A stretch of 38,263 nucleotides of DNA from Alkalinema sp. RU_4_3. Its GTDB lineage: Bacteria > Cyanobacteriota > Cyanobacteriia > Leptolyngbyales > Leptolyngbyaceae. The position numbers and the translations under genes are program-made. The stretch lies in contig JAAUSA010000020.1 of NCBI GenBank assembly GCA_012031975.1, forward strand, positions 1 to 38,263, written 5' to 3'. Under the pieces are notes generated by a model. The model saw only the letters and a list, made by a program, of their open reading frames with translations, was not told the origin of the DNA and made no database searches. Each line of letters starts with the position of its first letter. Position 1 is the stretch's first letter. Positions 1 to 38,263 of this stretch are shown here, in pieces.

Positions 1-127
1 AGGCATTACAGGGGGTTCGATCGTCATGCTGAGCTCTTCCAACCTGCTTTAGCTGGTTTCAGCTATTAGCCTCGGGTTTTAACCCAAGGCGGGGCAGCAG
101 CGCAGTGGGGGATTCGCCAACAGAATC

Positions 128-190
128 ATTCATTCGCGGTGCGTTTAGGCAGTAATCTAGCCTAACACCGTCCCTCCAGGACTCCGATCC
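128..190. repeat. Degenerate copy of the palindromic MITE-like repeat
   Basis: This segment carries the inner motif TTCATTCGCGG followed by a GCGTTT element. About 40 bases later comes the end motif CCGTCCCTCCAGGACTCCGA, which differs by one base from the terminal motif CCGTCCCTACAGGACTCCGA of the copy at 9855-10012. The other half of the palindrome is missing, so this looks like a decayed or internally deleted relative of the copies at 7847-8010 and 9855-10012. Confidence 0.55.
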
Positions 191-201
191 GCCATGGGGA
201 T

Positions 202-654
202 CTAGCTGGCGCGGGAATAGTCATCCTGGAAGCGCACGATGTCGTCTTCGCCAAGGTACTCACCGTTTTGGACCTCGATCAGCACCAGGGGGATCACCCC
301 AGGATTTTCCAGGCGGTGGTTGGTGCATTGGGGTACATAGGTGGACTGGTTACTGGCGAGGGTAATCTCCTCATCGCCGCAGACCACCTTGGCGGTGCCA
401 GAGACCACGATCCAATGCTCACTGCGGTGGTGGTGCATCTGCAAGCTCAGACGATGGCCCGGCTTCACTTCAATTCGCTTAATCTTGTAGCCGCGTGCCT
501 CTTCGAGAATCGTGAAGGAACCCCAGGGGCGCAGTTCTGTGGCGGCGATCGTAACCACTTCCTGGGTCTTGACGGGCAGGGTAGCGACAGCGGGCATAAC
601 TTCTTGAGCTTGGGCCATGACTTCCTCTTCTTGGACAATAGAACTAGTGAGCAT
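202..654 (-). CDS. Cupin of the mannose-6-phosphate isomerase type
   Basis: This is a small one-domain cupin of 150 residues, or 138 if translation starts at the second Met (residue 13), which begins the better-conserved part. The cupin core is visible as RPWGSF near residue 43, the metal-binding run MHHHRSEHW near residues 73-81, and the second cupin motif with a terminal HRLENPG. The pattern PWG, then HHHRSEHW, then HRLENP is that of the C-terminal domain of type II phosphomannose isomerase / mannose-1-phosphate guanylyltransferase, here standing alone. Such stand-alone cupins may isomerise mannose-6-phosphate for nucleotide-sugar supply, but activity of this protein is inferred. It lies on the same strand as the NAGPA-type gene, about 230 bases downstream of it, so it may have its own promoter. 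Confidence 0.85.
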   Translation of the reverse strand: MLTSSIVQEEEVMAQAQEVMPAVATLPVKTQEVVTIAATELRPWGSFTILEEARGYKIKRIEVKPGHRLSLQMHHHRSEHWIVVSGTAKVVCGDEEITLASNQSTYVPQCTNHRLENPGVIPLVLIEVQNGEYLGEDDIVRFQDDYSRAS

Positions 655-847
655 AGGGTGACGATCTTGTAGGTGAGCGACTTTCAGTTAGGTCTGGCAG
701 TCGAGGTTTGGCGCGACTGACCTTTGAGCCTCACTAAACCTAGCAAAGCGTACAGGGACCATCCACCGCATTGCCCGCAAATTGCGAACATTTCACCAAC
801 TCTTTATAGGGCACTTTGTCCCTTCAAATTGCTTTTATCGTTACGAC

Positions 848-874
848 GATCCCAGGGAATATTTCCATGGGATC
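848..874. terminator. Hairpin just past the NAGPA-type gene
   Basis: Perfect 7-base inverted arms (GATCCCA and TGGGATC) separated by 13 bases lie directly downstream of the stop at 883. No long T-run follows on the minus strand, so it is a weak terminator or 3'-end stabiliser. Confidence 0.35.
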
Positions 875-882
875 ACCCAGCC

Positions 883-2686
883 CTAGGGCGTAAGGAACAC
901 ACCGATCGCCTGGTGTACCCTCGCAGAACTACGGGGGGCGCGATCGAGGATCTGGCCGCCCAGGTAGAGGGTGGTGGAACTGCCGCCATCGAGGTTCAGG
1001 GCATCCACGCAGCCGAGCTGCTGCATTACCTGGGCAATCTCCCCGAGGGTGAGGCCTTTTCCTCCTCCCAGAGGTTGAGCGGCGACGATCAGGATATTCC
1101 CGGAGGCCGTACGTCCGATCGCACTCCGAGCGGCCCGTTCCTGGATGAAAGCGGGGCTAAACTTCTCGGCGGCGGCATCGAGTACGATCGCGCTGTTTTT
1201 GACCAACAACGGTCCCCCACCCACGAGTTGCGGCAGGTTGCCGACTTCCGAGGAGACCGTGGATTCGATCGTGGCCGAGGTGCCGGGCGTTAGGGTGCTG
1301 GCCAGGGTTCGGTTGGCGCGGGCGATCAGGACATTGCTGCTGGGAAGAAGGGTGAGATTGCTTCCGGCAGTGGGGAGTTCTGTCACAGTGCCGATTTTGT
1401 TGCCTTCTACGCTCAGGGCGATCTCGTTGTCGCTCAGGCTGCTGTAGGTTTTGCCCCATTCGCCGCTGTAGCGGGAGAGGCCCCCCTGGACGAAGGCGCT
1501 GTTGAAGAAGTTGATCGGTGTGCGTGTGGTGGGGGTGACCAGGGTTTCCTGGAGGGTGAGGCGATCGAAGCTGAAGCGGCCATTGTCGTCCCAGCCGATC
1601 GCACCCCGATTGAGTATGGGTCCCGATCGCCATTGGTTGTCCAGCTTGATCGCGCCCAAGGGGAGCTGGTTGTTGCGGTTGAAGTAGCCCCCGTTGATGG
1701 CGGCGACGGCTCCGGCTTGGTTTGCGGTGGTGGCGAGGGCGGCGGTGCCCGCGATTTCAGGGCCGTTGGGGATGACTGGGCGCAGGCGGAGCCCCGGTGT
1801 GCGTGGATCGAGTTCTAGCCATTGCAGGTTGATGGGTTGGGCGGCGAGGGCCACGGCCTGCTGTTTCCACCGAACGCCTGGTGCCCATTGAATTTCGCGG
1901 CTGGGCGAGGGGGCGTTGATGTCGAGGACGATGCGGGGTGGGTTGGCCAGCATCGTCACCTGGGGCCGTTGGCTCAGGGTGGCGGGCCAGCGGAGGAGGG
2001 TGCGGGTTGGGTTGGGGGAGGAGCGGGTGGGATCAGGGAGATGTTGAAGGCCTGGGCCAGGGCTCCCATCGGTCAAAGCATCCAGACTGACTTCGAGGGT
2101 TTTGGCCTGGGGGTCGAGTTGGAAGGGGGTGGGGAAGTCCAGGTCCAGGGTGATGCGATCGCCCCAGGGTTGTTTTTCAGCGCGTACGGCGGTGACCTTG
2201 GAACTGGGCGTGATCAGACTCAAGCTGTCGCCTGTGGGCTGGAGCACCCAGCCGAGCTGCTGGGCGAGGGGCGTGATGTCGAGGTAGCGAATCGGGCCGA
2301 GGCGCTGGGCGAGTAGGGTAGCGATCGGCGTTTCGGGATTGGAAAACCAGGCGACGGGTTGCTGCTGTGGGTCGTTGGTGCTCAGGAGTTGGCCGCCGAG
2401 GACCTGGGTGAAGGCCGCTTCGCTCAGGAGCAGACGGCCCGAGGTGTCCTGGGTCCAGGGGGCGCGGATCGATCGGCCATTCAGGCGGATGATCATGCCG
2501 GGTTGGGCGAGGTTCAGCTTCGTGATGGGGGTCGGGGCGATCGGCTTGAGGGGTTGGGTGGGCTGGGCTGGCCGTTGGGGGTTTGGTGATGGCGGGTTTT
2601 GGTGATGGTGGGAGAACCGATTGGGCGATGGAGGTGGCGATCGGTTGGATCAAGTTGGTGACGAGCAGCAGGGAGGAAATGGTCAT
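883..2686 (-). CDS. Secreted phosphodiester glycosidase (NAGPA domain) protein, frame-broken at its N-terminus
   Basis: The long open frame (883-2496 and upstream to about 2649) encodes a domain matching the phosphodiester glycosidase / NAGPA family. Its C-terminal half has GAVAAINGGYFN, then VGGGPLLV, then RSAIGRTASGNILIV, and ends with CVDALNLDGGSSTTLYLGG, the family's signature Asp-Gly-Gly-Ser segment. The N-terminal part (RLNGRSIRAPW, then LNQ-like repeats) resembles a copper-amine-oxidase-N / stalk-type domain. The first Met of this frame at 2496 is internal: the sequence just upstream is in-frame and coding-like (Pro-rich, then ITKLNLAQPG) but has no start codon. A second frame starting at 2686 gives a good signal peptide (MTISSLLLVTNL...) followed by the same kind of Pro-rich linker. 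Joining them needs one extra base removed (or two added) around 2545-2600. I infer a single secreted protein of about 600 residues. Substrate unknown. Confidence 0.75.
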
Positions 2687-3233
2687 AGATGCGGGGAAAT
2701 CTTAGGTGAACAGTATAGAACTTCGGTTTGGTTGCTAATGGGAAACTTCACGCTAGGGGGCGGTGGTTCCGGAGAGTTGGTGCCGGGTTTCTATGGAAAG
2801 ACCATTGAATTGGGTCTGGCTCGATCGATTTTCAAACCGTCAGAGACAAACGGAGGGATTGCAATCATAATGATTGATCCGATAAAATTATCCCTCCATC
2901 GCAATCTGCCTAAACCTGGGCCGCGAACTTAACGGGTGTGCTACCAAAGGACTTGAATCATGTCTGCGGGGTTTCTAGGGAAATCCATAACAGTTGGGAC
3001 AACCAATCGTTACGGGCAAGTCAATCGTTAAGGACGATCTGCTGTGGGGGCAATCGGCATCTTCTCTGTCTCTATATAAGTTCAGCTTTTTACCCTGAGC
3101 CTAACTTGAATTAAATCTTGTTGATTGAGCCATGCTTTGGTGACCTTGCCGATTCGGAAAGGTCTAGACCAGAGCAATTTTTGTCTCATAAACATCCGTC
3201 CAACACCCACTAATCCCTATTCCCTTCGTTGAA
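2687..3233. other. Divergent intergenic region upstream of gltS
   Basis: This 547-base gap separates the minus-strand NAGPA-type gene from gltS and should hold both promoters. Visible elements are an 8-base inverted repeat (GGAGGGAT at 2852-2859 against ATCCCTCC at 2890-2897), a direct repeat CAATCGTTA at 3004-3012 and 3022-3030 with an 18-base period, and a TATATAA box at 3073-3079. I found no clear NtcA palindrome (GTA-N8-TAC). No gene is supported. Confidence 0.5.
3004..3079 (+). promoter_or_regulatory. Putative gltS promoter with upstream direct repeats
   Basis: Two copies of CAATCGTTA lie 18 bases apart (3004 and 3022), upstream of an AT-rich TATATAA at 3073-3079 that could be a -10 element. 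The start codon is about 155 bases further on, so a long leader is implied. Assignment to gltS rests on orientation only. Confidence 0.3.
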
Positions 3234-6200
3234 ATGAACGACATGAACCGCCTCGCAGGTAATCCAGAAAATCTAGAGCAATTGACCCAGCAGCTTCCAA
3301 ACCCCAACAATGGCTACGCCGGACAACCCTGGCTCGTCGAAGAACGCGATGCCTGCGGGGTGGGATTCTTAGCAGATCAGCAGGGACGCGCCTCCCACGA
3401 TCTCGTCCAAAAAACCCTGATCGCCCTAGGTTGTATGGAACATCGCGGCGGCTGTAGCGCCGATCGCGACTCCGGCGACGGTGCGGGCATCCTGACGGCC
3501 ATTCCCTGGGCGCTGTTTGGCCAATGGACCACGACGCCAAACAACAGCGGCGTTGGCATGGTGTTCCTGCCCAAAGCGGGTGCAGAGGAAGCTAAAAGCG
3601 CGATCGATCGGATCTTCACCGAAGAAGGTTTGACCGTTGCGGGCTGGCGAACTGTGCCCACAAACCCCGCCACCCTAGGTGCCCAGGCCCTGGACTTCCT
3701 GCCTGGGATTGAACAGATTATCTTCACTTCGACTCAAACGGGTGACGCCCTGGAGCGTCAGATCTATGTAGCCCGCAAACGGGTCGAGAAAGCCAACGCC
3801 GAGGTTTACTTCTGCTCCTGCTCCAGCCGGACGATCGTCTACAAGGCATGGTGCGATCGGCGATCCTAAGCGAGTTTTACCTAGATCTGCAAAACCCCGC
3901 CTACGAGAGCGTCTTCGCCGTCTACCATCGCCGCTTCAGCACCAACACCCTGCCCAAATGGCCCCTCGCCCAACCCATGCGCCTGCTGGGCCACAATGGC
4001 GAAATCAATACCCTGCTCGGCAACCTCAACTGGACCCTGGCAAAACAGGCTGACCTGGCCCATGCCAACTTTGGGACGCGCATGGAGGAACTCAAACCGA
4101 TCGTCAGCGCCACCAATAGCGACTCCGCCAGTTTGGACAACGTGTTTGAACTGCTGGTCAACGCAGGCCGCACGCCCATGGAATCCCTGATGATTCTGGT
4201 GCCGGAAGCCTACAACAACCAGCCCGATCTGCTGGCCCACCCCGAAATCGTGGCCTTCTACGACTACTACAACGGCATGCAGGAACCCTGGGATGGTCCG
4301 GCCTTGCTGGTGTTTAGCGATGGGAAACGGGTGGGGGCGACCCTCGATCGCAACGGTCTCCGTCCGGCCCGCTACGCGATCACCCGCGATGGCTATATCA
4401 GCGTCTCCTCCGAGGCAGGCGTGATTCCCCTGGACGAGTCGGAAATCATCGAAAAGGGCCGCCTGGGTCCGGGGCAGATGATCGCCTTCGACCTCGAAAG
4501 CCACGAAATCCTCAAGAACTGGGATCTCAAAAAACGGGTGGCTAGTCAGCACCCCTACGGTGATTGGTTGGCCCAGCATCGGGTGAAACTCCAGCCCTTG
4601 CCCTTTGGCGATGCGCCTCTCTATGATGATCAGACCCTACTGCGTCACCAGAGCGCCTTCGGCTATACCTCCGAAGATGTGGACATGATCATCAACGAGA
4701 TGGCGGCCCAGGGGAAGGAGCCGACCTTCTGTATGGGGGACGATGCGCCCTTGGCGGTGCTGTCCAACCGTGCCCATTTGGTCTATGACTATTTCAAACA
4801 GCGGTTTGCCCAGGTGACCAACCCGGCGATCGATCCTCTGCGCGAAAAGCTAGTCATGTCTCTGGGTATGTCCCTCGGAGCCCGTGGTAACCTGCTCGAA
4901 CCCAACGCCGCCCAGGCCAAGACCCTGATGCTGGATTCCCCGGTGGTGATCGAGTCGGAACTGGAAGCCATCAAGCAGGGCAGTATCCCCACGGCCACCC
5001 TCTCGACGCTCTACCAGATCACCAGTGGCCCCTCCGGTTTGGCTGCCGCGCTGGAAGCCCTCTGTGCCCAGGCGGCGGAGCAGGTGAAGGCGGGTAAGCA
5101 ATTGCTGATCCTGAGCGATCGCACCAGCCCCCTCGGCCCGGAATTGAGCTACATCCCGCCCATGGTGGCGGTGGGTGCGGTTCACCACCATCTGATTCGA
5201 TCGGGCCTCCGCATGAAGGCATCGATCATCGCCGACACCGCCCAGGCCTGGAGCACCCATCACTTCGCCTGCCTGATCGGCTACGGCGCTAGCGCCGTTT
5301 GCCCCTACCTGGCCTTGGAGGCTGTCCGTCACTGGTGGGGCGAGGCCCGCACCCAGAAGCTGATGGAAACAGGCAAGCTCAAAACCATTAGCCTGGTCGG
5401 TGCCCAGGAGAACTTCCGCAAGTCGATTCAAGATGGTTTGCTGAAAATCCTCTCCAAGATGGGGATTTCCCTGCTGGCCAGCTACCATGGCGCACAGATC
5501 TTTGAGGCGATCGGTATCGGCGGCGACTTGCTTTCCCAGGCCTTTAATGGCACTCCTTCCCGCTTGGGAGGTTTGACCCTCGCTGAGCTGGCCCAGGAAA
5601 CCATGACCTTCCATGCCCGTGCCTTCCCCGAGCTGACGATCAAGAAGCTGGAAAACATGGGCTTCGTGCAGTACCGTCCGGGGGGCGAGTACCACATGAA
5701 CAGCCCCGAGATGGCCAAGTACCTGCACAAGGCCGTGGCGAACAAAAACTACGACCACTACGCCCTGTACCAGAAGTACATCAACGAGCGGCCTCTAACG
5801 GCCCTGCGGGACATGCTGGATCTCAACAGCGATCGCCCCAGCATCCCCCTAGAGGAAGTCGAATCCGCCATGGATATCGTCAAGCGGTTTGCCACGGGTG
5901 GGATGTCCCTGGGGGCGCTGTCCCGTGAGTCCCATGAAGTGCTGGCGATCGCCATGAACCGTTTGGGAGCCAAGTGCAACTCCGGTGAAGGCGGCGAAGA
6001 TGTGGTTCGGTTCAAGGTGCTCGATGACGTAGTAGATGGCATTTCGCCCACGCTGCCCCACTTGAAAGGGTTACGAAACGGCGACACTGCAAACTCCTAC
6101 ATCAAACAGGTCGCTTCGGGGCGCTTTGGCGTCACCCCGGAATATCTGATGAGTGCCAAGCAGATCGAGATCAAACTCGCCCAGGGTGCAAAACCTGGCG

Positions 6201-7825
6201 AAGGTGGCCAGTTGCCTGGGCCGAAGGTGAGTCCTTACATTGCGATGCTGCGGCGATCGAAGCCCGGTGTCACCCTGATCTCGCCGCCGCCCCACCATGA
6301 CATCTACTCGATCGAAGACCTCGCCCAGCTAATCTACGACCTGCACCAGATCAACCCCGTCGCCCAGGTTTCGGTGAAGCTGGTGGCGGAAGTCGGCATT
6401 GGGACGATCGCCGCCGGAGTCGCCAAGGCCAACGCCGACATCATCCAGGTCTCCGGCCATGACGGCGGCACAGGTGCATCGCCTTTGTCTTCGATCAAGC
6501 ATGCAGGCAGCCCCTGGGAATTGGGTTTGACCGAGGTCCACAAGGCCCTGATGGACAATGGCTTGCGCGATCGCGTCACCCTGCGTGTCGATGGCGGTCT
6601 CAAGTCCGGTTGGGACGTGATCATGGGCGCACTGATGGGAGCTGAGGAATTTGGCTTTGGGTCGATCGCCATGATCGCCGAGGGCTGCATCATGGCCCGC
6701 GTCTGCCACACCAATAGCTGCCCCGTCGGCGTCGCCAGCCAGCGTGAGGAACTGCGCAAACGGTTCACAGGCATCCCCGAGCATGTGGTCAACTTCTTCC
6801 TGTTCGTGGCAGAAGAGGTGCGATCGCTCCTCGCTCGCATGGGTTACAAAACCATCGAAGAACTCGTAGGCCGTGCGGATCTGCTGAAGGTTCGCGAGGG
6901 CGCAATCCCCGCCAAAACCCAGTTCCTGGACATCAACTGCCTGATCGATCTCCCCGACGCAAAACAAAACCGTGCTTGGCTGACCCATGAAACGGTCCAT
7001 AGTAACGGTCCTGTCTTGGATGACGACATTCTTGCGGATGGGGAGATTAAGTCTGCGATCGCTGCCCAAACCACCGTCACCCAAACCTTTAAGGTGATCA
7101 GCACCGATCGCTCCGTTGGCGCAAGGGTGTCAGGGGCGATCGCCAAACAGTACGGCAACAATGGTTTTGGCGCAAAAGTGAACCTCAACTTCGAGGGGTC
7201 AGCGGGCCAGAGCTTCGGGGCTTTTAACCTGCCCTGCATGAGCTTGACCCTGACGGGCGAATCCAACGACTACGTCGGCAAAGGCATCCACGGCGGCGAG
7301 ATTATTGTCAAACCCCAGGCCAACATTGGCTTTGATCCCGCGAAAAGCTCGATCATCGGCAACACCTGTCTCTACGGAGCCACAGGCGGTTACCTCTACG
7401 CCAATGGCCGTGCGGGCGAACGCTTCGCGGTGCGGAACTCAGCGGCCCAGGCCGTGGTGGAGGGTACAGGCGATCATTGCTGTGAATACATGACAGGTGG
7501 CGTAGTGGTGGTCCTAGGCCGAGTGGGTCGTAACGTGGGAGCCGGGATGACCGGGGGCCTTGGCTACTTCCTTGACGAAGACGGCAGTTTCCAGACCAAG
7601 GTGAACCCTGAGATTGTCTCTGTCCAGCGGGTCAACAGCTCAGCCGGGGAGCAGCAACTCAAGGAGCTGATCCAGGCCCATGCCGACAAAACAGGCAGTC
7701 CGAAGGCCAAGGCGTTGCTGGCTGACTGGTCAAACACCCTGTCTAAGTTCTGGCAAGTTGTGCCACCGTCGGAGAAGGAAACAGCGGAAGTGGCGGGTAG
7801 CGATCGCATCCCCACCCAGGTGTAA
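3234..7825 (+). CDS. gltS: Ferredoxin-dependent glutamate synthase (frame-broken once)
   Basis: This enzyme makes two glutamates from glutamine and 2-oxoglutarate with reduced ferredoxin, the second half of the GS-GOGAT cycle. The first segment (3234-3869) has the amidotransferase Cys41 in RDACGVGF, behind a propeptide that is normally removed, and the HRGG motif. The second (from about 3847) continues with HRRFSTNT and GHNGEINT, the FMN-binding synthase domain, the 3Fe-4S Cys set in [15 protein letters not shown] (C-x5-C-x4-C), and the Gly-rich C-terminal GXGXG domain. Segment one runs ...TIVYKA then leaves the family; segment two begins MVRSAIL, exactly the expected continuation. One missing G at 3845-3846 explains it. 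Restored length is about 1530 residues, normal for the plant/cyanobacterial type without a small subunit. It is followed by a MITE-like repeat rather than a partner gene. Confidence 0.95.
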
Positions 7826-7846
7826 TCCCCAGATCCCCACGAAGGG

Positions 7847-8010
7847 TCGGAGTCCTGTAGGGACGGTGTTTGGTTAGCCTGCAATTCATTCGCAGGCGCT
7901 CTGTGGGTCAATCAGATCACCCAGCTATTTATGCACTAATCATTGCTGCCTAAATAGCCCCGCGAATGAATTGCGGACTAGTCGAGCCGTCCCTACAGGA
8001 CTCTGATTGA
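7847..8010. repeat. Palindromic MITE-like repeat, copy A
   Basis: The element has near-perfect terminal inverted repeats: the left end contains AGTCCTGTAGGGACGG and the right end CCGTCCCTACAGGACT. A second nested pair lies inside (CTGCAATTCATTCGCAGG on the left, CCGCGAATGAATTGCGG on the right). Total length is about 160 bases with no coding capacity. It starts 22 bases past the gltS stop. A related copy of the same size is at 9855-10012. I infer a non-autonomous mobile or folded-RNA repeat family; no transposase is seen in the window. Confidence 0.8.
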
Positions 8011-8083
8011 TCGTTGGGGGTTTAATTTGGAATTGCTTTATTGCCTCAACAAAAAGCTCGATCGCAAACCCAACCCGATCGCC

Positions 8084-8198
8084 CTACTCCACCAACCACC
8101 CAAACAACTCCCCCACCGTCAACCCCAACCCCGCCGCAAACCCCGGCATCGGCGACAAATCCCCAGGCCCCATCAAAAATCGCAATCTCAACGGTCAT
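8084..8198 (-). pseudogene. Possible small-gene remnant next to repeat copy A
   Basis: On the minus strand a 29-codon frame (8084-8173) reads MGPGDLSPMPGF then LTVGELFGWLVE and stops, which has the composition of a genuine protein C-terminus. A neighbouring frame supplies an ATG at 8198 (MTVEIAIF). Removing one T from the TTTTT run joins them into a 37-residue peptide. I do not recognise the family. It may be the tail of a lost gene, a tiny real gene, or chance. Confidence 0.25.
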
Positions 8199-8315
8199 CT
8201 GTTGTCGCCGAGGTGTCTGGACCATGGGCTCCGCCTCCGAATGGGCGTTCTTGGGTTTGGTTCCTATTCTAAAGTGTGCTTGACTAGGGATGGTGTTTTT
8301 TCCTGGGGGTTGTTT

Positions 8316-9824
8316 GTGCGCTTGTTTACTACGATCGCTGCGCTGCGTTGCTATCTTAACCAGTCGCGTTTGGGTCAGCCCGATGGGTCCATCGGGCTCG
8401 TGCCAACCATGGGTGCCCTCCATGCGGGTCACAGGAGCCTGATCGATCGCGCCCTCCAAGAAAACACCTGGGTCGTGGTGACGGTGTTTGTCAATCCGTT
8501 GCAGTTTGGCCCCAATGAAGACTTTTCCAGCTACCCTCGCACCTTGGAAGCCGATGCGGCACTATGCACAAACGCCGGAGTCGATGTTTTATTCGCGCCC
8601 AGCCCCGAGGAATTGGGCCTGTTGAATCCCCATCCCACGACGGTGGTGGTGCCCGCCGCCATGCAGTCGGTACTTTGCGGGCCAAAGCGACCGGGGCACT
8701 TTGACGGGGTAGCCACGATTGTCAGCAAACTCCTCAACCTGATCCACCCCACCCGTGCCTACTTCGGCCAGAAGGACGCCCAGCAGTTGGCAATCCTCCA
8801 GCGCATGGTGCAGGACCTAAACTTCGACGTAGAAGTAATTCCCTGTCCGATCGTCCGAGAACCGAGTGGTTTGGCCCTGAGTTCCCGCAACCAATATTTG
8901 AGCGAAACGGAGCGCCAGCAGGCCCCCAGCCTCTACGAGAGTTTGCGCCAGGCCGCCGCATTGTTTCAAGCCGGAGAGCGACAAACCCAGCCCTTGATCG
9001 ATCGCGTCCAACAAACTCTCCCCGCAGCCTTCAGCTTGGATTACGTTGAGATGGTTGATCCAAGCAGCTTAGAACCCCTGAAAACCGTGACGGATGAGGG
9101 CTTGCTGGCGATCGCCGCCAAACTCGGCACCACTCGGCTGATCGACAATCTCCTGCTGCGAACCCGCCAGCCGATCGTAGCGATCGACGGCCCCGCAGGC
9201 GCAGGCAAATCCAGCGTCACCAAGCGGGTCGCCAAGGAATTGGGATTGTTCTACCTCGACACCGGAGCCATGTACCGCGCGATCACCTGGCTCGTAATGA
9301 ACTCCGGCCTTGCCATCCACGACGAACCCGCGATCGCCGAACTCGTCAACAACTGCGCGATCGCCCTCACCGAAACCCAGGTCAGCGTCAACGGCCAGGA
9401 CATCACTGCTGCGATCCGCACCCCTGAGGTGACGGGGAATGTGTCGGCGATCGCAGCTCAAGCCGCCGTACGGAAAACCTTAGTGCGCCAACAGCGGGAA
9501 TATGGGCGACGGGGCGGCGTGGTTTTGGAGGGTCGCGATATCTGCACCCATGTCTTCCCGGATGCGGAACTGAAGATTTTCCTGACGGCCACAGTGGAGG
9601 AGCGGGCAAGGCGACGGCAGCGAGATTTGTCGGATCAAGGTCAGGCGGTGCCGGAGTTAGAAGAGCTAATTGAGACGATCGCCGAACGCGATGCCAAGGA
9701 CAGCAACCGGGCCATTTCACCGCTGCGCAAGGCCGTGGATGCCCAGGAATTGGTGACGGATGGGATGTCGATCGAGCAGGTGGTGGGGCAGATTATTCGG
9801 TGGTATCGGGCGATCGGGGTTTAG
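8316..9824 (+). CDS. panC/cmk: Bifunctional pantoate--beta-alanine ligase / cytidylate kinase
   Basis: This is the fusion of pantothenate synthetase with CMP kinase typical of cyanobacteria, 502 residues. The PanC half has PTMGALHAGH, the FVNPLQFGPNEDF segment and SGLALSSRNQYLS (ATP and pantoate binding). The CMK half begins near residue 288 with the P-loop DGPAGAGKSS, then YLDTGAMYRA, GRDICTHVFPDA and the Arg-rich lid (RARRRQRDL). I chose GTG at 8316: it gives MRLFTTIAALRCYL, the usual family N-terminus, and has GGGGG 7 bases upstream. The open frame extends to an ATG at 8007, but the extra 103 codons are low-complexity, cross the edge of repeat copy A, and match nothing in the family. PanC makes pantothenate for CoA, and CMK phosphorylates CMP/dCMP. 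The gene is bracketed by repeat copies A and B. Confidence 0.95.
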   Translation: MRLFTTIAALRCYLNQSRLGQPDGSIGLVPTMGALHAGHRSLIDRALQENTWVVVTVFVNPLQFGPNEDFSSYPRTLEADAALCTNAGVDVLFAPSPEELGLLNPHPTTVVVPAAMQSVLCGPKRPGHFDGVATIVSKLLNLIHPTRAYFGQKDAQQLAILQRMVQDLNFDVEVIPCPIVREPSGLALSSRNQYLSETERQQAPSLYESLRQAAALFQAGERQTQPLIDRVQQTLPAAFSLDYVEMVDPSSLEPLKTVTDEGLLAIAAKLGTTRLIDNLLLRTRQPIVAIDGPAGAGKSSVTKRVAKELGLFYLDTGAMYRAITWLVMNSGLAIHDEPAIAELVNNCAIALTETQVSVNGQDITAAIRTPEVTGNVSAIAAQAAVRKTLVRQQREYGRRGGVVLEGRDICTHVFPDAELKIFLTATVEERARRRQRDLSDQGQAVPELEELIETIAERDAKDSNRAISPLRKAVDAQELVTDGMSIEQVVGQIIRWYRAIGV

Positions 9825-9854
9825 GGTGAGATTTGCGATCGCCGGAAAATGCAG

Positions 9855-10012
9855 CGTCCTGTAGGGACGCCCTGACTAGCCCGCAATTTCATTCGCGGGC
9901 GTTTCGTGATGCCCACAGATCACCCCAACATTTCAGCCTCTACCGTCGATCGCCCAGACGCCCGCGAATGAAATTGCGGGCTACTCAAACACCGTCCCTA
10001 CAGGACTCCGAG
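9855..10012. repeat. Palindromic MITE-like repeat, copy B
   Basis: Terminal inverted repeats are CGTCCTGTAGGGACG on the left and CGTCCCTACAGGAC on the right. The inner pair, GCCCGCAATTTCATTCGCGGGC (two overlapping halves) and its complement at about 9960-9982, is perfect. The element is about 158 bases, has the architecture of copy A, and lies 30 bases past the panC/cmk stop. Its right end nearly abuts the restored stop codon of the next minus-strand gene at 10016. Confidence 0.8.
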
Positions 10013-10015
10013 CCA

Positions 10016-10596
10016 TCAGAGCGGGCTCAAGTTATCCTCCGGAAAATTCAACCCAAACTTCATGGCCGATCGCACCAACGCATCCGCCTTAATCTCGGGC
10101 GCCGCGTCGCCAAACTCTTCAGACTCCGCGACTTCGCCCCCACCGTCCCCAAAAAGGCCGTCCAATCCACATCCGGACTGACAATCAACAGTTTCCCAGC
10201 AATCTCGCGATTATTCTTCAAGCTGTAGACCGTATCCGCACTGATTTGCAGCAGCTCCCCATTTGTCAGCGTCAGGATCGCCGGACCATCCGACTTCTTA
10301 AAGGCAAAGGTGCCCTCCTCAACGTAGATCGTCAAATCCTTCCCCACACTGTGCATCTGCGCCATCAGCCCCTCTGAGCCCCCCGGCACCGTCACCTCCA
10401 CTAGAGAAATCAACCCACTCTTATCCAAGCCACGGGTCAACCGCTTCACCGTATAGCGATCGCGCCCCACCAAAAAATACATCTCCGGCTCCGGACGATA
10501 GACCGTCGAACCTACCGCCATGGCAGGCTCCGTCGAACCTAAACCCCCGCAGAACAGGGCGATCGCCAAAACCCAAGCCATCAGAACACGTTGCAT
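10016..10596 (-). CDS. Secreted protein with cupin-like fold, unknown function (frame-broken near its end)
   Basis: The N-terminus is a signal peptide (MQRVLMAWVLAIALFCGG, likely cleavage after AMA near residue 27). The body is beta-rich (MYFLVGRDRYTVKRL, VTVPGGSEGLM, YVEEGTFAFKKSDGP, LTNGELLQISADTVYSL), which suggests a cupin or similar barrel, though no metal-binding His cluster is seen. The open frame ends at 10060 with an Arg-rich tail that looks out of frame. Adding one base in the C/A runs at 10147-10155 instead gives an acidic, helical end (EVAESEEFGD, then MKFGLNFPEDNLSPL) stopping at 10016. That version is 193 residues and much more protein-like, so I prefer it. I do not recognise a named family. 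It lies downstream of the glycosyltransferase on the same strand. Confidence 0.7.
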
Positions 10597-10673
10597 AAAA
10601 CTATTTCCCTAGGACCACGTATCAGTCCAGTCTAAAGTCCTAGGGGGTAGCCCGTGAAGGCCCTCATCAAAAC

Positions 10674-11840
10674 TTACCCAACCAATCGCAACCTTGTCCG
10701 CTGGGGTTTGGTCACCACGGACTCGTAGAGGGCTTCGACATGGGTGATGTTTTCATTCAGGGTGTAGCGATCGAGCACCCGCTGCCGAGCCTTTTCCCCA
10801 AACATCGTCGTGAGTTCACTATGGTCCCGGAAGAGGGGCAACAACGTCTGCAACTGCGTTGCCACAGGCTGACTGGTCCGCATAATGACACCTGCGCCGT
10901 TTTCCAACACCTCACCATCGGCCCCCGCATCGGTGGCAATACAGGCAAGCCCTGTGGACATTGCTTCCAGGAGCGACAGCGACAAACCCTCCACCAGCGA
11001 CGGCAAAATATAAACATCCGCCGCCTGCAAAATCTCAATCCGCTTCGTCTCCTCCGCCACAAACCCCAGCCACTCAATCCCCAATTCCTCGCCATACTGC
11101 GATCGAAACGGCGTCAAGAGCGGCCCGCTCCCCAACATCAGCAGTTTGCTATTGCGGCCCATGTTTGAAGCCTTCCAGGCCTTTAGCAGGGGTTCCACAT
11201 TCTTTTCCGGAGCCATGCGGCCCATGTAAACAAAGGTGCGGCGATCGGGGGCCTTGGCTCTGAGCTGTTTGCGCACCTCGGGCAGGGCCGGGGAATATTT
11301 CTCCACATCGACGCCGTTGGGAATCACCGCGATCCGCTCCGCCGGAACCCCCAGTTTAATCAGCAGCTCCTTTTGTAGGTAGGAGAAGACGATCGTGCGA
11401 TCGTAGTTGGCCAAGGCAGGCGCGTAGAGCTGGTACATCAAATATTGCGTCCCCGCCGCCCAGTTGCGAATCTGCGCATCAAAGGCCGGATGGAACGTCG
11501 CCACCAGGGGCAGACCCAACTCCTCACAAAGCTCTGGCAGAACAAAATCGAGGGGCGATAGCGTCAGCGAGGCATGGACCACATCGGGGCGACAGCGCTT
11601 CAGCGCCTGGGTCAAAACCTTGGACGATCGCAGTTTTGGCACCGTGTAGACCTGGGACTTGAACAGACAGGGAATGGTGACTTCCTGGAAGTTCGGCCCC
11701 AAATCTGGACTGTGCTCAGCATGGGCAAAATGGAAAAAGCTCACCTGATGGCCGCGATCGAGCAACGCATTGGTCACCTCCCGCCCATAGGTGACGTTTC
11801 CACAAAACGGCGACTTCTTACCCAGCCAAGCAACATGCAT
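10674..11840 (-). CDS. Family 4 glycosyltransferase
   Basis: This is a GT-B fold glycosyltransferase of 388 residues. The N-terminal Rossmann domain begins MHVAWLGKKSPFCGNVTYG, with a Gly-containing donor/acceptor loop typical of GT4 enzymes. The C-terminal domain has the nucleotide-sugar-binding features: VIPNGVDVEKYSP, then YMGRMAPEKN, LGSGPL, and the E-x7-E motif in VEGLSLSLLEAMSTG. No signal peptide or TM segment is present; a peripheral membrane or cytosolic enzyme is expected. GT4 enzymes of this type in cyanobacteria often glucosylate or galactosylate lipids or polysaccharide, but donor and acceptor cannot be told here. The 76-base gap to the secreted protein downstream would allow co-transcription. 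Confidence 0.9.
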   Translation of the reverse strand: MHVAWLGKKSPFCGNVTYGREVTNALLDRGHQVSFFHFAHAEHSPDLGPNFQEVTIPCLFKSQVYTVPKLRSSKVLTQALKRCRPDVVHASLTLSPLDFVLPELCEELGLPLVATFHPAFDAQIRNWAAGTQYLMYQLYAPALANYDRTIVFSYLQKELLIKLGVPAERIAVIPNGVDVEKYSPALPEVRKQLRAKAPDRRTFVYMGRMAPEKNVEPLLKAWKASNMGRNSKLLMLGSGPLLTPFRSQYGEELGIEWLGFVAEETKRIEILQAADVYILPSLVEGLSLSLLEAMSTGLACIATDAGADGEVLENGAGVIMRTSQPVATQLQTLLPLFRDHSELTTMFGEKARQRVLDRYTLNENITHVEALYESVVTKPQRTRLRLVG

Positions 11841-11987
11841 ATTCTGATTTCTCGGATGTTAGACGATCCCAAGGGGTGATTTTTTTAGACAATCGCCCTT
11901 TAGGGTTGAAATGTATGATTCGATCCAGCTATTCAATCCAACAGTCGCAACTGGGACAATTACGGAGCCCCAAAAGATTAAAAATTA

Positions 11988-13400
11988 TCAATCTTCATTG
12001 CGGGAAATATACCAAGTTAACGATCCCCCCGCAATCACAAGACCCGCCAGAATCAGAAAAACCACCTTTAACCCGAGTAGGGATTCCCCCACCCCCGCCA
12101 ACACCAAGGGCAGGGAAAGGGCAATATTGACGGCATTGTTCTGCAACCCAAACACCTTGCCCCGCATATCTTCTGGGGTTTCTTGCTGAATCGTCGTCTG
12201 CATCGGAATCGCGATCAAAGCGGCAAACAACCCCACCAGGGCAATCATCGACAGTGAAGGCCAGAGGTGCAACCGGACAAAGGCCAGGCCCACTAAGGCA
12301 CTCGACATGCCGATCGAACCGATCGTTCCCAGATGGGCATTCTTCAAGCGCTGGCCAAAATTCCCCAAAAAGGCCGCCCCGACGGCCATACCCACGCCCC
12401 CCGCCGCCAACAGGAATCCAAACTGCGAGGACTTCAGCTCCGGCATCACCTCGGCCATCCGTACGGCCAGCACGGAGAGCGCCGCAAAGATCGAGAACAG
12501 AATCACCAACTGGAGCAGCGCCCCCCGCACATGGGGCGACTTGCCGAGGTACCGCAACCCATCCTTAATATCTTCAAACACATGGGGCTGCTCGATCGTC
12601 GGATCGATCTCCTTCTCCCCAGTCCTTAGCAGCAGCAAAATCAAGCCCGCCACGGTATAGCCGCCGCCCACCAGGACATCCTTGCCCAAATCCGCCACCT
12701 TTAGGCCCGATAGCAGATGATCGGCCAGGGCCAGTAGCGGTTCCCCCACGGCAAAGCCAATGATCACCGAGGCCATCATCGTCGTGGTGTACAGGGAATT
12801 GGCCGACAGCAGCGACTTCTTCTCCACCACCAGCGGCAGCACCGACTGCTCCGCAGGTGCAAAGAACTGCGTCAGGGTCGAGACCAAAAAGGTCATCCCC
12901 AGCATCAGCACAAAGCCCACGGGCGTATCCCCCCAGTCCTGCCAATGCTTCACCAACCCCAGCACTGGCAGCAAGGCAAACACCAGTGCCCCCCGCAGCA
13001 GATTCGTCGCCACCATGACGCCCTTTTTGGACCAGCGATCGACATAGACCCCCGCCACGGATCCAAACAACACCGCCGGAATCGTAAAGGCCACCATAAT
13101 CGAGGACACCCAGCCGCTGATCGCCTGGCCTTCCTCCTGGAATCGCCCATCCACCAAGGCAATCATCAGTACCAAATAAATCTTGTCAGCAATCTGCGAA
13201 AAAACCTGACCTCCCCACAGCGTGAGGAAATTCCGATTCCGTAAAACGGGCAAAAACCCCTGCTCGCTGGGGTGCTCGGGCTGGGGCAAGGATGGTTGTT
13301 GATGGTCGATCGCGCTTGTCTCTGGGGCGATCGTCTCTAGCGTGGTCTCGGTGGGCGGGTGATCCGGAAGACTGGACTGCCCGGATGGTGGAAAATTCAT
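11988..13400 (-). CDS. Major facilitator superfamily exporter (EntS-like)
   Basis: This integral membrane transporter has about 470 residues. A Pro/Thr-rich cytoplasmic tail of about 45 residues precedes the first TM segment. MFS signatures include FLTLWGGQVFSQIADKIY in TM1, and the loop motif AGVYVDRWSKKGVMVATNL between TM2 and TM3 (D-R-x-x-K/R). The second half has GGVGMAVGAAFLG and QETPEDMRGKVFGLQNN, the latter typical of the MFS_3 / enterobactin-exporter-like group. I prefer the ATG at 13400 (MNFPPSG) over the one at 13424, because the first eight codons of the longer form are not helped by a ribosome site. The substrate is unknown. Neighbours (glycosyltransferase, recO) do not reveal it. 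Confidence 0.88.
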   Translation of the reverse strand: MNFPPSGQSSLPDHPPTETTLETIAPETSAIDHQQPSLPQPEHPSEQGFLPVLRNRNFLTLWGGQVFSQIADKIYLVLMIALVDGRFQEEGQAISGWVSSIMVAFTIPAVLFGSVAGVYVDRWSKKGVMVATNLLRGALVFALLPVLGLVKHWQDWGDTPVGFVLMLGMTFLVSTLTQFFAPAEQSVLPLVVEKKSLLSANSLYTTTMMASVIIGFAVGEPLLALADHLLSGLKVADLGKDVLVGGGYTVAGLILLLLRTGEKEIDPTIEQPHVFEDIKDGLRYLGKSPHVRGALLQLVILFSIFAALSVLAVRMAEVMPELKSSQFGFLLAAGGVGMAVGAAFLGNFGQRLKNAHLGTIGSIGMSSALVGLAFVRLHLWPSLSMIALVGLFAALIAIPMQTTIQQETPEDMRGKVFGLQNNAVNIALSLPLVLAGVGESLLGLKVVFLILAGLVIAGGSLTWYISRNED

Positions 13401-13508
13401 GGAGCGGGAAAACCTCGAAGCCAACGGAGCAGCGCATCCTTAGACACCAATCATCTAAGTCCCATAAGTTTAACATTTGTATCGGACGCTTTGGACGTTG
13501 GAGCGGGC

Positions 13509-14402
13509 TTAGTTTGGGACAGGAGTGGGAAAACAGGTTTCGATCAGGGAGGCCGATCGGATGGGCCGCTCTAGGTGAAACTGGGCGTAATGCCGCAGCA
13601 GTCCCTCGATGCCCCGCCATACCTGGAGAATTTCCTCGGGTTTGAGCCGGGTGGGGTCCACCTGGGGGAGCTGTTCCTCGGCGAGGGATTGCATGACTTT
13701 TAGGGAAACTGGACCCAGGGTGACCAGGGGTTTCTTGGGACTGCGCGATCGCCCCCTGGCGTTGATGGGGGGCTGAAGGTTTAGCCCTAGGGCCACGCGG
13801 GTGGGGTTGAAATGCCCCGCTGCCTTGGCCTCAGCTAAGCGCTCGGCTAGGACAAACAGGTCCACCACGCCGCCCGCTTCGATGCTGAAGCCCACCTGGG
13901 GCTGCTCGTCATCCATCACCCGACCGCTGAGGCAACATTGCTGCACCTGGGGCGCAAGTCCGGCTAGGGCCAAGAGCTGGTAGGTGCCATGGGTTAGACA
14001 GGGCAGAATTTGGTCCCCCTCCGCCTGCTCAATGCGGCCAATATGTTCCGTCAGTAGGTAGTAGAGCTCCGCCTGGGGGTGATTTGGGATCGCCTGTTGC
14101 AGCGCAATCTCCACCAGGTATTGGGCTGTCGTGAGTTTGGCCAGGTTTTTCGCAAGGGCCGGGAAGGATTCCAAGGTCTCGGCCTGGGTGAGGCGATCGA
14201 GGGATTTCCCCTGGGCGATCAGCATGTCGTTGATCACAAACAGCCCACTCCGCCCGCCCAGCTTGGCGTTCTGCTTGCGGGCTCCGGGGGCGGCAACTTT
14301 GATCAGGCCGCGATCGGGCGTGAGGATAGTCAGCAGGCGATCGTTCTCCCCCATGATGCTGGACTTGAGATTGATGCCCGTGACACTGTAGGTGCGACTC
14401 AT
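13509..14402 (-). CDS. recO: DNA repair protein RecO
   Basis: RecO anneals single strands and loads RecA with RecF and RecR in recombinational repair. The 297-residue product has the N-terminal OB fold ([37 protein letters not shown]) and the helical C-terminal domain with [20 protein letters not shown] and [14 protein letters not shown]. The usual C-terminal zinc Cys set is only partly evident. Its ATG overlaps the restored deoC stop codon in an ATGA, so translation is probably coupled to deoC. The end at 13509 reads normally for cyanobacterial RecO. Confidence 0.95.
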
Positions 14403-15078
14403 GCTTTTTCCTGTTGAATCAGCGATACGCCGTAGGAGGTACCAATCCGGGTCGCTCCGGCCAAGATCAATTCCTGGGCCTGCTCCAGGGTCCGGATGCC
14501 GCCAGAAGCTTTGATGCCGCAGCGATCGCGCGAGATCTCCCGCAATAGGCTCACATCACTCACTGTGGCCCCCCATTCCAGCCCGTGCTGGTTTTGAGAT
14601 AGGCCGCCCCCGCATCCATACAGAGTTCAGCGGCGATCCGTTTTTCCTCGTCACTCAGCAGCGACATTTCTAGGATGACTTTCACAGGTGCGGCGCTGAA
14701 TTCACAGATCTCCGCCACCTCTTCGTAGAGGGCATCCATCAGGCCGGACTTCAGCCAGCCGATGTTCATTACCAGGTCTAATTCTTGGGCGCCGAGCTCT
14801 AGGGCTTCCTGCGCTTCGTAGAGTTTGTTGCGCCTTGTGGTTGCGCCGGAGGGGAAGCCGATGACGGTACAGACTAGCGGTTTTCTGTTATGGAGTCGTT
14901 CGACCGCCCGCTGTACATGGCAGGGCGAAACGCAGACGGCGGCAAACTTGTAGCGATCGGCCTCGTCACACCATTGGTCCACCTGCTCAACGGAGGCCAT
15001 GGGGGAGAGCAAAGAATGATCTATATATTGTGCGAGCTCAATCTCTGAGGCTTCGCGGGGGTGAGCGGAATTGCGCAT
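14399..15078 (-). CDS. deoC: Deoxyribose-phosphate aldolase (frame-broken once)
   Basis: DeoC cleaves 2-deoxyribose-5-phosphate to acetaldehyde and glyceraldehyde-3-phosphate in nucleoside catabolism. The first frame gives YIDHSLLSP near residue 18, VIGFPSGA, the acidic ELDLVMNIG with Asp101, and the Schiff-base Lys162 in [12 protein letters not shown], then breaks. The next frame continues [11 protein letters not shown], then [10 protein letters not shown] (phosphate-binding) and ends ...[10 protein letters not shown], stopping at 14399. The break lies in a C run of six at 14569-14574 (G run on the coding strand); a seventh base restores the frame. The restored 226 residues match the family. 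The stop overlaps the recO start by four bases. Confidence 0.93.
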
Positions 15079-15214
15079 GGAGGGGCTTGGCCGGTAGGAG
15101 GTTCAGAAGCGATCAGCGGTTTAGATCAACGGCAGGAGTCATGCTGTTCCAGTTGGCTGCCTTGGTATCTATTCCTAGTTTACTTCCGACGACTCACGGG
15201 CGCGGGGTCAAGTT

Positions 15215-15409
15215 TTACCTGGTGCCGGAACCATGGGTGCCCGTGGGGGGCTCGTTGGGTACGGGGGTAAAGGCGGCGACGATCGCAGTCTCACTGGACT
15301 GAGTCATCTTGGGTGAATTCTGGTGATTCACCGGGCTAAAGTGTGCCATCCACCCGATAGGTATGGCACAAATTGCGATCGTTACAGGGGGTATTTGGGT
15401 TAAACGCAT
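15215..15409 (-). CDS. Hypothetical short protein with hydrophobic N-terminus, possibly truncated
   Basis: This 64-codon frame begins with a signal-like stretch (PPVTIAICAIPIGWMAHF), followed by a Ser/Gln- and Pro/Thr-rich segment ending THGSGTR. The small, Gly/Thr-rich ending resembles the region just before the folded part of some secreted cyanobacterial proteins (DUF928-type), so this may be the stump of a lost gene. There is no clear ribosome-binding site. It could also be chance. Confidence 0.25.
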   Translation of the reverse strand: MRLTQIPPVTIAICAIPIGWMAHFSPVNHQNSPKMTQSSETAIVAAFTPVPNEPPTGTHGSGTR

Positions 15410-15493
15410 AAAAAGTATTGAGGCGGTGGCACATCTTCAGGTTGACATCATCTTAGGGGGGAAATTAAATTTCTCCCTGGAACTTAAGAATTT

Positions 15494-15616
15494 CTACGGA
15501 AGATCGATGGAATTGTTACTTAGAAAACTAAGTATTTCCTCGGATGTTTCGTAGAGGGCATCGGTTAGCTCAAAGGCCAATGAATTGATTTGAGCCAGAC
15601 TTTGAAGTTCCGCCAA
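15494..15616 (-). pseudogene. Coding-like fragment, unknown family
   Basis: A 40-residue frame opens right after an in-frame TAA and reads LAELQSLAQINSLAFELTD, then LYETSEEILSFLSNN, then a normal stop. The heptad-like, acidic helical composition suggests real coding sequence. A different frame upstream offers an ATG near 15658 (MFVIRRSYPKP) preceded by AGGAG. The stop and frame change between them suggest either a small decayed gene or two indels in a gene of about 55 residues. Not recognised. Confidence 0.3.
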
Positions 15617-15841
15617 TTAGCGGATGGTTTTGGGTACGAACGTCGGATAACGAACATGATTCACTCCTGATGACAATTGGCAGCCAGGGAAATTGCGGAA
15701 CTTTCGAACCGACCCTGGAGCCCCTTCCCCGTATCGCTACGGCCTTCTTAGGACTGGGCTAATTTAGTCCTGAGATCACCCCAACGCAATCCGCAAAAAC
15801 CACAGTGTCTAACTCTAATTCTTAAGAAAAGGTAAAGTTTT

Positions 15842-15880
15842 GACCGTAGATACCCTTAGGGGACCGTAGATACCCTTAGG
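15842..15880. repeat. Tandem duplication of a 19-base unit upstream of chlP
   Basis: GACCGTAGATACCCTTAGG occurs twice without mismatch (15842-15860 and 15862-15880), with a 20-base period, close to two helical turns. It lies about 400 bases upstream of chlP. It could be a regulatory site pair or a simple duplication. Confidence 0.7.
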
Positions 15881-16274
15881 CCGTGCTACTACGACGGTTC
15901 AGGTTAAGAATCCGGATGATTTGTGGTAAACATGTTGAGATTATTGACCAACGCTTAACGGGATTAGGTTACTGTGGTCTGGACCATCCCGGCAAACTAG
16001 CCTGGGATCTGGTTTTGGTCGGATATTGCCCCTGCATATACCTACAATGCCTCGATGAATGAGTGATCGGGGTCACACTTAAGACAGTCTTCTATCTGGC
16101 ACACACAATGTTGTGGAATTTGGCTCGCTTCTTAGGGATTTCTCTAGATAAGGGTTTGCCGCGATGCTTCGCAAACCGTCATATTGTTAAGCTCTGTTGC
16201 AGGACGCTTTAGATCCGCAAAAAGCCCGTGATAGGATGCAATCGTCGCTTAAAAAACGTTTTGGAGAAAGAGCT

Positions 16275-17498
16275 TTGGCACTACGAGTAGCAATTGTAGG
16301 CGGCGGTCCCGCCGGAGCTTGTGCGGCGGAGGTTCTCGCAAAAGCTGGTATTGAAACTTTTTTACTTGAACGCAAGTTGGATAACGTGAAGCCCTGCGGT
16401 GGTGCGATTCCCCTCTGCATGGTTCAGGAGTTCGATCTGCCGGAAAGTATTATCGATCGCAAAGTCCGTCGGATGAAGATGATTTCGCCCTCCAATGTCG
16501 AGGTGAACATCGGTCAGACCCTGAAGGACGATGAATATATTGGCATGGTGCGCCGTGAGGTGTTTGACCAGTTCTTACGCGATCGGGCGGCTTCCCTCGG
16601 TGCCCAGTTGATCAATGGCACCATGTACAAGCTGGATATCCCCACCACCGACAAGGGTAAGTACAAGCTGCACTATGCCGATCACTCCGGTGACGGCCTG
16701 CAAGGCGAAGACAAGACCCTAGAAGTGGATCTGGTGATCGGCGCCGACGGGGCTAACTCCCGTGTGGCCAAGGCTATTGACGCGGGCGACTACAACTATG
16801 CGATCGCCTTCCAAGAGCGCATCATGTTGCCCCCGGACAAGATGGACTACTACCAGGACCTGGCGGAAATGTATGTGGGCGACGATGTCTCCCCCGACTT
16901 CTACGCTTGGGTGTTCCCCAAGTACGACCATGTGGCCGTCGGGACGGGCACCATGCGGCCCAACCAGGCCAAGATCAAGCAGCTCCAAGCGGGCATTCGC
17001 CAGCGGGCGGCGGCCAAGCTGCGCGGCGGCAAAATCATTAAAGTGGAAGCCCACCCGATTCCCGAACATCCCCGCCCTCGCCGGGTGGTGGGCCGGGTGG
17101 CCCTCGTCGGTGATGCAGCCGGTACCGTGACCAAGTCCTCCGGCGAAGGCATCTACTTCGCGGCCAAGTCGGCCCGGATGTGTGCGGAAGCGATCGTCGA
17201 GTTCTCGGAAAAGGGTGCCCGCGTGCCGACGGAAGCGGACCTGAAGGTCTACATCAAGCGCTGGGACAAGATGTACGGCGCCACCTATTTGGTGTTGGAT
17301 GTCCTGCAGCGGGTGTTCTATCGCTCCGATGCAACCCGTGAGGCCTTTGTGGAGATGTGTTCGGACATCGACGTGCAGAAGCTGACCTTTGACAGCTACC
17401 TGTATAAGACCGTCACGGTGGCTAACCCCTTGACCCAGCTCAAGATTACGGCCAAGACCCTGGGCAGCTTGATTCGTGGCAATGCCTTGGCGCCCTAG
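16275..17498 (+). CDS. chlP: Geranylgeranyl reductase
   Basis: ChlP reduces geranylgeranyl groups to phytyl for chlorophyll and tocopherol at the thylakoid. The FAD-binding dinucleotide fold is at the N-terminus (VAIVGGGPAGACAAE), followed by ERKLDNVKPCGGAIPLCM, the ISPSNVEVNIGQ segment, VDLVIGADGANSRVAKA, and the second FAD motif VALVGDAAGTVTKSSGEG. I place the start at TTG 16275: it gives MALRVAIVG, the usual family N-terminus, yields 407 residues as in Synechocystis, and has GGAGA eight bases upstream. Other in-frame starts are ATG 16236 and TTG 16197, but their extra residues are not family-like. The gene converges on uppS across a strong hairpin. Confidence 0.95.
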   Translation: MALRVAIVGGGPAGACAAEVLAKAGIETFLLERKLDNVKPCGGAIPLCMVQEFDLPESIIDRKVRRMKMISPSNVEVNIGQTLKDDEYIGMVRREVFDQFLRDRAASLGAQLINGTMYKLDIPTTDKGKYKLHYADHSGDGLQGEDKTLEVDLVIGADGANSRVAKAIDAGDYNYAIAFQERIMLPPDKMDYYQDLAEMYVGDDVSPDFYAWVFPKYDHVAVGTGTMRPNQAKIKQLQAGIRQRAAAKLRGGKIIKVEAHPIPEHPRPRRVVGRVALVGDAAGTVTKSSGEGIYFAAKSARMCAEAIVEFSEKGARVPTEADLKVYIKRWDKMYGATYLVLDVLQRVFYRSDATREAFVEMCSDIDVQKLTFDSYLYKTVTVANPLTQLKITAKTLGSLIRGNALAP

Positions 17499-17514
17499 GG
17501 CGTTTGACAGATAG

Positions 17515-17554
17515 CGAAAGGGGGTGCGATCGATTGCGATCGCACCCCCTTTCG
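17515..17554. terminator. Bidirectional terminator between chlP and uppS
   Basis: A perfect 18-base-pair stem (17515-17532 with 17537-17554) closes a four-base ATTG loop. TTTTCT follows on the plus strand; on the minus strand the stem ends in a C/A-rich tail, so it is better as a chlP terminator. The stem contains the HIP1 octamer GCGATCGC. It ends four bases before the uppS stop codon. Confidence 0.9.
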
Positions 17555-17558
17555 TTTT

Positions 17559-18317
17559 CTAAACCGCTTTCACCTTGCCAAACCGCCGATCGCGGGCCTG
17601 ATACCCACAGAGCGCCCGGTGGAACTCGGCGCGATCGAAGTCCGGCCAGAGGGTCTCCGTCACGTAAATCTCAGAGTAGGCCAACTGCCAGAGCAGGAAG
17701 TTACTAATCCGCATTTCACCGCTGGTGCGGATCAGCAAATCCGGATCGCAGATGCCATTGGTGTAGAGGTGCCGCTCGAACATGGCTTCGTCGATGTCTT
17801 CGAGGTTGGCCTTGCCTGCCTGGACCTCGGCGGCGATCGCCCGGCAGACCTGCACCAGTTCCTGCCGTCCGCCGTAGTTGGTGGCGACGGAGAACTGGAT
17901 GCCTGTATTGTGTTTGGTGGTTTCGACGGCGCGATCGATTTCGACCTGGAGGGAGCTGGGCAGGGCCTCTAGGTTGCCGATGAAGCGGATTTGGACGTTT
18001 TCCTCCATCATTTCCCGCAGTTCCCGACGCAGAATGCGTTCAAACAGCATCATCAGGAAATCCACTTCCTCCGTCGGGCGACCCCAATTTTCTGTGGAAA
18101 AGGCGTAGGCCGTCAGCGCCTCGACGCCCCAATCCCGGCAGCAGCGCAGCAAATCCTTCAGAGCGTCCACCCCTCGGCGGTGGCCCATAATTCGGGGCAT
18201 CCCCCGCTGCTTGGCCCAGCGTCCATTGCCATCCATAATCACTGCAACGTGGCGCGGCAGCCGATCTTGAATTACGTCCGACGGCAGATCTTGATAGCTA
18301 TGATGCTTAGAAGTCAT
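17559..18317 (-). CDS. uppS: Undecaprenyl diphosphate synthase (cis-prenyltransferase)
   Basis: UppS condenses isopentenyl diphosphate onto farnesyl diphosphate to make the C55 lipid carrier for peptidoglycan and glycans. The 252-residue product has the catalytic Asp29 in [12 protein letters not shown], the GHRRGVDAL segment, [13 protein letters not shown], and the C-terminal [19 protein letters not shown] and YSEIYVTE (second magnesium/diphosphate site). It is the last gene of a minus-strand group lysA-cdaA-uppS (gaps of 84 and 120 bases). The frame is intact. Confidence 0.96.
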
Positions 18318-18437
18318 ACAAAGAGTGAGGGGCGAAAGGGGTCTGACGCGCGGGTAATTCCCATAGTGGAGTTTATGTTACAGTGCCCCGATTTGGGCAG
18401 AAAATTACGGGTTATGGATACACAGGCGGCAGGAGCT

Positions 18438-19352
18438 TTACCGGAGTTTTGCCCGCCATTGGTTGAATTTTTTCTTAACTAAGTTGAAGATGGCTCGCAG
18501 GCTGTTGGAACCACCCACGGTGCGATCGATCTGGGGCATAAATTTGCTTTCTAGGAGTTCCTTGAGTTTGCTGCTCGTGAGGGGGCGATTGAGGATCCCA
18601 CCTTCGGCCAGGGAGATCGATCCGGTTTCTTCGGAAACCACGATACAGATACAATTCTCCATCCGTTCGGTGATCCCCATGGCGGCTCGGTGGCGGGTGC
18701 CCAACTGGCGCGAAGCACTGCGCTCAGACAGGGGCAAAATCACGCCCGCTGCGGCCACCCGGCCATCGCGGATCAGCATGGCGCCGTCATGGAGCAGCGT
18801 CGAGGTTTGAAACACGGTTTGAATTAGTTCCTTGGAAACCACCGCATCGAGCTTGACGCCGGGCACCGAGAAATCCTGCTCGTCAATATAGCCATCGGTT
18901 TCGAGGATCATCAGGGCGCCGATGCGGTTCTGGGATAGGTCGCGCACCGCATCGACGATCTCGTCTGTGAAGCTGGTCGATCGCGGGAGTGTACGCCGCT
19001 CCGGCTGCAACAGCCGCAGGATTTCCCCCCGGCCCAACTGTTCTAGGAAACGCCGAAACTCCGACTGCAATAGGCCCGCCATGGCCACGCCACAGGCAAT
19101 GATCAGCATCAACAGGAAGAAGCTCAAAAATTGCAGCTGCAAATAGCGACTGAGGGCGGTCGCCACCATCAGCACCAAAAAACCCCGCACCATCCAGAGG
19201 GTACGCCGTTCGCCGATGATCAGCAGAATAATATAGACCAGCATGAGAACAAGGCCAACATCCACCAAACTCCGTAAATAGAGCCATAGAGGCGATAGCG
19301 TTATTCCCAGCCCGCCGAGATTCGTTAGCAGTTGGTTCCAGAATTGTCCCAT
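18438..19352 (-). CDS. cdaA: Diadenylate cyclase (c-di-AMP synthase), membrane type
   Basis: CdaA makes cyclic di-AMP from two ATP; this messenger controls potassium and osmotic balance and, in cyanobacteria, night survival. Three hydrophobic segments occupy residues 25-95 (VGLVLMLVYIILLIIGERR, FLVLMVATALSRYL, FLSFFLLMLIIACGVAMAG). A short linker leads to the DAC domain, with the catalytic DGA at 189-191 in LLHDGAML and the second nucleotide-binding motif GTRHRAA at 218-224. The 304 residues fit the family. It sits between lysA and uppS, both linked to cell-wall precursors, a context like the cdaA-glmM linkage in Firmicutes, but no GlmM or CdaR is present here. Confidence 0.95.
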   Translation of the reverse strand: MGQFWNQLLTNLGGLGITLSPLWLYLRSLVDVGLVLMLVYIILLIIGERRTLWMVRGFLVLMVATALSRYLQLQFLSFFLLMLIIACGVAMAGLLQSEFRRFLEQLGRGEILRLLQPERRTLPRSTSFTDEIVDAVRDLSQNRIGALMILETDGYIDEQDFSVPGVKLDAVVSKELIQTVFQTSTLLHDGAMLIRDGRVAAAGVILPLSERSASRQLGTRHRAAMGITERMENCICIVVSEETGSISLAEGGILNRPLTSSKLKELLESKFMPQIDRTVGGSNSLRAIFNLVKKKFNQWRAKLR

Positions 19353-19436
19353 TGGTCTGGAGAGGCCCGATGCGTGCGGAGGGCTAGGGTTAGCCCTCCA
19401 AAACTATCTATAGAGTTGGGGTGGTGTTTAGTCCCA

Positions 19437-20810
19437 CTAGACGAGGTGGTCAGGTAAACGATCGTGCCGCAAAAGATCCTCCAGGGTTTCCCGCACAAGA
19501 ATCAAATGGGCCTGGCCGCCGTTGACCAAAACCGCCGCTGGACGAGCAATCCGGTTGTAGTTGGAAGACATGCTGTAATTGTAGGCTCCGGTATCGGGGA
19601 TGACGAGAATATCTCCCGGCTCCGTGGCGGCCAGTTCCGCATCTTTGATTAGGACATCGCCCGACTCACAATGTTTCCCGGCGATCGTCACGGTTTGGTC
19701 AATCGGTGCCGACATTTTGTTGGCCACCATGGCCCGGTAGAGGGACTGGTAGGTGATCGGACGGGGATTGTCCGACATGCCGCCATCGACGCTCAGGTAG
19801 GTGCGGATGCCGGGGACCGTCTTATGGCCGCCGATGGTGTAGGCCGTCACACAGGCGGTCCCGACCAGCGATCGACCCGGCTCCGAAATCAGTTTTGGCA
19901 GGGGTAAACCTTCTTGCTCGCAGGCGGCGGTTACGGATTGACAAACCACCCGCGCCCATTCGTCGATGCTAGGTGGATCGTCACTTTCGGTGTAGCGAAT
20001 CCCGAGTCCCCCACCGATGTCGAGCTGGGCAATGGACAACCCATATTGCTTGGCCTTACTCAGCCAGCCCACCATCACAGGCCCCAAATCCTCATGGGGC
20101 TTGAGTTCAAAAATTTGCGACCCAATATGGGCATGCAACCCGAGGAATTTCAACCCTGGCTGGTGGGAAATGAACTCAAACACCTTCTCCGTATCGTTCG
20201 GGTCAAAGCCAAACTTGCTATCGATGCGGCCCGTCTTAATATATTCGTGGGTATGGCATTCAATCCCCGGCGTTAGCCGCACCATGATCTGTACCGAATC
20301 CCGGCCTTGGGTCAAATCCGCCAGGCTGCGCAGCTCGGACCAGTTATCCACCACGATCGTCACCTGGTGCTCGATCGCCATCTTCAGCTCTTCAAGGGAC
20401 TTGTTGTTGCCATGGAGGTAGATTTTGCCCTTGTCAAACCCCGCCAGCACCGCCGTATGGAGTTCCCCGGCGGAGACCACGTCGATGCCGAGGCCTTCGG
20501 AGGCGACGATCGCGCAGATGGCCAGGCAGTTCCAGGCCTTGGAGGCGTAGATCACCAGGGATTCGCCGCCGTAGTGGGTTTTGAATGCATCGCGGTACTG
20601 GGCGGCGGCGGTGCGGACGGTGGTTTCATCCAATATATAGAGCGAAGTGCCAAATCTGGCCGCCAGCTCCACCACATCACAGCCGCCCACTTCAAGGTGG
20701 TCCTGGCTGTTCACCTTAGCGGTGAGGGGGAGGAGGGACTGGTTGGGAGATTGGGCGTCCAGCAAATAGCGTGCTGCTGCGGTTTGGGGAGGAGTGATCG
20801 TGGCAACCAT
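19437..20810 (-). CDS. lysA: Diaminopimelate decarboxylase
   Basis: LysA decarboxylates meso-diaminopimelate to lysine, the last step of the pathway. The 457-residue PLP enzyme has the Schiff-base Lys91 in IYASKAWN, HGNNKS, GLHAHIGSQI, DIGGGLGIRY (phosphate-binding), EPGRSLVG, and the C-terminal HCESGDVL and GAYNYSMSSNYN, where Cys and Tyr contribute to the partner active site. It is divergent from rimI with about 90 bases between the starts, and is followed by cdaA after 84 bases, so it probably heads a lysA-cdaA-uppS transcript. Confidence 0.96.
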   Translation of the reverse strand: MVATITPPQTAAARYLLDAQSPNQSLLPLTAKVNSQDHLEVGGCDVVELAARFGTSLYILDETTVRTAAAQYRDAFKTHYGGESLVIYASKAWNCLAICAIVASEGLGIDVVSAGELHTAVLAGFDKGKIYLHGNNKSLEELKMAIEHQVTIVVDNWSELRSLADLTQGRDSVQIMVRLTPGIECHTHEYIKTGRIDSKFGFDPNDTEKVFEFISHQPGLKFLGLHAHIGSQIFELKPHEDLGPVMVGWLSKAKQYGLSIAQLDIGGGLGIRYTESDDPPSIDEWARVVCQSVTAACEQEGLPLPKLISEPGRSLVGTACVTAYTIGGHKTVPGIRTYLSVDGGMSDNPRPITYQSLYRAMVANKMSAPIDQTVTIAGKHCESGDVLIKDAELAATEPGDILVIPDTGAYNYSMSSNYNRIARPAAVLVNGGQAHLILVRETLEDLLRHDRLPDHLV

Positions 20811-20901
20811 GGCGTTTGAGGGGTTCAGGATGAAGAGCCAAAAAAAGTCAACGATACCCAGTGTACAATCAGCCCGCTATCCCTTGGCATTTCTTCCATA
20901 T

Positions 20902-21509
20902 ATGGCCTGTTTGCAGCTCACCCTCGCCGAAGATCGCGATCTGGCATCCATTGTTGAACTCGATCGCCGCTGTCTCGACGGCCTTTGGACCCCCGACCAG
21001 TACGCGCGGGAACAGGAAAGTGATAAAAGCGATATTGTCGTGGCCCGTCTGGGGGACCAAGTGCTGGCCTACGGCTGTGTCTGGTCGATCCTGGAGGAGG
21101 CCCATATTACTATTTTAGCTGTGGATCCGCAGTTCCAGCGGCGAGGCCTCGGGCGGTTAGTCCTTTGGGGCATGCTGGAATGTTCGGTGGCGCGGGGATT
21201 GGAGCGATCGACCCTGGAGGTTAAGGAGACCAACCTGGCGGCGATCGGGCTCTATCAAGCCTACGGATTCATGGAGGCGGCCGCCGACCCAAATATTACA
21301 AGGACCAGAGTGCTGCCCTGATTCTCTGGCTAAACCACCTGCAATACCCGGCGTTTTTGGCCCTCCAGCAAGCTCGGAAACCACAACTCCAAGCCCAGGC
21401 GCAACGGTATGGATGGGGCTTAATTGTTTCTTTAGATACAGCTGAAGTGCCCGATCCACGCTTGACGGAGGAGGGTGACTTGAAGAACAATCATGCGGGG
21501 CAAAAGTAA
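20902..21509 (+). CDS. rimI: Ribosomal-protein S18 alanine N-acetyltransferase (frame-broken once)
   Basis: This GNAT-family acetyltransferase is predicted to modify the N-terminal Ala of S18. I start at ATG 20902 (MACLQLTLAEDRD), since upstream in-frame codons overlap the lysA leader. The core has IVELDRRCLDGLW, the acetyl-CoA P-loop QFQRRGLGR, and the terminal NLAAIGLYQAYGF. Right after YGFMEA the frame goes wrong and stops at 21321. Adding one G to the GG at 21279-21280 gives GRRPKYYKDQSAALILWL, the expected GNAT ending, plus a C-terminal extension of about 45 residues to a stop at 21507-21509. The restored length is 202 residues. It lies about 160 bases upstream of clpC on the same strand. 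Confidence 0.85.
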
Positions 21510-21666
21510 ATGAATACAGAAAATTCATAAAAGCCCATTTCCCAGACCCCACAAGCTTTTGTACGGTAATTGCCCTCCCTACCCGTCATTCCACGGCAGC
21601 GATCCACCAAATACTCTGTGTTAGAATCAACCGTACCGGCAAGCAGCAGGTAAGGGAAAAAACGCC

Positions 21667-24149
21667 ATGTTTGAACGCTTCACAGAAAAAGCCATCAAAG
21701 TGATTATGCTCGCCCAAGAAGAGGCGCGCCGCTTAGGTCACAACTTTGTGGGGACTGAGCAAATTCTGCTCGGTCTGATCGGCGAAGGAACGGGCGTTGC
21801 CGCCAAGGTTCTGAAGTCCATGGGTGTCAATCTCAAGGACGCTCGCATCGAAGTTGAAAAGATCATCGGTCGCGGCTCTGGCTTTGTGGCGGTGGAGATT
21901 CCCTTCACCCCTCGGGCTAAGCGAGTGCTGGAGCTCTCCCTAGAGGAGGCCCGCCAGCTCGGTCACAACTATATCGGTACGGAACACCTGCTTTTAGGTT
22001 TGATTCGCGAAGGTGAGGGTGTCGCCGCTCGGGTTCTGGAGAACCTGGGTGTGGACCTCTCTAAGGTGCGGACGCAGGTGATCCGAATGCTGGGCGAAAC
22101 AGCAGAGGTTGGCGCGGGCGCAGGTGCATCCGGTGGGCGGACCAAAACCCCCACGCTGGATGAATTCGGCGTTAATTTAACCATACTTGCTGGTGACGGC
22201 AAGCTGGACCCCGTGGTGGGCCGCCAAAAAGAGGTCGAACGAGTGATCCAAATCCTCGGTCGCCGTACCAAAAATAATCCGGTCCTGATCGGCGAACCCG
22301 GTGTGGGCAAGACGGCTATAGCCGAAGGTCTCGCCCAACGCATTGCCAACCAGGATGTCCCGGACATTTTGGAAGACAAGCGCGTCGTGACACTCGATGT
22401 GGGTTTGCTGGTCGCAGGAACCAAGTACCGTGGGGAATTTGAGGAGCGCCTCAAAAAATCATGGATGAGATTCGTCAAGCTGGGAATGTCATTCTGGTGA
22501 TCGACGAAGTCCATACCCTAATTGGTGCCGGGGCCGCCGAAGGGGCCATCGATGCCGCCAATATCCTCAAGCCTGCCCTGGCTCGCGGAGAACTGCAATG
22601 CATCGGCGCTACCACCCTCGACGAGTACCGCAAGCATATTGAGCGTGACGCGGCCCTCGAACGTCGCTTCCAACCTGTCCAGGTCGGTGAGCCCACCGTT
22701 GAGGAAACCATCGAAATCCTCCGGGGTCTGCGCGAACGCTACGAACAGCACCACAAGCTTCACATCTCCGATGAAGCCCTGGAGGCTGCCGCCAAGCTCT
22801 CCGATCGCTACATTAGCGATCGCTTCCTGCCCGACAAGGCCATCGACTTGATCGATGAAGCGGGTTCGCGCGTCAGACTGCTGAAGTACCAGCGATCGCC
22901 CGCCGAGAAGGAACTCGACGAGAAGCTGCGCCAGGTCCAAAAGGACAAGGACGACGCTGTGCGCAACCAGGACTTCGACAAAGCAGGTCAACTGCGCGAC
23001 GAAGAAATGGAAGTTAAGGAGCAGCTCAAGGCCCTGGGTCAGACCCGCAAGGCTGAGTCGGCGGCGGATGACTCGCCGAAACCTGTGGTGACGGAAGAGG
23101 ACATTGCCCATATTGTGGCCTCCTGGACCGGTGTCCCGGTCAACAAGCTGACGGAGTCCGAATCCGAGAAGCTGCTGCATATGGAAGATACGCTGCACCA
23201 GCGCCTGATTGGCCAGGACGAAGCCGTGAAGGCCGTATCCCGCGCCATCCGCCGTGCCCGCGTCGGCCTGAAGAACCCCAACCGCCCGATCGCCTCCTTC
23301 ATCTTCTCCGGTCCCACCGGAGTCGGTAAGACGGAGCTGACCAAGGCCTTGGCGGCCTACTTCTTTGGCTCTGAAGATGCGATGGTGCGTCTCGACATGT
23401 CGGAGTACATGGAGCGCCATACGGTGTCCAAGCTGGTGGGTTCGCCCCCTGGATACGTGGGCTACAACGAGGGCGGTCAGCTAACGGAAGCTGTGCGTCG
23501 TCGTCCCTACACCGTTATCCTGTTCGACGAAATCGAGAAGGCCCACCCGGATGTGTTCAACCTGATGTTGCAGATCCTAGAGGATGGTCGCCTGACCGAC
23601 TCCAAGGGCCGCACCGTGGACTTCAAGAACACCTTGATCATCATGACCTCGAACATTGGTTCGAAGGTGATTGAGAAGGGCGGCGGCGGATTGGGCTTTG
23701 ACTTCGGCGCTGAAAATGCGGCGGATTCCCAGTACAACCGGATCCGTGCCCTGGTCAACGAAGAGCTGAAGAACTACTTCCGCCCTGAATTCCTCAACCG
23801 TCTAGACGAGATCATCGTCTTCCGTCAGTTGATCAAGGATGAGGTGAAGGAGATCGCCGAGATTCTGCTCAAGGATATCTTCAAGCGCTTGACCGAGCAG
23901 GGCATTGTGCTTGAGGTGACCGACAAGTTCCGCGATCGCCTGATTGAAGAGGGCTTTAATCCTAGCTACGGGGCCAGACCCCTGCGCCGGGCGATCATGC
24001 GTCTTCTCGAAGACTCCCTTGCCGAGGAGATTCTCTCGGGCCGGGTGGGTGACGGAGATACGGCGATCGTCGATGTGGATGAGACAGGCCAGGTGAAGAT
24101 TCTCAAGGGCGAACCGAAGCGCGAGTTAATCGCCCAAGGCGCTGACTAG
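21667..24149 (+). CDS. clpC: ATP-dependent Clp protease ATP-binding subunit ClpC (frame-broken once)
   Basis: ClpC is an AAA+ unfoldase that feeds ClpP-type proteases. The N-terminal double Clp_N repeat ([40 protein letters not shown]) is followed by AAA-1 with Walker [14 protein letters not shown]. The frame breaks just after EFEERLKK. The next frame starts MDEIRQAG, the exact continuation, with Walker [12 protein letters not shown], the UVR/M-domain region ([15 protein letters not shown]), then AAA-2 with [13 protein letters not shown], and the ClpP-loop-bearing C-terminus. A seventh A in the A6 run at 22453-22458 restores (K)IMDEIRQ. The restored length is 827 residues, normal for cyanobacterial ClpC. 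An A-run slip could in principle be programmed, but no cyanobacterial clpC is known to use one. Confidence 0.95.
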
Positions 24150-24170
24150 AATCTATAGCAGCCAATTCTA

Positions 24171-24204
24171 AAACCCCACCTTTCCAACGAGTCAGGTGGG
24201 GTTT
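24171..24204 (+). terminator. Hairpin after clpC
   Basis: An 11-base-pair stem (AAACCCCACCT with AGGTGGGGTTT) with a 12-base loop starts 21 bases past the clpC stop. The 3' arm itself ends in TTT but no longer T-run follows, so termination may be partial. Confidence 0.7.
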
Positions 24205-24377
24205 GCGGCGTCTGGGCTAGGGACCTGGGAATCGCGAAAGCCTGGGCTGAGGACACAGTGAAAACACGTAATCTGTGATACTGCAAACTCTAAAGAAAAT
24301 ATTAAAATACGTAAATCTACGCTTTTTGGAGATAAATATCTATCTATAGGCGTAGTCTCCTAGGAAGAGGAGCCCTA

Positions 24378-24383
24378 TATAAT
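24378..24383 (+). promoter_or_regulatory. Consensus -10 box for mscL
   Basis: A perfect TATAAT lies 46 bases upstream of the mscL ATG in an AT-rich stretch. No good -35 match is seen at the expected distance, so an activator or extended contacts may help. Confidence 0.5.
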
Positions 24384-24429
24384 CTCCCTGTAATATTTAG
24401 ACCTTTGCGTTTTCGAGGACAGTAATTTT

Positions 24430-24891
24430 ATGGCCAGCAGCGGATTTATCGCAGATTTTAAGAAGTTTTTGCTTCAGGGCAATGCTGTTGATTTGGCAGT
24501 TGCCTTCATCGTGGGTGGCGCATTCAGCAAAATCGTCACTGCATTGGTGGATAAGCTGTTCATGCCGATCTTGAGCATGATTACCCCCGGTGGGGACTGG
24601 AAAACTTGGATGATTCCCCTAGGCGGCATGATGAAGGTTCCCAACCCGGATAAGGCTGGGGAAATGATTGAAGTCGCTAAGGGCCTCTACATTGGTGAGA
24701 TCCTCGGCGAAGTGATCAACTTTGTTTCGATCGCCTTTGTGGTCTTTTTGATGATCCGAGCTTTGGAAAAAGCAAAGACAAAGTTCCAGCGTCAGCAAGC
24801 AGTTGCTGGAGAAGCAGCGCCTGAAGTTCTTCTACAGGAGCGGATGGCCAACACCCTCGATCGGCTAGCCGATGTTCTCGAAAAGAGATAA
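24430..24891 (+). CDS. mscL: Large-conductance mechanosensitive channel MscL
   Basis: MscL is a pentameric inner-membrane channel that opens under high membrane tension to release solutes on hypo-osmotic shock. The 153-residue product has the N-terminal amphipathic helix (FIADFKKFLLQGNAVDLA), TM1 with the conserved AVAFIVGGAFSKIVTALV pore helix, a periplasmic loop rich in Gly/Pro, TM2 (VINFVSIAFVVFLMIRAL), and a charged C-terminal bundle (LLQERMANTLDRLADVLEKR region). It is a single-gene unit with its own TATAAT and a strong palindrome after it. The frame is intact. Confidence 0.96.
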   Translation: MASSGFIADFKKFLLQGNAVDLAVAFIVGGAFSKIVTALVDKLFMPILSMITPGGDWKTWMIPLGGMMKVPNPDKAGEMIEVAKGLYIGEILGEVINFVSIAFVVFLMIRALEKAKTKFQRQQAVAGEAAPEVLLQERMANTLDRLADVLEKR

Positions 24892-24948
24892 CGCTCTTTG
24901 GGTTGATTATTTCGGCTGAGTTTCAAGTGTGTTTCAACTTCTAAGCCA

Positions 24949-24980
24949 GTGGCCCGCTGCTTTTAAAAGCAGCGGGCCAC
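24949..24980. terminator. Perfect 32-base palindrome after mscL
   Basis: The 16-base arms are perfectly complementary and meet without a spacer at TTTTAAAA. The stem is GC-rich on its outer part. It starts 58 bases past the mscL stop; no T-run follows on the plus strand, so it could equally act as a stabilising 3' hairpin. Confidence 0.7.
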
Positions 24981-25055
24981 GCTTTGTATGCACCTGGAAC
25001 CAATGGGGATTGCGGAACGTCCTACATCATAGTTGTCAGGGACCTGACGAAAACC

Positions 25056-25071
25056 AGTGATCCAGATCACC
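25056..25071. promoter_or_regulatory. CRP-family (SyCRP1-like) binding-site candidate
   Basis: AGTGATCCAGATCACC is a near-perfect palindrome with arms GTGATC/GATCAC. It matches the CRP consensus TGTGA-N6-TCACA at eight of ten fixed positions and is close to sites bound by the cyanobacterial cAMP receptor protein. It lies 240 bases before the 48-residue gene and about 80 bases upstream of a TATAAAA at 25147-25153, so activation of that promoter is plausible but inferred. Confidence 0.5.
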
Positions 25072-25146
25072 AAATTAGGTGGGTTTAAACCTGTGACAAG
25101 GGGCGATAAACCTCACATCAAGATTCGGTTTAGATCACTGCATCTC

Positions 25147-25153
25147 TATAAAA
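25147..25153 (+). promoter_or_regulatory. Possible -10 element of the 48-residue gene
   Basis: TATAAAA lies about 145 bases upstream of the small open frame at 25296 and downstream of the CRP-like palindrome. No consensus -35 is seen, which would fit an activated promoter. The implied leader is long (about 135 bases). Confidence 0.35.
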
Positions 25154-25295
25154 GCTCTGGCATGATTTACACATACAAGAAAAGCAGCCGCAACTCATCT
25201 TCGTTACAGCGTTACAGATAATTGTTATTCTCCAGCACTTATCAACCAGGCCGACCGCTGCTTCTCAATGCTCTACAAATCAAAGGTGTATTCCC

Positions 25296-25442
25296 ATGAT
25301 GTACTACTCTCAGGCCGATCAACTTCAAGCCAATCCCGCTCAAGTGGCTCCATTACAGGCGATCGAGAATTCCGAAACCCCCCTATTTTGGAAATCGGCG
25401 GCTTCTCTCATCGGTTTCCTGCTCCTGGTAGCCCTTCTCTAG
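25296..25442 (+). CDS. Small single-TM membrane protein, unknown (48 residues)
   Basis: This open frame begins with two ATG codons (25296 and 25299) and has AAGG nine bases upstream. The first 30 residues are polar and Gln/Ala/Pro-rich (MMYYSQADQLQANPAQV...), followed by one hydrophobic segment at the C-terminus (FWKSAASLIGFLLLVALL) ending right at the stop. This tail-anchored layout, the good ribosome-binding site, an upstream promoter with a CRP-like site and a terminator 46 bases past the stop all support a real gene. I recognise no family. It resembles in size the small thylakoid or stress-induced membrane proteins of cyanobacteria, but has no chlorophyll-binding motif. Confidence 0.65.
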   Translation: MMYYSQADQLQANPAQVAPLQAIENSETPLFWKSAASLIGFLLLVALL

Positions 25443-25487
25443 GCACCCAGTGCGATCCAGATTTCTCCTCTCAGTAGAACAAAAACA

Positions 25488-25516
25488 AACCCCGACAGCC
25501 AAAAGGTTGTTGGGGT
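25488..25516. terminator. Bidirectional terminator between the 48-residue gene and tRNA-Arg
   Basis: A 10-base-pair stem (AACCCCGACA with TGTTGGGGTT, one G-U pair) has a nine-base loop. It is followed by TTCTTT on the plus strand and by a T-rich tail (TTGTTTTTG) on the minus strand. It thus serves both the plus-strand small gene and the minus-strand tRNA. Confidence 0.8.
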
Positions 25517-25529
25517 TTTCTTTAGTACA

Positions 25530-25602
25530 ACGAGCATGGCAGGATTCGAACCTGCGACCCTCAGGACCGGAACCTGATACTCTATCCACTGAGCTACATG
25601 CC
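25530..25602 (-). tRNA. tRNA-Arg (anticodon CCG)
   Basis: On the minus strand the 73-base gene folds as a normal cloverleaf. The acceptor stem is GGGCATG/CATGCTC (one G-U pair) with discriminator G. The D-arm is GCTC-AGTGGATA-GAGT; the anticodon stem TCAGG/CCTGA holds loop TTCCGGT with anticodon CCG; and the T-arm GCAGG-TTCGAAT-CCTGC is perfect. CCA is not encoded. It reads CGG arginine codons. Confidence 0.95.
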
Positions 25603-25758
25603 CACACGATTCGTGTGATTCATTCAAATACTATAACATTGTCTAGCTCAAACCGCCGCTGAGAATTCGGTTGGCGATAAGAATTGTGAAGACCTATCTC
25701 AGAAAATATTCCCCTGTAAACCACTCAATCCACGGTCAAAGCGCCGCTTTGCTGGGAT

Positions 25759-25764
25759 TATAAT
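25759..25764 (+). promoter_or_regulatory. Consensus -10 box for the 144-residue gene
   Basis: A perfect TATAAT lies about 105 bases upstream of the ATG at 25871. An AGGAG ribosome-binding site is at 25855-25859. Confidence 0.45.
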
Positions 25765-25870
25765 GGCGCTGTCTCTGTTTTAGGCGGCTTGCAAGCGACC
25801 TCCTCGGCCTGGGATAATGGCAGCAACATTCATACGAAACTGATTAATTTTCGCAGGAGCTAGATTCCTC

Positions 25871-26305
25871 ATGGGCGCTATTGTCAACATTTTCAAAGCA
25901 ATTTTTGGCGGCATCTTCGGCCTATTTAGTAAGAAGAAAGATGGATTCTACATGGAAGCGGCTCCTGCAGAAGCAGCCCCGGCCAACGCGGCAGCCCCAG
26001 CGCCAGCCCCAGCGGTAGAATCTAACGCCAGCAATGGAAAGGTCGCTAAAACAAGTAAGACCTCAGCGAAGAAAGGTGAGGCTAAGCCTGCTGTTGCTGC
26101 GGTACAAAAAGCGACGGCTGCTCCCGAGCCCTTAGATTTGATCAATGCAGCGCTGGCTGCCTCCAAGGCGGCAACGGAAGAAGCTGCTGCTGCCGCTGGG
26201 GGCTTTGCGGATAAGTACATGATTCCGCTGCCGCTGCCTACCCGTCGCCCCGGTGCCAACATGGCCATGTACAAGAGCATGGCTAAGGATATGAAGCGTT
26301 TCTAA
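25871..26305 (+). CDS. Conserved-looking cyanobacterial protein with amphipathic N-terminal helix, unknown function
   Basis: The 144-residue product has three parts. Residues 1-20 (MGAIVNIFKAIFGGIFGLF) form a hydrophobic/amphipathic helix that probably associates with a membrane, followed by KKKDG. Residues 29-115 are low-complexity, rich in Ala, Pro, Lys and Glu. The last 35 residues are ordered and basic: GGFADKYMIPLPLPTRRPG, then MYKSMAKDMKRF. Small proteins with a membrane helix, Ala/Pro linker and this kind of basic end (a PxPxxRRPG motif) occur in cyanobacteria, but I know of no assigned role. It has its own TATAAT, an AGGAG site and a perfect terminator, so it is a single-gene unit. 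Confidence 0.8.
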   Translation: MGAIVNIFKAIFGGIFGLFSKKKDGFYMEAAPAEAAPANAAAPAPAPAVESNASNGKVAKTSKTSAKKGEAKPAVAAVQKATAAPEPLDLINAALAASKAATEEAAAAAGGFADKYMIPLPLPTRRPGANMAMYKSMAKDMKRF

Positions 26306-26320
26306 ATTGAGATCGGATAG

Positions 26321-26356
26321 AAAACCCCGCTTGATCCATGGATCAAGCGGGGTTTT
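26321..26356. terminator. Bidirectional terminator, perfect 36-base palindrome
   Basis: The 18-base arms are exactly complementary, centred on CCATGG, with AAAA at the 5' end and TTTT(T) at the 3' end. This gives a rho-independent signal on both strands. It lies between the convergent 144-residue gene and mrdA, 12 bases past the mrdA stop. Confidence 0.92.
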
Positions 26357-26368
26357 TGCTTGCGGTAA

Positions 26369-28182
26369 CTAGGGTTTAGCCACAGGGGGTTTGGGAGGGC
26401 CGAAGTAGGCTTTGTAGACATTGTGGGCGATCGGCACCGCCGACTCTGCCCCAAATCCGCCATGCTCGACGACCACGGCGATCGCAATCTGCGGATTGTC
26501 CAAGGGGCCGTAGCCCACATACATGGAGTTGTCGGCCCCGCCAGGGACCTCAGCGGTGCCCGTCTTGCCCGCCGTCGGGGGAATGGATCCATCACTGAGG
26601 CTGCGCGCCGTCCCCTCCTTCACCACCGAAATCAGGCCCTTCCTAATGGTGTCGAGGGTGGTGGGTTTGAAGCCCATGTTTTGGGGTTGGTATTGGGGTT
26701 GGTTCTCCTGTTCGAGGAGCAGGTGGGGCTTCACCCGGTTGCCGCCGTTGGCGATGGTCGCCACCATGACGGCCATCTCTAGGGGGGTGACCTGGACCAG
26801 ACCCTGACCGATCGCCATGGTGACGGTATCGCCGATGTACCAGTCATCCGGGGACATTTCTTTTTTGGTCTCCGGCGTGGGGATGTAGCCGTTGCTGCCC
26901 CCGTCGAGGCCAAACAGGGATTCCCCGACGCCCAATTTGTGGCCCCACTCGTGGATCGCATGGGGGCCGACTTTCACACCCACCTGGTAGAAGAAGGTGT
27001 TGCTGCTGACGGCTATTGCCTCTTGGAAGCCGATCGTGCCATAGCCGCCGCCGCCATGTTCGTGGAACAGGGTGCCGCCAATGTTGATGGCGCCAGCGGT
27101 GGCGATCGTCGAGTCGGGCTGGTATTTGCCGGACTGGAGGGCCGCTGCGGTGGAGACAATTTTGAAGGTACTGGCTGGGGGATAGCCCTGCATGGCCCGG
27201 TTGAGCAGGGGTTTGTTGGGGTTGTTGAAGACGTAATCGACTTCTTTTTGGGTGATCCGCCGGGTGAACATATTCGGGTCAAAGGTCGGTCCACTGGCCA
27301 TGGCCATCACGCCCCCTGTCTTGACATCTAACACTACCACGGCCCCACTGCGACCCGCCAGGGCTTCCTCCGCTGCCTTCTGCAACTTCAAATCCAGGGT
27401 GGTCTGCAATTCCTGGCCGCTGACGGGCAGTTGCTTCCCTAGCATTTTCAATTCTTTGCCCGTGGCATCCACCTCGATTAGACGCTTGCCCCAGCGACCC
27501 CGCAGCCGTTCGTCCTCTAGGCGCTCTAGGCCCGTTTGACCCACCAGCATGCCGGGGGGAAATTCAGGATTTTTCTGAACGTCTTCCTCGGTGGCTTCGC
27601 TAATGTAGCCCAACAGATGGGCGGCAATGTTTTTGTTCGGGTATTGGCGGCTTGATTCGGGCTGCACTTCGAGGCCTGGAATCTGCCCCAATTCCGCCAG
27701 GGCAATAAATGCCTCTGGCTTCAGGTCCCGCATGATTCGCACGGGCATAGCTGAACTGTAGCCCTGCTTCTCAATTTTGGCGAGCAACTCCTTGCCGTCT
27801 AGGCCCAGCACGTCACTGAGCCGACTCGCCGTGGTTTTCCAGGAATCCTTGGTCTGTTCGCGGGGGTAGAGATAGAGCGATCGCGTCAGTTGGCTGGTGG
27901 CCAGCACCTGCTTATGGCGATCGAGGATCGTGCCGCGATCGGCCACCATGTAGACGGGACGCAGACGATTATGCTCGGCCAACTGGCGATTGTAGGCCCC
28001 TTGGACCAATTGTAATTCCGCCAGTCGGAAGCCATGGACACCCAAAAATCCGCCCGCCACAATCAATAATGCCACTGCCCGCTTAGACCGTAGGGCACGC
28101 GAAGTTGCCCTCGGGGGTGTCGGTGCAATGCCCGATCGGCCCCGCCCAAAAGTAATCCACCCGCCATATTGCTCCCCAACAT
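26369..28182 (-). CDS. mrdA: Penicillin-binding protein 2 (peptidoglycan transpeptidase)
   Basis: PBP2 cross-links peptidoglycan during elongation with RodA. An N-terminal TM segment (VALLIVAGGFLGVHGFRL) is followed by the PBP dimerisation domain (RGTILDRHKQVLATS, GYISEATEEDV, GQTGLERLEDERLRG). The transpeptidase domain has catalytic STFK about 298 residues in (YPPASTFKIV), SSNTF, and AGKTGTAEVPGG. The in-frame start available is GTG 28075, directly at the TM segment. The frame stays open upstream and reads TFGRGRSG, then PRATSRALRSKRA, a basic cytoplasmic tail expected for this family, but has no start codon. An ATG at 28182 (MLGSNMAGG) in the next frame joins it if one base is missing near 28156. 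That gives about 604 residues, usual for cyanobacteria, so I use 28182; the conservative start is 28075. Confidence 0.88.
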
Positions 28183-28323
28183 TCTTTGCGCTCCACGGTC
28201 TTCATTGTGGCACCCCCTACGTAAATTCGGGAGTGGTTTGTGATGGGGATCGATAAAGAAATAATGGAGATACCATAAGTTTCCCAAGACCCCATCCCAT
28301 AGTCCACCGCGCGGCTTCCAGAA

Positions 28324-31300
28324 TCAGGATAATTTCTGGGGCAGATGCACTTGAAGGGCCTGGGCAATGGCTGCCACATGGGGATCCTGGAGCATGCCCA
28401 TGTGATCGCCTGTGACATTAATCACCGTAATTTCACCGAGTACAACCGATCGCCAGCCTAGGGCCGATCGCCGATAGTCTTCGCCGTAAAACAGGTCATC
28501 GGTGGCCCTAAACAGCAGTAGATCCCCGTCGTAGGGCTGGTGCTGGTAGGCCGATCCCGACTGGTTATTTTGCTCCACGACCCGCAGGAATTGCAGGCCA
28601 GCGGGGAGGCGTTTGCCGCGCTTTTCTAACAGTCGGGCGTAGAGTAGCAGGGCTGTTGTGCGCAGCGATCGCGGTACAGATTAACGCGCCCCAGCAGATA
28701 GCGATGCTTGAGACTGAGGAGGGCTTGGCCATGGAATTTCAACTTGCTGCGGAGGCCAGAAGAATGGTGCTGGGGACCATAGGTATCCATCATGGCCAGT
28801 AGTTTCACCTCATCCCCAGCCTGGGTCAACTGCTGGGCCATCTCAAAAATCACATCCCCCACCGTGGGACACCCCGGCCAAACAGTAAGGCCCCTCGGGC
28901 TGAAGTTTTTTCAGTTCCTGAATATAGAACTGGGCGATCGCTCCAGGGAACTCAGATCCCCGGCATGGGTCGGATCTAAATCCGCCGACAGACCAATCAT
29001 CGGCTGGTCGGGAATATGGCTGGCCATGGGTTTAAAAAAGCCCATCTGCTCACCTAGGACATGGACACAGAAGAGGGTGGCGCGATCGGCCTGACCCCGA
29101 TTAATCATCACCGCCGCACTGGAGGCCAACTGCTGGGTGGGCTGCCGGAGCATCTGGGCAAACTGGCTGACCGTGGGTGCTTGGAAGACGGCGGCGGCGG
29201 GCAGGTCCTGGTGCAATAGCTCCCGAACGCGATCCAGGAGCCGTACCACCAGCAGGGAATGGCCGCCAAGATCGAAGAAGCTGTCGTTGATGCCCACGGG
29301 TTTGACCTGGAGCACCTCTTCCCAGATCGCCACGAGCTGCTGCTCTAGGTTGTCGGCGGCGGCCACGTAGTCGCCATCGAGATCCCGGCTCCGCCGGTGG
29401 GGGGCACAGGTAGGGCCTTTCGATCGACTTTGCCGTTGGGACTCAAGGGGAAGCGATCGACGGCCATCACCACCTGGGGCACCATATAGTCGGGCAGGAT
29501 CTGCTTGAGCGATCGCCGCAGGTCAGCCATGGTGACGGTTGCGCCCGTTTCGAGGGTGACATAGCCCACCAGACGCTGATCGCCGGGACTATCTTCGCGG
29601 GCCATAACCACAGCGGCCCGCACGCCCGGCTGCTTGACCAAACCACTTTCAATTTCCCCCAGCTCGATCCGATAGCCCCGCACCTTCACCTGGTGATCCA
29701 TCCGGCCTAGGAAGTCGAGCTGGCCATCGGGCCGGAAACGGGCCAGATCGCCCGTGCGATACATGCGCTCCCCCGGTCGGAAGGGATTGGCAATAAACCG
29801 TTCCTTGGAGATGGCTTCGCGGTTCAGATAGCCTCGGGCCACGCCGTCTCCGGCGATCAGCAGTTCCCCCACATGGCCCACGGGCAAGGGCTGCATCTGG
29901 TCGTCGAGAACATATAACTGTGTATTGGCCAGGGGTTTGCCCACGGGGGTGCTCGATTCCACCTGGGTAATCTGGTAGGCCGTGGACCAAACGGTGGTTT
30001 CCGTCGGGCCGTAGAAGTTCCAGAGGGCTTTGCAGCGGTTCAGGAGGGGCTGTACCAGGTCCGGGGGCATGGCTTCACCGCCGCAGATGATTGTCAGATC
30101 TTGGCTCCCCTCCCAGCCGGACTGAATCAGCAGCCGCCAGGTGGCCGGAGTGGCCTGCATGGCCGTGGCCCCCGAGGTCCGCAAAACCTCCGCCATGCGT
30201 TTGCCATCGGTGGCCACGGCCCGGCTGACCATATGCACCTCCGCCCCACAGATCAGGGGCAGGTACAGCTCCGGTCCCACCATGTCAAAGGAAATCGAGG
30301 TGGGGGAGAGGAAGCGATCGCCGGAATCTAACCCCGGCACCGCAGCCATGGCCGTCATCAAGTTTACGAAGCCCCGGTGGGGAATCATCACGCCCTTGGG
30401 TTTCCCCGTGGAGCCGGAGGTGTAGATGATGTAGATCAGATTGTCTGGGGTGGTGACATTGGGGAGGTTTGCGTCCGATTGCAGCAGGATGACTTCCCAG
30501 AGGGCATCTAGATCGACCCGTTGGCCGCTGTAGTGGGGGAACAGATCGGTCTCTTTGCCCTGGAACACCAGCACCGGGGCTTCGGCATCCTCCAGCATCA
30601 GGGCGAGGCGATCGGGCGGGTATCCCGGATCCATGGGAATATAGGTGCCCCCGGCCTTCATAATGCCGAGCATGGCCACGAAGACTTTTTCGGAGCGATC
30701 GATACAAAGCCCCACCAGGGTTTCCTGGCCGACGCCGATTCCCCGTAAATAATGGGCAAACTGGTTGGCCTGGGCATTCAACTGGGCGTAGGTGAGCGCT
30801 TGATCCTCAAAACTGACGGCAATATTGTCCGGGGTGCGATTCACCTGGGCTTCAAATAGTTCATGGATGCAGGCCCGCGCGGATAATCCACGGCTGTTTC
30901 ATTCCAGTCGTAGAGCAACTGCTGGACTTCGGCCTCGGGAATATAGGGGAGGGTTTCGATCGATTGCTGGGGATCCGCCGCCATCTGCCGCAGGACTTCG
31001 GTCAAATGGCCCTGGAGCCGCACCGCACTCTCGGGGGCAAACATCGCCCCGTCGTAATCTAAATAGCCCGACACAATCCGCCGATCGCCACCACTCACCA
31101 TCCCCACTTTCAAATCCCACTTGGGTAATGCCGGCAATAGTAGATCGCCTTCGCCCACCACGCTAAAGGCAAATTGATTGGCCCGAAAGGGATTCGAGCT
31201 AAATTCACTGGTGGCCAAGGCATCCAGGGTGTCATTCCGCAGGCCCGTGGACTGCTGCCAGGTTTGCCATAGCTGCTCGATCGCCAGCTTCGCGGTGGTG

Positions 31301-31683
31301 GAGGGATTTAGGTCGGAAATAATCCATCGTCTCTGCTCCTGTTCCAGGGCGGCGATGGCAAACTGTGACTGCCGACTGTAGCGATAGAGCAACAGTTGGA
31401 ATCCCGCTAGCAGTACGATCGACAGGGGCACAGACAAATCCTGTGCGAGACCCTCAGCACCCTGCCGAATCCCATCGAAGGCCGTCCAATCTAGCCGTTG
31501 CACCTGCCGATCGGCGCCATCAATTCGGGGATGATCGGTGGGAATATCCAGCATGGGCGGTAGGGACAATTGGGCTGTTGCTGGAATAGCCAGGGCCTTA
31601 GCGGGTTCAGCCGTGACGGTCTGAACCTCAGCGGCGATTTGCGATCGCGTGGAAAACTGAGCAGGATTAGAATGCATTTGCAT
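28324..31683 (-). CDS. One-module nonribosomal peptide synthetase: half C - A - PCP - TE (five frame breaks)
   Basis: Read across breaks this is about 1120 residues. From the N-terminus: a partial condensation domain (30877-31683) with only the C-terminal lobe (IPTDHPRIDG, LLAGFQLLLYRYS, LPKWDLKV) and no HHxxxDG. Next, an adenylation domain (29387-30876) with A3 YTSGSTGKPKGV, A5 NFYGPTETTVW, A7 YRTGDLARF, A8 VRGYRIELGEIE and A10 PNGKVDRKALP. Then a carrier with the phosphopantetheine Ser in FFDLGGHSLL, and a type I thioesterase with CVHVLGEQMGF, the nucleophile in GVSHGG, AMMDTYGP, and His in VTGDHMGM. Breaks lie at about 30874-30876, 29384-29386, 28941, 28856-28860 (one extra base) and 28665 (others one missing); each restores canonical motifs. 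Substrate Asp235-equivalent is present (SFDMVGPE), so an amino-acid substrate is likely, identity unknown. It lies upstream of mrdA, same strand, gap about 140 bases. Confidence 0.88.
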
Positions 31684-31985
31684 AGGGGCCGGAAATCAAC
31701 AGGTGATTGGACGATGGGCAGACGAGTCCGGAGGACGACAGGAATATTACCGATTCCATTCAGGAATTAATTGAGGATAAATATCCATTCCTTAACTTCT
31801 ACTGAAAAAGGAATAGAGAATCCGTATACCTTAGCCAGGGAAAAAGTAAATTTCCGATCCGGGGCACTGACTGCATTCATCACACTACAAATGGCCTAAA
31901 TCTTCAACAGGCCTAGGGCATACACCGCAAGAGTTATATCCTAGGGCTGAGGCATCAATAGGTCCCTGCCCGATGTATCCTAGGG
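31684..31985. other. Intergenic region between pcrA and the NRPS gene
   Basis: About 300 bases, AT-rich at 31750-31870, presumably the NRPS promoter region on the minus strand. The direct repeat TATCCTAGGG occurs at 31937-31946 and 31976-31985, the second ending next to the pcrA stop codon. No gene or strong terminator is seen. Confidence 0.5.
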
Positions 31986-34351
31986 TTATTCCACGCGCCG
32001 CAGAGAAACAAGCTTTGGATCGATAATTTTTTGTCCTGAGCCCGGAAATTTCACCGCCAAACAGAGCTTTTGCCCGGTGCCGAAAATATGCGTAATTTGA
32101 CCGACGCCAAAGGCCTCATGGACGAGTTTTTCACCCACGGACCAGTCCAAAATAGTATTGCCAGGAGCCTGCTGGTAGCTGGGTTTAGCCTTTGATGTAG
32201 GTTGTTCTTGGGTGGGGGATTTACCGCCTGTCCGGGGGAGTTTTCCTTTTACATTGCGTTCCAGTAATTCCTCGGGCATTTCAGCCAAAAACATTGAGGG
32301 AATCGCTGGCTCCCGATTGCCGTACAGTCGCGCTCGCGGGCATAGGAGATGAACAGTCGCTCCTGGGCACGGGTAATTCCAACGTAGCAAAGGCGTCTCT
32401 CTTCCTCAATGGCGCTGGGATCATCCAAGGACCTAAAACTAGGAAATAAACCCTGTTCTAATCCCACCAAAAACACTACGGGAAACTCTAGACCTTTTGA
32501 GGCATGTAAGGTCATTAAAGTTACCTTCTCCTCTTCCTTCCCCTTATCATCGGCATCGGAAGATAGGGCAGCGCTCGATAAAAATTCCCCTAAAGACTGA
32601 TTTTCTGGATTTTCTTCTTCAAATTGCAAAACTGCGTTGTAGAGTTCCTGGACGTTTTGCAGACGATCTTCAGCTTCATCGGTATTTTGCATTCTCAGGT
32701 CGTTGAGGTAGCCAGAGTCGTCAAGGATGCCTTGGACAATTTCTGTGGCGGGGGTGCGATCGAGTTTGTCCCGGTAGGTTTGGATAATCTGGGCGAATTG
32801 CAGTACGCCCTTGGAGGAGCGGCCTGCGAGGGTTTTGACGGAGGTTTCATCGGAGAGGATTTCCCACAGGGGGATGGCCAGTTCTCCGGCGGCGCGGGTG
32901 AGGGCGTCAATGGTGGATTTGCCGACGCCGCGCTTGGGGGTGTTGATGGCGCGCAGGAGGCTGACGGAGTCGAAGGGATTGGTGATCGCCCGCAGGTAGG
33001 CGACGACGTCTTTAATTTCCTTGCGATCGTAGAACCTAAGTCCACCCACGATTTTATAGGGAACACCTGCGCGAACGAGGGATTCCTCTAGGGCACGGGA
33101 CTGGGCATTGGTGCGGTAGAGCATGGCGAAATTACCAAACCCCAGGTCTGGATTGGTGCGCTCCAGGCTCTGAATCTGCCGCGTGACAAACTCTGCTTCA
33201 TCAATTTCATCCTCGCAGCGGTGACAGTGGGTGGGCTCACCTTCGCCCCTGGTTGCCTTGAGTACTTTGTCGATCCGTTCGGTATTGTGGGTAATTAATT
33301 GGTTGGCGAGTTCCAGGATATTGGCAGTCGATCGATAGTTTTCCTCCAGCTTCACCATGGTGTTGGTGCGCTCATCCCGTTCGCCATCGCCGAAGTCATC
33401 CTGGAAATTCATCAGGATGGTAAAGTCAGCGCTTCTAAAGGAGTAAATCGATTGGTCGGCATCTCCCACGACAAAGATCGATCGCGTTCCCCAACCTTTA
33501 AACTGTACGGGGTCCTCTCCATTGGTGGAGATCATTTGCAGCAAATTATATTGGGTGCGATTGGTATCCTGGTATTCATCGACGAGCAGGTGGCGGAAGC
33601 GACGATGCCAATAGGCGCGGACTTCGGGGTTTTGTTGAAAGAGTCGAACGGGCAGGAGAATCAGATCGTCAAAATCTAGGGCGTTGTTTTCGCAGAGGCG
33701 ATCGAGATAAGCATGGTAAATGGAAGCAACAATCCGGCCCCGCATACCAGGCTGATCTTTTTCCACTTCCTCTGGGGATTTACCTTGGTTTTTGGCATTG
33801 CTAATGGCGTAGCGCATGGCGCGGGGTTCAAACTTTTTCTCGTCGAGATTGAGTTTGTTAATCACAATGTCTTTGATTACGGACATCACATCGGATTCAT
33901 CAAAAATAGAGAAATTCTTATTCCATTTACGCCCTCGACTGTCCTGATATTTCTCGATGTCAAACCGCAGGATTCGACAGCATAGTGCGTGAAATGTGCC
34001 GACCCAGAGGTCTTTGGTGATGGTTTTGTAGACCTGCGATCGAATTTTGATCTGGGTATATTCGGGCAGGGCGTTGAGGGTTTTGCCATGGTTCCGCAGG
34101 GCTTCCTGTTCGGCAAATAGGGTTTCGACCCGTGATTTCATTTCCTTGGCCGCTTTGTTGGTGAAGGTGACGGCGAGGATGTTTTCGGGTTCGATTTTGT
34201 GGGTGAGGATGAGGTTGGCGATGCGGAAGGTGAGGGCGCGGGTTTTGCCCGATCCGGCTCCGGCGACGACCAGCAATGGCCCACAAAAGTGCTCCACGGC
34301 TTGACGCTGGGAGGGATTGAGGTGCTTGAGGGCATCGGTGAACTGAGCCAT
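31986..34351 (-). CDS. pcrA: UvrD/PcrA-type DNA helicase (frame-broken once)
   Basis: This superfamily 1 3'-5' helicase serves repair and replication-restart. I start at ATG 34351 (MAQFTDALKHLNPSQRQAV); the open frame runs 55 codons further, but that part is low-complexity and lies in repeat DNA. Helicase motifs in order: Q-motif LNPSQRQAV, motif I AGAGSGKTRAL, Ia TFTNKAAKEMK, II LLVDEYQDTN, III VVGDADQSIYSFR, IV YRTNAQSRALEE, V TLMTLHASKGLEFPVV, VI RRLCYVGITRAQERL. After SYARER the frame shifts. One missing base at about 32330 (coding strand GAGCGC-C-GACTG) restores RLYGNREP, then the linker and the Tudor-like C-terminal end (VGEKLVHEAFGVGQITHI). The restored length is 788 residues, normal for cyanobacteria. 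Confidence 0.95.
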
Positions 34352-34433
34352 GGGCGGGAGGGGGGTACAAATTAACGCATCCACCAGACTATCGCATTTC
34401 GGTGGGTCTGGAACAAGTGCATTTGTGCTGGAG

Positions 34434-34551
34434 AAAGGCGGAAGAGGGGAGAAAGGCGGAAGTAGGAATGCTGAAGGCGGAAGGCGTGATCGAGCCAAAC
34501 CTCTTCCCTTCAGCATTCAGCGTTCCGCCTTCCTACTTCGACTTTGGCGTA
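34434..34551. repeat. Composite inverted repeat of GAAGGCGGAA / AATGCTGAA modules
   Basis: The left half (34441-34485) and right half (34500-34539) are built from the same submotifs in opposite orientation: GAAGTAGG, AAGGCGG, TGCTGAA and GAAGAGG. Several alternative hairpins can form (8-base GAAGTAGG/CCTACTTC plus inner AAGGCGG/CCGCCTT). The right half contains the stop codon of the DUF4336 gene. It separates that gene from pcrA and may act as its terminator. Confidence 0.75.
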
Positions 34552-35686
34552 ATCCCCAACCGATCGAGCCCCCCCCCAATCTGCCGCAACAGCGAAAAAT
34601 CGGCCTCAGGCAGCGTGGGCTTCCCCTCTAGGAATACAAACGCCTGACGGAAGGCTGCGGGTGTGGTTTCGACGGGGGATTGGAGGTGGCAGGGGATGAC
34701 GCGGTGGAAGGACCATTGGGCGATGCGATCGGCCCATTCTAGGGTCTCCTTCGGGGCACGGTTGAGGATCAGGGCCTGGAGGATTGGCGCTACGATCAGC
34801 TCCCCGTTGCGGCGCAGGGCATGGAAGGAGGTTTCCCAGTCGCTTTGCCATTGGAAGGGGAAGAGGCCGAAGTAGCCTCGGGCGGTGCGATCGTCAGCAT
34901 CCTTAGCATCTTTCAGGGCGGTTTTCAGGCTGGTCACCTGGGCGCGATCGGGCCGGAAGTAGAAGGAGAACAGGGCAATCCGCTTCCAGCCTTTGATGCG
35001 GTTGGCGGGAGAATCCTGGACGCGATGGCCTGCGTGGTCCCTTGCGTGGAAGAGCAGGGCCTGGGGGGCGGTGTTGACGATCGCTGGGGGCTCTTCTGGA
35101 ATGGCCAGCACGGTATCGGTCACCAGCAGTGTGCCGGAGTCATGGTGCAGCATGGCGACTTCCTCGAAGGGTCCGAGACCGAGATCGATCGGCCCCAAAA
35201 TCGCATAGCTAAACTCCCCTTGAAGCGGAGCCTCGGTTTCGCTCAATCGCTTCGTCCGCGATCCTGGCAGTCCCAACCAGCTCAACGGCAGGTTCAAAGG
35301 GAAACTCCACTGATGGGGCGCGACCCAAACCTGGGCTGTCTTAAACCGCCTTGCAAAGGGTCCGACGTAGACCTTATGTTCCAAGCCCGACACCGTGGGC
35401 AGGATGATCTGTTTGACCTCACCATGCTGGGCGATCAGCTCTTCCATCAGGGCGACGCATTCTGGGGTGGGGGCGACGGGGGCATAGACGAGGAGACCGC
35501 CCGATCGCAGTTTGACCACTGTCATGCGGATGGGGGTGACGACGTAGAGTATCCCTGGAGCTGATCGAAGGTCCAGATCTGGCCGGGGACGACTTCCTGG
35601 CGTACAGTTTGGCGCTGGCCGAAGGGGTAGATGGGAAGGAGGGGCCAGAGGTTCCAGGACCAGTCTGGGCGGGATGGGGATACCAC
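34533..35686 (-). CDS. DUF4336 family protein (metallo-beta-lactamase-like, frame-broken once)
   Basis: The open frame from ATG 35525 (MTVVKLRSGGLLVYAPVAPT) encodes the DUF4336 domain: TVSGLEHKVYVGPFAR, VAPHQWSFPLNLPLSWLG, FEEVAMLHHDSGTLLVTD, and LEWADRIAQWSFHRVIPCH. Part of this resembles a decayed metallo-beta-lactamase fold (LEHK and HHDSGTL segments) with few metal ligands. The true N-terminus lies upstream: after one missing base in the C run at 35553-35555, the next frame reads SRPDWSWNLWPLLPIYPFG, QRQTVRQEVVPG, QIWTFDQLQG, joining exactly to ILYVVTPIRMTVV. GTG 35686 is the only start seen there, giving about 384 residues; the start is uncertain. Function is unknown. Its stop codon lies within an inverted repeat. 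Confidence 0.85.
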
Positions 35687-35774
35687 GGTGGGGTTTTGTG
35701 CAGGATAGGTGACCTATTGGAGTGTACCAAGATCGGCGGTATGATGGAGGATGCTCGCCCGTTTATTATTCTGC

Positions 35775-36125
35775 ATGCGGTATTTTTTGATTGCTCTTGT
35801 GATGGTGGGCTGGTGTTTTTTAACGCCTTCGGTTCAGGCGGCTGATCTCAACCATTGTGAAACGCTGAAGGGCCAGCGGATCTGTATTACGCAGATTAGA
35901 CGCAGTGCGGCGCGGTATTGGGAATATACAGCGGTGGTGACGGTGGACGGGAAGGCGAGGCCCAAGGAGCGGTTTGACTGTCGGAGTCGGGTGACGGTGG
36001 AGCCCGATGGGACGATTTTCTCGTTTAAGCGCAGTGAGCCGGGGGCGGTGGTCTGTCGGTTGTATCAGGAGCGATCGAAGTCGATGAGGCTGATGGATTT
36101 GAAGGCTCCGAAGCAGAAGGGGTAA
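35775..36125 (+). CDS. Secreted small protein, unknown function
   Basis: From ATG 35775 the product is 116 residues with a clear signal peptide (MRYFLIALVMVGWCFLTP, cleavage likely after VQA). An ATG at 35751 adds eight residues (MLARLLFC) and is less likely. The mature part has three Cys (HCETLKGQRICITQI, FDCRSR, VVCRLY) and a beta-strand pattern (YWEYTAVVTVDGK, VTVEPDGTIFSF), consistent with a small beta-rich periplasmic domain with disulfides. Not recognised. It is followed after three bases by the next gene, so the two probably share a transcript. Confidence 0.7.
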   Translation: MRYFLIALVMVGWCFLTPSVQAADLNHCETLKGQRICITQIRRSAARYWEYTAVVTVDGKARPKERFDCRSRVTVEPDGTIFSFKRSEPGAVVCRLYQERSKSMRLMDLKAPKQKG

Positions 36126-36128
36126 CTG

Positions 36129-36536
36129 GTGATGAATGCTGTAAATACCTTGCATCAGCGATCGATGGATTTGGCGGAGTCGGCGACCTTGGCGCAGCAG
36201 CGAGGGGAGTCAGCGATTGGGCTGTGGCGGGAGGCCTTTGAGTTGGAGGCGCAGGCGGCGGCATTGTTGGCGAATGAGTGGCAGACGGAACCGCCGCGAT
36301 GGCCTTTGGCCGGTCGTAGACCATCGGTGCTGTATCGACGTGCGGCGACGTTGGCGCTGCGTTGTGAGCAGGTGCAGGCGGCAGAGCGATTGGTGGTGAC
36401 GGGCTTGATGGGGCATCCACCGGAGGAAATGGCGGCGGAGTTGCGGGATTTGTTTGTGCAGATCAATTTGCGATCGTTTTTGCGGCGGCAGGGGATTGAG
36501 GTGAATGATTTAGCGATCGGTTTGCAGGTGGTGTGA
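36129..36536 (+). CDS. Helical repeat-like cyanobacterial protein, unknown function
   Basis: The 135-residue product is entirely helical. It starts MMNAVNTLHQRSMDLAESA, continues with an IGLWREAFELEAQAAAL helix, a basic segment PSVLYRRAATLALRCEQVQAAERLV, and ends in MAAELRDLFVQINLRSFLRR. The spacing (Tyr/Trp, Ala, paired helices) resembles one and a half tetratricopeptide repeats. Small proteins of this layout occur in cyanobacteria without a known role. GTG at 36129 and ATG at 36132 are both possible starts. It is three bases after the secreted protein gene. Confidence 0.7.
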   Translation: MMNAVNTLHQRSMDLAESATLAQQRGESAIGLWREAFELEAQAAALLANEWQTEPPRWPLAGRRPSVLYRRAATLALRCEQVQAAERLVVTGLMGHPPEEMAAELRDLFVQINLRSFLRRQGIEVNDLAIGLQVV

Positions 36537-36563
36537 TAGTCAGTAAATCTAGGTAGTTTTGGC

Positions 36564-36983
36564 CTAGAGGATGGTCAGGTAGGTATTGACTGACTCCGAT
36601 GGCAGTATCTTCAGGGTTTGCTTCTGCAAATCGGGCTCCAAACCCAACATTTCCAAGGGCACAACGCCAAGCAGCGGGCTACTTTCCCTGGGCAGTTCCA
36701 GGCATTCAAAGGTGCCTTCTCGGCCACAGATCATCAACTTCGCGTCCTGAAAGATGCGGGCTTTTCCGAGTCCCATGGCTGTGAGGACATCAACTTCCTT
36801 CAAGACGCTCAAGCCTAATTTTTCGATCAAGTCCCCTGGCAGACAAAGGGTTGTGGCTCCGGTATCAACCAGGACATTGTTTAGGACCACCGATCGCACG
36901 TCTTCCTGTGGCATTAGGTTCCGTTCAGCCAGAATTTGGTCTGCCCGATTGGTGATGGTCAAAGAGGTCAAAACTTTACCCAT
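36564..36983 (-). CDS. Retropepsin-like aspartyl protease domain protein
   Basis: The 139-residue protein has the catalytic triplet at 40-42 in NVLVDTGATTLCLPG, preceded by a beta hairpin, and the second hydrophobic-Gly motif near PLLGVVPLEMLGL, the layout of single-domain, dimerising retropepsin-like proteases (clan AA, Gag-polyprotein-protease-like) found in bacteria. A short N-terminal beta segment (MGKVLTSLTITNRADQIL) precedes it. Bacterial members are poorly characterised; some may not cleave peptides. It converges with the plus-strand gene ending at 36536. The gap to the ATP-grasp gene upstream is 97 bases, so co-transcription is possible. Confidence 0.82.
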   Translation of the reverse strand: MGKVLTSLTITNRADQILAERNLMPQEDVRSVVLNNVLVDTGATTLCLPGDLIEKLGLSVLKEVDVLTAMGLGKARIFQDAKLMICGREGTFECLELPRESSPLLGVVPLEMLGLEPDLQKQTLKILPSESVNTYLTIL

Positions 36984-37080
36984 TATGGCTTTCCTAGGTG
37001 ATAAAAATTAGACAAATAACACCCTTCTGAAAAATGATTCTAGTATACCAAATAGTTGGTCAAATCGACATCCCTAAGAT

Positions 37081-37905
37081 TTAGTCATTAACTAGACTAA
37101 AGTCCTCTAGAGCTGCCTTTGCACCGTATTCAATCATTAGATCTAGGTTGGCTCCGTACTCACCTGCGCAGCTATAGGAACCCAGTTCTAGGATGTAGAG
37201 CTCTCCCTCGGATTCGCAAACATCGATCGAATAGAGTAAATCTGGATACCAGTTAACTTGCTGCAAAACGTTGGTTAGATAATCCACCAGGTAGCCGCCT
37301 TTGATTTGTTCGTCAATGCGTTCTTCTCCGACGAGGTAAAGCGAACCTGTGATGATTTCGTTTTTGTAGATGAAGAAGCGCCATTCTCGGGTAATCGATC
37401 GCTTCCCACTGACTAAAACCAAGGTCGTCACATCTCGGCCTAATTCGCTGCTGAGGGCTGGCATTGTATTGAGCTTTTGGAGATCGAATACCCCGGCTCG
37501 GAAGGTTTTCATGTTGCTGTCGGGGCGGATGAAGAGTTCACCCTTGGAACCAAAATAGTCAAGGATTTCGGTGCGTCTTCTGACCAATTCACCCAGGGGA
37601 AGAATGAAATATTGATTGTTGAGGAGATGGGCTCCGAAGTAGGTGTAGTAGGTGGTGCAGCGCAGGTTGCGCTCATCCATGTAAGCACCTGGAATCCAGG
37701 ATGTCCGTAATACATTCCGACCTAAATTTAAGGTGCCTCGAAATAGAACACATTCGTGATCGGGGAAATAAAGGTCCGATCGCCTAGGATCGAAGTCGAG
37801 GTATTTAATGTTTTTGTAGGTGTAGTTGTGTTTGGATAGGGCTTCTACGAACTGTTCGTCTGCGTCGAAAATATCTCGTTCAAGCAACCAGTTAACGGTG
37901 GTCAT
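37081..37905 (-). CDS. ATP-grasp domain protein (R2K clade, DUF4343-like)
   Basis: From ATG 37905 the product is 274 residues (MTTVNWLLERDIFDADEQF); this ATG has GAGG nine bases upstream, while the longer frame would need a TTG. The C-terminal two-thirds looks like an ATP-grasp fold: FIRPDSNMKTFRAG (where the usual Lys is replaced), REWRFFIYKNEIITGS, and the terminal LLYSIDVCESEGELYILELG followed by an Asn (GEYGANLD), the Mg-ATP acidic/Asn pair. This agrees with the R2K-type ATP-grasp family formerly called DUF4343. Such enzymes ligate a carboxylate to an amine; the substrate here is unknown. Confidence 0.6.
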   Translation of the reverse strand: MTTVNWLLERDIFDADEQFVEALSKHNYTYKNIKYLDFDPRRSDLYFPDHECVLFRGTLNLGRNVLRTSWIPGAYMDERNLRCTTYYTYFGAHLLNNQYFILPLGELVRRRTEILDYFGSKGELFIRPDSNMKTFRAGVFDLQKLNTMPALSSELGRDVTTLVLVSGKRSITREWRFFIYKNEIITGSLYLVGEERIDEQIKGGYLVDYLTNVLQQVNWYPDLLYSIDVCESEGELYILELGSYSCAGEYGANLDLMIEYGAKAALEDFSLVND

Positions 37906-38076
37906 TGCTATAGCCTCAAGGTTCCCAAGCTTTATCAATCCATCATTGCAATCGCGATCGTCTGTGCCCCTAGTCTTCTAGCGGGTGACAGAGGGGGCGA
38001 TCGGTCATATTTGATGGAGGGCCATGGGTATTCCTATTTTGGCTGATTGATGGAATGATAGCACCTGTCTAGTGCT
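37906..38076. other. Intergenic stretch upstream of the ATP-grasp gene
   Basis: About 170 bases that should hold the promoter of the minus-strand ATP-grasp gene. It contains GCGATCG octamer-like sequence near 37953. No gene or hairpin is seen. Confidence 0.35.
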
Positions 38077-38263
38077 CTACTGGAGGATTTTCAAGATCGC
38101 ACTGTCGTCGGAGGTTGGGGTGGAAGTTGTGGGACAGGCGGTTGTGCGAGTCGTGGTATCTTTTTGGGCTAACGCCGTAGCAGGTTTGCAGGTGGAGCGG
38201 GGTGCGATCGCTACTAGCGTCGGGTGGGGTTGGGCGGTTCGGTGGGGTTGGTGGTTCGGGTGG
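38077..38263 (-). CDS. Possible C-terminal end of a gene running off the window
   Basis: On the minus strand a frame is open from the window edge to a TAG at 38077. It begins with a Pro-rich stretch (PPEPPTPPNRPTPP) and continues QTCYGVSPKRYHDSHN and LRRQCDLENPPVEH. The Pro-rich linker and following residues could be a real C-terminus. The opposite strand is also open here, and the DNA at the edge is a G/T-rich simple-sequence run, so this is uncertain. Confidence 0.25.
   Translation of the reverse strand, partial: HPNHQPHRTAQPHPTLVAIAPRSTCKPATALAQKDTTTRTTACPTTSTPTSDDSAILKILQ

Follow-up and report, generated by a model that had tools for sequence, protein, structure and literature searches.

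Judged from sequence comparison, a 48-residue open reading frame (ORF) is a real microprotein gene that is conserved across several cyanobacterial families, and its promoter apparently follows an undescribed design, in which one CRP-type palindrome is followed by half-sites every 22 bp up to the transcription start. The ORF lies in a 38,263-nucleotide contig of Alkalinema sp. RU_4_3 (JAAUSA010000020.1), the whole of which we analyzed and refer to as the window. Through this gene we obtain a conserved, unnamed family of cyanobacterial microproteins, together with a defined promoter for it. By itself the 48-residue ORF is unremarkable, and it is the comparison with other genomes that makes the case. 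The locus comprises the following elements:

25056–25071, + strand: CRP-type palindrome AGTGATCCAGATCACC (AGTGATC and GATCACC on either side of CA), the distal array unit; centre 25063.5, predicted position −109.5
25112–25116, + strand: array half-site CTCAC, with its site centre predicted to lie at −63.5; the next unit follows after exactly 22 bp
25134–25138, + strand: proximal array half-site ATCAC, its site predicted to be centred at −41.5, the class II position
25147–25153, + strand: TATAAAA, the −10 of the initial annotation; probably not the −10
25161–25166, + strand: CATGAT, the predicted −10 hexamer, lying 22 nt downstream of the proximal TCAC; transcription would start at about 25173
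25173–25295, + strand: predicted 5′ untranslated region of about 123 nt, placed from the −10 position
25282–25288, + strand: weak Shine-Dalgarno-like AAAGGTG
25296–25442, + strand: microprotein ORF, 48 residues, ATG to TAG (MMYYSQADQLQANPAQVAPLQAIENSETPLFWKSAASLIGFLLLVALL)
25383–25439, + strand: C-terminal hydrophobic segment, residues 30–48, corresponding to the conserved family core
25487–25518, + strand: intrinsic terminator, 14-pair stem, z −3.6, beginning 45 nt past the ORF stop

The upstream mscL gene has its own terminator (24949–24980), so the microprotein unit is monocistronic by layout. At the other end, the strong terminator noted in the initial annotation lies between the ORF and a convergent tRNA-Arg gene; its opposite strand likewise ends in a T-rich tract, and it probably serves the tRNA gene as well. 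The proposal that this is a complete small-protein gene missed by length cut-offs is borne out by the monocistronic layout and by the conservation of the protein family. The proposed ribosome-binding site, AAAGGTG, is present but weak, with GGAGGT at the equivalent place in most homologues. A further ORF in the window, at 25871–26305, encodes 144 residues, is rich in alanine in its central part, and has no match in Pfam.

When searched with the 48 residues, the same family of genomes yields relatives, the best with E 1.9e-4. Iterated profiles extend the microprotein family to a further family of genomes, f13, which we take to be Microcoleaceae-like, and to f18, f24, f26, and f31, the weak matches in the outer families being less certain. 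Relatives are present in 58 of 390 genomes of the class, spanning 31 genera and at least six cyanobacterial families. The initial annotation had made its proposal depend on conservation beyond the closest strain, and the family is conserved well beyond it. A profile built without the window sequence, the members of which were originally found from the window and are not fully independent of it, matches the ORF alone among 886 window fragments (E 8.8e-9 for a genome-sized database). Members range from 27 to about 80 residues and share the core xxFPLFxQSAxxxxGFLLLxxLL, often with the stop immediately after it; no Pfam or NCBIfam model matches the four members tested.

Selection was assessed on relatives from nine species of one f13 genus, rather than on the window gene, for the genus of which no second genome was found. 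In these relatives 17 variable codons are purely synonymous versus 3 that are non-synonymous, and the variable sites are distributed 6/0/18 by codon position, with none at the second. The microprotein is under purifying selection in these relatives, and it is a conserved protein-coding gene with a conserved stop. The third-position and synonymous bias argues against a conserved regulatory RNA or leader within which the ORF is incidental, as do the GGAGGT-ATG start context conserved in relatives, the protein core conserved across families, and an Rfam scan in which tRNA is the sole match, with nothing at the microprotein leader or ORF. A long untranslated region (about 123 nt), together with the strong terminator found 45 nt past the stop, would suit such an RNA, but we consider it highly improbable.

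Hydropathy supports a single C-terminal hydrophobic segment (residues 30–48, mean KD 2.08). The window protein and many relatives can be called "tail-anchored", but the term does not describe a family trait: by hydropathy and sequence, the segment is at the extreme C terminus in the window ORF and in clade B, whereas several clade A relatives, paralogues included, continue for 20–30 residues past it. Tandem duplicates of the gene occur at three loci. The role in motility or light responses first suggested for the product is speculation; no gene neighbour is conserved across the family to support either. In some Microcoleaceae-like genomes (three loci), gvpK (gas vesicle) lies ∼0.7 kb from the microprotein gene; seen in two genera, this proximity is too narrow a base for a functional reading. 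Many bacterial membrane microproteins are accessory or modulating subunits. By analogy, the product is most likely an accessory or modulating single-pass membrane subunit, with low confidence for any particular partner.

The palindrome upstream of the gene was described initially as a near-perfect CRP site. The site is present, but the description is overstated, as AGTGATCCAGATCACC matches the consensus TGTGA-N6-TCACA at 8/10 positions, with two mismatches. Three sites with at most two mismatches occur in the window, compared with a mean of 1.06 in shuffled sequence, and because about one is expected by chance the palindrome at 25056 is not significant alone. A CRP palindrome is, in addition, conserved at the equivalent position upstream of many homologues. 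The first reading missed TCAC words at 25113 and 25135, which are exactly 22 bp apart and follow the TCAC of the palindrome itself (25067). We counted every pair of TCAC words in the 350 nt upstream of each of the 69 family matches, a set of loci unselected by promoter and including several from one genus. This yields 47 pairs at 22 bp, in 12 genera, compared with five or fewer at each other spacing from 10 to 40 bp and with three pairs at 22 bp for a CACT control. The palindrome's TCAC precedes the word at 25113 by 46 bp. From this spacing the window array is a degenerate one, with a putative intermediate unit lost between the palindrome and 25113, and the three-unit array pattern has no match anywhere in the window's genome.

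An alignment of 13 clade A promoters, anchored on the GATGAT/CATGAT hexamer, has GATGAT at the −10 in 11 and CATGAT in the other 2, and the phasing and −10 spacing of the window promoter agree with those of the 12 others. CATGAT, rather than TATAAAA, is probably the −10, with transcription starting at about 25173, because the last TCAC precedes it by exactly 22 nt, the same distance as in the homologues and in unrelated arrays. This distance would place the adjacent CRP position at −41.5, a spacing compatible with activation, and no −35 is recognisable. Across the 5.25-Mb genome, two units plus the −10 occur together once, at this gene. These observations bear on a simpler arrangement, in which a single CRP site acts with TATAAAA as the −10 (start at about 25160) and the window's TCAC words are due to chance. 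The degenerate state of the array, with only two exactly phased units besides the palindrome, is in keeping with it. However, the agreement with 12 other promoters, the single occurrence of the combined pattern in 5.25 Mb, and the absence of TATAAAA as a conserved element in the promoter alignment make it improbable. Of the regulation proposed in the initial annotation, CRP-type control is supported at the level of sequence, by the conserved position of the palindrome and by a CRP with an RExxxR helix in the genome; the architecture of a single site with TATAAAA does not stand, given the phased array and the different −10.

Other regulators were considered and rejected. An NtcA promoter has GTA-N8-TAC, and the palindrome here is GTG-N8-CAC. 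The J-Box of SigJ, GGGaAtacT, is an extended −10 (PMC6495340) and is absent from the window leader. The Rre1 motif, GTNCGGK (PMC13421787), is not the repeated word of these arrays. Separately, a J-Box-like GGGAATGCT or GGGAATGTT lies between array and ORF in the leaders of three Microcoleaceae-like relatives. Elsewhere in the window, a second CRP-like site, AGTGATCGGGGTCACA (16062–16077), is found ∼120 bp before an ORF at 16197 that we called geranylgeranyl-reductase (chlP-like) by eye.

The 22-bp arrays are found well beyond this gene. A three-unit pattern gives 87 matches in 42 genomes of the family, versus 10 with a reversed-pattern control, and a four-unit pattern gives 154 versus 10 in 390 genomes of the class, distributed over 71 of the 390 genomes and 42 of 160 genera; some pattern matches are simple tandem repeats, and these were filtered out before the analyses of distinct arrays. 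All but 2 of the 47 distinct arrays are situated outside long ORFs. The left CRP half, TGTGA (at least 4/5 bases), is present in the distal unit of 32/45 arrays versus 0/143 inner units, so that the array consists of a full CRP palindrome with a train of single half-sites behind it. Among 38 array tails, most of them belonging to genes unrelated to the microprotein, a NATDNT hexamer is offset by 22 nt from the last TCAC in 22 tails and by 23 nt in 4, with other offsets represented at most twice. With this hexamer as the −10, the proximal unit would be centred at −41.5, where class II CRP sites lie.

Assigned by motif, the genes behind the 47 arrays encode 20 related proteins of 65–80 residues without a family model, 5 NF045583 HD proteins, 3 DUF4278 proteins, this microprotein once, and 18 products without assignment; DUF1830 and PAS-like proteins are also found behind arrays. 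The 65–80-residue proteins, such as "LLPGAIAELFAQASVTGVLTLADRYGLLAAIL" (four loci serve as examples), have no Pfam or NCBIfam model. The genes behind the ATCAC arrays may form one regulon, and the array design, which is commonest before small proteins lacking a family model, would define a regulon that can be read from sequence alone.

A candidate regulator is present in the window's genome. Its CRP has an FGEMAALxxxPRSTDV cyclic-nucleotide cassette (FGEMAALDEVPRSTDV) and LARETVTRVL with an RExxxR recognition helix, resembles solved cAMP-CRPs, and has a close homologue (72–81% identity) in all 42 genomes of the family. The recognition helix of a second CRP in the same genome lacks both arginines (IEEAGK; VEETxK and similar in relatives). 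This second paralogue is near-universal, and the helix lacking both DNA-reading arginines is conserved. Going by these helices, only the first CRP (RETVTR) should read TGTGA/TCAC. Among the CRP-family genes recovered from nine genomes, the TGTGA-reading helix is found only in the universal CRP1, and no CRP-family gene is confined to array-bearing genomes. The presence of CRP was rejected as an explanation of array distribution, as array-free genomes have CRP just as array-rich ones do. A glycine in the CRP2 recognition helix tracks the arrays (19/23 versus 1/17), but we rejected it as a specificity determinant: other columns do equally well, and the most array-rich genome is without it, pointing to shared ancestry. 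SyCRP1 and SyCRP2 reportedly function together in a complex (PMC13249358), and we infer that the two CRPs of the window's genome are their orthologues.

Considered together, these data lead us to favor, with confidence slightly above even, a monocistronic membrane-microprotein gene whose promoter is activated by CRP via a ladder of sites. A CRP homodimer, probably in a cAMP-dependent manner, would bind the distal palindrome, and further CRP units would load cooperatively, aligned over the ATCAC half-sites every 22 bp. These units are possibly CRP1 paired with CRP2, the recognition helix of which is degenerate, or else dimers that each read a single half-site. The last unit, at −41.5, would touch RNA polymerase at CATGAT and would be expected to activate rather than repress, and the product would insert into the membrane by its C-terminal helix. 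Several points count against this ladder: a CRP homodimer normally reads two half-sites, of which the inner units offer only one, the window array has a 46-bp gap with one unit missing, and the loci examined that we took to be slr0442-like have the palindrome and no 22-bp half-site train.

The main rival to the CRP ladder is that the array serves as the operator of a distinct regulator; a response regulator or an AraC-type protein, bound head to tail every 22 bp, would be an example. The palindrome would then be either a two-sided terminal unit or a CRP site of its own next to the array. That the inner units keep only ATCAC (left CRP half in 0/143), that CRP presence does not track the arrays, and that Synechocystis-like CRP targets have no array are all consistent with such a protein. 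In contrast, the distal unit carries the full CRP consensus TGTGATCnnnATCAC, in phase and sharing its TCAC, the unit length equals the CRP footprint, the proximal unit sits at the class II CRP position, and the TGTGA-reading helix is restricted to CRP1 among the genes recovered from nine genomes. We regard a distinct regulator as a serious but doubtful alternative and retain the CRP ladder. More tentatively, and with something short of even confidence, the arrays could represent a hitherto undescribed class of operator: a CRP palindrome would nucleate the cooperative assembly of a CRP-family train on 22-bp half-sites, possibly of CRP1/CRP2 pairs in which only CRP1 reads bases, and the train would control a dispersed regulon that includes tiny unnamed proteins, proteins of HD and PAS type, and this membrane microprotein. 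If CRP is the binder, the arrays would provide a DNA-encoded reason for the two CRP paralogues kept by these cyanobacteria.

We found no description of 22-bp TCAC arrays in cyanobacteria, or of the microprotein family, in the literature searched, most subscription journals being outside its scope. Among known systems, the SyCRP1 targets slr1667 and slr0442 of Synechocystis PCC 6803 have palindromes TGTGATCTGGGTCACA and TGTGATCCAGATCACA at −245 and −189 from the start codon (PMC2633013). The promoter described here has the same palindrome, likewise far upstream of the start codon, but the slr0442-like loci are without the half-site train and the products are unrelated. In E. coli class II CRP-dependent promoters the site is centred at −41.5. 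Here the proximal unit is at −41.5 of the predicted start, also with no recognisable −35, but it is a half-site only, with other half-sites at 22-bp intervals upstream of it and a full site at the distal end. Like the present array, Pho boxes and OmpR-type operators are tandem direct repeats upstream of a promoter; a cyanobacterial example has been described (PMC1906773). In contrast to these, the array has a period of 22 rather than 11, the word ATCAC, and a distal CRP palindrome. Finally, AtpTheta (PMC9241938) and PirA (PMC8092223) are small cyanobacterial proteins with regulatory roles; the window product resembles them in being a small cyanobacterial protein and differs as a membrane microprotein of an unnamed family without a Pfam or NCBIfam model.
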